Source: Microvirga sp. TS319 (GTDB lineage Bacteria > Pseudomonadota > Alphaproteobacteria > Rhizobiales > Beijerinckiaceae). Taken from it: a DNA stretch of 64,000 nt. A program made the translations under genes and the position numbers. How positions within the stretch are numbered: the stretch's first letter is position 1; each line of letters opens with the position of its first letter. The DNA lies in NCBI RefSeq assembly GCF_041276405.1, contig NZ_JBGGGT010000002.1, positions 4,024,501 to 4,088,500 on the forward strand, written 5' to 3'. Positions 1-64,000 of this stretch are shown here, in pieces. The notes beneath the pieces are model-generated. The model did not search any database. It was not told the DNA's origin and saw only the letters and a list, made by a program, of their open reading frames with translations.

Positions 1-1
1 C

Positions 2-718
2 GACGACGTGCAGTTCATCCAGGGCAAGCAGATCCAGCAGGAATTCGGCCACACGCTCAACGCCCTCATCGATGCGGGCCGCCAGATCGTGATCGCCGCC
101 GACCGCCCGCCGGCGGATCTCGAGAACCTGGACGAGCGCGTGCGCTCGCGCCTCGCTGGCGGCCTCGTGGTCGAGGTCACGGCGCTCGACGAAGCCCTTC
201 GCACCTCGATCCTCTCCACCCGCATCGAGGCCCTCAAAACCATTCACTCCACCTTCGAGGTGGGTCCCAACGTCATCGCCTACGTGGCCCGCTCGATCAC
301 GGCGAACGGCCGCGATCTCGAAGGTGCGGTGAACCGCCTCCTGGCGCATGCCACGCTCACCGGCTCGGCCATCACCCTCGAGACCGCCGAGACCGCGATC
401 CGCGATCTCGTGCGCAACCGCGAGCCGAAGCGCGTGAAGATCGAGGACATCCAGAAGCTCGTGGCCTCGCGCTACAACGTCTCCCGCTCGGATATCCTCT
501 CGGAACGGCGAACCGCCGCCGTAGTGCGGCCACGCCAGATCGCCATGTATCTGTCCAAGGTGCTGACGCTCCGCTCCCTGCCGGAGATCGGCCGCCGCTT
601 CGGCGGGCGTGATCACACCACCGTGCTCCATGCGGTGCGCAAGATCGAAAAGGCGCTTGGCGAGGATCACGCGCTCTCCGACGAGGTCGAGCTGCTCAAG
701 CGGATGCTCCAGGAGTAA
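2..718 (+). CDS. dnaA: Chromosomal replication initiator DnaA, C-terminal part (5' end outside window)
   Basis: The reading frame is open from the window edge, so only the C-terminal ~238 residues are present. They begin inside the AAA+ ATPase domain at the Walker B motif (DDVQFI). The AAA+ lid follows, then the domain IV DNA-binding helices with the DnaA signature [17 protein letters not shown] near the end. DnaA binds DnaA boxes at oriC as ATP-bound oligomers to open the origin. dnaN follows on the same strand after 178 bp, the usual dnaA-dnaN order. The stop codon lies inside an 18-bp tandem repeat. Confidence 0.97.
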
Positions 719-765
719 GCCTTTCCGGAGGAGTAAGCCTTTCCGGAGGAATAGGCCCTTCCCGG
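712..765 (+). repeat. 18-bp tandem repeat (three copies) across the dnaA stop codon
   Basis: Two identical 18-bp units (712-729 and 730-747, unit GGAGTAAGCCTTTCCGGA) are followed by a diverged third copy (748-765). The first copy contains the dnaA stop codon, so each perfect copy carries an in-frame TAA. The units are GGAG-rich. They probably arose by replication slippage; no function is shown. Confidence 0.85.
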
Positions 766-896
766 GCGGCGAGAGGCTCATTCGGAACAGTCGAAACCTG
801 TGGCCTTGCATTCTCGGGCGACAGACGCCAATCTTGCCGCTCCGCTTGTCGCACGGGTGACAGGCCAAGAATTTCACCGACAATAGGTGTCGCTTT

Positions 897-2015
897 ATGA
901 GAGTTACTGTTGAGCGCGCCGCTCTGCTGAAGGCGCTGGGGCACGTGCACCGCGTCGTCGAGCGCCGCAACACCATTCCGATTCTGTCGAACGTCCTCTT
1001 GCGCGCCGAGGATGGCGCCCTGCGCCTGCGCGCAACCGACCTCGACATCGAGGTCACGGAAACGATCCCGGCCGATATCACGGAGGCAGGCTCCACCACG
1101 GTGCCCGCCTACATGATCTACGACATCGTGCGAAAGCTCCCCGACGGCGCCCAGGTCTCCCTCGAGATGACCGCCGACATGGGCCAGATGCAGATCCGCT
1201 CGGGCCGCTCGCGCTTCATGCTGCAGGCGCTTCCCGAGAGCGATTTCCCGGATCTCGCCGCCGGCGACCTTCCGCACCGCTTCACCTTGGCGGCTGCCGA
1301 TCTCAAGCGCCTGATCGAAAAGACCCAGTTCGCGATCTCGACCGAAGAAACGCGCTACTATCTCAACGGCATCTATCTGCACACGCTGGACGTAGGCGGA
1401 TCGCTCGTGATGCGGGCCGTCGCCACCGACGGCCATCGCCTCGCCCGCGTGGAACTGCCCGCGCCTACGGGTTCGGAGGGCATGCCCGGCGTGATCATTC
1501 CACGCAAGGCGGTCGCCGAGATCGTCAAGCTCGTCGAAGACGGTTCGGAGACCATCACGGTGGAGCTGTCCTCGGCGAAGGTCCGCCTGACCTTCGACGG
1601 CGTGGTTTTGACCTCCAAGCTCATCGACGGCACCTTCCCCGATTATCAGCGCGTCATTCCTGCCGGCAACGACAAGGTCCTGGTGGTCGAGCGCGCCGAT
1701 TTCGCCAAGGCCGTCGACCGCGTCTCCACGATCTCCTCGGAGCGTGGGCGCGCCGTGAAGCTGGCGCTCGGCGACGGGCGCCTGACGCTCACCGTCAACA
1801 ATCCGGATTCGGGCAGCGCGACGGAGGAGATCGAGGTCGATTACGATGCTGCTCCCATCGATATCGGTTTCAACGCCAAGTACCTGCTGGACATCACGGC
1901 CCAGCTCGATGGCGACACCGCCCTGTTCAAGCTTGCCGATCCCGGCTCGCCCACCCTCATCCAGGACCGCGAGGGCGCATCCGCCCTCTACGTCCTGATG
2001 CCGATGCGCGTTTAA
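897..2015 (+). CDS. dnaN: DNA polymerase III beta subunit (sliding clamp)
   Basis: This is a 372-residue protein, the normal length for bacterial beta clamp, starting MRVTVERAALLKAL. It forms a homodimeric ring around DNA that tethers polymerase III and recruits repair factors through short QLxLF-type peptides. Three clamp domains fit the length, and the C-terminus (LYVLMPMRV) matches the family's VMPMRL-type end that helps form the peptide-binding pocket. It lies between dnaA and recF on the same strand. One protein encoded later in this window (49955-51169) carries a candidate clamp-binding tail. Confidence 0.98.
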   Translation: MRVTVERAALLKALGHVHRVVERRNTIPILSNVLLRAEDGALRLRATDLDIEVTETIPADITEAGSTTVPAYMIYDIVRKLPDGAQVSLEMTADMGQMQIRSGRSRFMLQALPESDFPDLAAGDLPHRFTLAAADLKRLIEKTQFAISTEETRYYLNGIYLHTLDVGGSLVMRAVATDGHRLARVELPAPTGSEGMPGVIIPRKAVAEIVKLVEDGSETITVELSSAKVRLTFDGVVLTSKLIDGTFPDYQRVIPAGNDKVLVVERADFAKAVDRVSTISSERGRAVKLALGDGRLTLTVNNPDSGSATEEIEVDYDAAPIDIGFNAKYLLDITAQLDGDTALFKLADPGSPTLIQDREGASALYVLMPMRV

Positions 2016-2048
2016 GGCTTCGCAGACGTCATCCCGGCGAAGGCTGGC

Positions 2049-2185
2049 GCATCGTGCGGACCCAGCGGGCCGCGCTAGCGAAAAGCGGCCCCGGTTTTTC
2101 GCTCAAACGATGCGCTCTCTCCAAGAAGGGAGCATCGGATTCAACCCCAAAAGTGGATTCCACTTTTCACGTCCGATGCTCTAGC
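2049..2185. repeat. Composite palindromic intergenic repeat (copy A)
   Basis: This fills most of the dnaN-recF gap. A first palindrome runs from GCATCGTGCGGACC to AACGATGCGC, and a second from GAGCATCGG to CCGATGCTCTAG with an inner AAAGTGGATTCCACTTTT hairpin. Near-identical composites occur at 13982-14121 and 19415-19554. It resembles REP/BIME-type elements; no coding is seen. Confidence 0.85.
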
Positions 2186-2224
2186 GCTTGATCTTTCGCG
2201 TCCGCTTCTGAAAGAAGGGGACGC

Positions 2225-3385
2225 ATGTCCGCTTCTCCTGTTGCCGCCTCCCGAATCGCTCGCCTGATCCTCCAGGATTTCCGCACCTATGCGAGCCTGG
2301 ACCTTTCCGTCTCGCGCCAGCTCGTGGCGCTCGTAGGCGAGAACGGGGCGGGCAAGACCAATGTGCTGGAGGCGATCTCCCTCTTCATGCCGGGACGCGG
2401 TCTGCGTCGCGCGGAGCTCGCCGACATGGCCCGCCAGGGCGGCACCGGCTCCTTCGCCGTTTCGCTCACTCTCGACACGGCTTACGGCGAGCACCGCCTC
2501 GGCACCGGCCTCGAACCGCAGGGAGAAAACGGCCGCGCCTCGCGCCTCTGCCGGATCGACGGCATGGCGGCTTCCTCTCCGACGGCCTTTGCCGAATTCC
2601 TGCGGGTCGTCTGGCTCACGCCTGATCTCGATGCCTTGTTTCGTGGTCCGGCCGGCGACCGCCGCCGCTTCCTCGACCGCCTGGTGCTTGCGGTGGATGC
2701 GGAGCACGGCACCCGGGTGAACGCCCTGGAGCGTGCGCTGCGCTCCCGCAACCGGGTGCTGGAGGAAAATCCCGACGATCGCCTGTGGCTCGATGCCCTG
2801 GAGCGCGAGGTGGCCGAGCTGGCGATCGCGGTCGCCGCCGCGCGCCGCGAGACCGTGGACCGGCTCGCCGCCCTGATCCTGGCGACGCGCGAGGAGGAAT
2901 CCCCCTTCCCGTTCGCCACGATGGACATCGAAGGCGAGATCGACAGGCTGGTCGCCACGCTTCCGGCCGTCGATGCCGAGGACCGCTACCGCGCGATCCT
3001 GCGCGATTATCGTGCGCGCGACCGCGCTGCCGGGCGAACCCTCGTCGGTCCGCAGGCCTCCGACCTGCTCGTGCGCCACGGCCCCAAGGACATCGCGGCC
3101 AACACCGCCTCGACGGGCGAACAGAAGGCCCTTCTCATCGGCCTGGTGCTCGCCCATGCGCGGCTGGTGGCCAGCATGAGCGGCATTGCCCCCTTCGTGC
3201 TCCTCGACGAGGTTGCCGCCCATCTCGATCCGCGCCGCCGCGCGGGCCTCTTCGCGGCCCTGGAAACACTCGGCGGACAGGTCTGGATGACGGGCGCCGA
3301 TCCGAGCCTCTTCGCAGAACTCGAAGGCCGGGCGGACGTGCTTCAGGTTTTGCCCGGCGTGATCGAACCCATCACAACTCGTTGA
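2225..3385 (+). CDS. recF: DNA replication and repair protein RecF
   Basis: This 386-residue SMC-like ABC ATPase helps load RecA at single-strand gaps with RecO and RecR. The Walker A motif GENGAGKTN lies near residue 38, the signature-like region ASTGEQKALLIGL near residue 300, and Walker B FVLLDEVAAHLD near residue 325. The length is usual for alphaproteobacterial RecF. It sits downstream of dnaN and upstream of gyrB, as in many bacteria, but here separated from both by other sequence. Confidence 0.96.
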   Translation: MSASPVAASRIARLILQDFRTYASLDLSVSRQLVALVGENGAGKTNVLEAISLFMPGRGLRRAELADMARQGGTGSFAVSLTLDTAYGEHRLGTGLEPQGENGRASRLCRIDGMAASSPTAFAEFLRVVWLTPDLDALFRGPAGDRRRFLDRLVLAVDAEHGTRVNALERALRSRNRVLEENPDDRLWLDALEREVAELAIAVAAARRETVDRLAALILATREEESPFPFATMDIEGEIDRLVATLPAVDAEDRYRAILRDYRARDRAAGRTLVGPQASDLLVRHGPKDIAANTASTGEQKALLIGLVLAHARLVASMSGIAPFVLLDEVAAHLDPRRRAGLFAALETLGGQVWMTGADPSLFAELEGRADVLQVLPGVIEPITTR

Positions 3386-3450
3386 TGGCGCAAAGGAGCG
3401 TTCTGGCGTATGAGGGAGGTGCAACACAATCTCACGCGCCGGTCATCGTC

Positions 3451-4065
3451 ATGGAACCCGCAGGCCTGATCCTGTTCTCGTCCGCCCTGTTCATCGCCGC
3501 AGCCTCGCCCGGGCCGGGGATCGCCGCCATCGTGGCGCGGGTGCTGGGGCGCGGCCCCAAGGAGGCTGTGCCGTTCAGCATCGGAATCGCCCTGGGGGAC
3601 GTGGTGTGGCTCACCTTCGCGGTCTTAGGCCTCGCCGCCCTGGCGCAGACCTTCCATGAGGTCTTCCTGGCGATCAAATACGCTGGCGCCGCCTATCTGC
3701 TCTATCTCGCCTACAAGCTCTGGACGGCTCCCGCCGCAGCCAGGGAGGTCCAGGCCGAGGAGAGGCCCGAGCATCCGGCCAAACTCCTGCTGGGCGGGCT
3801 GGCGCTCACCCTCGGCAACCCGAAGACGATGGTGTTCTACCTCGCGCTCCTGCCGACCTTCCTCGATCTCACCCGGATCACGACGCTGGGCTATGCGGAA
3901 CTCGCTCTCGCCACCCTGGCGGTGCTGGCGGTGGTGTTCGGCGGCTATATCGTGCTCGCGACCCGCGCCCGCAGGCTCTTCACCAGCCCCAACGCCATCC
4001 GCATTCTCAACCGCTTCACGGGAACCGTCATGGCGGGAGCGGCGGCGGCCGTGGCGGCCCGCTGA
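3451..4065 (+). CDS. LysE/RhtB family amino acid or metabolite exporter
   Basis: This is a 204-residue hydrophobic protein with about six membrane segments. It opens with the family motif ASPGPGIAAIVARVLGRG and carries the LGGLALTLGNPKTMVFYLALLP region typical of LysE/RhtB exporters. The start at 3451 (MEPAGLILF) gives the standard family length; the frame is open far upstream but that stretch overlaps recF. It lies 65 bp after recF. The substrate cannot be told from sequence. Confidence 0.88.
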   Translation: MEPAGLILFSSALFIAAASPGPGIAAIVARVLGRGPKEAVPFSIGIALGDVVWLTFAVLGLAALAQTFHEVFLAIKYAGAAYLLYLAYKLWTAPAAAREVQAEERPEHPAKLLLGGLALTLGNPKTMVFYLALLPTFLDLTRITTLGYAELALATLAVLAVVFGGYIVLATRARRLFTSPNAIRILNRFTGTVMAGAAAAVAAR

Positions 4066-4071
4066 CGGATC

Positions 4072-4308
4072 ATGGCGGCAGCCCGGTTGCTGCTTTGGTC
4101 CTGCGCCAGCTTTGCGTGTGCCTTCGCGTTTCATGACCGTTATTGGCAAAGGCGGGATTGTTTCAACGAGCTCGGCCGCTGTTACGATACGGAAGCCGGC
4201 GTGATGGTCGAGCAGGCTGGCCCGATCTGGGGAACGCTCACGCTTGTTTTCGGCCTTCTCGCGCTGAGGAGCCTCCGGCGGCTCCTGAGACAAAGAACCA
4301 CCCTCTGA
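4072..4308 (+). CDS. Small predicted membrane protein of unknown function
   Basis: This 78-residue protein starts 6 bp after the LysE-type exporter stop, so the two are probably co-transcribed. It has a hydrophobic N-terminal segment (LLLWSCASFACAFAF), a loop with three cysteines in total, and a second membrane segment (IWGTLTLVFGLLAL) ending in a basic tail. I do not recognise a family. A two-pass inner membrane protein is likely. Confidence 0.5.
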   Translation: MAAARLLLWSCASFACAFAFHDRYWQRRDCFNELGRCYDTEAGVMVEQAGPIWGTLTLVFGLLALRSLRRLLRQRTTL

Positions 4309-4350
4309 ACGCGCCGAATCGGCACTTTTTGGTGGATTTTCGGCCCCCTT

Positions 4351-4380
4351 TTCACGCGCGCGTATACGCGCGGGGGTGAA
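4351..4380. promoter_or_regulatory. Inverted repeat 91 bp upstream of gyrB
   Basis: The stretch is TTCAC-GCGCGCGTATACGCGCG-GGGGTGAA. The centre GTATAC is flanked by alternating CG dinucleotides and TTCAC/GTGAA ends. The arms are symmetric except for a two-base offset. It could be a cruciform- or Z-DNA-prone supercoiling sensor or a protein operator for gyrB. The role is inference. Confidence 0.4.
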
Positions 4381-4401
4381 ATTTCAACCAATCGTCACTA
4401 A

Positions 4402-6897
<2,496 letters not shown>

Positions 6898-6999
6898 GCG
6901 ACGAGTTGACCGTTAAGCCGGTATCGCGAAACGGAAACCAATAGGGCGATGCAGTAAAGCAAACTGCGCCGCCCTTCATGGTTTGATTTATTGCTTTCT

Positions 7000-7176
7000 G
7001 GAGCATCGGACGCGGGAAGTGGATTTGCACTTTGAGATTGAATCCGATGCTCCCTTCCTGGAATGAGTGCATCGAACGCAAGAGTAGGGACTGGTCTTGC
7101 GGGAACGATGCTCGAACATTTTGGATTGAACATCTTTCCCGCAAAACCGGTGCCCACTTTTGCGTCCGATGCTTTA
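7000..7176. repeat. Cluster of three palindromic repeat units (copy B)
   Basis: The gyrB-sugE gap holds three units: 7000-7052 (GAGCATCGGACG...AATCCGATGCTC), 7067-7132 (GCATCGAACGCA...AACGATGCTC) and 7133-7176 (CCCGCAAAACCGG...GCGTCCGATGCTTTA). The last unit ends in TTA, which is the stop codon of the sugE-like gene read on the minus strand. The remaining bases from 6898 hold nothing recognisable. Confidence 0.8.
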
Positions 7177-7494
7177 ATGATCCGATGCCATCTTGAGGCC
7201 GATCAGACCGATCAGGATGAACAGGGCGCTCCCGACCCGCAGGGCCGTGGCCTGCTCTCCGAGCACGGCGATCCCCACCAAAAACGCACCGATGGCGCCG
7301 ATCCCCGTCCAGATCACGTAGGCCGTGCCGAGGGGAAGCACCCTCATGGCGAACGACAACAAGCCGAAACTTGCAATCATCGCCACGATGGTCACGATGC
7401 TCGGGACGAGCTTCGTGAACCCCATCGATTGCTTCATGGTGTAGGCCCAAAGGACCTCCAGCAGTCCCGCCACGACCAGATAAACCCAAGCCAT
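7174..7494 (-). CDS. sugE: SMR family exporter, SugE/Gdx type
   Basis: This is a 106-residue four-helix small multidrug resistance protein. The Glu in AGLLEVLWA (residue 13) is the proton/substrate-coupling acid of the family, and GTAYVIWTGIGAIGA is the SMR signature. The WAYTMKQSMGF region and the KMASDH end fit SugE (Gdx) better than EmrE. Gdx proteins export guanidinium by proton antiport. The start at 7494 (MAWVYL) is chosen for family length; an ATG two codons earlier at 7500 is possible. I saw no guanidine riboswitch upstream, only a palindromic repeat. Confidence 0.9.
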   Translation of the reverse strand: MAWVYLVVAGLLEVLWAYTMKQSMGFTKLVPSIVTIVAMIASFGLLSFAMRVLPLGTAYVIWTGIGAIGAFLVGIAVLGEQATALRVGSALFILIGLIGLKMASDH

Positions 7495-7507
7495 TATCAT
7501 AACCTCT

Positions 7508-7563
7508 CTAGAGCATCGGACGTGAAAAGTGGATTTGCACTTTTGGGATCCATTCCGATGCTC
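7508..7563. repeat. Single palindromic repeat unit (copy C)
   Basis: The unit reads TAGAGCATCGGACGTG...CATTCCGATGCTC with an inner AAGTGGATTTGCACTTT hairpin. It lies between atpB and sugE, both on the minus strand. Confidence 0.8.
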
Positions 7564-7592
7564 CCACCATAGAAGAGCGTATCGTGCGAAAT

Positions 7593-8342
7593 TTAGTGTC
7601 CCGGGTGGAGCGCATCGTTGAGGTAGATGCAGGTCAGCACCGCAAACACATAGGCCTGGAGGACGGCGACGAGAAACTCGAAGCCCGTCAATGCGACGGT
7701 CATGGCCAGAGGAAGCGGCGCGAGCACCGCATATCCGGTTCCCGCCGTGCCCAGCGCCACGACGAAGCCGCCGAAGACCTTCAGGGCGATATGCCCGCCC
7801 AGCATGTTGGCGAACAGCCGCAGGCTGAGGCTGATCGGCCGTGACAGAAACGAGATGATCTCGATGACCACGAGCACGGGAAGGAGCCATTGGGGCACTC
7901 CCGAGGGCACGAACAGCCTGAGGAAGCGGGTGCCGTGTTTCATGAAGCCGTAGCCGATCACGGTTGCGATCACGAGCATGGCAAGGCCGAACGTCACGAC
8001 GATCTGGCTCGTGACCGTGAAGGAGCCGGGAATCATGCCCAGCAGGTTCAGGACCAGGACGAAGAGGAAGAGCGAGAACACCAGAGGAAAGAACTTCATT
8101 CCCTCCCGGCCCGCCGCATCCTGGAGGGTTCCTGCGACGAACTCGTGCAGCATCTCGGCAACCGCCTGGGAGCGGCCCGGCACGAGGGCCTTCCGGCGTG
8201 TGGCCCAGAGAAACCCGCCGACGATCAACACGACGGACAAGCTCATGAACACGGACGCGTTCGTCACGCCGAACTCGACTCCGCCCACGCTCCCGAGAGG
8301 GACCAGGGTTTTGACGACAAACTGCTCGATAGGGTTGGCCAC
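7593..8342 (-). CDS. atpB: F0F1 ATP synthase subunit a, encoded alone
   Basis: This 249-residue F0 subunit forms the proton half-channels against the c-ring. The essential arginine is present in [15 protein letters not shown] (Arg175), and [21 protein letters not shown] is the conserved membrane motif. The GTG start at 8342 (VANPIEQF) is chosen because GGAGG lies 8 bases upstream and it gives the usual rhizobial length; an ATG at 8390 would add a 16-residue tail containing CRFCG. In bacteria atpB normally sits with atpE and atpF; no other ATP synthase gene is in this window. Confidence 0.93.
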
Positions 8343-8477
8343 CGGGGATGCCTCCGCTTTCAGATCGAAGCCACAGAAACGGCAGGTCATGCCGCGACGG
8401 TGGGGCCGTCCCCGATGAAGCGAAGGCCAAGGGTCGTCCCGAGGCAGGGTGGCTATATCAAACCCCACGAGGTTGAG

Positions 8478-8507
8478 GCAAGAGCATGCAAGAGCATGCA
8501 AGAGCAT
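8478..8507. repeat. Three perfect 10-bp tandem repeats
   Basis: Three copies of GCAAGAGCAT lie upstream of atpB. The GAGCAT core is also the end sequence of the palindromic repeats in this window. No function is evident. Confidence 0.8.
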
Positions 8508-8627
8508 GACGGAGGCTGTTGCGGGAATCGGCCCGGCCCGGCCCGGCGCTCCTGGAGGCCGCCCTGCCTCGGCACGGGGCATCTGCGACAGGCCGCCATC
8601 ACGCGAAGAGGCAGGCACAAGCCATCA

Positions 8628-9143
8628 TCATCCCGTTCTGACGCTCGCTGAATTCGGCCTCCAATCTCCTTCGGCGGAGCCTGCACCCTCGGCAATGAGT
8701 TCGTCAATGAAGGCCCGGAAGTGCGGATTGTGCCGGTTCCTGATCTCGCTCCAGCAGGCTCGCGCGCCGGGAGACGCCATGATGGCCTTGATGCTTTCGC
8801 GAATGCCCGACCAGTGCGGCGCATGGATCGTGCGGATTTCGCTCTGCACGTAGACGTTCTCGGCCCGGCGCAGGAAGCTGAGCAGCATGAAGCCGAATTG
8901 CACTCGCTCGACTTCGCCGAGCAAGGCGAATTCCCGTCCGGCCCGGATGTAGAGATCGACGAGCGCCTTGTCCTTGGCGATGTCGAAGGAGATCGACGCG
9001 AAGGAGTTCACTACCTGCTGGAAGGTCGCCGCCCGCACAGCGCGTGTATTATCCCGGATCTGAATGGAAAAGATGATCAGCGTGAAGATGACGCCGACAC
9101 CGCTGACGGTCGTGGCAAGCCAGGCGAAGTCCTGCAATGTCAT
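8628..9143 (-). CDS. Conserved hypothetical protein with one N-terminal membrane helix
   Basis: This is a 171-residue protein. It starts MTLQDFAWLATTVSGVGVIFTLIIFSIQIRDN in sequence order, that is a membrane segment at about residues 8-28 followed by a charged IQIRDNTRAVRAATFQ stretch and a soluble helical domain. Proteins with this QIRxNTRA layout are common and uncharacterised. The start at 9143 is preferred because GAGG lies 6 bases upstream and homologs begin similarly; an ATG at 9155 is in frame. No function can be assigned. Confidence 0.65.
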   Translation of the reverse strand: MTLQDFAWLATTVSGVGVIFTLIIFSIQIRDNTRAVRAATFQQVVNSFASISFDIAKDKALVDLYIRAGREFALLGEVERVQFGFMLLSFLRRAENVYVQSEIRTIHAPHWSGIRESIKAIMASPGARACWSEIRNRHNPHFRAFIDELIAEGAGSAEGDWRPNSASVRTG

Positions 9144-9472
9144 GACGAACCTCATGACCTATCCGAGGCAGGCACCGTGTCGACCTTAGATCCGAGAGAT
9201 CCGCTGCCGCCACGCACTTTCCCTGGATAGTCCCCGATTGCGGCGATTTCCCCGCCGAGGAGGAGGAGATCGGCGACCATGAGGGTCATGAGCGGCTCTT
9301 GAATCCCGCTCATGACGTTTTCGAAGACAGGAGCTAGACTGGCTGCCGCGACGAGGGTCTCGGCCGTCCCGCTCCATGCCCGTGAGGCCCTTCGTCGACC
9401 GGCGCACCGGCCGCCTTGGCGCTGCCGGCCACCGCTCTGCGCATCCGGACACGAGGAAGAGGAGAGCCCGCC
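9144..9472. other. Intergenic region between divergent genes
   Basis: This stretch separates the minus-strand hypothetical gene from the plus-strand HdeD-like gene and must hold both promoters. A minus-strand frame at 9152-9313 would encode 53 residues with a hydrophobic stretch (EPLMTLMVADLLLLGGEIA) and ends 8 bp before the 9143 start. It has no good ribosome binding site, so I do not call it a gene. No repeat or RNA is recognised. Confidence 0.4.
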
Positions 9473-10063
9473 ATGCCCCAACCCCACCTCACCCGTCTTG
9501 ACGGAACAGGTCTCAGCGGACCGGTCGCCCGAAGTCGCTGGTGGCTCTACGCCATCGGGTTCCTGCTCATCGTGGCCGGATTGGCGGCCCTCGCGCTTCC
9601 GTTCTTCGCCAGCCTGGCGGTGGAGGCCGTGGTCGGCTGGGCCTTCGTGATCGCGGGCATTTCCCAGTTTCTCTACGCCCTGCGCACCAAGGGCTGGGGC
9701 GGCTTCGTCTGGCAGGTGCTGATCGCGGCCGTCTTCCTGGTCGGCGGCTTCACCCTCATCACCAATCCCGTTGCGGGCCTGATCAGCCTGACTCTGGTGA
9801 TCATCGCCACCTTCGTGGCCAGCGGTATCCTCAAGATCCTGATCGGCTTCCGCCTCAGGCCCATGGACGGATGGGGCTGGTTCGTGCTGCTGGGCGTCCT
9901 GTCGCTCGCCGTCGGCCTGCTGATCTGGAACCGCCTGCCGAGTTCGGCAGCCTGGAGCCTGGGGCTGCTCGTGGGCATCGATTTCCTGTCGACCGGGCTC
10001 GTGTTCCTGCGCTTCGGCTATCTGGCGGGCCAGACCTCCCGCATCGCCGGCGCGGCGGCATAG
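9473..10063 (+). CDS. HdeD family (DUF308) membrane protein
   Basis: This 196-residue protein has about six membrane helices in three hairpin pairs, including LYAIGFLLIVAGLAALALPF and VEAVVGWAFVIAGISQFLYAL, the DUF308/HdeD pattern. HdeD in E. coli is linked to acid resistance, but the family function is unknown. The start at 9473 follows GAGGAGAG by a few bases. The TAG stop is the first triplet of a palindromic repeat. Confidence 0.85.
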   Translation: MPQPHLTRLDGTGLSGPVARSRWWLYAIGFLLIVAGLAALALPFFASLAVEAVVGWAFVIAGISQFLYALRTKGWGGFVWQVLIAAVFLVGGFTLITNPVAGLISLTLVIIATFVASGILKILIGFRLRPMDGWGWFVLLGVLSLAVGLLIWNRLPSSAAWSLGLLVGIDFLSTGLVFLRFGYLAGQTSRIAGAAA

Positions 10064-10165
10064 AGCATCAACCGCAAAAGTGGGAACCGGTTTTGCGTGA
10101 GAAGATGCTCGAAATATAGACCTAAAGCATCCGATGTGGGTCCGATGTCACGTCCGATGCTGTAG
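10061..10165. repeat. Two palindromic repeat units (copy D)
   Basis: Unit 1 (10061-10110) is TAGAGCATCAACCGCAAAAG...GCGTGAGAAGATGCTC. Unit 2 (10123-10165) runs AAAGCATCCGATGTG...CACGTCCGATGCTGTA. The first TAG is the stop codon of the HdeD-like gene. Confidence 0.75.
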
Positions 10166-10233
10166 CCACCGCCCCCTTCGCTTTCGTTGGGGGGCACAGG
10201 GTAGCGGGGATAACAGCATGTCCCCCACCGGCG

Positions 10234-11610
10234 TCAGGCCGCGCGGGAGAGCCGGTGCACGCGGCCGTCGTCGCCGCTCGTCTGTGTGCCGGTCTCGTCC
10301 TGCGCACGATCCATGGGGCCGCGTCGCAGGGCGACGAGGAACTTGCGCACTTCGTCGGCCAGACGGTCGCCCTGGACGGCCACCTGCCTCGACGTGTCGA
10401 GGACGGAACCCGCGAGCTGCTTGGTCTCGGCCGTGTTCTGGCTCACGCTGTGGATGTTCTCCGTGACTCCTTGCGTCCCGACCGAGGTCTGCTCGACGCT
10501 GCGCGCGATCTCGGCCGTGGCGGCGGTCTGTCCACTGATGCTCTGCGCGATACGCGACGTCGCGTGATCGATATCCGCCACGATGGTGGAGATCTCGGAC
10601 ACGGCGGACACAGCCGCCGTGGAAGCGGAGCGTAGTTCCGCAATCTCGCTGGCGATCTCGTCCGTCGCCTTGGCGGTCTGGGTGGCCAGCGCCTTCACTT
10701 CCTGGGCCACGACGGCAAAGCCGCGCCCTGCCTCGCCCGCCCGCGCGGCCTCGATGGTGGCGTTCAGCGCCAGCAGGTTGGTCTGCGACGCGATGCTGGT
10801 GATGAGGCCCACGACGGTACTGATGCGCTCGACGGCGGTGTTGAGGCTGTTGACGATGGCGCCCGTGGATTGCGCCTCCTCGGCGGCCTGCCGTGCACGC
10901 ATGGCGGAGTGGTCGGCTTCGGTTCCGATCTCCTGCGCGGAGGCGGCGAGCTGCGTGACGGCGGCAGCGACTGTCTGCACGTTGACGGCCATGTCGGCCG
11001 CGGTCGAGGCCACGAGGCTGGTGCGGTCGTCCGTGAGGGTCGCGCCTTCCTGCAGCACCGAGGACATGGTGCTCATGTCGGTGGAGGATTCCGAAAGGGT
11101 TTGGACGATCGTGTTGATGGCCTGCTCGAATTCCGCCGTCGAGTGGTTGAAGGCCGCCAGACGGCATTCGATGACGTGCGAGGCCTCGTTGATGATCGTC
11201 GCGCCGTTGAGCAGCGCACCGTGAAGTCCGTCGGGCTGGATGCGCCGGAAATACTGGTTGTTGCGCACCGCGTCCATCGCGGCCGAGGACTCGCGGATAT
11301 AGGCGTCGACCCGGTCGGTCGTATCGTTGACGGTGTCGTGCAGCTTGCCCAGGGCTCCGCCTTCCCGGCTCCCGATGATGCGGGCCTCGAAGTCGCCATG
11401 CCCGATCCGGTCGATGATGTCGGTCGCGGTCGCGATGGCGCGGTACGTGCGCAGCAGCATCACGCCGCCGAAGATGAATCCGGCATCGGCGAGGAGCACC
11501 GTGAGCGAGGGCATGGAGCCGGTGACGGCGGACGCGATGGCCTGTCCGGTGACCGCGAGCGCCGCGACGGCGAAGCCGATGCTTGCCTTAGAGAGAGAAG
11601 ACAAATTCAT
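10234..11610 (-). CDS. Methyl-accepting chemotaxis protein (Aer-like partner)
   Basis: This is a 458-residue transducer. Two membrane helices (about residues 9-30 and 34-52) are joined by a very short loop, so there is almost no periplasmic domain. A HAMP-like region ([21 protein letters not shown]) follows, then a long coiled-coil signalling domain with the conserved hairpin tip [20 protein letters not shown]. Such a receptor cannot bind external ligands and must be driven from the cytoplasm. The start at 11610 lies inside the 3' end of the PAS gene (overlap 23 bp), so the two are translationally coupled. It probably signals to CheA/CheW. Confidence 0.92.
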
Positions 11611-12112
11611 CATAGCTGGCCTTGTTCGCGGTGGCGGTTTGCATGAGGTGCCGGTGGGAAGCTGCAAGCCCCTCCTTGGCATTGGGGCAGGAGGCTTCGA
11701 TGCGGGTGAGTTCGGCGTAGAACGGCGCAATGACCTTTTCCACCACGTCCCGCTTCGGAACCCGGCGGTTGGAGTGATAGCCGCAGACCTTCAGATTGCC
11801 GTCATAGGACGGCGTCACATGGGCGAAGACCCAGTAGTGATCGCCGTTGCGCGCCATGTTCTTCACATAAGCGAAGACCTCGCGGCCGTCCTGGATCGCG
11901 TCCCACAGGACCTTGAAGACCGCGCGCGGCATGTCCGGGTGACGGATCATGCTGTGCGGCTGCCCGGCGAGCTCCTTCTCGGTGTATCCGGCGATCTCGC
12001 AGAAAATCCTGTTCGTGTAGGTCAGCCTGCCTTTCAGGTCCGTTTTCGAGACGATGAAGGAATCGGGATCGAAGAAGATCTCGCGCTGAGTGGGAGTGAT
12101 CAATTGGCTCAT
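11588..12112 (-). CDS. Aer-type PAS domain protein
   Basis: This 174-residue protein consists mainly of a PAS domain of the Aer redox receptor type: [27 protein letters not shown], then [13 protein letters not shown] and [18 protein letters not shown]. Aer uses FAD bound to this fold to sense redox state. Here the PAS module is a separate protein; the C-terminal ~50 residues may form a helical link. The gene ends inside the start of the transducer downstream. I infer that the pair acts as a split energy-taxis receptor. Confidence 0.9.
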
Positions 12113-12169
12113 CTACGGCGTTAGAGGAGTGGCGACGGCCTGCCTGGCCCCGCCTATCAAACGCGCCTT

Positions 12170-12192
12170 CTCGCAAAGCTAGCTTGTGCGAG
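12170..12192. terminator. Candidate stem-loop after the hydroxyproline dehydratase gene
   Basis: CTCGCAAAGCT and AGCTTGTGCGAG form an almost perfect 11-bp stem with one bulge and no real loop. It lies between the minus-strand lhpI-like gene stop (12223) and the PAS gene start (12112). No clear U-run follows, so a terminator is only likely. Confidence 0.4.
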
Positions 12193-12222
12193 GCTGAGCT
12201 TCCTCCCTGAGAGCCGGAACGC

Positions 12223-13965
12223 TTATTGCGCAAGCAGCCAGGAGGGCCGCCTGCCGTCGGCGATGCCCGTCGCGGCCGCCTCGACGCAGGCCTCGAGACT
12301 TCCGAAGTGGAAGCGCCGTCCGGTGAGTCCGGGACCGTAATGGGCGTATTTGCCGGAATTGGTCATGATCGTCCTCGCGTGCGGCGGGATCACCGGCTCG
12401 ATGATCATGCACCAGCAGGTATCCGTGACGATCTGAATGCCGAATTGCTCCAGCTCCGCCAGAATGCCGGCCTCGCGCACCCGGTCGTAAGTGGCGCGCC
12501 CGCAGGTGACGACCATCGTCACGTCCTTGTGCCTCGCGCGGCCCCGGCACAGGGCCGCGAGCCTCTCGCATTCGCCAACGGAGAAGTGCGGATTGCCGAG
12601 CGACACGAGATCGACGGATGCGTCCTGTGCATTGTCGAGTTCGCTCCAGCTCCGCGCGAGGTCCTCGATGCCGACGTCGAGCGCCGGAACGGCGGCCCCG
12701 CCGGTCGCCTCCTCCACGCTCGCGGCCTCGGGCGTCACGCCGACGATATGGAACATCGGCGCGCTCGACGTGGTCGCGAAGGCGGCCCCGAAGGCCTTCA
12801 GGTCGTCCTGCGAGGGCGAAGCCTTTTCCAACCCGACGATCACGGGAATCCGGTTCGCCGCCAGGAGCCCCACATGGTAGCCGATGAGCGGGTAGAACGA
12901 ATCGTCGAGCCCGTCGAGCGCCGGAAGATTGATGCGCAGAGCGGCACGGCGGCCGCTCTCGACATGGCACCCGGCCAGCGGCGCGCGGCCGGTGAGCGCG
13001 ATGCAGATGTCCAGATAATCGGGATATTTCATCGTGCGCGCGCCGAGCACGCTGTTGGCAAAGACGACGGCGTTGGATTCCGCCCAGACGATCTGCTCGC
13101 CTCGTGCCGGAGCGCTGTCGAGGAGATAGGGCGCGCAGGTGAAGGTCGGTCTCGCGCCCATGTCCACATAGGCGTCGCCGAGCTGACTCGCGGGTTCTCC
13201 GAAGGCGGGATCGATGCCCTGCGCCCGCCAGCGGCGATGATCGACCGAGATGGAATTGAGCGTCGTCGGCACGGCGACCCTTCCGCCCCAGTCTCGCAGC
13301 CGCTGCGCGAACCGGAGCGAGCCCGGCCCGGTATAGATGCAGCCGTCGATATGGGCCTGGGTCACGTCGATCAGGCGGTCGGCCCCCTGCAGTTCCGCCA
13401 TGCGCAGGACGATGTTCATCGCCACCTGTGCGGCCTTGCCGTGCGCGCCGTCCAGGAAGGCCCTGTCGGCTTGCGTCAGCTCCATGCGGGAGGCGGGCGG
13501 CGCGGCCGGTCCGCGATCGTCCGACACGGCGCTGAGCTCCTCGGGCCGCTCCGCGCATGCGACGCGGGCGCCGTCGACGCGCGCATGGCGTGCCGCCGTC
13601 ACCCGGCGGAAATCCTTCGGGTCGAGGATGACGACGGGAATCGACTGCCCGAAGACCTCTTCGGCGATCACGACGCCCAGGGTCAGGATGTCGTCCGCCC
13701 GCTCGACCACCATGGCGGCGGGCCCCTTGCCGTTGAGGAGCAGTTCGAGGATCACGCCGCTGCCCGAGCAGGAGCCGCGCCCGCCCGGGATGGCGAGGAT
13801 CTTGCCCGTGAGGATCCGGCCGCTCAAGGGGTGGTGGCGGTCGATCACCTCGCCGGTGACCGGATCGACACCTCCCCAGAAGCTCAGCTCCACATCGCTG
13901 GAAATGACCTCGCCTGTGGCCTTGCCACGAACGAAGGCGATACCCGAGAAGACAGCTTCGTTCAT
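12223..13965 (-). CDS. lhpI: Aconitase X, probable cis-3-hydroxy-L-proline dehydratase
   Basis: This is a 580-residue single-chain aconitase X. The N-terminal ~140 residues are the small swivel domain (DUF126; SGRILTGKILAIPGGRGSCSGSG). The rest is the large domain (DUF521; HIDGCIYTGPGSLRFAQRL, PTTLNSISVDHRRW). Cysteines in DGCIYTG, FTCAPY, AGCHVESG, VTCGRATYD and DTCWCM could bind the iron-sulfur cluster. Characterised bacterial AcnX enzymes dehydrate cis-3-hydroxy-L-proline to pyrroline-2-carboxylate. Neighbouring pyrroline-2-carboxylate reductase and ProR-family dehydratase genes on the same strand support that role. Confidence 0.88.
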   Translation of the reverse strand: MNEAVFSGIAFVRGKATGEVISSDVELSFWGGVDPVTGEVIDRHHPLSGRILTGKILAIPGGRGSCSGSGVILELLLNGKGPAAMVVERADDILTLGVVIAEEVFGQSIPVVILDPKDFRRVTAARHARVDGARVACAERPEELSAVSDDRGPAAPPASRMELTQADRAFLDGAHGKAAQVAMNIVLRMAELQGADRLIDVTQAHIDGCIYTGPGSLRFAQRLRDWGGRVAVPTTLNSISVDHRRWRAQGIDPAFGEPASQLGDAYVDMGARPTFTCAPYLLDSAPARGEQIVWAESNAVVFANSVLGARTMKYPDYLDICIALTGRAPLAGCHVESGRRAALRINLPALDGLDDSFYPLIGYHVGLLAANRIPVIVGLEKASPSQDDLKAFGAAFATTSSAPMFHIVGVTPEAASVEEATGGAAVPALDVGIEDLARSWSELDNAQDASVDLVSLGNPHFSVGECERLAALCRGRARHKDVTMVVTCGRATYDRVREAGILAELEQFGIQIVTDTCWCMIIEPVIPPHARTIMTNSGKYAHYGPGLTGRRFHFGSLEACVEAAATGIADGRRPSWLLAQ

Positions 13966-13981
13966 GGCATTTCCTTATCCT

Positions 13982-14121
13982 TAGCGCATCGTGCGGACCC
14001 AGCAGGCCGCGCTGGCGAAAAGTGGGCCCGGTTTTTCGCCAGAACGATGCGCTCGTTCCAGGAAGGGGGCATCGGATTCAATCCCAAAAGTGGATTCCAC
14101 TTTTCACGTCCGATGCTCTAG
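13982..14121. repeat. Composite palindromic repeat (copy E)
   Basis: This is nearly identical to the copy at 2049-2185: a GCATCGTGCGGACC...AACGATGCGC palindrome followed by a GGCATCGG...CCGATGCTCTAG palindrome. Its terminal CTA is the stop codon of the minus-strand reductase gene. Confidence 0.85.
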
Positions 14122-15134
14122 TGCGGCAGGAGAGCCTGCAGGTCGTCATAGAGGGCCTTCGGGATGCGCACCCCGTTCGCCTTGCTGCGCTCCCGGGCCT
14201 CGTAGCGCCGCTGCGAGGGAAGGCGCGCGCCCTGGCCGACGATGGCGTCGAACATCTTTTCCGCGCGGGCCACGTGCTGCTCCGCATCGGCTCCCAGGAA
14301 CACCTTGGGATCGAAGGCGAGGATCAGCTCGCCATGGCAGGGGGCGGCGCCCACGCCCTCGTCGAAGGCCATGGATTCCGCGCTCGTCATGTCGCCGATC
14401 AGGGGGCCGGCCATGAGCTCGATCATCGCCGACAGCGCCGAGCCCTTGTGGCCCCCGAAGGTGAGCATTGCGCCTGCAAGCGCCGCCGTCGCATCGGTGG
14501 TGGGATGACCCTCGGCGTCGATGGCCCAGCCGGTGGGAATGGGCTTGCCCGCGCGCCGGTGCAGCTCGATCTCGCCGCGCGCGATGGCGCTGGTAGCGAA
14601 GTCGAACACGAAGGGCGGCCCATCGGGGCGCGGCCAGGCGAAGGCGATCGGATTCGTGCCGAACACGGGCTTCTTGCCGCCCGCCGGCGCAACCCAGCTG
14701 TGGCTCGGCGTCATGGCGAGTGCTACGAGCCCGTCCTGGCTGATCGCCTCGACCTCTGGCCAGAGGGCCGAGAAATGATAGCAGTTGTTGATCGCCAGGG
14801 CGGCAAGGCCCGTCCGGCGCGCCTTCTCGACGAGCAGCGGCCTGCCGCGCTCGAAGGCGAGCGGCGAGAAGCCGAACCGGGCGTCGACGCGCACGACGGC
14901 GGGTGCATGGTCCACCACGTCCGGCACGGCGTTCGGATCGACCTTACCCTCCTTCACGGAGCGCACGCAGCCGAGCAGGCGGTACACGCCGTGGGAATGG
15001 CACTCGTCGCGCTGGCCGGCATGGACGACGCTCGCGATGGCCTGCGCATGCTCGTCGGACAGACCGCCCGCCTTCAGGACGTCGATGCTGAGACGCCGGA
15101 CCTCGTCCAACGAAAGGGAAACTTCTTCGCTCAT
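14118..15134 (-). CDS. lhpD: Ldh2-family delta-1-pyrroline-2-carboxylate reductase (probable)
   Basis: This is a 338-residue NAD(P)H-dependent oxidoreductase of the malate/L-lactate dehydrogenase 2 family. Family marks include the H-S-H-G segment DECHSHGVYRLLG, NNCYHFSALWPEVE and GTNPIAFAWPR. In hydroxyproline clusters this family reduces pyrroline-2-carboxylate, the product of both 3-hydroxyproline dehydratases, to L-proline. It lies between the two dehydratase genes on the same strand, which fits. Malate or ureidoglycolate dehydrogenase would be the alternatives without context. Confidence 0.82.
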   Translation of the reverse strand: MSEEVSLSLDEVRRLSIDVLKAGGLSDEHAQAIASVVHAGQRDECHSHGVYRLLGCVRSVKEGKVDPNAVPDVVDHAPAVVRVDARFGFSPLAFERGRPLLVEKARRTGLAALAINNCYHFSALWPEVEAISQDGLVALAMTPSHSWVAPAGGKKPVFGTNPIAFAWPRPDGPPFVFDFATSAIARGEIELHRRAGKPIPTGWAIDAEGHPTTDATAALAGAMLTFGGHKGSALSAMIELMAGPLIGDMTSAESMAFDEGVGAAPCHGELILAFDPKVFLGADAEQHVARAEKMFDAIVGQGARLPSQRRYEARERSKANGVRIPKALYDDLQALLPH

Positions 15135-15197
15135 ACCTTGTACCTTGCCTTGCCTTGTTCCATTCGGTTCCGTTGATTTTGCGAAAGCGGATGCTTC

Positions 15198-16226
15198 TTA
15201 CATCTGCGGCCAGGTATCCGACAACCGATAGCCGGCCGGCCACGGATCTTCGGGATCGAGCATGTGCTGGTGGGTGCCCGTGATCCAGGCGCGTCCGGAG
15301 ATCATCGGGATGATGCCGGGCCTGCCGCCCACCGTCACCTCGGCCTCGATGCGGCAGATGAACTCGGAATCGATGATCGAGCGGCCGACGAAGCCGTCGC
15401 CCACCTTCAGGATGCCGCGCGCATGAAGCACCGCCATGCGGGCCGAGCAGCCCGTGCCGGTCGGCGAGCGGTCGATCTTGCCGGGGCGCACCACGACGGC
15501 GTTGGCCCCGTGCGCGACGCCGTCCCGATCGACGAGCGGCGCCGCGATCTGGCAGAACGAAATGTGGTTCCAGCCCGGAAGCTCGGGATGCCGGAAGCCG
15601 ATCTGCTCATTGGCCGCGCGGGTGATCTTCACGCCGATCTCCGCCAGGTCCTTGGCCTCGTCGGGGCGGATCGCGAAACCGAGCGCCTTCGCGTCCGCGA
15701 TCACGAAGCTGTCGCCGCCATAGGCGGTGTCGACCGTGAGCGTGCCCACGCCTGCGACTTCGAGCTTCACGTCGAGCTTGTCGGCGAAGGAGGGCACGTT
15801 GCGGACCCTGATCCGCTCGGCCTTGCCGTTCCGGCATTCTGCTTCGACTTCGATCAGGCCGCCCGGCGGTTCGAGAACCATGCGGGTGATCGGCTCCTGC
15901 ATGGGAATGATGCCGGTGTCGAGCAGAACGGTGGACACGCAGATGGAATTCGAGCCCGACATGGGCGGCGTATCGGCCGGCTCCATGATGATCCAGCCCA
16001 TCTGAGCCCGGGGGTTCTTCGGCGGCACGAGGAGGTTCACGTGACGGAAGACGCCGCCGCGCGGTTCGTTGAGCACGAAATTGCGCAGCGTCTCGTCCTC
16101 GGCGATGAAGCGCGACTGCTCCCAGATCGTGTCGCCGGGCGGCGGCGCGACCCCACCCACGATGACGTCGCCCACCTCCCCTTCCGCGTGGCAACTGACG
16201 ACATGAACGACTTTCGACGTGCGCAT
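15198..16226 (-). CDS. lhpH: Proline racemase-family trans-3-hydroxy-L-proline dehydratase (probable)
   Basis: This is a 342-residue ProR-superfamily enzyme. At the first catalytic position, where racemases and epimerases have Cys in MCGH, it has Ser90 ([11 protein letters not shown]). At the second it has Thr256 in DRSPTGTG instead of Cys. Loss of the second Cys is the mark of dehydratases rather than epimerases. trans-3-hydroxy-L-proline dehydration to pyrroline-2-carboxylate is the likely reaction. The start at 16226 ([10 protein letters not shown]) gives the family length. It sits between the reductase and the ABC transporter. Confidence 0.83.
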
Positions 16227-16294
16227 TGAACTCTCCGGGTCAGAGATGGGGTTTGGAACGGGGAGGCCGACGCGGATCGCGCCGCCCGTCGCTC

Positions 16295-17023
16295 TCAGAG
16301 AACGGATTTCAGGAACTCGATCGTCTCGGGCTTCTGCGGGTGTCCGATCACCTCTTCGGGCGTGCCGATCTCGTGGATCAGGCCCTTGTGGAAGAAGGCC
16401 ACCCGGTCGGAGACATCGCGCGCGAAGCGGATCTCGTGGGTGACGAGGATCATGGTCATGCCCTCTTCGGAGAGCATCTTCAACGTGTCCAGCACCTCGC
16501 CGACGAGCTGCGGATCGAGCGCGGAAGTCACTTCGTCGAAAAGCATGTAGTCGGGCGACATGGCGAGCGCGCGCGCGATGGCCATGCGCTGCTGCTGGCC
16601 GCCGGAGAGCCTGGACGGGTACACCTTCAGCTTCTCGCCGAGGCCCACATGGGTGAGCTGCCTGACGGCGATTTCCTCTGCCTCCCGCTTGCTCTTGCCC
16701 AGAACCTTGCGGAGCGCGAGCATCACGTTCTCGAGGACGGTGAGGTGCGGAAAGGCGTTCCACTGCTGGAACACGATGCCGATCCTCTGGCGCAGCTTGT
16801 TGAGATCCGTGCCGCGCGCATGGACGTCGATGCCGTCGACGAGGATCTGCCCGCCCTGGATCGGCTCGAGGCCGTTGATGCACATGAGCATCGTGGACTT
16901 GCCCGAGCCCGAGCCCCCGATGACGGACAGGACCTCGCCCTTCTGAACCGTGAGGCTGACGCCTTTCAGCACCTCGAGGGCACCGAAGGATTTCCGAACG
17001 TCCTTTAACTCAATCATTTTCAC
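16295..17023 (-). CDS. Polar amino acid ABC transporter ATP-binding protein
   Basis: This is a 242-residue ATPase of the GlnQ/HisP class. Walker A is GGSGSGKST, the signature is LSGGQQQR, Walker B is [13 protein letters not shown] and the switch is LVTHEI. It overlaps the upstream permease gene by 14 bp, so the subunits are co-translated. With the two permeases and the binding protein it forms an importer; hydroxyproline isomers or proline betaine-like compounds are the likely substrates from context. Confidence 0.92.
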
Positions 17024-17663
17024 GCCACCGCTTTTCGAGCCGCGCCCCGAGCCGGGCGATCGGGAAGCTCATGAGGAAATAGATCAGGCCTGCAATCGAC
17101 AAAACGAAGAGCGGCTCCTGGATACGCGTCACGATGACCTGCGACGACCGCAGGAGCTCGACGATGCCGATCCAGAGGACGAGCGCCGAATCCTTCATAA
17201 CGCCGAGCGTGAGGCCGATCCAGCTCGGGAGCGCGACGCGCATGGCCATGGGAAAGACGATGCTCGTCAGATCCTGAGTGTAGGTCATGCCGAGCGAACG
17301 GGCCGCCCGGCGGGTCGTCGGCGGCACGGCGAGGATGCCGCCGCGCACGATTTCCGCGCAATAGGCCGCCGTGTAGAGCGCAAGCACCACGCAGCCCACC
17401 GTGAACGCCGTCACGTTGAGCTTGAGGATGGACTTGAACGAATTGGCGAGCACGAACTGGATCAGGAGCGGCACCGAACGGAGGATGTCCAGCACGAAGC
17501 CGACCGGAATGTTCAGCCACCACGGCGCGGAGGCGCGCACGAGACCGAAGAGCATCCCCAAGATGGTGCCGCCCAGAACGGCCCAGAAGGTGATGGCAAT
17601 CGTCGTTCCCGCGCCCTGAAGGAGGAACAGGAAGTCGTTCCAGGTGAGGCTTGTCTCGAACAT
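17010..17663 (-). CDS. Amino acid ABC transporter permease
   Basis: This is a 217-residue His/Glu/Gln-type inner membrane permease with about five helices. The cytoplasmic EAA-like loop reads RGGILAVPPTTRRAARSLGMTY in order, where it contacts the ATPase. It lies 10 bp after the second permease gene and overlaps the ATPase gene. Confidence 0.9.
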   Translation of the reverse strand: MFETSLTWNDFLFLLQGAGTTIAITFWAVLGGTILGMLFGLVRASAPWWLNIPVGFVLDILRSVPLLIQFVLANSFKSILKLNVTAFTVGCVVLALYTAAYCAEIVRGGILAVPPTTRRAARSLGMTYTQDLTSIVFPMAMRVALPSWIGLTLGVMKDSALVLWIGIVELLRSSQVIVTRIQEPLFVLSIAGLIYFLMSFPIARLGARLEKRWREND

Positions 17664-17673
17664 CGTCGTCTCC

Positions 17674-18339
17674 TCAGTACCGGAACAGGCGCCAGGCGAA
17701 GAGGCGCGACGAGAGCGTGATGAGCTTGGCCATGAGGTAATAGATGACGGCCGCGATGGCGAAGAACTCGAAGGTCCGGAAGGTGCGCACGTTCAGATCC
17801 TGCGTGACGCCCGTGAGGTCCGTGTTGAGGCCGACCGTGACGCCCAGCGACGTCATCAGGAGCGCCCAGACCATCTGGTTGGACATGGGATAGAAGACGA
17901 TCCGGAACATCTGCGGCAGGACGATGAGGCGAAACGCCTGCGGCGCACTCATGCCGAGGGAGCGCGCGGCGCGCGTCTGTGTGTCCGGGATGGCGCGAAG
18001 GCCGCCGCGGAAGGTCTCCGCGAGATAGCCAGCGTTGTTGAAGGCGATGCCCGCCAGAAGCGCCACGTAGGAATCGAGATGGATGCCGAAGGAGCCCAGG
18101 CCGAAATACGTCATGTAGACCTGGAACAGGGCCGGCGTGTTGCGCGCGAGTTCCACCCAGCCGGTCGAAAAGCCGTAGAAGAGCTTGTTGTTCGACTGGC
18201 GGCCGAGCGCCAGAAACACGGCCAGGATGACGCCGATCACCATCGACAGCACGGCGATCTGGAGCGAGACAAATGCACCTGCCAGCATGTCTGGCAGAGC
18301 ATTCAGAGCCGGGCGCCAGTGAAAGGTATAATTCAGCAT
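17674..18339 (-). CDS. Amino acid ABC transporter permease
   Basis: This is a 221-residue permease of the same class as its neighbour, with the EAA-like loop RGGLRAIPDTQTRAARSLGM and about five membrane helices. The paired, non-identical permeases point to a heterodimeric channel. It is the first membrane gene after the binding-protein gene. Confidence 0.9.
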   Translation of the reverse strand: MLNYTFHWRPALNALPDMLAGAFVSLQIAVLSMVIGVILAVFLALGRQSNNKLFYGFSTGWVELARNTPALFQVYMTYFGLGSFGIHLDSYVALLAGIAFNNAGYLAETFRGGLRAIPDTQTRAARSLGMSAPQAFRLIVLPQMFRIVFYPMSNQMVWALLMTSLGVTVGLNTDLTGVTQDLNVRTFRTFEFFAIAAVIYYLMAKLITLSSRLFAWRLFRY

Positions 18340-18414
18340 GAAGGCGTGCCCCAGAACGGAACAAAATCAAAACGGCCGAGGGCCATGCATGGCCCTCGGC
18401 CCTGTGCGGAACGA

Positions 18415-19221
18415 TCAGTAATAGACGCCCTTCACGGTCAGGTCCGGGGCCTCGCCGCCGACCCACTTCTGGAACAGTTCCTTGTAGCGGCCGGTGCGGA
18501 CCTGCTGGTTCACGAAGAGGTTGAGGTAGTTGAGAAGGCCCTGCTCCTGGCGCAGGCCGATGAGCGAGACGTAATCGGTGACGTAGGGCGCATCGCCCTT
18601 CACCACGAAGCCCTTGTACTTGCCGGACTTGGCGACGGAATGCGCAACCGTGTTCGTCACGACCGTCGCGTCGATCTGGCCCTGGGAGAGCGCGAGGAAC
18701 ACGTCGGCCTGGGTCTGGTAGGGACGGAACGATCCGGTGCCCCACGCCTTCACGTCCTTCTCGAGCGCGATCGCCTCGAACGTGCCGGAGGTCGAACCGG
18801 TCTTCCTGCCCTTGAGGCTCTCATAGGCGTCGATGCCCGTGTCGTCGCGGGTGAGAACGACCATCTTGAAGGCGAAATAGGGGATCGAGAAGCCGATGGT
18901 CTTGGCGCGCTCGAGCGTGTCGGAGGTCGAGGCGACGCCCACATCCGCGCGATCCGAGACGAGAGCCGGAATGCGGTCCGGGAACGGCGTTTCGACGATC
19001 TCGGCCTTCACGCCGAGGGCCTTCGCGAGGTCGTTGCAGGTATCGACGTCGAAGCCGATGGGCTGGTTCTTGTCGTCGCGTGAGCCCATGGGCGGGAAGT
19101 CGAGCGTCACTGCGCAGCGCAGCACGCCGGAGGCGATGATATCGTCGAGCTTGTCCGCCTTGGCCGGCATGGCGGCGATCATGCCGAGAAGAAGTGCGGC
19201 CGCTGTTGTCCTCAGTTTCAT
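18415..19221 (-). CDS. Periplasmic amino acid-binding protein of the ABC transporter
   Basis: This is a 268-residue SBP_bac_3 protein. A signal peptide (residues 1-22, ending AMPAKA) is followed by LRCAVTLDFPPMGSRDDKNQPIGFDVDTCNDLAKALG, the standard ligand-binding lobe start, given here in pieces of the natural sequence. The start at 19221 (MKLRTT) places the signal peptide at the N-terminus. It is the first gene of the importer and has the likely operator and promoter just upstream. Confidence 0.9.
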   Translation of the reverse strand: MKLRTTAAALLLGMIAAMPAKADKLDDIIASGVLRCAVTLDFPPMGSRDDKNQPIGFDVDTCNDLAKALGVKAEIVETPFPDRIPALVSDRADVGVASTSDTLERAKTIGFSIPYFAFKMVVLTRDDTGIDAYESLKGRKTGSTSGTFEAIALEKDVKAWGTGSFRPYQTQADVFLALSQGQIDATVVTNTVAHSVAKSGKYKGFVVKGDAPYVTDYVSLIGLRQEQGLLNYLNLFVNQQVRTGRYKELFQKWVGGEAPDLTVKGVYY

Positions 19222-19294
19222 CGTTCGTCCTCTGATTGTTGCGTCTCCGACGCCCGGCAATCTCACCCGAGGTCAGGTGACGCAACATCCGCAT

Positions 19295-19306
19295 ATTGGA
19301 TACAAT
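19295..19306. promoter_or_regulatory. Candidate GntR/FCD operator before the ABC transporter
   Basis: ATTGGATACAAT is a near-perfect palindrome (its reverse complement is ATTGTATCCAAT) lying within a wider CATATTG...CAATATG inverted repeat (19292-19316). TTGnATnCAA-like sites are typical of FadR/VanR-type GntR regulators. A related site occurs at 23068-23079, next to the GntR gene. Confidence 0.5.
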
Positions 19307-19414
19307 TTGCAATATGAAATGTGTTTCACTACGCCTAATGTCTGAGCGACTGTGCCCAGAGATCAGCCAAAAGAATGAGACAAACATCCTCGAAGGCGCA
19401 GCTCTCGAGGCGCG

Positions 19415-19554
19415 CTAGCGCATCGTGCGGACCCGGCGGGTCGCGCTGGCAAAAAGTGGCCCCGGTTTCTCGCAACCACGATGCGCTTTTTCCAAGAAGA
19501 GGACATCGGATGGAATTCCAAAAGTGCAGATCCACTTCCCGCGTCCGATGCTCT
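19415..19554. repeat. Composite palindromic repeat (copy F)
   Basis: It has the same two-part structure as the copies at 2049 and 13982: CTAGCGCATCGTGCGGACC...CACGATGCGC, then GGACATCGG...GCGTCCGATGCTCT. Confidence 0.85.
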
Positions 19555-19642
19555 GGAACCGGTCGCATGCGTCACCACGCCGGACGCGTCTTCGAAGGCA
19601 TCTTAGCGAAGCGCAACGGCGTGCTTCGCCTTGAGGGTCACA

Positions 19643-20881
19643 TCAGAAGCGCTGCGCCGAAAACGGCTTCAGGTCGATCGTCGCAGGCGATCCGTCCACC
19701 AGCTCGGCCACGAGACGGGATGTGATCGCAGCCTGCGTCAGCCCGTGATGAGCGTGCCCGAACGCATAAAGCACACGCTTGTCCCGCGAGGCCTCGCCGA
19801 TCACAGGAAGAGAATCCGGAATCGAAGGTCTGAAGCCCATCCAGCGCTTTGCCGGCTGCCCGGTATCCAGATGCGGCAGGAAGCGCTTGAGACGCGTGAT
19901 CATGGCGGAGGTGCGCTCATGGTTGGGCGGCGCTTGCGTGCCTGCGAACTCGACGGCCCCGCCCACCCGGTCGCCCGTATCGAGCGTCGAGGCGACAAAG
20001 CCCTCTCCTTCGAACATGACGGGACGATTGAGACCGAACGCGCCCTTTGCGTAGGTGGCGTTGTATCCGCGCTCGGTATCGAGCGGAACATCATCGCCCA
20101 GCTGCTTGGCGAGCTGACGGGACCAGACGCCGGCACAGATCAGCACGCGGTCCGCCGCCACGATCCGCATCGCCGCGTCCGTGTGAACGTGAACGGCGTC
20201 ATCCGTGGGCCGGATGGCAAGGGCTTTGCCCTCGACGCCCGTGGCGCCGCGCCCGATTGCAAGCCGGAGCAGGTCGGAGGCAAGAAGCGCGGGATCGGAC
20301 ACATGGCAGGATGCCGAATAGAGCACCCCCGCTTCGACATGGTGAAGCGCAGGCTCGAGATCGGCGAGCTCACGCGGCCCGAGAACCTCGAGCGGAATGC
20401 CGAAATCCTTCTGTCGGTCGATGATGTCCTGAGCCTGCAGGAAGTGGTTGCGGTCGCGCCAGACCGACAGGATGCCCTTCTCGCGCAGATGCTGGTCCAG
20501 CCCAAGCGACGAGAGACGCGCCCTCCAGGCCGGCAGGGCCTGCGCGTTGATCGAGCGAATGGCCGCAATGCTGGATTTGATGCGCCCGGGAGACGAGGCC
20601 AGCACGAACCGCACCAGCCAGGGCGTCAGCGCGGGAAGATAGGACGGCCTGATGGTGAGCGGGCCGAGCGGATCCATCATCCATCGGGGAAGGTTTCGCC
20701 ATGCCTTGGGCGAGGCCAGCGGCATCACGTCCATGTCGGCGATCCAGCCCGCATTGCCGTCCGTCGGTCGCTGCGGATTGTTTCCCGGATCGATGAGGGT
20801 CACCTGGTGACCTGTGTCGAGAAGCGCATGGGCGGCCGCAAGGCCGACGATACCCGCACCAACGATCGCAATCCGCATCAT
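19643..20881 (-). CDS. FAD-dependent D-amino acid dehydrogenase, probably for cis-4-hydroxy-D-proline
   Basis: This is a 412-residue DAO-family flavoprotein (DadA type). The N-terminal FAD motif is IAIVGAGIVGLAAAHALL; the C-terminal GFRPSIPDSLPVIG and the GHAHHGLTQA segment are typical of DadA-like enzymes. In the trans-4-hydroxyproline pathway this step oxidises cis-4-hydroxy-D-proline, made by the neighbouring epimerase, to pyrroline-4-hydroxy-2-carboxylate. It lies between the transporter and the epimerase on the same strand. A general D-amino acid role cannot be excluded. Confidence 0.83.
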   Translation of the reverse strand: MMRIAIVGAGIVGLAAAHALLDTGHQVTLIDPGNNPQRPTDGNAGWIADMDVMPLASPKAWRNLPRWMMDPLGPLTIRPSYLPALTPWLVRFVLASSPGRIKSSIAAIRSINAQALPAWRARLSSLGLDQHLREKGILSVWRDRNHFLQAQDIIDRQKDFGIPLEVLGPRELADLEPALHHVEAGVLYSASCHVSDPALLASDLLRLAIGRGATGVEGKALAIRPTDDAVHVHTDAAMRIVAADRVLICAGVWSRQLAKQLGDDVPLDTERGYNATYAKGAFGLNRPVMFEGEGFVASTLDTGDRVGGAVEFAGTQAPPNHERTSAMITRLKRFLPHLDTGQPAKRWMGFRPSIPDSLPVIGEASRDKRVLYAFGHAHHGLTQAAITSRLVAELVDGSPATIDLKPFSAQRF

Positions 20882-20955
20882 GAAACCCGTTGTAGAAGAA
20901 CCCTCACGGACAGGGGCGGTCCGTTTGGGGCCGCCCCTGACAAGCCTTGTCCGAT

Positions 20956-21978
20956 CTATGCGGAACGGCTCTGGTCGACGACCTGGAAACCATTCGCGAA
21001 CGGATCGCGGTCGTCGATGAAGATGGTGTTGAATCCGGTGACCCGCGCCCAGCCTTCGATGGACGGGATGATCGCATCGCGGTCGCCCACCTTGGCGCGG
21101 CCTTCGATGCGGCCGGTGAAGGTGGAGCCGATGATGCTCTCATGCACGAAGGCGTCGCCCTCCTTCAAGGCGCCGCGCGCAGCAAGATGCGCCATGCGGG
21201 CGGATGTTCCCGTGCCGCAGGGCGAACGGTCGATCGCCTTGTCGCCGTAGAACACGGCGTTGCGCGCCGTGCCGCCCGGCGTCTGAGCCTTGCCGGTCCA
21301 CAGAACGTGGGTCAGGCGATCGATGGCCGGGTTTTCGGGATGCGCGATCCTGTAGCGCGCGTTGAAGGCTTCGCGCAGCTTCGGGCTCCAGCGCAGGATG
21401 TCGGACGGATTCACGTCGGCGAGGTCCGCATAGAGCGGCTGTTTCTCGACGATGGCATAGAAATTGCCGCCATAGGCTACGTCGACCATGAGTGTCCCGA
21501 GCCCCTCGACCTCGACTTCGTAGCCGGTACCGTAGAGGAACGAGGGGATGTTGGTGATGCGCACGCTCTCGATGAAGGGCCCGTTCTGCTCGTAGCGTGC
21601 CTCGACGACGCCAGCCGGGGTATCGAGGCGGAGGAGCCCGGGGGTCTTCGGGTGAATCAGCCCGTTCTCGAGCGCGATGGTCACCGTGCCGATGGTGCCG
21701 TGGCCGCACATGGGCAGACAGCCGGAGGTCTCGATGAAGAGAATGCCGACATCGCAATCGGGGCGCGTGGGCGGATAGAGGATCGAGCCCGACATCATGT
21801 CGTGGCCGCGCGGCTCGAACATGAGGCCCGTGCGGATCCAGTCGTATTCCGCCAGGAAGTGCTGGCGCCTCTCGAACATGGTCTCCCCTTTGAGCTGGGG
21901 GATGCTGCCGCCGCCGACCACGCGGACCGGGTTGCCGCAGGTGTGACCGTCGATGCAGAAAAAGGTGTGACGCGCCAT
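20956..21978 (-). CDS. lhpA: 4-hydroxyproline 2-epimerase
   Basis: This is a 340-residue proline racemase-family enzyme with both catalytic cysteines: Cys91 in MCGHGTIG and Cys254 in DRSPCGTGTSA. That pair identifies epimerases/racemases, in contrast to the Ser/Thr paralog at 15198-16226. It interconverts trans-4-hydroxy-L-proline and cis-4-hydroxy-D-proline. The start at 21978 (MARHTFFCIDGHTCGNP) matches the family. It sits between the D-hydroxyproline dehydrogenase and the deaminase genes. Confidence 0.92.
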   Translation of the reverse strand: MARHTFFCIDGHTCGNPVRVVGGGSIPQLKGETMFERRQHFLAEYDWIRTGLMFEPRGHDMMSGSILYPPTRPDCDVGILFIETSGCLPMCGHGTIGTVTIALENGLIHPKTPGLLRLDTPAGVVEARYEQNGPFIESVRITNIPSFLYGTGYEVEVEGLGTLMVDVAYGGNFYAIVEKQPLYADLADVNPSDILRWSPKLREAFNARYRIAHPENPAIDRLTHVLWTGKAQTPGGTARNAVFYGDKAIDRSPCGTGTSARMAHLAARGALKEGDAFVHESIIGSTFTGRIEGRAKVGDRDAIIPSIEGWARVTGFNTIFIDDRDPFANGFQVVDQSRSA

Positions 21979-21990
21979 GGCTTCGCTCTT

Positions 21991-22032
21991 GGAATCGAAT
22001 TCTTGGGATCGAACTCTTAGGATCGAACTTTT
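21991..22032. repeat. 14-bp tandem repeat upstream of the epimerase gene
   Basis: There are three imperfect copies of GGGATCGAACTCTT (21991-22004, 22005-22018, 22019-22032) in the gap before the minus-strand epimerase start. It could be slippage or a regulatory array. Confidence 0.7.
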
Positions 22033-22091
22033 GTCGTGAAGGGTCAAAAAATGAGGCGGAGGAGACCTTCGTCTCCCCCGCCGTAATCGTA

Positions 22092-23021
22092 TCAGGCCGC
22101 GGGCTTCAATCCCACATCGGGAAGCGCCGGGCGGTTCTTCAGGGCCTTGTCCATGATCGCCTCGACATAGGCGCGGTCCTGGTCGCCCAGGGCAAGGCGC
22201 GGCGGACGGGTAAGCGCAGAGCCGCGGCCCATGATCTCCTCGCAGAGCTTGATGCACTGCACGAGATCCGGGCGGGCATCGAGGTGCAGGAGCGGCATGA
22301 ACCACTCGTAGAGGGCGCGGGCCTCCTCGTAGCGGGCGGCCTTCGCGAGGCGGAACAGGGTCTCGCCCTCCTGCGGGAAGGCGTTCGACATGCCGGAGAT
22401 CCAGCCCGCCGCGCCGAGCATGACGCTCTCGACCACCACGTCGTCGAGGCCGGCGAACATCACGAAGCGGTCGCCCACCATGTTCTTCACGTCGGTGAAG
22501 CGGCGCGTGTCGCCGGACGAATCCTTGAAGCACACGATGGTGTCGCAATCGGCGAGCGAGGCCAGGATCTCGGGCGTCACGTCGTTCTTGTAGATCGGCG
22601 GGTTGTTGTAGACCATCACCGGCAGGTCGGTCGCCTTGGAGACGCCGCGGAAATGGGCGGCCGTCTCGTGCGGCTTCGACGAATAGACGAGAGCGGGCAT
22701 CACCATGACGCCATCGAGCCCGACGCGCGCGGCCTCCTTGGCGACGTCGGACGCGAAGGCCGTTGTGAACTCGGCGATGCCGGCAATCACCGGCACCCGG
22801 CCGCGGGAGACGCCCTTCGCGGCTTCCATGACGGCGATCTTTTCGGAGCGCGACAGAGACGTGTTCTCGCCGACGGTGCCGCAAACGATCAGCCCGGAGA
22901 CTCCGTCGCGGATCAGGCCCTCCATGACCTTGGCGGTTGCCTCGATGTCCAGGTCGTAATTCGACTTGAACTGGGTGGTCACTGCGGGAAAGACGCCTTC
23001 CCAGCCGATTTTCTTCGCCAT
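22092..23021 (-). CDS. lhpC: Pyrroline-4-hydroxy-2-carboxylate deaminase (DapA family)
   Basis: This is a 309-residue TIM-barrel class I aldolase-like enzyme. The Schiff-base lysine lies in IVCFKDSSGD and the GTVGENTSLS segment is the family's substrate loop. MVYNNPPIYKND carries the conserved Tyr. In hydroxyproline operons this family deaminates and dehydrates pyrroline-4-hydroxy-2-carboxylate to alpha-ketoglutarate semialdehyde. It is the first gene of the minus-strand unit, 148 bp from the divergent GntR gene. From sequence alone it could be another DapA-family lyase; context decides. Confidence 0.85.
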   Translation of the reverse strand: MAKKIGWEGVFPAVTTQFKSNYDLDIEATAKVMEGLIRDGVSGLIVCGTVGENTSLSRSEKIAVMEAAKGVSRGRVPVIAGIAEFTTAFASDVAKEAARVGLDGVMVMPALVYSSKPHETAAHFRGVSKATDLPVMVYNNPPIYKNDVTPEILASLADCDTIVCFKDSSGDTRRFTDVKNMVGDRFVMFAGLDDVVVESVMLGAAGWISGMSNAFPQEGETLFRLAKAARYEEARALYEWFMPLLHLDARPDLVQCIKLCEEIMGRGSALTRPPRLALGDQDRAYVEAIMDKALKNRPALPDVGLKPAA

Positions 23022-23067
23022 TGTGCTCCAAGCTCCTGCGATGAGGCGTTGAACTTGGTCAATGTAG

Positions 23068-23079
23068 ATTGTATAAAAT
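23068..23079. promoter_or_regulatory. Candidate GntR operator in the divergent promoter
   Basis: ATTGTATAAAAT differs at two positions from the reverse complement of the site before the ABC transporter (ATTGTATCCAAT). It lies between the deaminase gene and the GntR regulator gene, a standard place for autoregulation and cluster control. Confidence 0.45.
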
Positions 23080-23169
23080 CGCCGATGTCAAGCGGCGGTC
23101 TCTAGCTCTTTCGCCAAAGAGCAATAAGATCCCGTTCCTCTCTTCTTTGTCACAGAACTGTCAGTTGCC

Positions 23170-23865
23170 ATGCCGCCGTCCAGACCCGCTCAGAAATCCC
23201 TTCAGCACAGGACCATCTCCTCGGCCGTCGCCGAGGAGCTGCGGCGCCGCATCGTGGATGGGGAGTTCGGCGCGGGCTTCCAGCTCCGCCAGGATGCCTT
23301 GGCGGCCGAGTTCGGCGTCAGCCGCATTCCGGTCCGCGAGGCCTTGATGCAGCTCGAGGCGGAGGGGCTGGTGAAGATCCATCCCCATCGGGGCGCCATC
23401 GTGTCGGAGCTGTCCACCGAGGAGATCGACGAACTCTTCGAACTGAGGGCTTGGCTCGAACCGCGTTTGCTCAAGGCCTCGGCCCCGCATTTGATGGAAG
23501 CCGACTACATCCGCCTTAACGAGATTCTGCAGGAATACAGCTCGGAACTGCGGGCCATGCATATCGGCCGCTGGGGCGAACTGAACACCGAGTTCCACAT
23601 GGTGCTCTATCAGCATGCGAAGCAGCCGCGCTCGCTCGCCATCATCGCGAATCTTCTCCAGGAGAGCGACCGGCACACACGCCTCCAGCTCTCGCTGACG
23701 CAGGGCATGGAGCGCGCCGCCGCCGAACATGCCGAAATTCTCGCGTTATGCACGCAAGGCAAGATCGGCGCGGCCTGCACGCTCCTGAAGAAGCATATCG
23801 AGGGCGCGGGACAATCCCTGCGAACCTACCTCGAACAGCACCAGAAGGTAAGTGCGAGGAGATAG
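23170..23865 (+). CDS. GntR family transcriptional regulator, FCD subfamily
   Basis: This is a 231-residue regulator. The N-terminal winged helix has EFGVSRIPVREALMQLEAEGL (shown here in its natural order, residues ~45-65), and the C-terminal FCD domain has the NTEFHMVLYQHA and AAEHAEILAL segments whose His residues bind a metal and the effector. It is divergent from the hydroxyproline genes and most likely controls them, with an imino acid or its breakdown product as effector. The preceding 60 bp are AT-rich. Confidence 0.9.
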   Translation: MPPSRPAQKSLQHRTISSAVAEELRRRIVDGEFGAGFQLRQDALAAEFGVSRIPVREALMQLEAEGLVKIHPHRGAIVSELSTEEIDELFELRAWLEPRLLKASAPHLMEADYIRLNEILQEYSSELRAMHIGRWGELNTEFHMVLYQHAKQPRSLAIIANLLQESDRHTRLQLSLTQGMERAAAEHAEILALCTQGKIGAACTLLKKHIEGAGQSLRTYLEQHQKVSARR

Positions 23866-23875
23866 CGAGGCGGCG

Positions 23876-24325
23876 ATGAAATTCATCAAGCTCTCTGCAC
23901 TGGTCCTTACGATCCTGCCGGTCGCTACAGCGAGCTTCGCCCTCATGCCGCTCCCGAAGGAGGAGATCGATGCGCTCAACAAGGCGTGGAGGGCGGCCCC
24001 ATTTCATGTACAGGTCGAGATTCTACAGACCCGACATCCGCCGGGGCTCGACGCCTCCCGCTGTGGCGAGATCACAGCCATCGTGCGCCGATCCTTCAAG
24101 GGAGGCGAGCGCCTTCCTTTGGGAACGTCAGTTGCGTTCGACCGCTGCATCACTGTCCTGGACCTCGGGTTCACCGATTTCGACCGGGACTTTCAGCCCA
24201 GGCGAAAGCTGGAAGCGGTCCTGGCCGATGATCCCGTCTCCAGCGGCAAATTCGTGATCGTGAGGGGCGGGATGATGCAGATTCGCGAGATCAGCGAGAA
24301 GCCTCAGTTGCCACTGGGCGATTAG
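23876..24325 (+). CDS. Secreted hypothetical protein
   Basis: This is a 149-residue protein with an N-terminal signal peptide (MKFIKLSALVLTILPVATASFA). The mature part begins LMPLPKEEIDALNKAW and has two cysteines (CGEITAIV and FDRCITVLDLG) that could form a disulfide. I do not recognise a family. It starts 10 bp after the GntR gene stop. The TAG stop is the first triplet of a palindromic repeat. Confidence 0.65.
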   Translation: MKFIKLSALVLTILPVATASFALMPLPKEEIDALNKAWRAAPFHVQVEILQTRHPPGLDASRCGEITAIVRRSFKGGERLPLGTSVAFDRCITVLDLGFTDFDRDFQPRRKLEAVLADDPVSSGKFVIVRGGMMQIREISEKPQLPLGD

Positions 24326-24429
24326 AGCATCGGACGCAAATGTGGGAACCGGTTTTGCGTGACAGGATGCTCAAGATCACAATGTTAAAGCGTCGGACGT
24401 GAGTTCGATTCCACGTCCGACGCTGTAGC
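24323..24429. repeat. Two palindromic repeat units (copy G)
   Basis: Unit 1 (24323-24372) is TAGAGCATCGGACGCAAATG...GCGTGACAGGATGCTC. Unit 2 (24387-24429) is AAAGCGTCGGACGTG...CCACGTCCGACGCTGTAG. The first TAG is the stop of the secreted hypothetical protein. Confidence 0.8.
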
Positions 24430-24446
24430 AGCGATGCCGGACAAGC

Positions 24447-24566
24447 CTAAACCGCCGCCTGCCCCCGATATGCTCTTTCGAGCGTATCGATATCGAGCTT
24501 GACCATCGTCGGCATCGCCTCTGTGACCCGTCGAATCGCAGGCAGGGAGCGATCGTCTTCGTCGGG
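24447..24566 (-). pseudogene. C-terminal remnant of a PhnB-like VOC family protein
   Basis: Read on the minus strand directly after the TAG of the DUF1428 gene, and in the same frame, these 40 codons end in TAG. They include the segment VTEAMPTMVKLDIDTLERAY. This resembles the C-terminal helix of PhnB-like (3-demethylubiquinone methyltransferase domain) VOC proteins, where VMxAMxxMVKLDIAAL-type ends are common. There is no start codon or ribosome site for it, so it looks like the tail of a deleted gene. Confidence 0.55.
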
Positions 24567-24920
24567 CTATTCCCCCGTGTCTAGAATGACCTGAAAGCCA
24601 CCGAAGATCAGCCGCTTCGTGTCGAAGGGCACGTCGTTTGCGGCGAGCCGGGGATCGCTCATGAGGGTCTTGTAGGCCTCATCGCGCGCCTCCTTGGACG
24701 GCCACACGATCCAGGAGAAGACGACGTTCTCGCTCTCGTGGGCTTTCACCGCGCCCTTGAAATCGGTGACCGTGCCGTCGGGCAGATCGTCGCCCCAGCA
24801 TTCCACGATGCGGATCGCGCCGTATTCCTTGAAGACCGGCGCGGCCTTCGCGGCCGCCTCTCGATAGGCTTCCCGGTTTCCGGACGGCACGGGTATGAGG
24901 AATCCGTCGACATAGCTCAT
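24567..24920 (-). CDS. DUF1428 family protein (YbaA-like)
   Basis: This is a 117-residue protein matching E. coli YbaA throughout: MSYVDGFLIPVPSGNREAYRE, then APVFKEYGAIRIVECWGDDLPDG and VFSWIVWPSKEARDEA, in natural order. It has a dimeric alpha-beta barrel fold and unknown function. It is followed by a VOC gene remnant and preceded, 15 bp upstream, by an SRPBCC gene on the same strand. Confidence 0.9.
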   Translation of the reverse strand: MSYVDGFLIPVPSGNREAYREAAAKAAPVFKEYGAIRIVECWGDDLPDGTVTDFKGAVKAHESENVVFSWIVWPSKEARDEAYKTLMSDPRLAANDVPFDTKRLIFGGFQVILDTGE

Positions 24921-24935
24921 GATGTGGTCCTCCGG

Positions 24936-25415
24936 TCACGCCGCTTCCGGGATCGAGCGGCCTTCGGCCAGGGCGGCGAGCTGGCCCGCGACGATGCCCC
25001 ACCCTTCGTGGAAGCCCATGGCCTCGTGCTGCTTGAGCGTCTCCTCGTTCCAGTGGCGGACGCGCGCCGTGTAGCGGGTGCCCGCCCCTTCCGGGTCGAA
25101 GGTGACGATCACCACCATGAACGGATTCTGCGGAATCCATCCGGCCCTGAAGGCATCGGTGAACACGAGCTTGCGGTTCGGAACGACCTCGAGGAACACC
25201 CCCTCCTGGCGCGGGAGGTCGGTGCCGTCGGGGGCCCGCATGGCCATCAGGCCGCGTCCGCCGGGACGCAGGTCCAGATGAGCCTCCGGCGTCGTGTAGG
25301 GACGCGGCGCCCACCATTCGGCGGTGCGCTCGGTCCAGACGCGATAGACGGTTTCAGGCGGTGCGTCTATCAGCCGGGCGATCGACAGCTCATGGGCGGC
25401 GGTCTCGTTGGTCAT
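24936..25415 (-). CDS. SRPBCC/AHSA1 family protein
   Basis: This is a 159-residue START-like fold protein. It opens ELSIARLIDAPPETVYRVWTE and contains FLEVVPNRKLVFTDAF and VIVTFDPEGAGTRYTARVRHW, typical of the AHSA1 (activator of Hsp90 ATPase-like) family, which in bacteria binds hydrophobic ligands of unknown identity. GGAGG lies 9 bases before the chosen start at 25415. It lies 31 bp downstream of a VOC gene in a small minus-strand operon. Confidence 0.87.
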   Translation of the reverse strand: MTNETAAHELSIARLIDAPPETVYRVWTERTAEWWAPRPYTTPEAHLDLRPGGRGLMAMRAPDGTDLPRQEGVFLEVVPNRKLVFTDAFRAGWIPQNPFMVVIVTFDPEGAGTRYTARVRHWNEETLKQHEAMGFHEGWGIVAGQLAALAEGRSIPEAA

Positions 25416-25446
25416 GCACTCGCCCCTCCGCTGCGGCCGTGCGTTC

Positions 25447-25878
25447 TTACGCGTTCGCCATATCGGCCATCGCCGCCTTGGCCGCTTCGACATCCATCCA
25501 CATCACTTCCCAGATATGGCCGTCCGGATCCTCGAAGCTGCGGCCGTACATGAAGCCGTAATCCTGCTTCGGGCCGGCATCGGCGCGTCCGCCCGCAGCG
25601 GCGGCCTTCGCGACGGTTTCGTCGACTTCCTCGCGACTATCGGCCGAGAGGCAAATCAGGACTTCGGTCGTCTCGCGGGCATCGGCGATCTTTTTCGGCG
25701 TGAACTGGCGAAACTTGTCGTGGGTCAGCAGCATCGCGTGAATGGTCTCGGAAAGGACCATGCAGCTCGCGGTGTGATCGCTGAACTGCGGGTTCTTGAC
25801 GGCACCGATGGCCTGATAGAACGCATCGGCTCGATCGAGGTCGGCGACCGGAAGGTTCACGAAAATGAGTTTCGACAT
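25447..25878 (-). CDS. VOC family (glyoxalase/bleomycin-resistance fold) protein
   Basis: This is a 143-residue protein with two beta-alpha-beta-beta-beta modules. It starts MSKLIFVNLPVADLDRADAFYQAIG and has FEDPDGHIWEVMWMD near the C-terminus, the usual VOC metal or ligand site segment. The substrate is unknown. It is divergent from an HxlR regulator, with a palindrome between them, so it is a likely target. Confidence 0.87.
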   Translation of the reverse strand: MSKLIFVNLPVADLDRADAFYQAIGAVKNPQFSDHTASCMVLSETIHAMLLTHDKFRQFTPKKIADARETTEVLICLSADSREEVDETVAKAAAAGGRADAGPKQDYGFMYGRSFEDPDGHIWEVMWMDVEAAKAAMADMANA

Positions 25879-25919
25879 GGCTTTCTCCCCTTTGTGGTTT
25901 TGACATTGATTTCAGATAA

Positions 25920-25936
25920 AGTTATAAATTGCAACT
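25920..25936. promoter_or_regulatory. Pseudo-palindromic operator touching the HxlR start codon
   Basis: AGTTATAAATTGCAACT has AGTT/AACT ends and an AAATT centre (6 of 8 paired positions match) and ends at the base before the HxlR start codon. It sits in an AT-rich divergent promoter between the VOC and HxlR genes, as expected for autoregulation. Confidence 0.5.
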
Positions 25937-26641
25937 ATGAAGTTAAAAAAAATAACTAACAGGTCGGAAACACGGCCGCGGCGTCACTACGAGGACGCCT
26001 GCGCGGCAGCCCATGCCCTCGACCTCGTGGGAGAGCGCTGGGCCCTGCTGGTCATGCGCGAACTGATGCTCGGACCGAAACGGTTCGGCGATCTGCGCGA
26101 GAGCCTGCCGGGCATCAGCGCGAACGTGCTGACCCAGCGGCTCGACGGGTTGGAGGCCGCGGGCGTCCTCGTCCGCCGCAAGCTGCCGCCGCCTGCCTCC
26201 GTTCAGGTCTATGAGCTGACGCAGTGGGGCTACGAGAGCGAGCCCATCTTCCAGGCGCTCGGCCGCTGGGCTGCCCGCTCGCCCCTGCACGACCCGACCC
26301 TGCCCTTCAGCGCCGCCTCCTTCATCCTGTCGCTGCGGACGATGCTGGATTCGACAAAAGCCGAGGGCCTGGATGCACGAATCGGCTTTCGCCTGAGCGA
26401 CACAGAAACCTTCCTGGCGCATCTCGCCGATGGGAGGATCGAGATCGCGCGCGGGCCCCTGGACGGTGCGGACCTGATCTTCTCCGGAGCGCCGCCGGTG
26501 ATGGCGGGCGCTATCTATGGCGGCCAGCCCATGGCCGCGCTGGAAAGCGCAGGCGTGCTGAAGGTGGAGGGCGACAGGGCCCTGGCCGAACGGTTCGTCG
26601 GCCTGTTTCCGCTGCCGCCCAAAGCGTCTCTTCCAGCCTGA
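25937..26641 (+). CDS. HxlR family regulator with C-terminal SCP2-like domain
   Basis: This is a 234-residue protein. Residues ~18-110 form the HxlR winged helix (HALDLVGERWALLVMRELMLG, KRFGDLRESLPGISANVLTQRL). The remainder resembles an SCP2 sterol-carrier fold (FRLSDTETFLAHLADGRIEIARG), a known fusion in this regulator group that may bind a hydrophobic effector. It is divergent from the VOC-SRPBCC-DUF1428 genes, which it probably represses. Confidence 0.88.
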   Translation: MKLKKITNRSETRPRRHYEDACAAAHALDLVGERWALLVMRELMLGPKRFGDLRESLPGISANVLTQRLDGLEAAGVLVRRKLPPPASVQVYELTQWGYESEPIFQALGRWAARSPLHDPTLPFSAASFILSLRTMLDSTKAEGLDARIGFRLSDTETFLAHLADGRIEIARGPLDGADLIFSGAPPVMAGAIYGGQPMAALESAGVLKVEGDRALAERFVGLFPLPPKASLPA

Positions 26642-26697
26642 GAGCGCATCGGAACCGACGAAACACGACAGGGCCCCCGCGCGAGGGATACAAGGGA

Positions 26698-26790
26698 TCA
26701 AGGTCCGCCGGCGAGCGACCCCACAACCGCCATCGCCAGCTCGTCGAGATTGACGCGGCCCTTGATCGTCATCGTCTCGGCCTCTCTCAT
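26698..26790 (-). CDS. Possible 30-residue micro-protein, second of an overlapping pair
   Basis: The frame starts with an ATG that shares an ATGA with the stop of the preceding 29-residue frame. It includes the segment MTIKGRVNLDELAMAVVGSL. It may instead be the frameshifted second half of one small gene. No family is recognised. Confidence 0.25.
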   Translation of the reverse strand: MREAETMTIKGRVNLDELAMAVVGSLAGGP

Positions 26791-26876
26791 GTCAACGCGC
26801 AGGCCCTGGCTTCCCCTTCCGCCTGCCGTCGCAGCTCGGCGACGATCGCCTCGCGCACCTTGTCTTCGAGATTCAT
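26787..26876 (-). CDS. Possible 29-residue micro-protein, first of an overlapping pair
   Basis: The frame starts MNLEDKVREAIVAELRRQAE, an amphipathic charged helix, with GGAG seven bases upstream of the start. The stop overlaps the next frame's ATG (ATGA). It could be the first half of a frameshifted gene. Confidence 0.28.
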   Translation of the reverse strand: MNLEDKVREAIVAELRRQAEGEARACALT

Positions 26877-26976
26877 GATGGGCTCCGTCACGGGCATCCC
26901 GCCCTGGGATTTCCATCCTCTGCGAACGTCCGGGTCCACTTTTTCGCACGATGCGCGAGGAGGGCACGTTCCGCGC

Positions 26977-27249
26977 TCAGGACGGAAGCTCGCGCTTCCT
27001 GAGGGCGCGGAACTCTTCCGCGTCCATGACGCCGCGCCGGTTGTTGCAGGCCTGGCAGGCGAGAACGAGATTGGCGGGAGTGAGCGGCCCGCCCACGGAG
27101 CGCGGCACCACGTGATCGAGCGTCGCGAGAGCGGGCGAGCGGCTCAAGCCCTTCGCCAGATGGTGCGTTTCGACGCCGCAATAGACGCAGCAGCCACCGT
27201 CAAGGGCGAAAATCGTCTCGAACAGCTTGATGCGTTGCGCGGCTTTCAT
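26977..27249 (-). CDS. Small HNH endonuclease
   Basis: This is a 90-residue protein with the full HNH core: CVYCG, then LDHVVPRSVGGP, NLVLACQACNNRRG. The two CxxC pairs bind structural zinc and the Asp-His plus Asn-His residues form the beta-beta-alpha metal nuclease centre. Small stand-alone HNH proteins of this type are common in this order and their target is unknown. The start at 27249 (MKAAQRIKLF) is preferred; a GTG at 27336 would overlap the divergent BON gene. Confidence 0.8.
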   Translation of the reverse strand: MKAAQRIKLFETIFALDGGCCVYCGVETHHLAKGLSRSPALATLDHVVPRSVGGPLTPANLVLACQACNNRRGVMDAEEFRALRKRELPS

Positions 27250-27325
27250 GGAGGGGAACCAGGGAGAGATCGGGTGGTTGCTCTTGGCACGGAACAGAAC
27301 TTGGCACGAAAGAGGAGACCGAGCC

Positions 27326-27892
27326 ATGGTAGACACCCGCCGCAGGAACCGGAACCCCTATAACGACGACAACGGCTATGGCGACGTTCCGACCGGCGCC
27401 GTCGGCTTTCGCGGCGAAGGCCGGGAATATCCGGGCGGCTATGGCAGCGATGCCGACGAGTTTTCCGGAGGTGTGGTCGATGACGGCCATGGCGGACCTC
27501 GCGACGACGAAGGCTTTGCGCCCTCCTACAGCCGCTACCGTTCGGGTCTCGGCGCTCTCGGAGATCGCGACCCGGACGATCCGGAACTGCGTAGCGGGCG
27601 CGACATGGGTCGCCATATGGGCCGCGGCATGTCAGGTCCGCACCGCGGGCGCGGCCCGAAAGGTTACAGACGCTCCGACGAGCGCATTCACGAGGACGTA
27701 TGCGAACGCCTGACGGAGGACCGCTTCATCGATGCCTCGAACGTCGAGGTGACGGTCAAGGACGGCGAGGTGACGCTCTCCGGCACCGTAGCGAGCCGCG
27801 GCCTCAAATATCGTGCCGAGGACCTCGCCGAGCTCGCCTCGGGCGTGCATCATGTGCAGAACAACCTGCGCGTGGAAAGCATCGCGTCATGA
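27326..27892 (+). CDS. BON domain protein with long disordered N-terminus
   Basis: This is a 188-residue protein. Residues 1-110 are low-complexity and rich in Gly, Asp, Arg and Tyr. Residues ~115-188 form a BON domain (DERIHEDVCERLTEDRFIDASNVEV, TVKDGEVTLSGTVASRG, HHVQNNLRVES), which in other proteins binds membrane lipid or peptidoglycan. No signal peptide is seen, so it may be cytoplasmic. AGAGGAGA precedes the start at 27326. Confidence 0.83.
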   Translation: MVDTRRRNRNPYNDDNGYGDVPTGAVGFRGEGREYPGGYGSDADEFSGGVVDDGHGGPRDDEGFAPSYSRYRSGLGALGDRDPDDPELRSGRDMGRHMGRGMSGPHRGRGPKGYRRSDERIHEDVCERLTEDRFIDASNVEVTVKDGEVTLSGTVASRGLKYRAEDLAELASGVHHVQNNLRVESIAS

Positions 27893-28091
27893 CCTTGCGC
27901 TCTTTGCCGGAACGGTGCGGCGGTCCGCTGTCTCGGCCGGATCTTTTTGAGGCCGAATAACCGGGAGCATGCGCGTCGGGCAGGAATCGTTTCTCTTTAG
28001 ACGAATTCCCTTGGCCGCGGCCTTGCTTTAGCAAGCAAAGGTCTCAGGACCTCGGGACAGGCGCTTCCATCCGCTCTTCGGTGATCTGCTC

Positions 28092-28943
28092 ATGTTCGGT
28101 ATCTCGGTTTTCGATCTGGCCTGGCTGGTGGTGGCATTGCTTGCCGCCGGTGCCCTCACCGGGCTTCTGGCGGGCGTGTTCGGCGTCGGCGGCGGCGCCG
28201 TGGCGGTGCCGATCCTCTACGAGCTGTTCCGGATCCTGGTGGTGCCCGACGAGGTGCGCATGCCGCTATGCGTCGGCACCTCGCTCGCGATCATCATCCC
28301 GACCTCGATCCGCTCCTTCAACGCACACCGCGCCAAAGGCGCGGTCGACATGTCGATCCTCAAGGTCTGGGCCGTGCCGGTCGTGGTGGGCGTCGTGCTC
28401 GGCAGCGTCATCGCACGCTACGCGCCCGCCGACCTGTTCAAGGGCGTGTTCGTGGTGGTGGCGGGCTTTTCGGCGATCCGGCTGCTCTTCGGCAAGGACA
28501 CCTGGCGACTCGGCCTCGACATGCCGGACCGGCCCGTCATGGTGGCCTATGGCGGGCTCATCGGCGTGCTCTCCGCCCTCATGGGGATCGGTGGCGGCCA
28601 GCTCTCGAACCTGTTCATGACCTTCTACAACCGGCCCATTCACCAGGCGGTGGCGACCTCCTCGGGCTTAGGCATCCTGATCTCGATCCCCGGCGCGATC
28701 GGCTACATCTATGCGGGCTGGCCGCACATGGCCGATTACCCGGACGTCACGGCGTTCCAGCCACCGCTGGCGCTGGGTTATGTCTCGCTGATCGGCCTGC
28801 TGCTGTTCATCCCCACCAGCGCCTGGATGGCGCCGGTCGGCGCGCGGCTCGCTCACCGCCTCTCCAAGCGCCGGCTCGAACTCGCCTTCGGGATCTTTCT
28901 CGTGCTCGTCTGCGCCCGCTTCGCCGCGAGCCTCATCGCCTAA
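28092..28943 (+). CDS. TauE/SafE family permease (sulfite or organosulfonate export)
   Basis: This is a 283-residue protein of about eight membrane helices. It contains two copies of the family motif: AGVFGVGGGAVAVPIL near the N-terminus and LSALMGIGGGQLSNLFM in the second half, reflecting an internal duplication. TauE/SafE proteins move anions such as sulfite and sulfoacetate. The family is sure; the substrate is not. Confidence 0.88.
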   Translation: MFGISVFDLAWLVVALLAAGALTGLLAGVFGVGGGAVAVPILYELFRILVVPDEVRMPLCVGTSLAIIIPTSIRSFNAHRAKGAVDMSILKVWAVPVVVGVVLGSVIARYAPADLFKGVFVVVAGFSAIRLLFGKDTWRLGLDMPDRPVMVAYGGLIGVLSALMGIGGGQLSNLFMTFYNRPIHQAVATSSGLGILISIPGAIGYIYAGWPHMADYPDVTAFQPPLALGYVSLIGLLLFIPTSAWMAPVGARLAHRLSKRRLELAFGIFLVLVCARFAASLIA

Positions 28944-29143
28944 GGCACCTCGGGAGGCGGCGTCGGGTGGATGACGGGCTTGTCCGGCTCTGGGGGCTGC
29001 TCCGGAATCGGCGAGGGAACTCTCGGCGCGTCCGGCGGCACGGGGGTTTCGGGCGGCGTCGGCATGCCTGGAACCGGCTCCGTCGGCGGCGGTTTCGGAT
29101 AGAATTCGTCGGGCTGCGGGCGACTACTGGCAATCGCGGTCAA
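28940..29143 (-). CDS. Small proline-rich protein
   Basis: This is a 67-residue protein in which about every third residue is proline (PPETPVPPDAPRVPSPIP) with acidic residues. It has no signal peptide or membrane segment. Its stop overlaps the TauE/SafE stop by two bases, tail to tail. It may be real because the frame stays open and biased, but no family is recognised. Confidence 0.45.
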   Translation of the reverse strand: MTAIASSRPQPDEFYPKPPPTEPVPGMPTPPETPVPPDAPRVPSPIPEQPPEPDKPVIHPTPPPEVP

Positions 29144-29318
29144 GGAAGCCTTCTCCTCATCGTTTCACCGGACAACCGTCCGGGAAGACGAAAAGTTCGG
29201 CGGGGCGGCCGTTCACCGCTCCTTGACCTAACGCCGAACCGCCTGCGCGCGATGGCTTGACCTCCCCGGCATTTGCCGTCAGGACGGACTCCCGATCACG
29301 CACACACGGTGTCGAACC

Positions 29319-30140
29319 ATGCGCTTTCCGAAATCGCTCAGCCTCGCCACGCTGTTTCTCGCTGGTGCAGGGGCTGGTTCGGCTCAGGCGGCGGATCCGT
29401 TCTTCACCCTCCTGCCCGAAAGCCCCTCGGGCTGGATCGTGACGCTCAAAGCCAATCTGCAGGCGCAGCCCGCTTTTCCCGGCGCGGACGATCTGAGCTT
29501 CATCGGCTATCCGTCCTTGAGCCTGCGCCGCGCGGGAACGGTGGAGCGCTTCAGCGCTCCCGACGATGGATTGAGCTTCTCCGTCCTCGACGCCTCGGCG
29601 CTGCGCTTCGGCGTGGTCGGCCGCTTTGTCGGGGGACGCTACCTGCAGGATGACAGGCGACTCGTCGGCCTCGACAAGATCAACTGGGCCATCGAACCGG
29701 GACTTTTCGTGGAGTACTGGCCCGTCGATTTCCTGCGCGCCCGCGCCGAGATTCGCCACGGCATCAACGGGCATGACGGCTTCGTGGCCGATCTGGGACT
29801 CGATCTGGTGCAGACCTTCGGAGCCTTCACGGTCTCGGCGGGCCCGCGCCTGTCGCTCGGCGACGGGGAGTTCACGCGCACCTATTTCGGCGTGACGCCC
29901 GAGGAGGCGGCACTCAACGGACAGGTCTGGGCCTATCGTCCGTCCGGCGGCATCACGTCCGTCGGAGCGATCGCGAGCGCGTCCTACAACTGGTCGGAGC
30001 AATGGGCCACGACGGCTTTCGTGTCCTACAAGCGCCTGGTGGGCGACGCGGCGGACAGCCCGATCGTTCAGGAATTCGGCTCCGAGAACCAGATCGGTCT
30101 CGGCCTCACCATCTCCTATTCCTTCGCCGTGGGTCGGTGA
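29319..30140 (+). CDS. MipA/OmpV family outer membrane protein
   Basis: This is a 273-residue protein with a signal peptide (MRFPKSLSLATLFLAGAGAGSAQA) and a beta-strand-rich mature part ending in the aromatic pattern GLTISYSFAVGR. The sequence WIVTLKANLQAQPAFPGADD and the late SASYNWSEQWATTAFVSYKRL fit the MipA/OmpV family, which form outer membrane barrels and scaffold murein enzymes in some species. No neighbour hints at a specific partner. Confidence 0.85.
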   Translation: MRFPKSLSLATLFLAGAGAGSAQAADPFFTLLPESPSGWIVTLKANLQAQPAFPGADDLSFIGYPSLSLRRAGTVERFSAPDDGLSFSVLDASALRFGVVGRFVGGRYLQDDRRLVGLDKINWAIEPGLFVEYWPVDFLRARAEIRHGINGHDGFVADLGLDLVQTFGAFTVSAGPRLSLGDGEFTRTYFGVTPEEAALNGQVWAYRPSGGITSVGAIASASYNWSEQWATTAFVSYKRLVGDAADSPIVQEFGSENQIGLGLTISYSFAVGR

Positions 30141-30192
30141 GGTTGAAACGCACCGCGCCCGAAGAGACCTTCGGGCGCCGTACTTCTTGATC

Positions 30193-30359
30193 TTAGAGCG
30201 TCTGACGTGACATCGAGCTCACGTCCGACGCTTTAACATTTTGATCTTGAGCATCGGATTGATCCCAAAAGTGGATTCCAATTTTCCCGTTCGATGCTCT
30301 CCTTGCTCGAGCATCTTTTCACGCAAAACCGGTTCCCACTTTTGCGTTCGATGCCCTAG
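30193..30359. repeat. Cluster of three palindromic repeat units (copy H)
   Basis: Units are 30194-30236 (TAGAGCGTCTGACGTG...CACGTCCGACGCTTTA), 30249-30300 (GAGCATCGGATTG...CGTTCGATGCTCT) and 30308-30359 (GAGCATCTTTTCACGC...GCGTTCGATGCCCTAG). The last one supplies the stop (CTA) of the minus-strand PTPS-like gene. Confidence 0.8.
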
Positions 30360-30742
30360 GCCGCGAGATGAGCCGACGGCGTCTCGCCGCGATAGATGCA
30401 GCCTTCCGACGAGCCCGACATGCCGCGCTTGAGCTCGACTTCCTCGAGGTTCGGGAAGCGTTCCTTCACGTTGCGCCAGATATAAGTCGTGATGTTCTCG
30501 AGCGAGGCGAGGCCGATCTCGTCCTGCTTGAGATCGAGGTTGGCATGGTCGAGGCCTGTGCCGTGATCGCCCTTCAGTTCCTTGATGTAGTTCTCGACGT
30601 CATAGAGATTGACCGGCCAGCCATAGACCTCGTCGATCAGGCCGCCGAAGGTCAGCCGCGCGATGAACGTGTGGCCGTGCAGCCCGGAATAGGGATGCAC
30701 CGAATGGGCGGCTTCGAACGTGAATTCGCAGTAGGTCTTCAT
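30356..30742 (-). CDS. 6-pyruvoyl-tetrahydropterin synthase/QueD family protein lacking the usual catalytic Cys
   Basis: This is a 128-residue COG0720 protein. The zinc ligands are His13 (FEAAHS), His22 and His24 (GLHGHTF), and the catalytic Asp65-His66 pair (GLDHANLD) and Glu82 are kept. The Cys that normally stands four residues before the first HGH histidine is Tyr18 here. This enzyme group makes tetrahydropterins or 6-carboxy-tetrahydropterin from dihydroneopterin triphosphate. It lies 39 bp after the dcpA-like gene on the same strand, so it may serve the pterin signalling pair upstream. It might alternatively be a second queuosine enzyme. Confidence 0.85.
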   Translation of the reverse strand: MKTYCEFTFEAAHSVHPYSGLHGHTFIARLTFGGLIDEVYGWPVNLYDVENYIKELKGDHGTGLDHANLDLKQDEIGLASLENITTYIWRNVKERFPNLEEVELKRGMSGSSEGCIYRGETPSAHLAA

Positions 30743-30781
30743 GGGTCTTCCTCTGGTTTGTGATGGGATTGACCGCTCGCG

Positions 30782-33265
30782 TCAGGCGACTTCGGCTTTT
30801 CGCCGCTTCGTCGCGAGCATGTGGACGAGTTCGGAGGCAGGCTTGGGCCGTCCGAAGTAATATCCTTGGACCTCGGTGCATCCGGCTGCCGTGATCTGAA
30901 GGAATTGGTCCTCCGTCTCGACACCCTCGGCGACGGTCGACATGCCGAGGCTTGCGCCCAGTCCCGCGATCGAGCGCACGATCGCCAGGCAATCCGCCCG
31001 GGAGGAGAGCTCGCGCACGAAGCTCTGGTCGATCTTGATCTTGTCGAACGGGAAGCTGCGCAGATAGCTCAGCGAGGAATAGCCCGTGCCGAAATCGTCC
31101 ATGGCGATGCGCACGCCCATGCGGCGCAGCTGATGCAAGGTCGCGACGGTCAGTTCGTTGTCCTGCAGAAGAACAGACTCGGTGACCTCCAGCTCCAGGC
31201 GATCCGGCGCCAGCCCTGAGCGGGCGAGCGCGCGGCTCACGCTCTGGACGAGGGTCTTGTTGCGGAACTGCACGGGCGAGAGGTTCACCGCGACCTTGAT
31301 CCCTCTCGGCCATCCGGTGGCCACTATGCAGGCCTGCTCCAGCACCCAGTCGCCCAGGGGCGAGATCAGTCCGATGTCTTCGGCGACCGGGATGAATTCG
31401 GCAGGCGAGATCATGCCGCGCTCGGGGTGCTGCCAGCGCAGAAGCGCCTCGTAGCCTCCGATCTCGTTCGCCCGCACATCGACCTGCGGCTGGAAATACA
31501 GCTCGAACTCGCGGTTTACGAGAGCCTTGCGCAGATCGGTTTCGAGCAAGCGGCGGGCCTGCAGCTCCGCATCCATCTCCGGCTCGAAGAAGCGATAGGT
31601 CGCCCGGCCGTCGGCCTTGGCGCGGTAGAGCGCAAGGTCCGCCTGCTTGAGCAGCTGATCGGGCGAGAGGTTGCCCTCGGAGGCGACCGCGATGCCGATG
31701 CTGGTGCCGATGACGATTTCCTGGCCCTCGAGATCGTAAGGCATGCTCACCGCTTCGACGATGCGCGTGGCGAGAGTCGCACAATCCTGCTGATCGTCGA
31801 TGGCGAGCTGCAGGATCGCGAATTCGTCGCCGCCGAGTCGCGCGACCACGTCCTGCGGACGGATGCAGCTGCGCAGCCTCTCGGCCACCAGCTTGAGCAG
31901 AGCATCGCCGGTCTCGTGGCCGAGAGAATCGTTCACGTCCTTGAAGCGGTCGAGGTCGAGGCAGAGAACCGCCATCTTCAGCCGCTCGCGCCCGGTTTCG
32001 GTGAGGGCGTGTTCCAGCTGCTGGCGGAAGAGCACACGGTTGGCGAGATCGGTGAGCGCATCATGATGAGCCATGTAGGCGATCTGCGATTCCGCCTGCC
32101 GGCGCTCCGTGATGTCCTCGTATGTCGCCACCCAGCCGCCATTGGACATGGGCTGATGGGAGATGGCGAAGGTCTGCCCGTCGGGCTCCTCGTGGATGAA
32201 GCCGAACTGCTGCCTCTTGAGCATGAGTTCCTGCTGTTCGGCCACGATGCCGCGCAAGGGGCTCACTTCCTCGCGATCCTGCGCCTCCGCCTGGCCGATC
32301 AGATGGCCGAGCGTGACGCCGGGCTGCACGGTCCTGTCGATGCCGAAGAGTTCCGCGAAACGCGCGTTGAAAACGATGATGCGGTCGGAGCCGTCCACCA
32401 TGCACAGGCCGTGGGACATGTTGTTGAGCGCCGCATCGAAGCGCTCGTTCTGCATCCTGAGCTCGTGCTCCTGGGCCTGGAGCGCCTCGTTACGGAGCTG
32501 CAGCTCCTCATAGGCGCTGCTGAGAGCCTTGTTGGTCCTCTCCAGTTTCGCCGAGATGTTCTCGAAATTGTCGGCGTAAAGCCGCAGTTCGTTGTGCGCC
32601 CGTTCCAGGAGCCGGTTGTGCCATCCCAGCAGGGCCAGCAGGAACAGGCCGAAGACGATCAGGCCGGCCGCCAGACTGGAGAACATCCAGTGCAGGCGGA
32701 TCAGTTCGTGCTGATCCTGCTCGGCGCGCTGTCCGCCGTAATGATTGGCCGCGGACGCGAGGCCCGCGAGCTTGATCTCCAGCGGTTCCAGCACCTTGAG
32801 GGCCGCCATCGCGGCATCAGGCCCGTCCAGATGATCGATGGTGGGCTGGATCGCCTTCAGGGCCTTGTCCAGCTCCTGGGCCACGGCGAGCCATTCGGGC
32901 GCGGAATAGAGAAATTCCCGGAAATCGCCCGCGAAGAGCAGGTTCGTTCGGCTGACGATGATGTCGTATCGAAGCGAGACCTCGTCCTGAGAGACCGTTG
33001 GATCATGGGCCGCGAAGGCGCTCAGGCGCTGCTCCAGGCGCGTGAACTCGTGCACGGCCTGAGCGGCGTGCCAGGGCGTGTTGTAGCGCGCGACATGCTT
33101 GAGGACATCCTGGCGCTCGACGATGAGAATCGAGATGTAGGCTGCGGACACGATGAAGCCGGCAATGACGACGGCAAGCACCAGTTTGAGCGTGCGCAGC
33201 GACAAACGAAATTCTCCGAAGCGCTCAGGGGGCGTTACTTCACGACGATCTTGGAGACCTGCCAC
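30782..33265 (-). CDS. dcpA: Dual GGDEF-EAL cyclic di-GMP enzyme, DcpA-like
   Basis: This is an 827-residue inner membrane protein. A helix at ~28-50 and a second at ~205-228 flank a periplasmic helical region. A coiled coil, a PAS domain (residues ~285-405), a GGDEF domain with intact active site (ARLGGDEFAIL) and RxxD inhibitory site (RPQD) follow, then an EAL domain with YEALLRW, EVTESVL, MDDFGTGYSSL and KIDQSF motifs. Both synthesis and breakdown of c-di-GMP are possible. The gene overlaps the PruR-like gene by 31 bp. In Agrobacterium the same pair links pterins to surface attachment. Confidence 0.88.
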   Translation of the reverse strand: MAGLQDRREVTPPERFGEFRLSLRTLKLVLAVVIAGFIVSAAYISILIVERQDVLKHVARYNTPWHAAQAVHEFTRLEQRLSAFAAHDPTVSQDEVSLRYDIIVSRTNLLFAGDFREFLYSAPEWLAVAQELDKALKAIQPTIDHLDGPDAAMAALKVLEPLEIKLAGLASAANHYGGQRAEQDQHELIRLHWMFSSLAAGLIVFGLFLLALLGWHNRLLERAHNELRLYADNFENISAKLERTNKALSSAYEELQLRNEALQAQEHELRMQNERFDAALNNMSHGLCMVDGSDRIIVFNARFAELFGIDRTVQPGVTLGHLIGQAEAQDREEVSPLRGIVAEQQELMLKRQQFGFIHEEPDGQTFAISHQPMSNGGWVATYEDITERRQAESQIAYMAHHDALTDLANRVLFRQQLEHALTETGRERLKMAVLCLDLDRFKDVNDSLGHETGDALLKLVAERLRSCIRPQDVVARLGGDEFAILQLAIDDQQDCATLATRIVEAVSMPYDLEGQEIVIGTSIGIAVASEGNLSPDQLLKQADLALYRAKADGRATYRFFEPEMDAELQARRLLETDLRKALVNREFELYFQPQVDVRANEIGGYEALLRWQHPERGMISPAEFIPVAEDIGLISPLGDWVLEQACIVATGWPRGIKVAVNLSPVQFRNKTLVQSVSRALARSGLAPDRLELEVTESVLLQDNELTVATLHQLRRMGVRIAMDDFGTGYSSLSYLRSFPFDKIKIDQSFVRELSSRADCLAIVRSIAGLGASLGMSTVAEGVETEDQFLQITAAGCTEVQGYYFGRPKPASELVHMLATKRRKAEVA

Positions 33266-33759
33266 ACCGAGCGGCCGTAATAGGTCTGGTGCTGCAGATC
33301 GGGATCGGAATCGAAGGGATAGATGATGAAGATAGGGCCCTTGTCACGGACGGATATGTACTCGCCGTTCACTTTGAGTGCGAAAAGGACCTTGTACTTT
33401 CTGACATCCGCGACAGGGATGTCGCTGCTGTAGTCGTTGAGGGCGATCACCATGAGGTGCTCGCCCGAGGCTCCAAGCCTGTCCAGGATCTTCGCGATCG
33501 GGATCCCCTCGAATTTCGTCGGCTCGGAATACCAGGGAGTCGTGGTCGTGAAGGTTTCCAGGCCCATGGCCTCCAGCATGGGCCGGTCGAACTCCGCCGT
33601 ATCGCCCTTGTTGGTGACTTTGATCTTGCCGGAAATGGTGAGAATGGGTTTTTCCGTGGGCGCCGGAAGCGGTGCGGCTTCCGCAACTGCAGCCCCAAAC
33701 CATGCCGAGAGCGCGACGAGCGCACATAAGAAAAGAGCTCTCGCTTTGAACTTAGACAT
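33235..33759 (-). CDS. pruR: Periplasmic pterin-binding protein, PruR-like
   Basis: This is a 174-residue protein with a signal peptide (residues 1-30, ending AAVAEAA) and a molybdopterin-oxidoreductase-like (SUOX) fold: LTISGKIKV, WYSEPTKFEGIPIAKILDRLG, VIALNDYSSDIP, FIIYPFDSDPDLQ and SVWQVSKI. There is no cysteine in the mature part, so it cannot hold molybdenum like sulfite oxidase. This matches PruR of Agrobacterium, which binds pterins and steers DcpA. ATGs at 33762 and 33792 are also in frame; 33759 has the best spacing. Confidence 0.8.
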   Translation of the reverse strand: MSKFKARALFLCALVALSAWFGAAVAEAAPLPAPTEKPILTISGKIKVTNKGDTAEFDRPMLEAMGLETFTTTTPWYSEPTKFEGIPIAKILDRLGASGEHLMVIALNDYSSDIPVADVRKYKVLFALKVNGEYISVRDKGPIFIIYPFDSDPDLQHQTYYGRSVWQVSKIVVK

Positions 33760-34004
33760 CATCAGCCCCATCATAGTGCTCAGTAAATACACGCTTATAT
33801 GGGGTGTGGTAAAACTTTATTTATCGGGACAGACGAGACCTTCGTACACACCCAACTATGTAACATGTTCGTTCCTGCGCTCAGGCCTCTCGCCCGACAT
33901 CGCCTCAGCCATCGCTTTCTCTCGGTCAAAGGCCGGAGCGACTGCGATTTCCAGCCACCCTGCCGCTTCGGCAAGGCGGCTGGAATCGAGGATATGCAAG
34001 GCGT

Positions 34005-34949
34005 TCAGGCCCTGAGCGGCTTCAGGCCCGCCTCGATCTCGGCGCGCCGCGGCTCCAGGAAAGGCGGCAGGGCGAGACTTTCGCCGAGCGCCTCCATGGG
34101 CTCGTCCGTGGCGAAGCCGGGACCATCGGTGGCGATCTCGAACAGAATGCCGTTGGGCTCGCGGAAATAGAGGCTGCGGAAATAATAGCGGTCCACCGGG
34201 CCGCTCGACGGCGCGCGCAGGCTCTGCAGCCGCTCCCAGCACTCCTGATAGGTCTGCTCGTTCGGAGTGCGGAACGCCACGTGATGCACACCGCCGGCAC
34301 CCGGCTGCGCGAACGGCAGATCGGGCTCCACGGCCATGTGCAGTTCCGCGGCAGGCCCGCCCTCGCCCATCTCGAACACATGGACGGGCGTGTCGCCGAT
34401 GCGATACTCGCGGGCCGCCCGCATGTCCATGGCGGCGGTCAGCACGAGAGCCGTGCGTTCGGGCTTCGGAACGCTGATGGTGATAGGGCCGAGGCCCCGG
34501 ATCTGGTATTCCGCCGGGACGGGGCTGCGCTCCCACGGATGCGCCTCGCCCCGCCCGCCGTCATCGATGAGGCTCAGGCGCTGGCCTTCGAAATCCTCGA
34601 AATCGAGAACGAGCCGGCCATCGCGCTCGGCGACCGGCTGATGCGCGATATCGAGGGAGGCCAGGCGGTCCTTCCACCATTGCAGCGCCTTCTCGCCGTT
34701 CACGCGAAGACCCGTGCGCGTGATGCTGTGGGTGCCGCGCCGCTCGGGCGCCACCGGCCAGTCGAAGAAGGTGATGTCGGTGCCGGGCGTGGCCCTCCCG
34801 TCCGCATAGAAGAGGTGATAGGCGCTCACGTCGTCCTGGTTCACGGTCTTCTTCACGAGCCGCATACCGAGCGCCTGGGTGTAGAAGGCGTGGTTGCCGG
34901 ACGCGTCGGCCGTGACGGCGGTGAGATGATGAATTCCGGTCAGTTTCAT
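34005..34949 (-). CDS. Ring-cleaving dioxygenase/glyoxalase of the MhqO type
   Basis: This is a 314-residue protein of two tandem VOC modules. The metal ligands are likely in [11 protein letters not shown] (N-terminal), [11 protein letters not shown] (middle) and [12 protein letters not shown] (C-terminal). Related MhqO/MhqA proteins respond to quinones and electrophiles. It stands alone between the PruR-like promoter region (33760-34004, where I see nothing but an AT-rich stretch) and an amidohydrolase gene. Confidence 0.87.
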
Positions 34950-35036
34950 GGGAATGCTCCATGGGTGTTGACCGGAAGATAGGGCCGGGACGTCAGGATC
35001 GCGACCCTGCCGCGCGCCAAGGGAACTTTGCTCAAA

Positions 35037-35073
35037 TGCAAGGACTTGGCCGCTCTCAAGCCAAATCCTTGCA
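35037..35073. terminator. Stem-loop terminator candidate after the M20 amidohydrolase
   Basis: TGCAAGGACTTGGC and GCCAAATCCTTGCA form a 14-bp stem with one mismatch and a 9-base loop. On the minus strand, the direction of the amidohydrolase gene, it is followed by TTTGAGC, a weak U-run. Confidence 0.6.
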
Positions 35074-35103
35074 GCTTTGAAAAGACGGGTGTCGGGCGGC
35101 CCG

Positions 35104-36540
35104 TTAGGCAGCCTTGGCGCGCAGATCGTCTGGCGTCACCTCCGGCGGAATCGGGCAGAGATAGGCCCTTCCGCCCGTGCGCTCCTTCAGCTCCGCCTTC
35201 GCGCGGACGATGATGTCGGGATTGCGCAGGCAATCGGCCGCCGTGGAGGCCATGGCCTTGGCGGCGAGCACCATGCCCTTGTGGGCCGCTGGCAGGTTGC
35301 CCTGGGCGACGAGCTGCCAGGTGTGGAACGGGGTTCCGATGGCGAAACAGGCCGCATGGCACTGCACGGTCGGGACGATCCAGCTCACGTCGCCGACATC
35401 CGTGGTGCCCATCTGGACCACCTCCCGGGTCGGCATGCAGAGCAGGCCGTCATGCAGCACCTCGGTGGCGAGCGAACGATCGTGCGGGGTGACGCTCGCG
35501 AGGATTTCCTCCTTCGTGAGCGCCTTCTTCTGCAGCTCGCCCGCGAAGGCATAATCCGTCTCGTCGAAGCCCGGGCCGCCGAGGCGCTTCATGTTCTCGT
35601 ACATGACCTCCTGCAGCACCTTGTTGGGCACGACGTTCGAGGTCGCATCCGTGATCTGCACGGTGAAGGACGTCTCGGTCATCAGGGAGGCGCCTTCTGC
35701 GATTTTCTTCACGCGCTCGAACAGGCGCTCCGCGTCCGGCAGATGCGGCGAGCGCACGAGATAGAGCGATTCCGCGTAGGCCTGCACCACGTTCGGCGCG
35801 TCGCCGCCTGTGTTGGTAATGGCGTAATGCACGCGCGCGTCGGAGGGCATGTGCTCGCGCATGTAGTTCACGCCCACATTCATGAGCTCCACTGCGTCAA
35901 GCGCGCTGCGGCCCACATGCGGAGCCGCCGCCGCATGGGCGGCGCGGCCCGTGAAGCGGAAATAGGCCTGGATACAGGCGAGCGACGAGGTGGTCTGCAC
36001 TTCGTTGACCACGCTCGGATGCCAGCAGAAGGCGGCGTCGAGATCGTCGAACAGGCCCTCGCGGGCCATGAAGGTCTTGCCGGAGCCGCTCTCCTCGGCC
36101 GGACAGCCGTAATAGCGCACCGTGCCGGCGATGCCCTCCGCTTCCAGCGCGTCCTTGAGCGCCACTGCGGCCAGCGCCGAACCGGAACCCAGGAGGTTGT
36201 GCCCGCAGCCGTGCCCCGGCGTGCCCTTCGTGGTCGGCCGGTGCTCGGTCAGGCCCGACACCTGGGCAAGATCGGGCAGCGCATCGAACTCGCCCAGAAT
36301 GCCCACGATGGGGCCGCCTTTGCCGTATTCGGCCACGAAGGCGGTGGCCATGCCGCCCACGTTCTTCGTGATCCGGAAGCCCTCGCGCTCCAGCATGGCG
36401 ATCTGCTCGGCGACCGAGCGATGCTCCTCGAAAGCGAGTTCCGGCATCGCCCAGATGCGGTCGCTCAGGGCGCAGTAATCGGCGGCCTTCGCATTCACGC
36501 GACGTACGATTTCATCAAGGCTCAAGGGATCGTTCTGCAT
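35104..36540 (-). CDS. M20 family amidohydrolase, AbgB-like
   Basis: This is a 478-residue metallohydrolase. Metal-binding segments are [19 protein letters not shown] and CWHPS, and a small lid domain lies around residues 195-300 with [23 protein letters not shown]. The closest group is the p-aminobenzoyl-glutamate hydrolase subunit B (AbgB) set, which cleaves folate breakdown products. No AbgA partner is adjacent, so the substrate may be another N-acyl amino acid. Confidence 0.88.
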
Positions 36541-36615
36541 GGCGGGACTGTCTCTTCAATGGTGCGTGGCGGGCAACCTATCTCCGGTTCGCCCAATGGG
36601 AAAGAGCCGTGCGTC

Positions 36616-36963
36616 TCAGGCTTCAATGCCGTTCATGCGCGCACGGCGCTCCTGGTCCGCGCGCACGGCAAGCCTGTTCCTGAGCCTAGTGTTCTCGCGC
36701 CGCAACGTCTCGATCTCTCCACGCAGCTGGCGCATCCGTGCCTCGGCGGCGCGGGCGTGGTCGATGCCGTATTCATAGACGGTCCTGACGATGACGTCGC
36801 CGGGGCGGATGCGCGGCTGCGGGCGAAAGATCTCGCCCCAGCTGGTTCCCATCGCCCTGATGTGCCGGTGCGCGGCCAGCGCCGCCGCCGCCCGCTCGCC
36901 GGCATGATCCGACCCCAGCATCCCCAGGATGCGGACGAGTTTGAGCCGATCGCCTTCCTTCAT
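36616..36963 (-). CDS. Conserved hypothetical protein with C-terminal coiled coil
   Basis: This is a 115-residue protein. The first part (LKLVRILGMLGSDHAGERAAAAL, then RAMGTSWGEI) is a motif seen in many small alphaproteobacterial proteins of unknown role. The end (LRGEIETLRRENTRLRNRLAV) is a coiled coil. The start at 36963 follows a G-rich stretch and gives a compact protein. Confidence 0.6.
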   Translation of the reverse strand: MKEGDRLKLVRILGMLGSDHAGERAAAALAAHRHIRAMGTSWGEIFRPQPRIRPGDVIVRTVYEYGIDHARAAEARMRQLRGEIETLRRENTRLRNRLAVRADQERRARMNGIEA

Positions 36964-37105
36964 GCTGCCCCCTTTCCGTTCATCCTCAATGTGTCGTCGA
37001 GGCAAAGGAAAAGAAGCGCGAAAGGCGCAGATCCCGTAGAACCGGAGGGCCCTTGCTCGAATCTCCGGGTGTGATATCCGGTCTATATTCCCGGACAATC
37101 CGCCT

Positions 37106-38656
37106 TCACCCCGTCGCGAACAGGTCGCGGGTGTCCGGCGCGGCGACCGGCTCCTCGAAGGCGTTCGGATCTCCCGGACCCGTCTCCCAGCCCAGATCCG
37201 GCAGAGCGATGATGCGAAGCCCGCGCGGGTCGTTGCGGGTCACGACGATGTTGCGGCTCTCCATATAGGCGATGAGACGGCGCGCACGGCCCGGCGAGCG
37301 GCTGCCGCAGGCGCGCGCGATCTCGCCGTCCGGCGGGCACGCGGAGCTTTCCATCGCGGCGCGGGCGAGCAGCAGATAAACGCCCTGAATGTCCTCCTCC
37401 AGCGCGCCCGCGAAGGCGACCGCGCGGTCCCATTCGGTGCCCTCGGCCGTCGCCGTATCGACGCCCGCGCGGGCGACCGCGAGGCGGCGGCGGAAAGTGT
37501 TGAGATTCAAGGGCTCGCCGGGAATGCGGCGGATGCGGCAGCGCACGAGGAAATCCTGATAGAGCACAGCCACGGACCGGAAGGCGGCCTCGGGATCGTC
37601 CAGGATCTCGCGCAGGATCGCATCGAGAGCCGCCTCGCGCTCAGCCTTCGTCTCCGCAGTGACCTCCTCGGCCTGGGGCTCCGGCGTGGCCGCCGCGCGG
37701 GTGCGGGCGAGCTGGGCCAGAAGATCGTTGGTGGACGGCGCCGGCGGCGGAGGCGGGGTGCGGCGCGGCAGGGCCGGGCGGGCGGCCATCTCGTCCTCGC
37801 CGGCCTTGAAGATGAGGTCGCGCGCATCCTCCCTCTGCTGCTCGGGCAGCGGCATGAGCTTGAAGGAGCCCGAGCGGGCGGCGGTCTCCACCTCGCCGAT
37901 GCGGATCGGCAGCGGGCGGCGCGAGAGCGCAGGGCCGAGCGCCACGAAATGGCCGCGCTCGAGATCGCGGAACATCTCGGCCTGGCGGCGCTCCATGCCC
38001 AGAAGGTCGGCGGCGCGGGCCATGTCGATATCAAGGAAGGTGCGGCCCATGAGGAAGTTCGAGGCTTCCGCCGCCACGTTCTTGGCGAGTTTCGCCAGAC
38101 GCTGGGTGGCGATGATGCCCGCAAGCCCACGCTTGCGGCCGCGGCACATGAGGTTGGTCATGGCCCCGAGCGAGACCTTTCTGGCCTCGTCCGACACCTC
38201 GCCCGCGGCGGCCGGGGCGAAGAGCTGTGCCTCGTCCACGACCACGAGCATCGGATACCAGAAATCGCGCTCCGCATCGAAGAGACCGCCCAGGAAGGCG
38301 GCGGCGCAGCGCATCTGCGCCTCGGCGTCGAGGCCCTCCAGGCTCAGGACCACCGAGACCCGGTGCTGGCGCACCCGGGCGGCGATGCGCTGGATGTCGC
38401 CCTCGCTGCGGGAGGCGTCCACCACCACATGGCCGAACCTGTCGGCGAGCGTGACGAAATCACCTTCGGGGTCGATGACGGCCTGCTGGACCAGGGATGC
38501 GCTCTGCTCGAGAAGGCGGCGCAGGAGGTGAGATTTGCCGGATCCGGAATTACCCTGGACGAGCAGACGCGTCGCCAGAAGCTCTTCCAGATCGAGCTGG
38601 GCCCTTTGTCCTCCGGGGGTGGAGGAAACCGCCCCCATGTCGATCCCGACCTTCAT
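37106..38656 (-). CDS. HerA-like ATPase (DUF87 family)
   Basis: This is a 516-residue P-loop protein. Walker A is GNSGSGKSH near residue 37, Walker B is MLVVVDEAQLF near residue 140, and IIATQRLAKL carries the sensor. A proline-rich linker (PPPPPAPSTND, ~295-310) precedes a C-terminal alpha-helical region with a winged-helix-like end. HerA/FtsK-type ATPases move DNA, often with NurA nuclease, but no nuclease partner is adjacent. Function here is unknown. Confidence 0.85.
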   Translation of the reverse strand: MKVGIDMGAVSSTPGGQRAQLDLEELLATRLLVQGNSGSGKSHLLRRLLEQSASLVQQAVIDPEGDFVTLADRFGHVVVDASRSEGDIQRIAARVRQHRVSVVLSLEGLDAEAQMRCAAAFLGGLFDAERDFWYPMLVVVDEAQLFAPAAAGEVSDEARKVSLGAMTNLMCRGRKRGLAGIIATQRLAKLAKNVAAEASNFLMGRTFLDIDMARAADLLGMERRQAEMFRDLERGHFVALGPALSRRPLPIRIGEVETAARSGSFKLMPLPEQQREDARDLIFKAGEDEMAARPALPRRTPPPPPAPSTNDLLAQLARTRAAATPEPQAEEVTAETKAEREAALDAILREILDDPEAAFRSVAVLYQDFLVRCRIRRIPGEPLNLNTFRRRLAVARAGVDTATAEGTEWDRAVAFAGALEEDIQGVYLLLARAAMESSACPPDGEIARACGSRSPGRARRLIAYMESRNIVVTRNDPRGLRIIALPDLGWETGPGDPNAFEEPVAAPDTRDLFATG

Positions 38657-38695
38657 CAGCCTCCCTCTTCCATGTTCGAAATTCGTTCCGGTCCT

Positions 38696-38720
38696 AGAGC
38701 ATCGGACCCGAAAGGGGAAT
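38696..38720. repeat. Half palindromic repeat unit (copy I)
   Basis: TAGAGCATCGGACCCGAAAGG matches the left end of the repeat family; no right arm follows. It lies upstream of the HerA-like gene. Confidence 0.5.
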
Positions 38721-38829
38721 GCCCTTCAGGCTCGATCCGCTAACACGGCAAGGCTCGTGAAAGTGCCCGGGACGGCGGGTTCCTCCACAGGCAAGCCCCG
38801 CTATCCCCAGGCATGACGCCGCAGGTTTG

Positions 38830-39132
38830 ATGGAAACCAGCCACGTTTCCGGCCACGACCAAGGCCAAGCTGGGATTCTCGCACAAGCTTCGGAGGAATC
38901 CGTGCCGCCGCATGTCCTGGCCCCTGGCGTCCTTTCCTTCCTGCCCGCCGGTCGGGACGTGCCGGTTTTCAAAGCGCTCGGTCGCCGCCCGATCCTCGAT
39001 CAAGGAGCCGATCTCGGCCCGCCCCCGGCCGCGGAGCAGCGGGCCGAGACCGTCTTCGAGACGACCGGGATCATCCTCGTTCTGCTGATCGTCCTCGGCG
39101 CCGCGTGGATCCTGATTCGCAGGCGGGTCTGA
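38830..39132 (+). CDS. Possible small tail-anchored membrane protein
   Basis: This frame would encode 100 residues. The first 75 are unremarkable and polar, and the last 25 are a clear membrane helix with a basic end (TTGIILVLLIVLGAAWILIRRRV). GC at third codon positions is high in the second half. No family is recognised and minus-strand frames overlap, so it remains uncertain. Confidence 0.4.
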   Translation: METSHVSGHDQGQAGILAQASEESVPPHVLAPGVLSFLPAGRDVPVFKALGRRPILDQGADLGPPPAAEQRAETVFETTGIILVLLIVLGAAWILIRRRV

Positions 39133-39149
39133 GATGCATGAGGTCCACG

Positions 39150-39312
39150 CTCTCGAGCACTTCTTCACGGAAAAACCGGTCCCCGCTTCCCGCGTTCGGT
39201 GCCTTCCAGCATCCGACGTGGAATCGAATCCACATCCGATGCTGTAGGTCTATGTTCTTGTGAGCATCTTTTCACGCAAAACCGGTTCCCACTTTTGCGT
39301 TCGGTGCTCTAA
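39150..39312. repeat. Cluster of three palindromic repeat units (copy J)
   Basis: Units are 39154-39192 or so (GAGCACTTCTTCACGG...CGTTCGGTGCC), 39208-39246 (CAGCATCCGACGTGG...CACATCCGATGCTG) and 39261-39312 (GAGCATCTTTTCACGC...GCGTTCGGTGCTCTAA). The final CTA is the stop of the minus-strand MFS gene. Confidence 0.75.
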
Positions 39313-40817
39313 TCGGCGATCGCCGCTTCCGCCGCCCTCGCGGCGCCGCCGCGCAGGGGCCGCTCCTCCATGGCGAACAGGAAGGCCAGCGCCAGGCCGA
39401 AGCCCGCGACGGCGGCGACGAAGACATAGGCGAAGATGCTGCCGAGATCGATGCCGCTCTGCGCCGCCGCGCCGGCCAGGCTCTCGAAGCTCGCCGCTCC
39501 CGAGAGCCCCGCGCCGCTGAGCACGATGGCGCCGAAGACCGCCACGATGAGGGCGCCGCCGAGGGACCGGAAGAAATTGGCCGTTCCCGTAGCGGTGCCG
39601 AGTTCGTGCGGCAGCACCGCGTTCTGAATCGCGACCGTCGAGACCGGAAGCAGCGTGCCGAGCCCGATGCTGATGACCGCGAGCAGAACCTCGACCATGA
39701 CGAGAGGCAGGGTGTGGGCGAAAGCCGCGAGCAGGCCGGTCGCCACCATGGCGACGAGGAGGCCGATCATGGGCAGGCGCTTGTAATGTTTCACCCTGGC
39801 CATGCTGCGCCCGGAGATCGTGGCGCCGCAGACGGTGCCGGCCATGAGCGGGATGAGCGCCAGCCCCGACATGGAAGCGGAGAGACCGCGCACGGCCTCG
39901 AAATAGACCGGCAGATAGATGGTGAGCCCGATATAGGTGCCCATGCCGAAGCAGGCGGAGAGCACGCCCATGCGCACGACGGGATTGTGCAGCACGCCCG
40001 GCGGGATCAGGGGCTCCGGCGCGAGGCGCATGCGGATCGCGAACAGGCCCCACAAAACCAGTGAGCCCAGGACGAGGCCGAAGATCGGCAGGGAGAGCCA
40101 GGGATAGCGCAGGCCGCCCCAGCTCAGGGCCAGGAGCAGCGAGACCGTGGCGCTCACGAGCAGCAGGGCGCCGAGGAGGTCGAGCTTGTGGGGGCGGTCG
40201 TGGCGCGGCAGTTTCTTGAGGCTGTGGGAGACCAGGAAGAAGGCGACGAGGCCGAGCGGCAGATTGATCCAGAAGATCACCGACCAGTGCAGGTGCTCCG
40301 CGAAGAACCCGCCGAGCACCGGGCCGATGAGGCTCGACGTCATGAAGACGCTGGCGAAATAGACCTGGTACTTTCCCCTGTCCCGGGGAGCCACGATATC
40401 TGCCACGATGGTCTGAGCAAGCGCGATGAGGCCGCCTCCCCCGAGACCCTGCAGGCCGCGCGCGAGAATGAGCATGAGCATGCTGGGCGCGGCCGCGCAG
40501 GCGATCGAGCCGAGGATGAAGATCACGATGCCGATCAGCATGGTGCCCCGCCGTCCGTGGCTGTCGCTGAACTTGCCGTAGAGCGGCGTGACCGCCGTGG
40601 AGGTCAGGAGATAGACCGTCACCACCCAGGGCAGGTGCTCGAGATCGCCGAGCTCGCGGCCGATGGTGGGCAGCGCCGTCGCGATGATGGTCTGGTCGAG
40701 GGCCGCCAGCAGCATCGCGAGCATGATGCCGACGATGATGGTGCGGATCTCGGCGTGGCTCAGGGCCGGAGCTGCATGGCCTCTCGTGGCCTTGGGGACT
40801 GGCTGATCCATCTTCAT
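39309..40817 (-). CDS. DHA2 family (14-helix) MFS drug exporter
   Basis: This is a 502-residue major facilitator. The early motif LDQTIIATALPTIGRELGD is motif D1 of DHA2 transporters, and GRRGTMLIGIVIF the loop 2-3 motif A. Helix 5 has GPVLGGFFAEHLHW (motif C), a mark of antiporters. It likely expels a toxic compound by proton antiport. The stop codon comes from a palindromic repeat. No regulator gene is adjacent. Confidence 0.9.
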   Translation of the reverse strand: MKMDQPVPKATRGHAAPALSHAEIRTIIVGIMLAMLLAALDQTIIATALPTIGRELGDLEHLPWVVTVYLLTSTAVTPLYGKFSDSHGRRGTMLIGIVIFILGSIACAAAPSMLMLILARGLQGLGGGGLIALAQTIVADIVAPRDRGKYQVYFASVFMTSSLIGPVLGGFFAEHLHWSVIFWINLPLGLVAFFLVSHSLKKLPRHDRPHKLDLLGALLLVSATVSLLLALSWGGLRYPWLSLPIFGLVLGSLVLWGLFAIRMRLAPEPLIPPGVLHNPVVRMGVLSACFGMGTYIGLTIYLPVYFEAVRGLSASMSGLALIPLMAGTVCGATISGRSMARVKHYKRLPMIGLLVAMVATGLLAAFAHTLPLVMVEVLLAVISIGLGTLLPVSTVAIQNAVLPHELGTATGTANFFRSLGGALIVAVFGAIVLSGAGLSGAASFESLAGAAAQSGIDLGSIFAYVFVAAVAGFGLALAFLFAMEERPLRGGAARAAEAAIAD

Positions 40818-41003
40818 CCTTCGCGGTTGGGCTAGCCCGTCTAGGAGATCGGCGCGGGTTTGTCTCAAATCCTTTTGCAGGGCAGATATGCGCCGGAAGT
40901 GGCGGCCGCCGGCTCCGGACGCACCGGAAGAGCGACGCCGTCGCTGGAGAGAACGGTTCACGCAACCGGGTGTTTCCCATGAGTGCCTGAAAGGACCGAC
41001 AGG

Positions 41004-41498
41004 ATGCTTCGAACCTGGAGTCTTGTGACCCTCGGTCTGGCTGCCCTGAGCCTGGGCCCCTCCTTCGCCCATGTCCTGGAGGCGCCGCCGCGCCTGATCG
41101 CGTGGCCGCCAGAGCTGTGGCGCGAGGCAACGGTCTTCAACGGCCAGTTCGCACTCTTCGCCCTCGTCGGCGGCCCTCTCGACGTCGCGGCCATCGCGGC
41201 AACGGCCTTCCTGGTCTTTCTGCTGCGGCGCGACCTGGAGCGCCGGAGGCCGGCCCTGGCAAGCTGCCTGCTCTTCGCGCTGAGCCTCGCCGTCTGGTTC
41301 GCCTGGGTCTGGCCTGCGAACAACGTGCTCGCCACGTGGCGGCCCGGACCAATACCCGAAGACTTTGCCGCGATCCGCGACCGGTGGGAGACGGGGCACA
41401 TGGCGGTGGCGGCCCTCAAGTTCATCGGCTTCGTGGCGACGGCGCTCGCGGTTGTGCCGCGCACAAGGCCCTTGCCCAAAACCTCGCGGTCACGCTAG
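41004..41498 (+). CDS. DUF1772-like membrane protein
   Basis: This is a 164-residue protein with about four membrane helices (TLGLAALSLGPSFAHVLEA at the start, ALKFIGFVATALAVV at the end). The conserved polar part NNVLATWRPGPIPEDFAAIRDRW with the ETGH motif resembles DUF1772 (anthrone oxygenase-like) proteins. AAGGA lies about 9 bases before the start. Function is unknown. Confidence 0.65.
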   Translation: MLRTWSLVTLGLAALSLGPSFAHVLEAPPRLIAWPPELWREATVFNGQFALFALVGGPLDVAAIAATAFLVFLLRRDLERRRPALASCLLFALSLAVWFAWVWPANNVLATWRPGPIPEDFAAIRDRWETGHMAVAALKFIGFVATALAVVPRTRPLPKTSRSR

Positions 41499-41524
41499 CT
41501 GGTTGTCTGTTTCGCACCGAGCCC

Positions 41525-42718
41525 ATGACCGTCCGCACCAAGCTCTCCCTCGCCCAGGCCCGCCGCATCGCCCTCGCCGCCCAAGGATTTCACGAGGCGC
41601 GGCCGGAGGGCGCGAATGCCCGCCACGTGAAACGCCTGCTGAAGCGCTCGCACCTTCTGCAGATCGATTCGGTGAACGTGCTGGTGCGCGCCCACTACAT
41701 GCCGCTGTTCTCCCGGCTCGGAACCTATGACCGGGATCTGCTCGAAAAGCTCGCCTATCATCGAAGGAAGCGGGAGACCTTCGAGTACTGGGGCCACGAA
41801 GCCTCTCTGATATCCCTCGATCTTCACCCTCAGTTCCGCTGGCGCATGGCGCGCGCCGCCAGGGGCGAAGGGATCTATGGCGGCCTCGCGCGATTCGGCC
41901 GGGAGAAGCGCGGCTTCATCGAGGAGGTGCGGCGGGAGATCCAGGCGCGAGGGCCCATCGGAGCCGGCGACCTCTCCATTGGCGGCAAGAGCCAGGGCGC
42001 CTGGTGGGGCTGGAGCGACGGCAAGCGCGCCCTCGAATGGCTGTTCTGGGCTGGAGAGGTGACGACCGCAACGCGGCGGGGCTTCGAGCGCATCTACGAC
42101 CTGCCGGAGCGGGCCTTGCCGTCGGACGTGCTGAACACGGCCACGCCCGCCGAGGATGAAGCACAGCGCGAGCTGCTGAGGCGCTCGATCCGCGCCCTGG
42201 GGATCGCCTCGGAGCGCTGCCTGCGCGATTATTTCCGCCTGGAGGCGCAGGACGCGAAGGCCCGCATCCCCGAGCTCGTGGAAGCGGGCGATCTCGTCCC
42301 CGTCACCGTCGAGAGTTGGAACGGGCCGGTCTACCTCGATCCGCAGGCGAGATTTCCGCGCCGGATCGAAGCACGCTCCCTCGTCTCGCCCTTCGATCCC
42401 ATCGTCTGGGAGCGCACGCGCACGGAGCGCCTGTTCGATTTCCGGTACCGGATCGAGATCTACACGCCCGCCGAAAAGCGCGAATTCGGCTATTACTGTC
42501 TGCCCTTCCTGCTCGGCGAAAGGATCGTCGGCCGCCTGGACCTGAAGGCCGACCGCTCCCGGGGCGCTCTCGTGGTCCACTCGATCCACCCCGAGGCCTC
42601 CATCGCGCCCGAGGAGATCGCCCCCGCTCTGAGCGAGGAGCTTCGCCTGATGGCCGAATGGCTGGGGCTGACCCGCATCGACGCGCCCAAGGCATGGCGC
42701 GGACGGCTCGGGCTCTGA
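41525..42718 (+). CDS. YcaQ-family winged-helix DNA glycosylase
   Basis: This is a 397-residue HTH_42/AlkX family protein. The catalytic Gln-x-Asp motif is present in LLQIDSVNVLVRAHY and the neighbouring YMPLFSRLGTYD and YWGHEASL segments match YcaQ. E. coli YcaQ unhooks interstrand DNA crosslinks and removes N7-alkylguanine. Three tandem winged helices fit the length. It is followed 14 bp later by a PAP2 gene on the same strand. Confidence 0.87.
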   Translation: MTVRTKLSLAQARRIALAAQGFHEARPEGANARHVKRLLKRSHLLQIDSVNVLVRAHYMPLFSRLGTYDRDLLEKLAYHRRKRETFEYWGHEASLISLDLHPQFRWRMARAARGEGIYGGLARFGREKRGFIEEVRREIQARGPIGAGDLSIGGKSQGAWWGWSDGKRALEWLFWAGEVTTATRRGFERIYDLPERALPSDVLNTATPAEDEAQRELLRRSIRALGIASERCLRDYFRLEAQDAKARIPELVEAGDLVPVTVESWNGPVYLDPQARFPRRIEARSLVSPFDPIVWERTRTERLFDFRYRIEIYTPAEKREFGYYCLPFLLGERIVGRLDLKADRSRGALVVHSIHPEASIAPEEIAPALSEELRLMAEWLGLTRIDAPKAWRGRLGL

Positions 42719-42732
42719 CCTTAAGGTCCGAC

Positions 42733-43527
42733 ATGGCCTCGCCGGATCGCCTCCCGCCCCTATTTCCGGCGGGCATGAACAGGTATTTCTCCCCCATCAG
42801 AAGCCTGTGGCTTCGCCTCCGGCTGAACGAAATCGGGCCGCTCGTCTCCATGGCCGCCTGCGGCCTGTTCGCCTGGGCCTTCATCGCGCTGGCCGGCGAG
42901 GTTCTCGAGGGCGAGACCCACGCCTTCGACAGCGTCGTCCTTTTGGCCCTGCGCAATCCCCAAAATCTCGCCGACCCCATCGGCCCCGGCTGGCTGGAGG
43001 AATCGGCACGGGACTTCACGGGGCTCGGCGGCTACGCGATCCTCACCTTACTGACGGCCGCGACGGTCGCCTATCTGCTGATGGCGGGAAAGCGCGCCGC
43101 CGCCCTGCTCGTGCTCGCATCCGTCATCGGCGGCGCTCTGCTCTCGGCAGGCCTCAAGCTCGGCTTCGAGCGGCCCCGGCCCGACCTCGTTCCCCATGCC
43201 ACGCGGGTCTACACGGCGAGCTTCCCGAGCGGCCATGCCATGCTGTCGGCCATCACCTATCTGACGCTCGGGGCCCTGCTCGCCCGGGTGGAGAGAAGCC
43301 GCCGCATCAAGGCCTTCATCATGGGTCTCGCCATCGTCCTGACTCTCCTGGTCGGGACAAGTCGCGTCTATCTCGGCGTGCACTGGCCGAGCGACGTGCT
43401 GGCCGGCTGGGCCGTAGGGGCGGCCTGGGCATCCCTCTGCTGGTTCGTGGCCCTGCAATTGCAGCGCAAGGGCCAAGTGGAGAAGCCGGGCGAGACCTCC
43501 CTTCCGCCCGAGGCCGACCGGACATGA
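42733..43527 (+). CDS. PAP2 family membrane phosphatase
   Basis: This is a 264-residue lipid phosphatase with six helices. The three catalytic motifs are KLGFERPRP, SFPSGHAM and SRVYLGVHWPSDV. It probably removes phosphate from undecaprenyl pyrophosphate or phosphatidic acid at the outer face of the inner membrane. The start at 42733 is uncertain (42775 is possible). Its stop overlaps the recX start (ATGA). Confidence 0.9.
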   Translation: MASPDRLPPLFPAGMNRYFSPIRSLWLRLRLNEIGPLVSMAACGLFAWAFIALAGEVLEGETHAFDSVVLLALRNPQNLADPIGPGWLEESARDFTGLGGYAILTLLTAATVAYLLMAGKRAAALLVLASVIGGALLSAGLKLGFERPRPDLVPHATRVYTASFPSGHAMLSAITYLTLGALLARVERSRRIKAFIMGLAIVLTLLVGTSRVYLGVHWPSDVLAGWAVGAAWASLCWFVALQLQRKGQVEKPGETSLPPEADRT

Positions 43528-44069
43528 CGGAGGACGAAAAGCCCGTCCGGAAGATCCCGGGAAAGGTCACCCCGGCCTATCTCCAGCGGGCGGCGCTCGC
43601 CTATCTCGAACGCTATGCATCCTCGGCCGAGAATCTGCGCCGCGTCCTCCGGCGCAAGGCCGACAGGCGCTGCCGCCTGCGCGGCGAGGATCCGGCGGCG
43701 TTTCACGACATGATCGACGAGGTGGTGGCCAAAAGCCTGCGCACTGGTCTTATCGACGACACCCGCTACGCGGAGGCCCGCGTGGCTACCCTACGCCGCC
43801 GCGGCGGTTCGGCGCGCGCCATCCAGGCGAAGCTCTCGGCCAAGGGCGTCGACCGCGGCACCATCGCGGCCGCGCTCGAAGGCGGCGAGGAGGAGGACGA
43901 GGACAAGGCCGCCCATGCCTTCGCCCGCCGCCGCAAGCTCGGTCCCTATCGCCCCGGCGAGCGAGCACCCTACCGCGACAAGGACCTTGCGGCCATGGCG
44001 CGCGCCGGGTTCCGCTTCGACGTGGCGCGCAGCGTCATCGAGGGCGAGGGAGACGATCCCCCCTCCTGA
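43524..44069 (+). CDS. recX: RecX family regulator of RecA
   Basis: This is a 181-residue protein with three-helix repeats: ALAYLERYASSAENLRRVLRRKA, GLIDDTRYAEARV and ARAIQAKLSAKGVDRGTIAAAL. RecX caps RecA filaments and limits recombination. It usually follows recA; here it is translationally coupled by ATGA overlap to a PAP2 gene and recA is not in the window. Confidence 0.88.
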   Translation: MTEDEKPVRKIPGKVTPAYLQRAALAYLERYASSAENLRRVLRRKADRRCRLRGEDPAAFHDMIDEVVAKSLRTGLIDDTRYAEARVATLRRRGGSARAIQAKLSAKGVDRGTIAAALEGGEEEDEDKAAHAFARRRKLGPYRPGERAPYRDKDLAAMARAGFRFDVARSVIEGEGDDPPS

Positions 44070-44079
44070 AGGAGCACAT

Positions 44080-44247
44080 CGTTCTTGCGGAAAACCGGAT
44101 CAACTTTTCGCTAGAGCAAATTGCATTCTGACGGGATCAGAATGCTTGCTCTTTCTCTTTGGCGAAGCATCGTTTTTCGCGAAAAACCGGTTCCCACTTC
44201 TTCGCACGATGCTCTAGCGCGGCCCGCTGGGTCCGCACGATGCTCTA
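44080..44247. repeat. Cluster of palindromic repeat units, including a second type (copy K)
   Basis: Units include 44083-44112 (AGCACATCGTTC...), a 40-bp hairpin at 44113-44152 and 44166-44247 (AGCATCGTTTTTCGC...GCACGATGCTCTAG plus GTCCGCACGATGCTCTAA). The terminal CTA is the stop of the minus-strand GNAT gene. Confidence 0.75.
44113..44152. repeat. Long hairpin of a different sequence type
   Basis: AGAGCAAATTGCATTCTGA and TCAGAATGCTTGCTCT are inverted around CGGGA. The stem is about 16-17 bp with one bulge. It sits inside the repeat cluster but shares only the AGAGCA ends with it; it may serve as a terminator for recX. Confidence 0.7.
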
Positions 44248-44793
44248 AGCCCCCGGATTGTCCCGCGCGAACATGATCATCGGATTGTCCTTGTAGGTCG
44301 TGCGCAGCAACTCCCGGTATCCGCATTTCTCCGCGACGCGGATCGAGGGCCGGTTCTCCGGAGCGACGATGCAGACGGTTCGCTCGCCTTCGAAGTGAGC
44401 ATCGCCCCAGGCGATTGCGGCGCGCACCGCCTCGGTGGCGTAGCCCTTGCCATGGGCATGGGGTGCGATCATCCATCCGACCTCGGGCAAGCCGTCGAAC
44501 GAAGGTTCGATATGGCGCTTGAAATCCGCGAAGCCGACCTCCCCCAGGAAGCGGCCGGTGGTCTTCTCCTCGACCGCCCAATAGCCGAAGCCCAGGAGCG
44601 CCCAATGTCCCACATAGCGAACGAGGCGGGCCCATATCTCCTCCCGGGTGAAGGGCCTGCCGCCGAGGAAGCGCGTCACCTCCGGGTCGCGCCAGAGCGC
44701 AAGACTTTCCGTGAAATCCGCGATGCCGTGCATGCGAAGGACGAGCCGCTCCGTCTCGAGCGTGGGAGCGGCGGAATGGGACGATATGGACAT
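44245..44793 (-). CDS. GNAT family N-acetyltransferase (RimJ/RimL type)
   Basis: This is a 182-residue protein. It starts with the ETERLVLRMHGIAD strand typical of the RimJ/RimL group, has GEVGFADF and VGWMIAPHAHGKGYATEAVRAAI (acetyl-CoA-binding Q/RxxGxG/A-like HGKGYA), and NRPSIRVAEKCGY at the end. The acceptor is unknown. The stop is supplied by a palindromic repeat. Confidence 0.85.
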   Translation of the reverse strand: MSISSHSAAPTLETERLVLRMHGIADFTESLALWRDPEVTRFLGGRPFTREEIWARLVRYVGHWALLGFGYWAVEEKTTGRFLGEVGFADFKRHIEPSFDGLPEVGWMIAPHAHGKGYATEAVRAAIAWGDAHFEGERTVCIVAPENRPSIRVAEKCGYRELLRTTYKDNPMIMFARDNPGA

Positions 44794-44858
44794 CGTGACA
44801 ATTTGCGGCGACCGCGGGCGCAATGCAATGGAGATGCGTTGCGTCGGCGGTCTCCTGT

Positions 44859-45497
44859 TTAGAGCAGCCCTGCCCCCACGTTCACGGCAAGAGCCAGGAT
44901 GGTGGTGTTGAACAGGAAGGCCAGCATCGCATGTGCCAGGCTCAGGCGGCGCATGCGCTTGGAGACGATCACCACGTCCGAGGTCTGGGCGGCTGCGCCG
45001 AAATTGAACGAAAAGTACAGGAAGTCCCAATAATCGGGCTTGTCGTCGTGCGGAAAGACCAGGCCTCTCCGCTCGCCTTCGTCGCCGTAATACTCATGGG
45101 CGTAGTGAATGGCATAGATCGTATGCACGAAGAGCCAGGAGCACAGGATCGTGACCCCGGCGACAGCCAGACGGAAAGCCTCCTGGCTGCGCGCAGTATG
45201 GATGCCCGACAGCTCGATCCCGATGGCCGCGAGACTGGCCACAGCCGCGGACAGGGTCAGGATCAGGAAGACCACCGCCTTTTCGTCCTCCTCCTCCGCC
45301 CGCTTTTGCATGATGGCCATCGTCGAGCGCGCAGCCATGATCCCGGCCAGGGTCAGGTAGCAGACGATGCCGACATCCCACGCCACCAGGAACCGCAAGA
45401 CCGCCCCCCAACTCTGCGGCAGGAGCGCGTAGACAACGATCGCCAGGACAGTCGAACCGAAGAGCCGGGGCCGCAGGCGGGATTTGAGATGAAGCAT
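44859..45497 (-). CDS. DUF1345 family membrane protein
   Basis: This is a 212-residue protein with five to six membrane helices. The long acidic loop with YYGDEGERRGLVFPHDDKPDYWDFLYFSF, here in natural order, is characteristic of DUF1345. Function is unknown. The start at 45497 (MLHLKSRLRP) is the likely one; 45542 is also open. Confidence 0.85.
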   Translation of the reverse strand: MLHLKSRLRPRLFGSTVLAIVVYALLPQSWGAVLRFLVAWDVGIVCYLTLAGIMAARSTMAIMQKRAEEEDEKAVVFLILTLSAAVASLAAIGIELSGIHTARSQEAFRLAVAGVTILCSWLFVHTIYAIHYAHEYYGDEGERRGLVFPHDDKPDYWDFLYFSFNFGAAAQTSDVVIVSKRMRRLSLAHAMLAFLFNTTILALAVNVGAGLL

Positions 45498-45620
45498 CGA
45501 CGTGTCTCGTTCGGCCGGGCTTCGGGGCCGACCCGGCGGCAACGCTGTTTTGCAGGCCCCGACTGGAGTCCCATGAGCTTTGTCCTACATCACCCCCGTC
45601 AACCTTCAAAGGAGATCGCG

Positions 45621-46043
45621 ATGAACCGCAAGGCAAGAGCCGTCTGGCAGGGTACGGGCAAGGACGGTTCCGGGCAGCTGACGTCGGATTCGGGCGTGCT
45701 GTCGTCCACACCCTATTCCTTCAAGACCCGGTTCGAGAACGAGAAGGGCACCAATCCGGAGGAGCTGATTGCCGCCGCGCATGCCGGTTGCTTCACCATG
45801 GCCCTTGCCTTCCAGCTGCAGGGAGCGGGCTTTACCCCGACGGAACTCTCGACCGAAGCCGCGGTGTCGGTCGAGAAGCAGGGCGACGGATTCGTGATCA
45901 CGAAATCGGCACTGACGCTCAAAGCCAATGTTCCGGGAATCGACCGCGCCAAGTTCGAGGAACTCGCCCGCACAGCCGAGAAGAATTGCCCGGTCTCGAA
46001 AGTGCTTAACGCCGAAATCACCATGGATTTCACCCTCGCGTGA
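45621..46043 (+). CDS. OsmC family peroxiredoxin
   Basis: This is a 140-residue protein with the two redox cysteines of OsmC: Cys57 in AAHAGCFTMAL and Cys123 in EKNCPVSKVL. It detoxifies organic hydroperoxides using lipoyl or thiol reductants. GGAG lies 7 bases before the start. It starts a plus-strand pair with the PRC-barrel protein. Confidence 0.92.
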   Translation: MNRKARAVWQGTGKDGSGQLTSDSGVLSSTPYSFKTRFENEKGTNPEELIAAAHAGCFTMALAFQLQGAGFTPTELSTEAAVSVEKQGDGFVITKSALTLKANVPGIDRAKFEELARTAEKNCPVSKVLNAEITMDFTLA

Positions 46044-46198
46044 ACCGACACGATTCCTATGATGGCCGGGCTCGTCCCGGCCATCATTTTTGAATGCTCG
46101 CGATTCTCTGGCCCGATCGACAGAACCAATTCCCACTTGGCCCGTTGAGACACCAAGCGGCGCTTCACGCCGTACTCTCACGCTTAGGAGGAATACTC

Positions 46199-46801
46199 AT
46201 GGTTGCGAAACATCTTGCGGTGGCTCTGCTGGGTTCGGCTCTGTTCGCGGCTCCGGCCCTGGCGCAGACTTCGTCCGGTTCCACGACGAACCCTTCGACC
46301 GGTGCGGCCCCGACGATGAACAACACCACCGGCTCGTCGAGCATGAACAGCGGCAACGTCATGACCCAGATGCAGCCTGGTCAGTGGCGCGCCTCGAAGC
46401 TCGATGGCCTGAACGTCTACAACAACAACAATGAGAAGATCGGCGACATCAGCGAACTGCTGCTCGACGACAGCGGCAAGGTCCAGGCCGTCGTGGTCGG
46501 CGTCGGCGGCTTCCTCGGCATGGGCGAGCACGACGTCGCCATTCCGTTCGATCAGGTCAAGTTCGTGAACGAGCCGCGCTCCAACACGTCGGCGTCCAAT
46601 ACGGGCACGAGCGGCACGGCCGGCACCGGCAATACGGCCATGAACAACACGACCGCTCCGAACACGGCTGCTCCGAACACCACCGGTTCCGTGGCCGGCA
46701 CGACGAGCAGCACTGCGGACCGTTCCGCGCCCGATCACGCCCTGGTCAACATGACCAAGGACCAGCTCAAGGGCATGCCCGAGTTCAAGTACAACCGCTA
46801 A
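46199..46801 (+). CDS. Secreted PRC-barrel domain protein
   Basis: This is a 200-residue protein. A signal peptide (ending APALAQ) precedes a Ser/Thr/Asn/Gly-rich linker, then a PRC-barrel (residues ~60-130: LDGLNVYNNNNEKIGDISELLLD, DVAIPFDQVKFV). A second low-complexity region (NTAMNNTTAPNTAAPNTTGS) and a short conserved tail (LVNMTKDQLKGMPEFKY) follow. GGAGG lies 7 bases before the start. It is probably periplasmic or surface; the role is unknown. Confidence 0.87.
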   Translation: MVAKHLAVALLGSALFAAPALAQTSSGSTTNPSTGAAPTMNNTTGSSSMNSGNVMTQMQPGQWRASKLDGLNVYNNNNEKIGDISELLLDDSGKVQAVVVGVGGFLGMGEHDVAIPFDQVKFVNEPRSNTSASNTGTSGTAGTGNTAMNNTTAPNTAAPNTTGSVAGTTSSTADRSAPDHALVNMTKDQLKGMPEFKYNR

Positions 46802-46820
46802 AGGCTTCGGCGGATACGGG

Positions 46821-46844
46821 AAAGGGGCCCTCGAGGGCCCCTTT
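46821..46844. terminator. Strong bidirectional terminator
   Basis: AAAGGGGCCC-TCGA-GGGCCCCTTT is a perfect 10-bp stem followed by CTCTTTG on the plus strand. It serves the PRC-barrel gene and probably the convergent ComEA-like gene. Confidence 0.85.
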
Positions 46845-46857
46845 CTCTTTGTTGGAT

Positions 46858-47220
46858 TTAGGATTTCTGGTGCGCGATGATGCGGTCCTTGATCGCATCA
46901 TAGGCGTTTTGGGGAATGATCTTCTTGTCGATGAGATCGCTCTTCGCCTTGTAAGGGCGGCCCTGGATGATCGCATCGGCCCGGGCGGTGCCGATCTGAG
47001 GCAGCTTGTCGAGCTCGTCCTTGGAGGCCGAGTTGATGTCGATGAGCTTGCCGACCGAGGCTGTCGAGCTGGGCGCCGGCTTTGCGGCAGGCGCCGGCAT
47101 GGCCGCGCTTGCCGGCGGTTTGGCCGGAGTGCTGGTGCTTGGTGCGGTGGTCTGCGCCAGAAGCGGTGAGGTGAGCAGGAAAGCGAGAGCAGTGATCGCT
47201 CCGAGACGGGACAGATGCAT
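46858..47220 (-). CDS. Secreted helix-hairpin-helix protein (ComEA-like)
   Basis: This is a 120-residue protein with a signal peptide (ending SPLLAQ), a Pro/Ala-rich linker and a C-terminal helix-hairpin-helix (LIDINSASKDELDKLPQIG, ADAIIQGRPYKAKSDLIDKKIIP). It resembles the DNA-binding half of ComEA, the periplasmic DNA receptor of natural transformation. GGAGG lies 5 bases before the start at 47220. No other competence genes are adjacent. Confidence 0.85.
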   Translation of the reverse strand: MHLSRLGAITALAFLLTSPLLAQTTAPSTSTPAKPPASAAMPAPAAKPAPSSTASVGKLIDINSASKDELDKLPQIGTARADAIIQGRPYKAKSDLIDKKIIPQNAYDAIKDRIIAHQKS

Positions 47221-47566
47221 TGTATCCTCCTTCTGTTCGCCAGCCATGATCAGGCCGCTTTCTTCAAAATGCCGAAACCCGCCGAAGGCTCCCCTGAACG
47301 GGCTGTTTTCCGGCGTTGAGATTCGCTCCTGATGCCCATCCTGCGCGTTGAGCCGCCGGCAAGCCCCCCGTTTGCAGATCGCGTCCGGCGTCGCCGCACG
47401 ACCTGCAAACGGGATGAGGCGAGCAGCCTCGGTCGGCTCACCCACGGCTGCCTTCTGGCGCATTGTGCAAAAAGTGGACTTGGTTTTTCAGCATGCGCGA
47501 TGCGCTGCGTTCGTCAGGAGCCTCGGATGGATCCAAACGTGCAAATCCACTTTTCGCGTTCGATGC
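47221..47566. other. Intergenic region with inverted repeat and palindromic repeat
   Basis: This gap holds the ComEA-like promoter at its left end, a perfect 11-bp inverted repeat at 47367-47413 and a palindromic repeat at 47460-47569. No gene is seen. Confidence 0.5.
47367..47413. repeat. Perfect 11-bp inverted repeat with 25-base loop
   Basis: CCCGTTTGCAG (47367-47377) and CTGCAAACGGG (47403-47413) are exact inverted copies. They may form a stem-loop in RNA from the minus-strand gene upstream. The U-run of a terminator is missing. Confidence 0.7.
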
Positions 47567-47569
47567 TCA
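47460..47569. repeat. Composite palindromic repeat (copy L), last seen in the window
   Basis: GCATTGTGCAAAAAGTGG...GCGCGATGCGC is followed by CCTCGGATGG...GCGTTCGATGCTCA. Its final TCA is the stop codon of the next minus-strand gene. Confidence 0.75.
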
Positions 47570-47941
47570 GAACGGGTATCCCTCCAGGCGCCGGTAATAG
47601 CCGAGATTGGGATAGCCCGCAGCCGTGCACCAATCCGCTCCCGGCAGGCAAGGCCGCCACTCCTCGGATGGAGGAGTAGGCGCGGTCAGCGGTGGCACTC
47701 CGGGGACCGAGCCTGTGATGAGAGGCTCTTCCCCGATGATCGCCCTGCGCTCCAGCCGTCTCTGGTGAGGCGTCCGGTAATAATGCGGCGCCGCCTGCTG
47801 CGCGTATTGGGCCGAATCGAGCAGCGCGGCGACGTCGTTAGGCGACCGGTCCTGTGCACGGGACACGGTGGCTGTGCCGGCCAGGATGGCAGCGGCTCCA
47901 AACATGGTAACTGCGACGGTTGTGAAGAGGGTTCTGGTCAT
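47567..47941 (-). CDS. Secreted hypothetical protein
   Basis: This is a 124-residue protein with a signal peptide (MTRTLFTTVAVTMFGAAAIL..., cleaved about SRAQD). The mature part is Pro- and Tyr-rich with two late cysteines (WRPCLPGADWCTAAGYPNLG). AAAGGAGG lies just before the start. No family is recognised. The stop lies in a palindromic repeat. Confidence 0.6.
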   Translation of the reverse strand: MTRTLFTTVAVTMFGAAAILAGTATVSRAQDRSPNDVAALLDSAQYAQQAAPHYYRTPHQRRLERRAIIGEEPLITGSVPGVPPLTAPTPPSEEWRPCLPGADWCTAAGYPNLGYYRRLEGYPF

Positions 47942-48045
47942 GTGCACCTCCTTTCGAGGGCCATGATACCAATCGGGATCACCGGATCGGCGTTCCTCGC
48001 GAACAGCCATGATCGCGCTCCTGTGATGACAGGGCCGGGCCATGG

Positions 48046-48076
48046 CAAAACCCCGGCGGTCTGAGCCGGGGTTTTG
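48046..48076 (-). terminator. Rho-independent terminator of the porin gene
   Basis: CAAAACCCCGGC and GCCGGGGTTTTG form a perfect 12-bp stem with a 7-base loop, followed on the minus strand by TTTTG within the stem end. It lies 41 bp past the porin stop. Confidence 0.85.
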
Positions 48077-48117
48077 CGAGGTCTTGCGAGGTCTGTCTGG
48101 TCCCGACGGGAAGGCCT

Positions 48118-49524
48118 TTAGAAGTCGCGCTGCACGCGCAGGCGTCCCTCCCAGCCATGGGACGAGCTTTGGACGGTCCCGGGAACTCCTACGACGCTCG
48201 ACGGCACGAACACGTCTCCCCGGGGATCGATCTTGGCGTACATGATCTCGAGACCGAGATCGAGGCCGGACACCGGAGACCAGATGAGATTCGAGCCGAG
48301 ACGCAACTCGTTGAAGTCCGAGAGCCCCACGGCGAACCCGCCCGGAGCGATCGCGGAAGCGCCTCCTCCGTACTCGACCCGCATATACGAGCCGAAGACC
48401 GACTGGCGGATATCCGGCGTCCAATAGTGGCGCAGGCCGCCCGCGATGGACCAGCCGCGACCGCGTTTGATGTCTCCGGTGATCGGATCGATATAGCCGT
48501 CGACCATGCCCACCGCCCCGGAGGCGCCGAGTTCATTGATCGGGTCGACAGCGGTGACGGAATTGCCGCCGTTCATGTAGGCGAGGGCCCCGTCCGTATA
48601 GGTCGCGGCGATCCAGAGAGCGTCTCCTGCGGCGATCTGTGGAAGATTGAAGGTCAGATAGCCCGCGACGGCGAAGCCGTATTCGGTATCCGGGATCGTG
48701 CCGACGACGCCTGGACCGAAGATGACAGGTCCGCCGACCGGGTTGGTGAGATCCAGACTCCGAAGCTGATGGAGCGCGCCGGAGAGCTGAGCGTTGCCCC
48801 AGGTTCCCACGTATTTGAGGTTGCCGACGATGTCGGGCATCCGGTCGCCACCATAGAAGAGCTCGGCCGCGGCCAACCCGCCCGGAATGAAACCGGTAAG
48901 ACGGCGGTCATCGGGATCTTCGAGGGACAGGGTGGCCGAGAAGCCGTTGCCGAAAGAGAAGGTGTAGGCCAGCAGGTTGACGTCCGGCGCGTCGTCGAAG
49001 CGCAGGGTGCCGAAATGCTCGGTCGGAAGGTCGCCGTCCGAGAAGAACGAGACAGCGCGACCGGCCGTCAGGCCTCCGAACTGGACAAACGCCTCGGCCA
49101 CCTGCGGGGATGTGGAAATCGTTCCGGTATTGGGAATGCCGTTACTGACGCCGGCCGTTCCGCCGAACAGGTTGAACGGCGTTCCCGTCGTGCGGGTGAT
49201 CTCGTAGCGCACGAACGTGCGCAGCAGACCGTAGGCCGTCGCGGTACGGACATCGAGCTGGATGCGGCCGCGAATGTAGAAGCCGACCGCATCCTGATCA
49301 CGGTCGTAGGTGGAACTGTACTGGTACTCGGCACGCGCCCGACCGCCCACACGCAGGCACGTGTCGGTGCCGGGAATGTAGAAGAATCCGTTGCCGTAAG
49401 TGGAGCAGACGCGAACATATTCGACGGGAGCAGCTTTTGCGACAGGCAGGTCGGCTGCGTGGGCCCCGGCAACGGTGGCGAGACCCGCCACCGATCCGAG
49501 GACAAGGCTCATGAAAGGCTTCAT
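48118..49524 (-). CDS. Rhizobial-type general porin (Porin_2)
   Basis: This is a 468-residue outer membrane protein. The signal peptide ends AGAHAADLP, and the mature start APVEYVRVCSTYGNGFFYIPGTDTCLRVGG is the hallmark of the Porin_2 family (given in natural order; the two Cys form a disulfide). The barrel ends RVQRDF with terminal Phe, the outer membrane insertion signal. GGAGG lies 10 bases before the start. It forms a 16-strand trimeric channel for small solutes. Confidence 0.93.
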   Translation of the reverse strand: MKPFMSLVLGSVAGLATVAGAHAADLPVAKAAPVEYVRVCSTYGNGFFYIPGTDTCLRVGGRARAEYQYSSTYDRDQDAVGFYIRGRIQLDVRTATAYGLLRTFVRYEITRTTGTPFNLFGGTAGVSNGIPNTGTISTSPQVAEAFVQFGGLTAGRAVSFFSDGDLPTEHFGTLRFDDAPDVNLLAYTFSFGNGFSATLSLEDPDDRRLTGFIPGGLAAAELFYGGDRMPDIVGNLKYVGTWGNAQLSGALHQLRSLDLTNPVGGPVIFGPGVVGTIPDTEYGFAVAGYLTFNLPQIAAGDALWIAATYTDGALAYMNGGNSVTAVDPINELGASGAVGMVDGYIDPITGDIKRGRGWSIAGGLRHYWTPDIRQSVFGSYMRVEYGGGASAIAPGGFAVGLSDFNELRLGSNLIWSPVSGLDLGLEIMYAKIDPRGDVFVPSSVVGVPGTVQSSSHGWEGRLRVQRDF

Positions 49525-49954
49525 CACAATGGTCCTCCAGGCATCACACCCATTTGGTCCGGACGGGAAGCCTGCTTTCAGCACCCATGGCGGGTAGCGG
49601 CCTTCTTTTCCCGTCCGTCCAAGAAACGCCACGACTACTGGTGGAATATTCGTGGTCGGGAACACGACTATTTGCAATGCGATGGGCTTTCCTTCCCTCT
49701 GTTATTGAGGATTAATACGATTGAGTTCTTTGCGATGCTTGACAGGGAGCGGCCCAGATGCGAACCGCTCGAATTCCTCGATCCGGCGGGATTCGCACCC
49801 TTGCGTCCGGAGCCGGGAGCCGATTACATCCGGCCCCCGCAGCAGGGCGCCTCCCTGTCCGTGCGACCCTCCGCCTCGTCCGGCCCGATTCCGAATCAGC
49901 CGGTTTTTATGCTAGAACAAAGCACGAACAATCCAGCGGAAGACCTCCGTTTCC
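49525..49954. other. Long divergent promoter region of porin and radical SAM gene
   Basis: This 430-bp stretch holds the porin promoter (AT-rich around 49690-49740) and a LexA box at 49915-49929. A plus-strand frame through 49735-49960 (MLDRERPRCEPLEFLDP...) stays open but lacks a ribosome site and runs into the radical SAM gene in another frame, so I do not call it. Confidence 0.5.
49915..49929. promoter_or_regulatory. LexA (SOS) box, GAAC-N7-GAAC
   Basis: GAAC-AAAGCAC-GAAC is an exact match to the alphaproteobacterial LexA operator consensus. It lies 26 bp before the radical SAM start codon, where bound LexA would block transcription. Confidence 0.85.
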
Positions 49955-51169
49955 ATGGACGAAAAACTCAGCCGCAAGCTGCGGATCCTGGCGGATGCCG
50001 CGAAATACGACGCGTCCTGCTCCTCCTCCGGAGCCCATGGGCGCAAGGCCGATATCGATGGCCTGGGCTCCACCACGGGAGCCGGAATCTGCCACGCCTA
50101 CACGCCGGACGGGCGCTGCGTCTCCCTGCTCAAGATCCTTCTGACCAATTACTGCCTGTTCGACTGCGCCTATTGCGTGAACCGGCGCTCGTCCAACGTG
50201 AAACGCGCGCGGTTTTCGGTCGACGAGGTGGTGACGCTCACGGTCGCTTTCTACAAGCGCAACTACATCGAAGGCCTGTTCCTGTCGTCGGGGATCATCC
50301 GTTCGCCCGATCACACCATGGAGCAGATGCTGCTGGTGGCCAAGAAGCTTCGCCGTGAGCACGGATTTCGCGGCTACATCCACCTGAAGACGATCCCTGA
50401 GGCGAGTCCCTGGCTCATCGAGGAGGCGGGCCTCTGGGCGGATCGGCTGTCCATCAATCTCGAACTGCCCACGGAGAAGAGCCTGGAGCGGCTGGCGCCG
50501 GAAAAGGACGGCGCGTCGATCGAAGGCGCCATGGCCCAGATGTTCGAGCGAATCGAGGAAGCGCGCGAGGAACGCCGCCATTTCTCGCCCGCGGGACAGA
50601 CGACCCAGGTCATCGTCGGGGCGGACGACACCACCGACGCGGAGGTCCTGAGCACCTCCGCCCGGCTCTACGGCCGTTACGACATGAAGCGCGTGTACTA
50701 CTCCGCCTTCAGCCCGATTCCGGATTCGAGCGCCGTCCTGCCGCTGAAGCCGCCGCCGCTCCTGCGTGAAAGCAGGCTCTACCAGGCCGATTGGCTGATG
50801 CGCCATTACGGCTTCCAGGTCGAGGAGATCGCCGAAGGCGGCGAGAAGGGCATGCTCGATCTCGATGTCGACCCCAAGCTCGCCTGGGCGCTCAAGAACC
50901 GCCACCTCTTTCCCGTGGATGTGAACGCAGCCGCGCGCGAGATGCTGCTGCGCGTGCCGGGCCTCGGGACCCGCGCGGTCGACAGGATTGTGGCGGCGCG
51001 ACTGCACACCGCGCTGCGGCTCGAAGACGTGGCCCGCCTGACCTCGGGCCTCAGGCGCTCCAAGCCCTTCCTCGTCACCATCGATCATCACCCGAAGGCT
51101 ACTCTCGACCGGCAGGATCTGCGCGAACGCCTGATCGAGAAGCCCCGACAACTGAGCCTGTTCGCATGA
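49955..51169 (+). CDS. Radical SAM DNA modification/repair-associated protein, linked to UdgX
   Basis: This is a 404-residue radical SAM enzyme. The Fe-S/SAM cysteines are Cys67, Cys71 and Cys74 in CLFDCAYC. A C-terminal helix-hairpin-helix (LLRVPGLGTRAVDRIVAARL) suggests DNA binding. The extreme C-terminus is PRQLSLFA: QLSLF (residues 399-403) is the classic beta-clamp binding pentapeptide. The gene is preceded by a LexA box and overlaps the UdgX-fusion gene by 4 bp. It matches the family known as the radical SAM protein paired with UDG (TIGR03916). The reaction is unknown. Confidence 0.92.
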   Translation: MDEKLSRKLRILADAAKYDASCSSSGAHGRKADIDGLGSTTGAGICHAYTPDGRCVSLLKILLTNYCLFDCAYCVNRRSSNVKRARFSVDEVVTLTVAFYKRNYIEGLFLSSGIIRSPDHTMEQMLLVAKKLRREHGFRGYIHLKTIPEASPWLIEEAGLWADRLSINLELPTEKSLERLAPEKDGASIEGAMAQMFERIEEAREERRHFSPAGQTTQVIVGADDTTDAEVLSTSARLYGRYDMKRVYYSAFSPIPDSSAVLPLKPPPLLRESRLYQADWLMRHYGFQVEEIAEGGEKGMLDLDVDPKLAWALKNRHLFPVDVNAAAREMLLRVPGLGTRAVDRIVAARLHTALRLEDVARLTSGLRRSKPFLVTIDHHPKATLDRQDLRERLIEKPRQLSLFA

Positions 51170-52608
51170 ACCTTCACCGCATCACCCTCCGGAACGCCGC
51201 GGATCTCGACGGTTTTCGCCGGGCCGTGCGCTGGCTCGCCTGCGAGGAACTCGCGCCGCAGCACGTCGTCTGGTCGCTCGACGAAGCGCCCGGCCTCTTC
51301 GGCGAGGACGCCTTGCGCGATGCGCCGCCGGTGTCTCTGCCGAGAGGCGTGGCGCGCCTCATCGAGCTCGGCGTGTGCCACAGCGATCCCGAACGCTATG
51401 CCCTGCTCTATCAGCTCGTCTGGCGCGTCCTGAACGGCGAGCGCGATCTTCTGGAGGTGGCGAGCGACCCGCTCGTCCACCGCATCGACGCCATGGCCCG
51501 CGCGGTCCGGCGCGACCTTCACAAGATGTACGCCTTCGTGCGCTTCCGGCGCATGAAAGCCGAGCATCTCGAGCGTTTCGCCGCCTGGTATGAACCGGAG
51601 CATTTCGTCCTGGAAGCCGCGGCTCCGTTCTTCATCGACCGCTTCCGCTCTCTCGACTGGACGATCCTGACTCCCGTGGGCTCCATGCGCTGGGACCGGC
51701 GGGAGCTGCGCTTCGGCCCGCCCGGGCGGCGAGAGGATGCGCCGGCGGAGGACGGCTTCGAGGAGGGCTGGCGCGGCTATTACGAGAGCGTGTTCAACCC
51801 CGCACGGGTGAACCCCGTCGCCATGCGGGCCGAGATGCCGAAGAAATATTGGCGCAACCTGCCCGAAACCGCCTCCATTCCGGGCCTGATCCAAACCGCC
51901 TCCCGGCGCGTTGACGCCATGATCGGACAGGAGGCGACCATGCCGGCAAAACGTACACCCGAACGGGCTCTCGAAGCCATGTGGGATCAGGAGCCCGCGA
52001 CGCTCGAGGATCTCAACGCCATCATCGCCAAGGCGGGGCCGCTGGTGCCCGGCGCGACCCAGGCGGTGTTCGGCGAAGGGCCGAAGCACGCGGATATCGT
52101 GTTCGTCGGCGAGCAGCCGGGCGATCAGGAGGACCTGCAGGGGCGCCCCTTCGTGGGACCAGCCGGCAGGCTTTTCGACAAGGCCATGAAGGAAGCTGGC
52201 ATCGACCGCTCACACGCCTATCTGACCAATGCGGTCAAGCATTTCAAATTCGAGCAGCGCGGCCATCGCCGCATTCATTCCAAGCCCACGGCCGGCGAGG
52301 TGAAGCATTACCGGCCCTGGCTGATGAAGGAGCTGGAGCTGGTGCGCCCCAAGCTCGTGGTGGCGCTCGGCGGAACGGCTCTCCTCGCCCTGACGGGCAA
52401 GTCCACGCCCATCTCCCGCTCGCGCGGGCGCGCCCGGTTCGGGCCTTACCTGGGCTACGTCACCGTGCATCCCAGCTACCTGCTGCGCCTGCCCGACGAG
52501 GTGACGAAGCGCGAGGCCTACGAGGCCTTCGTCGAGGATCTGCGCCGCATCCACGATCTCGCACAAGCCGATCCGGACACGGGCGAGCTGCCGCTCGCGG
52601 CTGAGTGA
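51166..52608 (+). CDS. udgX: DUF4130-UdgX fusion, uracil-DNA glycosylase superfamily
   Basis: This is a 480-residue two-domain protein. Residues 1-245 are DUF4130 (YALLYQLVWRVLNGERDLLEVASDP, then ARAVRRDLHKMYAFVRFRR). Residues ~255-470 are a UDG-superfamily domain with GEQPGDQEDLQGRPFVGPAG and the R-loop HRRIH, whose His371 corresponds to the residue UdgX uses to bond covalently to the abasic site after uracil removal. The start overlaps the radical SAM stop as ATGA, so they are co-translated under the same LexA box. UdgX enzymes keep a covalent link to DNA; the DUF4130 role is unknown. Confidence 0.92.
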   Translation: MNLHRITLRNAADLDGFRRAVRWLACEELAPQHVVWSLDEAPGLFGEDALRDAPPVSLPRGVARLIELGVCHSDPERYALLYQLVWRVLNGERDLLEVASDPLVHRIDAMARAVRRDLHKMYAFVRFRRMKAEHLERFAAWYEPEHFVLEAAAPFFIDRFRSLDWTILTPVGSMRWDRRELRFGPPGRREDAPAEDGFEEGWRGYYESVFNPARVNPVAMRAEMPKKYWRNLPETASIPGLIQTASRRVDAMIGQEATMPAKRTPERALEAMWDQEPATLEDLNAIIAKAGPLVPGATQAVFGEGPKHADIVFVGEQPGDQEDLQGRPFVGPAGRLFDKAMKEAGIDRSHAYLTNAVKHFKFEQRGHRRIHSKPTAGEVKHYRPWLMKELELVRPKLVVALGGTALLALTGKSTPISRSRGRARFGPYLGYVTVHPSYLLRLPDEVTKREAYEAFVEDLRRIHDLAQADPDTGELPLAAE

Positions 52609-52611
52609 TCG

Positions 52612-53901
52612 TCAGGATGATCGCCAGGGGAATCGCCAATGTGACCGCCAGCGCGATCGCCACGGCCCCGCCGTGAGCTTGCGCCTCCGATCGAGGCGGC
52701 GCATCACGGGCGTCACCGTGACGCCGTGAAGCACGATAGAGACGAGGATGACGAAGCCCGCCGTGCTCCAGAGCGCGTCCGGCCGGTCGAAATCCTGATG
52801 CCGCAGGGCGTAGGCGAGATAGTAGATCGAGCCGAGCCCGCGAATCCCGAAAAAGCTGATCGCCAGCCTTTCCCCGGCCGGAGACTTGGTTCCGATAAGC
52901 CCGATCCAGCCGGCGAGCGGCCGGACGACGAACAGTGCCAGCAGGCCGAAGACCACCGCCTCCCAGCTCAAGGCCCGAAAGAGCTGCCCGCCCGTCATCG
53001 CGCCGCCGAGAAGCACCAGCAGCGCCATCATGAGAAGGCGTTCGAGCTCTTCGGCGAAATCGTGCAGCTTCTCGTGATAGGCATCCTCCCGCCTGGTGGC
53101 GCGCAGCGCCAGCGCGGCCACGAAGACGGCGAGAAAGCCGTATCCCTCCGCCATCTCCGTAGCCCCGTAGGCCAGGCACGTGATGCCCAGCGCCACGAAG
53201 CCGGAGCCGGTGCGCGACAGCTTGGCCCGGTTCGGCAGATTGAAGGTGAGCCAGCCCAGGACCCGACCGACCGCATAGCCCATGACGACGCCGGCCACGA
53301 TCTTCCACAGGACCGCATAGGCGAACCATTTGGCCAGAGACGTCACGCTGCCGCCCTGTGCCAGAGAAAGTGCGAGCAGGACGAAGGGAAACGCGAGGCC
53401 GTCGTTGAGCCCGGCCTCGGACGTCAGGGTGAAGCGCACCTCGTCCTCCTGCCCGCTCCTCGGCGGCCCCACCTGCACGTCGCTCGCCAGCACCGGATCC
53501 GTCGGCGCCAGCGCCCCCGCCAGCAGAACCGCGGAAGCCGCGCTCAGACCCAGGAGGCTGGAACCGAGCCAGGCGAGGCACAGGATCGTCAGGGGCATGG
53601 ACAATCCGAGCAGCCGCCACGTGAAGGTCCACCGCTTCCAGCCGAAGGGCCGGTCGATCTTCAGGCCCGCCCCCATGAGCGAAATGATCACGACCAATTC
53701 GCTCGCGTGCTCGACGAGGGGGAGCTGCTCCATGGGGTGAGGCATCACCCCGGGCAGGTTGGGGATGGCGAAGATCAGCGCCCCCAGGCCAATGCAGAAG
53801 ATCGGCAGGGAGAGCGGCAGCTCCTTCAGGACCATGGGGAGCCAGGCGGTCAGCAGGACGATGACCCCGAAGCCCGCCATCACGACGACGTAAGCGCTCA
53901 T
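52612..53901 (-). CDS. CPA1-type cation:proton antiporter
   Basis: This is a 429-residue protein of 12-13 membrane helices. The motif APTDPVLASDVQVG and EAGLNDGLAFPF carry the ion-binding Asp/Asn residues of NhaP-type antiporters. It exchanges Na+ or K+ for H+. The C-terminus (PWRSRWRSHWRFPWRSS) is a four-fold WRxx repeat made by a 12-bp DNA repeat. It converges on the UdgX-fusion gene, with three bases between the stops. Confidence 0.88.
   Translation of the reverse strand: MSAYVVVMAGFGVIVLLTAWLPMVLKELPLSLPIFCIGLGALIFAIPNLPGVMPHPMEQLPLVEHASELVVIISLMGAGLKIDRPFGWKRWTFTWRLLGLSMPLTILCLAWLGSSLLGLSAASAVLLAGALAPTDPVLASDVQVGPPRSGQEDEVRFTLTSEAGLNDGLAFPFVLLALSLAQGGSVTSLAKWFAYAVLWKIVAGVVMGYAVGRVLGWLTFNLPNRAKLSRTGSGFVALGITCLAYGATEMAEGYGFLAVFVAALALRATRREDAYHEKLHDFAEELERLLMMALLVLLGGAMTGGQLFRALSWEAVVFGLLALFVVRPLAGWIGLIGTKSPAGERLAISFFGIRGLGSIYYLAYALRHQDFDRPDALWSTAGFVILVSIVLHGVTVTPVMRRLDRRRKLTAGPWRSRWRSHWRFPWRSS
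52617..52664. repeat. 12-bp degenerate repeat (four copies) at the antiporter 3' end
   Basis: CGCCA recurs exactly every 12 bases (52622, 52634, 52646, 52658) inside variable GATCGCCAG-like units. In the antiporter frame it encodes WRSR-WRSH-WRFP-WRSS. Confidence 0.75.
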
Positions 53902-54023
53902 AGGGCAGCGAACGCGGCCACGACCTGGGCAGTTCCACTGTTGCAGGGGTTAACCGCCCCTTAAACCGCCACAATTAGGGTGCTCCAGAGCGTGAAGGCC
54001 GGAATCAAACCGGCATCGAGCGA

Positions 54024-56192
54024 ATGTGCGGGGTTGAGAGAAACGTGGCGAACGGACGTGACCGGCGGGAGCCGGTTTTCGATGCGCCAGCCGCCGATGC
54101 GGGGGAGCTGGACTTTCACCTCTCGCCCGAGGACCGGGCAGGGGGATCATCCATGGCGAGACGGCGGAGTTCCAGGCGCGATGACGGCGACAAGCCCCTG
54201 CGTCGCGGCTCCCGTCCCAAGAAATCCAAGCGCAAGGGCCGTTCGATCCTCGGCAAGCTCGTCTATGCGGGCGTCGTTCTCTGCCTCTGGGGCGTTATCG
54301 CCGTCGGCGGCGTGGTGGCCTATTATGCCTCGCAGCTGCCGCCCATCGACCAGCTCACCGTTCCCAAGCGCCCGCCGAACATCGCCATCATGGCCAGCGA
54401 CGGCTCGCTGATCACCAATCGCGGCGAGACGGGCGGACGCACCGTCGCCCTGAAGGAGTTGCCGCCCTATCTCCCGAAGGCCTTCGTGGCCATCGAGGAC
54501 CGGCGCTTCTACGACCATTTCGGCATCGACCTGACGGGCATCGCCCGTGCGGTCTACCGCAACCTCGCCCATTCCGGCGGCCTGCAGGGCGGCTCGACGC
54601 TCACCCAGCAGCTCGCCAAGAACCTGTTCCTCACCCAGGAGCGCACCGCCTCGCGCAAGATCCAGGAGGCGATTCTCGCCCTGTGGCTCGAGCGCAACTA
54701 CTCGAAGGACCAGATCCTCGAACTCTACCTCAACCGGGTCTATTTCGGCGCCGGCGCCTATGGGGTCGAGGCGGCCGCGCAGCGTTATTACGGCAAGTCC
54801 GCGCGCAACGTCTCGCTCTCGGAGGCCGCGGTACTCGCGGGGCTCGTGCAGTCGCCCTCCCGGCTCGCGCCCAACCGCAATCCGGACGGAGCCAAGGCCC
54901 GCGCTCAGCTCGTGATCGCGGCCATGAACGAGCTCGGCTTCATCACGCCGGACATGACCAAGACCGCGCTTGGCCAGCCGGCCGAGCCCGTGCGCCCGAA
55001 CGGGGCGGGCTCGGCCAATTACGCGGCCGATTACGTGATGGACGTGCTCGACGACTTCGTCGGCACCATCGACGGGGATATCGCGGTCTTCACCACCATC
55101 GATCCCAAACTGCAATCCGCCGCCGAGCACGCCCTGGTGGATGAGCTCAACGCCAAGGGCCAGAAATTCAACGTGGGCCAGGGCGCCTTCGTGGCCATGA
55201 AGCCCGATGGCGGCGTCCAGGCCCTGGTCGGGGGCCGCAACTACGAGACGAGCCAGTTCAACCGGGCCACCTCCGCCCGCCGCCAGCCGGGCTCGTCCTT
55301 CAAGCCCTTCGTGTACCTGACCGCCGTCGAGCGGGGCTATACCCCCGACATGGTCGTCGAGGACGGTCCCGTCAGCTACAAGGGCTGGAACCCGCAGAAC
55401 TACGACCGCAAGTATCGTGGCCCCGTCACCCTGCGCGACGCCCTCGCCCTGTCGCTCAACACCATCGCGGTCAAGCTCAACATGGAGGTCGGGCCGAAGA
55501 ACGTGGCGCAGACCGCGCAGCGGCTCGGCATCACCTCGCCGATCCAGGCGAACGGATCGCTCGCGCTCGGAACCTCGGAAGTGACGCCCCTCGAGCTTGT
55601 CGGCGCCTATGCGGCCTTCGCCAACGGCGGCACCGGCGTGACGCCCTACGTGATCTCCGAGGTCAGGACCCTCGACGGCAAGATCGTCTACAAGCGCCCC
55701 GCCTCCGCCGGCGGCCTCGGCCGCGTCATCGATCCGTCCGCGGTCGCGATGATGAACGAGATGATGCACAACACCTTCGTGATCGGCACCGCCCGGGCCG
55801 CGCAGATCCCGGGCTGGCCGATGGCCGGCAAGACCGGGACCACCAACGACTACAAGGATGCGTGGTTCGTGGGCTTCACGGGCAATCTCGTGGCGGGCGT
55901 CTGGCTCGGCAACGACGACGGCGCGCTCACCAAGAAGGTCAGCGGCGGCAACCTGCCGAGGGAGGTCTGGCACACCTTCATGAAGACCGCCCTGAAGGAC
56001 AAGCAGCCCGTGTCGCTGCCCGGCATGGAGCGCTTCCGCGACGACGTGCCCGTCGCCGGTTCGGGGACCGATCCACGCTATGCCAATGCCGGCAACGGCG
56101 ACACGGGCTGGGGTCAGCCCCAGCCTCAACCGCAGCCGCAGCGCCGGGTCAGCCGCGAGAAGAACTTCTTCGAGAAGCTGTTCGGGCTCTGA
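54024..56192 (+). CDS. mrcA: Penicillin-binding protein 1A (class A PBP)
   Basis: This is a bifunctional peptidoglycan synthase, up to 722 residues. After a basic cytoplasmic N-terminus and a membrane helix (VYAGVVLCLWGVIAVGGVVAYYA) comes the glycosyltransferase domain (AIEDRRFYDHFGID, GGSTLTQQLAKNLFL). The transpeptidase follows with SSFK (RQPGSSFKPFVY), SLN (ALSLNTIAVK) and KTG (MAGKTGTTNDYKDAWFVG). GTG at 54048 and ATG at 54153 (GGGGG upstream) are alternative starts. The tail is Gln/Pro-rich (QPQPQPQPQ). Confidence 0.93.
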   Translation: MCGVERNVANGRDRREPVFDAPAADAGELDFHLSPEDRAGGSSMARRRSSRRDDGDKPLRRGSRPKKSKRKGRSILGKLVYAGVVLCLWGVIAVGGVVAYYASQLPPIDQLTVPKRPPNIAIMASDGSLITNRGETGGRTVALKELPPYLPKAFVAIEDRRFYDHFGIDLTGIARAVYRNLAHSGGLQGGSTLTQQLAKNLFLTQERTASRKIQEAILALWLERNYSKDQILELYLNRVYFGAGAYGVEAAAQRYYGKSARNVSLSEAAVLAGLVQSPSRLAPNRNPDGAKARAQLVIAAMNELGFITPDMTKTALGQPAEPVRPNGAGSANYAADYVMDVLDDFVGTIDGDIAVFTTIDPKLQSAAEHALVDELNAKGQKFNVGQGAFVAMKPDGGVQALVGGRNYETSQFNRATSARRQPGSSFKPFVYLTAVERGYTPDMVVEDGPVSYKGWNPQNYDRKYRGPVTLRDALALSLNTIAVKLNMEVGPKNVAQTAQRLGITSPIQANGSLALGTSEVTPLELVGAYAAFANGGTGVTPYVISEVRTLDGKIVYKRPASAGGLGRVIDPSAVAMMNEMMHNTFVIGTARAAQIPGWPMAGKTGTTNDYKDAWFVGFTGNLVAGVWLGNDDGALTKKVSGGNLPREVWHTFMKTALKDKQPVSLPGMERFRDDVPVAGSGTDPRYANAGNGDTGWGQPQPQPQPQRRVSREKNFFEKLFGL

Positions 56193-56271
56193 ATTCCATT
56201 ACCTCCCGGGTAATCGCCTGAATTCTCCGGGCACGGCATATTGGCTTCACCCTCAAGCCAAGGAGCACGCC

Positions 56272-56595
56272 ATGCCCGCCTACGCCGTCGCCCGCCTGTA
56301 CGATGTCGCCATGGGGCCGGACATCGTCGCCTATCTTCAGAAGATCGACGCGACTCTGGCGCCTTTCAAAGGTCGGTACATGATCCATGGAGGTCCGGTG
56401 GACAGCCTCGAAGGGGCATGGTCGGGCGACCTGATCATGATCGAGTTCCCGGACAGGGCCCGTGCCCGCGACTGGTACGCCTCTGCGGCCTATCGGGCGA
56501 TCCTGCCGCTGCGGACCCGGCATTCGAAAGGTGACGTCATCCTGATCGACGGCGTTCCCGACGACCATCAGGCAGCCGACATCCTGGCGGCGTGA
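56272..56595 (+). CDS. DUF1330 family protein
   Basis: This is a 107-residue ferredoxin-like fold protein. It shows the family pattern: AYAVARLYDVAMGPDIVAYLQKID, then GRYMIHGGPVDSLEG, MIEFPDRARARDWYASAAYRAI and LPLRTRHSKGD. DUF1330 proteins are small dimeric proteins of unknown function. AAGGAG lies 9 bases before the start. It is a single gene converging on an MFS gene. Confidence 0.9.
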   Translation: MPAYAVARLYDVAMGPDIVAYLQKIDATLAPFKGRYMIHGGPVDSLEGAWSGDLIMIEFPDRARARDWYASAAYRAILPLRTRHSKGDVILIDGVPDDHQAADILAA

Positions 56596-56608
56596 CGGCC
56601 AAGGCCGC

Positions 56609-57802
56609 TCAGGCGGCCCTGCCCCGCACCCGCCCCGTCGCCGCAAAGACGATCAGGGCCAGGATGCCCGTGCTGGCGATGGCGGTCGGAAGCGGCAGCG
56701 CGGAGCCGCCGAGATTCTGGCCCAGCACGATGCCCAGGATCGCCGCGAAGGTCATCTGGCAGATCCCGAGCAGGGACGAGGCCGCCCCGGCCCGCTCCGG
56801 GAACGGCATCAGGGCCGAGGCCATCGCCTGCGGCATGGTGAGGCCGACCCCCAGGGCGTAGATCGCCATCGGTCCCGTGATGGCGAAGGACGAGGACACA
56901 CCGGACGCGACGAGCACAAACATGAGTGCGCCGCCGGCCGCGAGGCCCGCCACGCCGAACCGGATCGTGCCGTCGAGCCCGTGCCGCCCGACGAGATTCT
57001 GCGCCAGAAACGTGCCGGTGATGTAGCCCACGACCATGAAGGCGAAGGAGAAGGCGAAAGTCAGCTCATCCAGGCGGTACACCTCCTGCAGCACGAAGGA
57101 CGAGCCGGAGATGAACGCGAACAGGCCGCCATAAGCGAGCATGGAAAAGCTCACATAGGTGCGATAGGCGGGGTGGCGCAGCAGCATTCCGAACCCCGCC
57201 AGGATCGCCGTGAAGGAAAGCGGCGCGTCGGATTTCGTCCGGATGCTCTCCGGCAGCCGCAAGAGCACGGTCGCGGCCAGCGCAACGCCGCAGATCACCA
57301 TGACGGCGAAGGTCATCCGCCACTCGTAGACCTGCGCGATCAGGCCGCCGAGAACCGGCGCGAGCGCCGGCACGACTCCCATGATGCTGCCCATGCGGGA
57401 CAATTCCCGTCCGGCGCGCGGCCCCTCGTAGAAGTCGCGCACGATGGCGCGCCCGAGCACGATGGGGCCGGAGGCGCCGAGCGCCTGGAGAAACCGGGCT
57501 CCGATCAGGACCTCGATGGTGGGCGCGAGCGCGCAGATGAGGCTCGCCAGGGAGAACAGCCCGAGCCCGAACAGCAGCACCGGCCTGCGGCCGACCCGGT
57601 CGGAGACCGGCCCGTAGACGAACTGCCCTGCCGCGAAGCCCAGGAGGAACGCCGAGAGCGTCATCTGCGCCTGCCCGGTCGTCGCCTGAAGGCCCGCCGC
57701 GATCGCCGGCAGGGAGGGCAGGTACATGTCCGTCGAAAGAGGCCCGAGCGCGGTGAGCAGCGCCAGGACGACGGTGAGGGCCAGGGTATCGGGTTTGAGC
57801 AT
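56609..57802 (-). CDS. Bcr/CflA family MFS drug exporter
   Basis: This is a 397-residue, 12-helix transporter. Family marks are STDMYLPSLPAIAAGLQATTGQAQ at the N-terminus, GPVSDRVGRRPVLLFGLGLF (motif A) and LGASGPIVLGRAIVRDFYEG in helix 4. Bcr/CflA proteins expel bicyclomycin, sulfonamides or chloramphenicol-like compounds. No regulator is adjacent. Confidence 0.9.
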   Translation of the reverse strand: MLKPDTLALTVVLALLTALGPLSTDMYLPSLPAIAAGLQATTGQAQMTLSAFLLGFAAGQFVYGPVSDRVGRRPVLLFGLGLFSLASLICALAPTIEVLIGARFLQALGASGPIVLGRAIVRDFYEGPRAGRELSRMGSIMGVVPALAPVLGGLIAQVYEWRMTFAVMVICGVALAATVLLRLPESIRTKSDAPLSFTAILAGFGMLLRHPAYRTYVSFSMLAYGGLFAFISGSSFVLQEVYRLDELTFAFSFAFMVVGYITGTFLAQNLVGRHGLDGTIRFGVAGLAAGGALMFVLVASGVSSSFAITGPMAIYALGVGLTMPQAMASALMPFPERAGAASSLLGICQMTFAAILGIVLGQNLGGSALPLPTAIASTGILALIVFAATGRVRGRAA

Positions 57803-57946
57803 GGAAGGGCCGGATGAGACGTGAAGAATTTAGGGTTAAGCCGGGAACCCGGTTCTGTCACGGGCTCTCAGAGGACGAAACCCTCTTGCTCACACCGAGT
57901 TCACGGTACAACATAACAAATTGTCGTATCGATATGAGCTTCGCCT

Positions 57947-59533
57947 ATGTCCCTCGTTCCCCCGTCCGGTCGGTTGCACCCCGGTCTCGCATTGGCTGTC
58001 CACCGCTTCCCGTTCGCCATCCTGGCCGCGAGTCTCGCGACAGTCGGTCTTCTCAGCCTGATTTCGATTTCCGGGGATCAACGGATAGAGACCAGCCCCT
58101 GGAAGCCGGACGACGTCATGGACGTGCTATTCGCATTAGTCCTGTCGTTCTTCACGGCCGTGATCGCGGCTTTTGCGGCATCCGGGCAGAGCGTCCGGGT
58201 CCGGTTTCTCGCCGAGGGCACAGGATTCCTGATCGGCTTCTCGTTCCTGTACTGGGTCAAGCTCGAAGACGATACGGCCCCGTCCCTCCTCTTTGCATGC
58301 CTGTGTTTCATGTCGGTCGCGGCGGGCATCGCCGCGCGGCGCGGCGTGAGCGGCTTCTGGTTCGCCAATGCCCATCTCATCGCCAGTCTCGCCATCGGGC
58401 TTATCGCTTTGGGAGTCGTTCTCGCCGGCGGGGCAATCCTGTACTTCACCATCGACACCTTGCTGGGCGATACCTTGCCGGGATGGCCCATCGAGAAGCT
58501 CGGGACGGCGTTGGGGACCATTGTCATCTTCTTCGCCTTCCCTCTGCTCTGGCTGACGCTCGTGGCGCCCATCGCTGCGGAACCGATCAGGCCGGATCAC
58601 GACAATCTCCTGCTGCGCATCATTGCCGTTCTGACCGATGCTCTGCTGGTTCCTCTGACGTCGATTTTCGGCGGCGTCCTTCATCTTTACGCCCTGCGCA
58701 TCGCGGTCACCGGCGAAATGCCGAAAGGGCAGATCGGCACGATCGTGCCGCTCTATCTCGTGCTCGGGTACGGAACCTATCTCCTCGCCTCGGGGCCGCA
58801 CGCACCGCTGGCACGGGTGCGGTCCCTGTTTCGAGCCTCGTGGCTGGCGAGCACGCTGGTTCCTCTGGCCCTGCTGACGCTCGCGATCGGCATTCGCGTC
58901 AGCGCCTACGGCATCACGGAAGAACGCTATTGGCTGATCCTGGTGATCATCGGCGCGGGCTTCCTCCTGGCGTCCGTTCTCGTTCGGCGGCCTTTCGACA
59001 TCCGCCTCGTCCCGCTCACGGGCGGCATCCTCACACTCGTCGCGGTGATTGGGCCCCTGAGCGCCGAGAAGGTGACGTTCTATAGTCAGTCGGCGCGGAC
59101 ACAGGCGCCGCAGACCGATGCCGACGCGTTGGACTCCTCCGCCAAACCCTCCTCCGACGTCTCAGCCCTTACGGGACCTGAGACCTTCGACTTCACCCAG
59201 CCCGCCATCATCCGGGCCGGAACGGTCACGATTCTCAACGATTTCGCCGTCGACTTCGATCAACAAAGGTCGCACACGATCAGGAGCTTTTCGACAAGCG
59301 TGACGCTCACCCTCGAGGGCCAATTCCTGACCCTTGAAGGCGACACCTGGACGAGCCGGTTCGATCTCTCGCCTCTCTTGACGATGGACGGCAGAGCTCT
59401 GGCGGATCTTGATTCGACCCTGCACAGCGTCAAGGGCAGAGAGGGCGATTTCGTTCTGTCCCGCTTTCAAAGAACGGCCGAACCCACGGGAGATGCCATC
59501 CGCCATCTGAGGGGCACCGTCATTCTCCATTGA
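57947..59533 (+). CDS. DUF4153 family integral membrane protein
   Basis: This is a 528-residue protein. The first ~380 residues hold about ten membrane helices in pairs (for example VLFALVLSFFTAVIAAFAA and GTALGTIVIFFAFPLLWLTLVAPIA). The last 150 are soluble and beta-rich (AIIRAGTVTILNDFAVDF, VTLTLEGQFLTLEGD). The DUF4153 segment PLTSIFGGVLHLYALRIAVTGEMP is visible. Function is unknown. The 144-bp region upstream is AT-rich around 57908-57925. Confidence 0.75.
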   Translation: MSLVPPSGRLHPGLALAVHRFPFAILAASLATVGLLSLISISGDQRIETSPWKPDDVMDVLFALVLSFFTAVIAAFAASGQSVRVRFLAEGTGFLIGFSFLYWVKLEDDTAPSLLFACLCFMSVAAGIAARRGVSGFWFANAHLIASLAIGLIALGVVLAGGAILYFTIDTLLGDTLPGWPIEKLGTALGTIVIFFAFPLLWLTLVAPIAAEPIRPDHDNLLLRIIAVLTDALLVPLTSIFGGVLHLYALRIAVTGEMPKGQIGTIVPLYLVLGYGTYLLASGPHAPLARVRSLFRASWLASTLVPLALLTLAIGIRVSAYGITEERYWLILVIIGAGFLLASVLVRRPFDIRLVPLTGGILTLVAVIGPLSAEKVTFYSQSARTQAPQTDADALDSSAKPSSDVSALTGPETFDFTQPAIIRAGTVTILNDFAVDFDQQRSHTIRSFSTSVTLTLEGQFLTLEGDTWTSRFDLSPLLTMDGRALADLDSTLHSVKGREGDFVLSRFQRTAEPTGDAIRHLRGTVILH

Positions 59534-59567
59534 TCGGCCCCGGAAGGCCAAGGCCAGTGTGGCCCCT

Positions 59568-61514
59568 TTACACGGTCACCTGGGTTCCCACCTCCACTAC
59601 GCGGTCGGTGGGGATCTGAAAGAACTTGGTGGCGTCGCTCGCGGACTTGGCGAGGGTGATGAACAATTTGTCCTGCCAGCGCGGCATGTCGCTGTGGAGC
59701 GCGGGCCGGATCGAGCGGCGCGAGACGAAGAACGACGTCGTCATGATGTCGAACTTCAGGCCCGTCTTGCGCAGGAGGGCGAGGCCGCGCGGAATGTTCG
59801 GCGTCTCCATGTAGCCGAAGCTCATCGTCGCGCGCCAGAACGAGTCCCCGAGAGGCTCGATTCGGGCCCTCTCCCCGTCGGAGATCCGGGGCGCATCCTC
59901 GGTCCGCACGGTCAGGATCACGTTCTGCTCGTGCAGGATCTTGTTGTGCTTGAGGTTGTGCAGGAGCGCCGATGGAGCGGTCGTCGGATCGCCCGTCATG
60001 AACACGGCCGTGCCCTTCACGCGATAAGGCTGGCTTTTCTGCAGCATCGCGATGAGCTCGAGGAGCGGCACATCCGCCTTGCGGGTCTTCTCGATCAGGA
60101 GGCGCGTGCCCCGGCGCCAGGTGAGCATGAGCGTGATCAGGGCGGCACCCACGAGGAGCGGCATCCAGCCTCCCTGTGGGATCTTGAGGGCGTTCGCGAC
60201 GAGAAAGATCATGTCGACGATCAGGAACGGCGCGATCACGGCAATCGCCAGCCAGAGCGGCCACTTCCAGTATTTCCAGACGACCACGAAAGCCATGATG
60301 GCGGTCACCACCATCGTGCCCGTGACGGCCAGTCCATAGGCATGGGCCAGGGCACTGGAACTCTTGAACAGGATGACCAGGAACACGACCGCGATCAGAA
60401 GCAGGACGTTCATCCTCGGCACGTAGATCTGTCCCTTCTCGGTTTCGGAGGTCCAGCGGATTTCCATGCGCGGCAGCAACCCCAGCTGGATCGCCTGCTG
60501 GGTCATGGAGAAGGCTCCGGTAATCACGGCTTGGCTGGCGATGACCGTGGCGACCGTCGCCATGACGACCATCGGGAGCAGCGCCCAATCCGGATAGAGC
60601 AGGAAGAAGGGGTTCTCGATCGTGTCCGGATGGGCGAGCAGCAGGGCCCCTTGCCCGGTATAGTTGATCGCGAGGCATGGCAGGACGAGACCGAGCCAGG
60701 CGGTCTGGATGGGTTTGCGCCCGAAATGACCCATATCGGCGTAAAGCGCCTCCGCCCCCGTGACCGCAAGGAACACGGCGCCGAGAGCCAAAAGACCGAC
60801 TGTCCCGTGGGTGGCCAGGAAGGCGATGCCGTAGGTCGGGCTGAGCGCCGCCATGATGCTAGGATCGTCGACGATATGGACGGCCCCGCCTAGGGCCATC
60901 AGCAGAAACCAGATCCCGGTGATCGGTCCGAACCAAGCGGCGACACGGGCCGTGCCTCGGCTCTGAATGGAAAAAAGGCCGACCAGGATGGCGAGGCTCA
61001 GGGGCAGGACGTAGCGCGAGAAACCGGACGAGGCGACGGTCAGTCCCTCGACGGCCGAGAGCACCGAGATCGCTGGCGTGATGATGGCATCGCCGTAGAA
61101 CAGCGCGGCCCCGATCATGCCCAGCAGGGTGATGACGAAGACGTTGTGCCCCATCACCTTCTGGGCCAGCGCCATGAGGGTGAGCGTTCCGCCCTCGCCG
61201 TTGTTGTCGGCCCGCAGGATGAACAGCACGTACTTGACCGTGACGATGACGATCAGCGCCCACAGGATCAGGGAAACGATCCCGAACACCATCGGGCGGG
61301 TGACGGTGCCGCCTCCGGCCGCCGCGGAGAGGGACTCCTTGAGCGCATAAAGCGGGCTCGTGCCGATATCGCCATAGACTACGCCGAGCGTGCCCAGTGT
61401 CAGGCTCCAGAGGCCCGGGCGGTGGGGAACGGTCGAGGAGGCTTCGAGTTCAGCCGTCCGGCCTTCGCGGATTGCTGGCATGGCCCTGTCCGTCTGCGGC
61501 GGGCATCGCGTCAC
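59568..61514 (-). CDS. kup: Low-affinity potassium transport protein Kup
   Basis: This is a 648-residue KUP/HAK transporter of 12 helices. The signature [20 protein letters not shown] at the N-terminus is diagnostic, and [18 protein letters not shown] and YTGQGALLL are conserved pore segments. It takes up K+ by proton symport. The GTG start at 61514 overlaps the preceding gene's stop as GTGA, suggesting coupling; ATG at 61478 is an alternative. Confidence 0.93.
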
Positions 61515-61984
61515 TCATCCGACCGGCTCCTGGAGCCGCCGGGCATATGGCCATTCGTCCTCGTCGTCCTGAAGGATACGACATTGCTCGATGCCGGCTC
61601 GTTGACCCTCAGCCGCTGGGCCTCGACCAGAGCGCCGAAGAGTGCAAGGATCAGGTTGTCGTGCTGGTATTCGACCACGTCCTCGACCCAGTTGAGGGCC
61701 AGGCCCCGAAGGGTGATCATGCAACTCCACCGCCGATCGTCGCATGACAGCCGATGCAGGCTCCAGTCCGGCAGTTCCCAGCCGACGAGCCACACGCCCA
61801 GATCGAGCCAGGCATGCGCGGCGAACAGCCGGTCGGCGACTTCGCTGGAATGAGCGCTCGATTGAAGCCGGGGGCAGGCCTCCCGCAGGATCTTTGCCAC
61901 AAGGCTCCCCCGCGGCTTGTCCGCCGCTTCGATCGCCGCCAGGAGTGCGCGAAGTTCACGCTCCCGATCCCGCTTGGACCACAT
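61511..61984 (-). CDS. Conserved hypothetical soluble protein upstream of kup
   Basis: This is a 157-residue protein with many Trp ([43 protein letters not shown]). No membrane helix or signal is seen. No family is recognised. The stop overlaps the kup GTG start, so the two are likely co-translated, and it may modulate K+ uptake. ATG at 62050 would add 22 residues. Confidence 0.6.
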
Positions 61985-62077
61985 CAAGGGTGTCCGGATC
62001 TTCAGGCCCGCGCCTGACCTAGTTTTCCTTCTACCAGGAAGCGGTGTCAAAATCAGGGCGCGGACGGACTACCGCCC

Positions 62078-62821
62078 TCACCCGATGCGGTGCAGGGCGC
62101 TGCCGTAGGTCTTGAGCCAGGCCTCCGCCTCGTCGGTGCGCGGGCAGAGCTGATAGGTGATCTTCCAGAAGCGCTGGGAATGGTTGAGCTCGCGCAGGTG
62201 GGCGACCTCGTGGGCCGCGAGATAATCCAGCACGAAGGGCGGCGCCATGATGAGGCGCCAGGAGAAGTTGAGCGCCCCGTTGGCCGAGCAGGAGCCCCAG
62301 CGGCTCTTGGTGTCGCGCACGGTGATCCGCTTGGCGGGCTGCCCGAGCTGAGCCGTGTGCTTCTTCACCGCGAGCGCGAAGTCGCGCTTGGCCTCGGCTT
62401 CCAGGAAGTCTCGCACGCGGCGGGCCACATGGGTGGCCTCGCCCGTGACGGCGATGATCGGCTCGCCCGCGCTGTCGCGGGCCGCCTGGGTCAGCCCCCG
62501 AATCGAGGACCAGTGGACGATGCGGTGGGGCACACCGCGTAGGGGCACGAGCGCGCCCGGCTCGAACAGCACCCGGTCGGGCACCTTGGCGAGGCGGCTT
62601 GCGATCCATGCCCCATGACTATCGGCGAATTTCTGGGCGAGGCCCACATCGGTGCGCTCGGGAATGGTGAGCACGACCTCGCCGGTCGCGTGGGAGACGC
62701 GCAGCGTGATTCGTTTCGCGGTCGGACGACGTTTCAGGGCCACCTTGAACGACTGGCCCTCGTAGCAAACCTTGAGATGTGGCGGGTCCGCAGGAACGCG
62801 GCGGAACAGAGCGGATTTCAT
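62078..62821 (-). CDS. YgjP-like M48 metallopeptidase domain protein
   Basis: This is a 247-residue protein. The zinc site is HEVAHLRELNHSQRFW (HExxH plus downstream His), and SRWGSCSANGALNFSWRL is the second hallmark of the YgjP/SprT-like DUF45 group. E. coli YgjP and relatives cleave UTP or act as metalloproteins of uncertain function. The start at 62821 (MKSALFRRV) is chosen for family length. A 109-bp gap separates it from the depolymerase gene. Confidence 0.85.
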   Translation of the reverse strand: MKSALFRRVPADPPHLKVCYEGQSFKVALKRRPTAKRITLRVSHATGEVVLTIPERTDVGLAQKFADSHGAWIASRLAKVPDRVLFEPGALVPLRGVPHRIVHWSSIRGLTQAARDSAGEPIIAVTGEATHVARRVRDFLEAEAKRDFALAVKKHTAQLGQPAKRITVRDTKSRWGSCSANGALNFSWRLIMAPPFVLDYLAAHEVAHLRELNHSQRFWKITYQLCPRTDEAEAWLKTYGSALHRIG

Positions 62822-62930
62822 GTCCGCAATCTGCCCGCTCACGTCGATTCTGTCAGCGCAGCCGTTTGCCGCTCCTAAGAACGTATCGAGAACGGATCCG
62901 GGCTCTTGACGCGGCCGGTCGAGCTGGTTC

Positions 62931-64000
62931 TCAGCCCTGATTCTCAATGAATTCAACGATTCGAGGAGCGATTTGAGCCCTGAACCGAGAACCGTTGAAG
63001 ACGCCATAATGACCGACCCCGGCCTGAAGATGATAGAGTTTCTTGTCTGCGGGAAGGTTGGGGGTCAAGTCGAGCGCGGCCAAGGTCTGGCCGACGCCCG
63101 AAATGTCGTCCCGCTCGCCTTCGATGGCCATGATGGCGCAGCGGCGGATGGCCGTGAGATCGACCGGCTCGTCCCGGTGCATCATCTCGCCCTTGGGCAG
63201 CTCGTGCCGGACAAAGACCTTGTCGACCGTCTGCAGGTAGAACTCGGCCGTGAGATCCATGACGGCGAGATATTCGTCGTAGAAGTCGCGGTGCTTCTCG
63301 GCCGAATCGCCATCGCCCTCCACGAGGTGATTGAACATCTCCCAATGGGCCGTGAGATGCCGGTCGATATTCATGGCCATGAAGCCGGACAATTGCAGGA
63401 AGCCCGGATACACGTCGCGCCAGAAGCCGGGATGGGACGGCGGCACCTTCGCGATGCAATGCTGTTCGAACCACTCGATGCCGCGCTCCTCGGCCAGCCG
63501 GTTCACGGCCGTGGGCGAGCGGCGGGTGTCGATCGGGCCGCCCATGAGGATCATGGAGCGCGGAATGGCCGGGTCGTTCTCCGCCTCGAGGCGGGCCACC
63601 GCGGCCACTACCGGGACCGCCGGCTGACACACGGCCATCACGTGCAGGTCCGGGCCGAGCTGCCGGAACATCGCCTTGAGATAATCGATGTAGTCGTCGA
63701 GATCGAAGCGGCCGTCGGCGAGAGGCACCAAGCTGGCATCCGCCCAGTCCGTGATCATCACCCGATGGGTGGGAAGAAAGGTCTCCACGGTGCCGCGCAG
63801 AAGCGTCGCGTAATGACCCGACATCGGCGCGACGATCAGGAGCTTGGGCTGAGTCTCGGCGATCGCATGATCGCGCCGGAAGGAGATCACCCGGCAGAAG
63901 GGGCGCTCCCACACGACCTCCTCGACGACGGGCACCTGCTGGTTGCCGAGGCTGGTGACGCCCAGTCCGAAGTCCGGCTTGGCGTAGCGGCGGGTGGTGC
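62931..64000 (-). CDS. phaZ: Intracellular polyhydroxybutyrate depolymerase (5' end outside window)
   Basis: About 356 C-terminal residues are present; the frame is open to the window edge. The N-terminal part reads YAKPDFGLGVTSLGNQQVPV and EEVVWERPFCRVISFRRDH. The catalytic nucleophile is the Cys in VMAVCQPAVPV, the lipase-box equivalent that intracellular PhaZ enzymes use, and GVGHYGVF gives the catalytic His near the C-terminus. The enzyme mobilises stored PHB granules. Confidence 0.92.
   Translation of the reverse strand, partial: TTRRYAKPDFGLGVTSLGNQQVPVVEEVVWERPFCRVISFRRDHAIAETQPKLLIVAPMSGHYATLLRGTVETFLPTHRVMITDWADASLVPLADGRFDLDDYIDYLKAMFRQLGPDLHVMAVCQPAVPVVAAVARLEAENDPAIPRSMILMGGPIDTRRSPTAVNRLAEERGIEWFEQHCIAKVPPSHPGFWRDVYPGFLQLSGFMAMNIDRHLTAHWEMFNHLVEGDGDSAEKHRDFYDEYLAVMDLTAEFYLQTVDKVFVRHELPKGEMMHRDEPVDLTAIRRCAIMAIEGERDDISGVGQTLAALDLTPNLPADKKLYHLQAGVGHYGVFNGSRFRAQIAPRIVEFIENQG

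Follow-up and report, generated by a model that had tools for sequence, protein, structure and literature searches.

What does a putatively SOS-controlled operon encoding a radical SAM protein and a DUF4130-UdgX fusion do, and which of its parts does the control accompany?

Domain architecture of the operon

Family models bear out the domain identities that the first-pass annotation had assigned to this locus: the radical SAM protein scores 550.4 bits against TIGR03916 (cut-off 343.5), and the fusion scores 190.9 bits against TIGR03915 (cut-off 112.25) and 295.6 bits against the UdgX family TIGR03914 (cut-off 189.95). Pfam models agree, with PF04055 in the radical SAM protein (30.6 bits) and the DUF4130 (PF13566, 131.3 vs 27 bits) and UDG domains in the fusion. 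The radical SAM ORF extends from the ATG at 49955 to the stop at 51167-51169 and overlaps the fusion gene by 4 bp (ATGA, 51166-51169), as the annotation had also stated in describing an operon. The features of the locus are as follows, numbered within the window (the whole 64-kb stretch of DNA analyzed).

49915-49929, + strand: LexA box GAACAAAGCACGAAC, a GAAC-N7-GAAC direct repeat whose spacer starts A-W-A
49955-51169, + strand: TIGR03916 radical SAM protein, 404 aa, with a C-terminal HhH-like stretch
50018-50119, + strand: extra cysteines C22, C46 and C55 (codons 50018-50020, 50090-50092 and 50117-50119)
50153-50176, + strand: canonical radical SAM motif CxxxCxxC (C67, C71, C74)
50915-51004, + strand: HhH-like stretch, possible DNA contact (residues 321-350; PF12836, E 3.8e-4, below the curated cut-off)
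51166-52608, + strand: DUF4130-UdgX fusion, 480 aa, its start ATG inside the overlap with the radical SAM stop
51199-51870, + strand: TIGR03915/DUF4130 domain (residues 12-235)
51877-52551, + strand: UdgX-type uracil-DNA glycosylase domain (residues 238-462)

In the radical SAM protein, the three cysteines of the canonical motif and the three extra ones, six in total, are invariant in 28/28 aligned sequences from three phyla, an alignment that leaves out the distant relative from Gemmatirosa (38% identity), in which the extra cysteines appear, as judged by eye, to be absent. Because the structure model is poor around C22, C46 and C55 (block pLDDT 35-53), it does not separate cluster ligands from a hydrogen donor. 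The match of the HhH-like stretch to HHH_3 (PF12836) is weak (20.9 bits vs the 27-bit cut-off), and P335, G336 and G338 within it are invariant in the 28-sequence alignment. A PDB sequence search with the radical SAM protein returned no match, and the list of fold matches to the whole fusion was filled by UDGs. Across 20 chosen DUF4130 sequences, conservation falls chiefly on Arg, Phe, Trp, Pro and Tyr columns, and no Cys or Gly column is conserved.

The LexA box and its conservation

The box ends 25 nt before the radical SAM ATG. The bare pattern GAACn7GAAC is weak evidence on its own, since it occurs six times in the window vs a shuffled mean of 1.59; genome-wide it has 211 sites vs 122 for the reversed control. 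The refined pattern GAACAWAn4GAAC, which was picked post hoc with the sites already known, has 23 sites in the 6.26-Mb genome vs 2 for the reversed control, and the box at 49915 is the only one of the six matches in the window that fits it. The same genome encodes LexA and carries two recA genes preceded by boxes of the refined type, while several of the 10 ORFs that adjoin refined boxes are not SOS-like. No promoter-like site emerged from a sigma-70 scan.

Conservation of the box before orthologs had been named beforehand as a test, and the outcome was strongly favorable: the box lies within 150 bp of the radical SAM start in 80/80 relatives (the best 80 of 501 found, which are not independent observations), against a shuffled mean of 0.34. 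In the same 80 relatives, the reversed motif and the n6 spacing were never found (0/80 each) and the n8 spacing once (1/80). This conservation settles that the box is real, and it rules out a chance origin together with the genome count and the shuffles. The fusion does not adjoin the radical SAM gene in 2 of the 77 testable relatives (L042, L044).

The alpha-type box is also present at all 22 alphaproteobacterial loci drawn from an even 200-genome phylum sample. Of the eight non-alpha proteobacterial loci, six carry instead a strict E. coli-type box (CTGT-N8-ACAG; shuffled mean 0.015), and the two types are mutually exclusive, neither group having the other's box. A third LexA box type was found at a single locus; no exact box of these three types was found at the two other non-alpha proteobacterial loci, nor at those of Parabacteroides, Gemmatirosa and one phage-labelled contig. 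Judged by its sequence, GAACAAAGCACGAAC is a strong alphaproteobacterial LexA box to which LexA would presumably bind. The annotation had called the box perfect and the SOS control direct; the former is confirmed, the latter is upheld as a prediction by the conservation of the box, and the proposed role in the damage response likewise gains support.

Distribution of the radical SAM-DUF4130 pair and of UdgX

According to the TIGRFAM notes, the radical SAM family is reportedly always paired with the DUF4130 family, the UDG fusion being only partial. Our survey reveals such strict pairing: the two occur together in 81/312 genomes, and an above-cut-off gene of one alone was found in none. In the phylum sample, TIGR03916 and TIGR03915 exceed their cut-offs in the identical 31/200 genomes (referred to as core genomes). 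In one genus, 52/119 genomes have DUF4130 above the cut-off; precisely these 52 also possess the radical SAM gene, which is itself above the cut-off in 51 and split into two pieces in the other (G245).

UdgX shows a looser distribution. It is missing above the cut-off from 8 of the 31 core genomes, 7 of which retain the SOS box. In the phylum sample, 6 genomes have UdgX but not the pair, and in the genus the same is true of 53 of the 105 genomes with UdgX above the cut-off. Only 1/27 UdgX-only loci overall retain the box; in the genus, it is present at 21/22 examined core loci vs 1/24 examined UdgX-only loci, and 9/20 UdgX-only loci carry a DUF4130 tail. The sole examined core locus of the genus in which the box is off by one base is that of G245, where box and radical SAM gene are in concerted decay. 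Thus, the LexA box tracks the radical SAM-DUF4130 pair and not UdgX, which is optional. Among mobile-element records, 158 of 72,556 plasmid records and 10 of 50,697 phage records were positive, and one scan of viral contigs yielded two loci, one of them (L161) with an alpha-type box.

A UdgX clade without iron-sulfur-type cysteines

The following features were identified in the UdgX module.

52108-52122, + strand: motif A, GEQPG
52267-52278, + strand: R-loop RRIH, whose histidine corresponds to the residue of Mycobacterium smegmatis UdgX (MsmUdgX) that crosslinks to DNA (PMC10359453)
52309-52311, + strand: codon of Tyr382, in the place of a Cys in MsmUdgX and the cysteine-bearing relatives
52468-52488, + strand: motif B, HPSYLLR

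The ligands of the UdgX 4Fe-4S cluster are presumably the CxxC motif and a cysteine preceding R-x-W. Both are present in MsmUdgX, and CxxC is missing from 81 of the 106 collected UdgX domains, including that of the window; the third place is occupied by Tyr in 80 of these 81 (L037 was not scored). Since it lacks CxxC and has Tyr at the third place, we call the window's UdgX a cluster-less variant and not an ordinary UdgX. The class signature given in PMC10359453, which describes MsmUdgX as 4Fe-4S-containing, comprises GEQPG, the R and H of the R-loop and HPS..LLR, all of which the window's domain possesses. It belongs, by sequence, to a clade that has lost the iron-sulfur-type cysteines and has the residues for covalent trapping, and whose members probably work without a 4Fe-4S cluster. 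We found no precedent for a cluster-less UdgX in the literature searched, which covers parts of papers and few subscription journals.

Proposed function and alternatives

We give an even chance to the interpretation that the operon encodes an SOS-induced, two-subunit radical-SAM enzyme that would repair a DNA lesion, with UdgX as an accessory. LexA would repress the operon via the box at 49915-49929 until removed by damage-activated RecA. The obligate core would consist of the radical SAM subunit, responsible for catalysis and possibly for DNA binding through its HhH-like stretch, and of the DUF4130 subunit, which probably binds DNA or the lesion. The 5'-deoxyadenosyl radical formed by the former may take a hydrogen atom from a damaged base or from its adduct, and at least one of the three extra cysteines could complete the reaction, either by donating hydrogen or by helping to ligate a second Fe-S cluster. 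UdgX would excise uracil and then cap the site covalently, here probably without a 4Fe-4S cluster. More tentatively, and at somewhat less than even chances, TIGR03916 and DUF4130 may constitute a second widespread class of radical-SAM DNA repair, distinct from SplB: two-subunit, SOS-induced, with six cysteines, directed at a lesion common enough to be placed under LexA control in several phyla, and coupled here to a cluster-free covalent uracil trap.

The co-occurrence of the pair is also compatible with a maturase that acts on a partner protein: the radical SAM protein would then introduce a crosslink, a thioether or a glycyl-type radical into DUF4130, the working enzyme. We regard this as unlikely, as the 20 chosen DUF4130 sequences share no Cys or Gly, and the HhH-like stretch, albeit below the cut-off, points to DNA. 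Slightly less probable still is a DNA modification system in which the pair would act on intact bases, with UdgX policing what it produces: the NCBIfam name reads "DNA modification/repair" and a legend in PMC3765255 mentions thymines as a possible target of modification by these enzymes, but LexA-type control, seen with three types of box (the third at one locus), is more in keeping with damage repair than with constitutive modification.

The same paper uses the label "SplB-like", and we assign a similarly small likelihood to a spore-photoproduct-lyase-like enzyme with UV dimers as its substrate. Radical SAM chemistry and SOS control would suit it, SplB being SOS-controlled in several species according to PMC8565304; however, NCBIfam listed 18 families at E <=10, the SplB model not among them, and spore photoproduct lyase is absent from the 50 fold matches listed, neither of which excludes a relative. 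The annotation itself had suggested that the partner processes or prevents covalent UdgX-DNA crosslinks, which are known (PMC10359453) and which the fusion of DUF4130 to UdgX in a common operon brings to mind. This we consider improbable: core genomes without UdgX mostly keep the box, UdgX is frequent without the pair, and as a general function crosslink processing is rejected by this gene distribution.

Comparison with known systems

COG4277 is, we assume, the TIGR03916 radical SAM family. SOS control of radical SAM/DUF4130/UDG genes is not new, having been reported or predicted earlier in several bacterial groups: PMC8565304 predicts it for the two-gene operon COG1573-COG4277 of Bacteroidetes, i.e. 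for the same families as in the TIGR03916-TIGR03915 operon, and cites a UDG-based system as SOS-controlled in Verrucomicrobia and Alphaproteobacteria, while PMC3828012 predicts that LexA controls CAC3343-CAC3344, an operon of Clostridium. One radical SAM gene of Streptomyces venezuelae, not assigned to TIGR03916, is reported to be LexA-bound. In contrast to the earlier papers, which, as far as accessible, describe UDG-based repair or functionally uncharacterized genes, our data show the box to accompany radical SAM and DUF4130. In the literature searched, the sole mention of DUF4130 in the accessible text was the legend remark in PMC3765255; no paper covered both UdgX and radical SAM, and no description was found of the function of UdgX neighbor genes or of a substrate, reaction or phenotype of the pair. 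With the pair as the damage-controlled unit and UdgX as an optional passenger, the focus moves to the radical chemistry.

UdgX serves as a tool for mapping and trapping uracil in DNA. In contrast to M. smegmatis UdgX, with its CxxC and third Cys, the window's UdgX lacks these residues and is fused to DUF4130; its clade offers a natural test of the cluster's role and possibly a simpler tool protein. SplB is likewise a radical SAM protein, with DNA as its presumed target and a link to the SOS response, although it shows no family-level match among those listed. The pattern of its extra cysteines presumably differs from that of the TIGR03916 protein, whose invariant cysteines provide named residues to test.

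The locus and its LexA box

All the features that the first-pass annotation had described here, a LexA box, a radical SAM gene and an overlapping DUF4130-UdgX fusion gene, are present in the window sequence:

49915-49929, LexA box, GAACAAAGCACGAAC, read in the sequence
49955-51169, radical SAM gene, starting 25 nt past the LexA box
51166-52608, DUF4130-UdgX fusion gene, overlapping the radical SAM stop codon (ATGA)

The encoded proteins exceed the curated cut-offs of the family profiles TIGR03916 (radical SAM, 550.4 bits), TIGR03915 (DUF4130, 190.9 bits) and TIGR03914 (the uracil-DNA glycosylase UdgX, 295.6 bits), and Pfam finds DUF4130 and UDG in the fusion. On the minus strand, 46858-47463 encodes a small protein whose C-terminal stretch by eye resembles a ComEA-type helix-hairpin-helix (HhH).

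The bare pattern GAAC-N7-GAAC occurs six times in the window (1.59 expected) and 211 times in the genome (122 for the reversed control). A refined form, GAACAWAn4GAAC, chosen only after sites had been seen, has 23 sites in the 6.26 Mb genome against 2 for the control; the window's box is among them, as the sole fit of the window's six bare matches. Family tests of 10 mechanically picked ORFs next to these 23 sites revealed two recA genes (575.2 and 574.6 bits), dnaB (672.9), an ImuA-like ORF (50 bits, below the 150-bit cut-off), an RmuC-like ORF (37.7 bits, far below it), a histidine kinase, an RND efflux adaptor and a marginal TnsA-like match, while two of the 10 had no family match. The two recA genes (L140, L148) each have a separate refined box. 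The genome also encodes LexA (185.5 bits).

Conservation of the box

A search for LexA boxes before orthologs of the radical SAM gene, proposed in the first pass, found one in every relative covered: among the best 80 of 501 relatives from named genomes, GAAC-N7-GAAC lies no more than 150 bp before the start of the radical SAM gene in 80/80, 15 of them in the GTTC orientation (dinucleotide-shuffled mean 0.34; reversed motif 0/80, spacing 6 0/80, spacing 8 1/80). The first 30 of these loci listed bear the name Microvirga, as does a protein of 97% identity (Microvirga sp. M2), which points to a probable Microvirga host. Of 52 anchored loci from genera other than the window's, 44 have A as the first spacer base and 51 have it as the third, and the 40 bp left flank carries 0.19 bits per column; since anchoring fixes all eight GAAC letters, only the spacer is independent evidence.

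In an evenly drawn phylum sample of 200 genomes, TIGR03916 is above cut-off in 31, and six others have only weak partial matches (18-30 bits). We compared box types at 30 of the 31 loci, the window's own apart. The alpha type (GAAC-N7-GAAC) is present in 22/22 alphaproteobacterial loci and the strict E. coli type, CTGT-N8-ACAG, in 6/8 others (shuffled mean 0.015), with no instance of either in the opposite group; two genomes, G074 and G094, have neither. Among seven further loci, those of Cupriavidus and Caballeronia carry the CTGT type and that of Phaeobacter the alpha type. The locus of Pusillibacter (Bacillota) has two GAAC-N4-GTTC sites; between these and its radical SAM gene a small ORF (L132, 2858-2986) apparently heads the operon. 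Parabacteroides, Gemmatirosa (a distant relative, 38% identical) and a phage-labelled gut contig showed none of the three types in exact form, and a bare GGA-N5-TCC lies about 200 bp upstream in Parabacteroides and the gut contig. That the motif type varies with the host while boxes are still present suggests that LexA control of the locus has largely been retained despite the changed LexA motif. A predicted viral contig (IMGVR_UViG_3300006947_003566, L161) also encodes a radical SAM homologue, and an alpha-type box begins 41 bp before the matching stretch.

SOS control of this system is itself already published or predicted. The interpretation first offered was partly right. In PMC8565304, a two-gene operon COG1573-COG4277 falls within predicted Bacteroidetes networks, and a putative UDG-based repair system is said to have been reported as SOS-regulated in Verrucomicrobia and Alphaproteobacteria (its refs 7, 65). 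Other papers predict LexA control of CAC3343-CAC3344 (PMC3828012), call DUF4130 a predicted mutagenesis-related enzyme in a legend (PMC3765255), and describe a gene so named as upregulated during desiccation in Acinetobacter sp. Tol 5 (PMC13130816).

Distribution of the core pair and UdgX

TIGR03915 is above cut-off in the same 31 phylum-sample genomes as TIGR03916, on the same contig, where its coordinates place it beside the radical SAM gene. TIGR03914 reaches its cut-off in 29: 23 of the 31 pair genomes (G194 being split at a contig end and G155 having the UDG part in another frame) and six without the pair. The G155 arrangement (L096) is a frameshift or a sequencing error. Eight genomes have the core without UdgX above cut-off (G074, G183, G099, G023, G046, G082, G190, G196), and seven of them keep the SOS box. 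Among 119 genomes of one genus, DUF4130 passes its cut-off in 52. The radical SAM gene occurs in this same set, scoring above cut-off in 51 and broken into two pieces in G245. UdgX passes in 105, of which 53 lack the pair; three further genomes (G071, G220, G204) retain only a sub-cut-off C-terminal DUF4130 scrap. With the seven genomes common to both samples counted once, the two genes occur together in 81 of 312, and apart from G245, with its broken radical SAM gene, no genome has just one of them above cut-off. To our knowledge, the TIGRFAM notes already give the DUF4130 family as the constant partner of the radical SAM family, and a UDG fusion in only part of the former.

In the same genus, 19/20 further core loci have the box (21/22 with L102 and L104). 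None of 20 further UdgX-only loci has one within 600 bp of UdgX; six show a single bare match about 810 bp upstream, always with a TGA spacer start rather than A-W-A. By pattern, a C-terminal DUF4130 tail precedes UdgX in 9/20, the other 11 retaining at most a few DUF4130 residues. L121 is the only one of four more such loci (L119-L122) with a box, which lies immediately before its leftover DUF4130 tail. Three others lack a box: L123, L124 and L125, this last being an additional UdgX copy of a core genome. The total is thus 1/27. The number of events is smaller than these counts, because genomes of one genus share ancestry. Boxes are thus kept by the core and rare in UdgX-only loci, so UdgX persists in genomes that lack the pair and is mostly outside SOS control there; that the box tracks the core, not UdgX, is new as far as our literature search reaches. 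In G245 (L202), where the radical SAM frame is broken, the box is at its usual place but has one base changed; DUF4130 and UdgX are still present there. Strict linkage of the fusion to the radical SAM gene is countered by Methylobacterium dankookense (L042) and M. symbioticum (L044), in which the radical SAM gene has its box and the fusion sits at another genomic site. These are 2 of the 77 relatives that could be tested, contig ends having cut 3 more. The relocated fusions (L138, L139) have no box within the 3.7 kb examined.

Possible function

Following established SOS biology, LexA would repress the operon until RecA-driven release on damage. The radical SAM protein, by the chemistry of its superfamily, would then abstract a hydrogen from a DNA lesion with a 5'-deoxyadenosyl radical; we infer DNA as its substrate because of the SOS control, the HhH-like stretch in the protein and the fusion of UdgX to its partner. 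We consider such an SOS-induced repair mechanism acting on a DNA lesion an even call. It competes with readings of the radical SAM protein as a maturase or as SplB-like, and of the pair as a DNA modification system or, close to the first-pass proposal, as handling UdgX-DNA crosslinks. The six-cysteine set of the radical SAM protein appears to be new within the literature we searched.

In 20 chosen DUF4130 sequences the (nearly) invariant columns are mostly aromatic or basic (F124, R126, F127, R159, W165, W202, R214, W229), with E143, D101 and H119 also nearly invariant; we read them as probably binding nucleic acid or protein, rather than as metal chemistry. The fold matches listed for the fusion were taken up by its UDG domain.

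UdgX without cluster-type cysteines

In the UdgX of Mycobacterium smegmatis (MsmUdgX), motif A is preceded by CRGC and R-P-W by a Cys, cysteines that we take to bind its 4Fe-4S cluster. Our comparison covered the CxxC and the third Cys place, three of the four presumed ligands. CxxC is present in 25 of 106 UdgX domains (window included), 24 of them also scored with the third Cys; in L134 this Cys is seen in the letters though the pattern missed it. In the 81 domains lacking CxxC the third place is Tyr in 80 (L037 unscored). These 81, from Microvirga, Methylobacterium/Methylorubrum, Azospirillum, Pseudoroseomonas and relatives, form one group (support 0.893, FastTree tree rooted on L115). The rooting sequence, a non-alphaproteobacterial fusion with CxxC (G054), has an R-loop departing from KRRIH by an insertion followed by RKH. 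Among database proteins near the window's UdgX, CxxC was found in 0/231 (of 236, 5 being too short to judge). We infer from these residues that the clade has lost the Fe-S cluster, and such a predicted cluster-less UdgX clade is new to the extent of our search. GEQPG and the R-loop His are kept, so that covalent trapping may survive. The window's UdgX and its clade, without the CxxC and the third Cys, differ in this from MsmUdgX, which has both.
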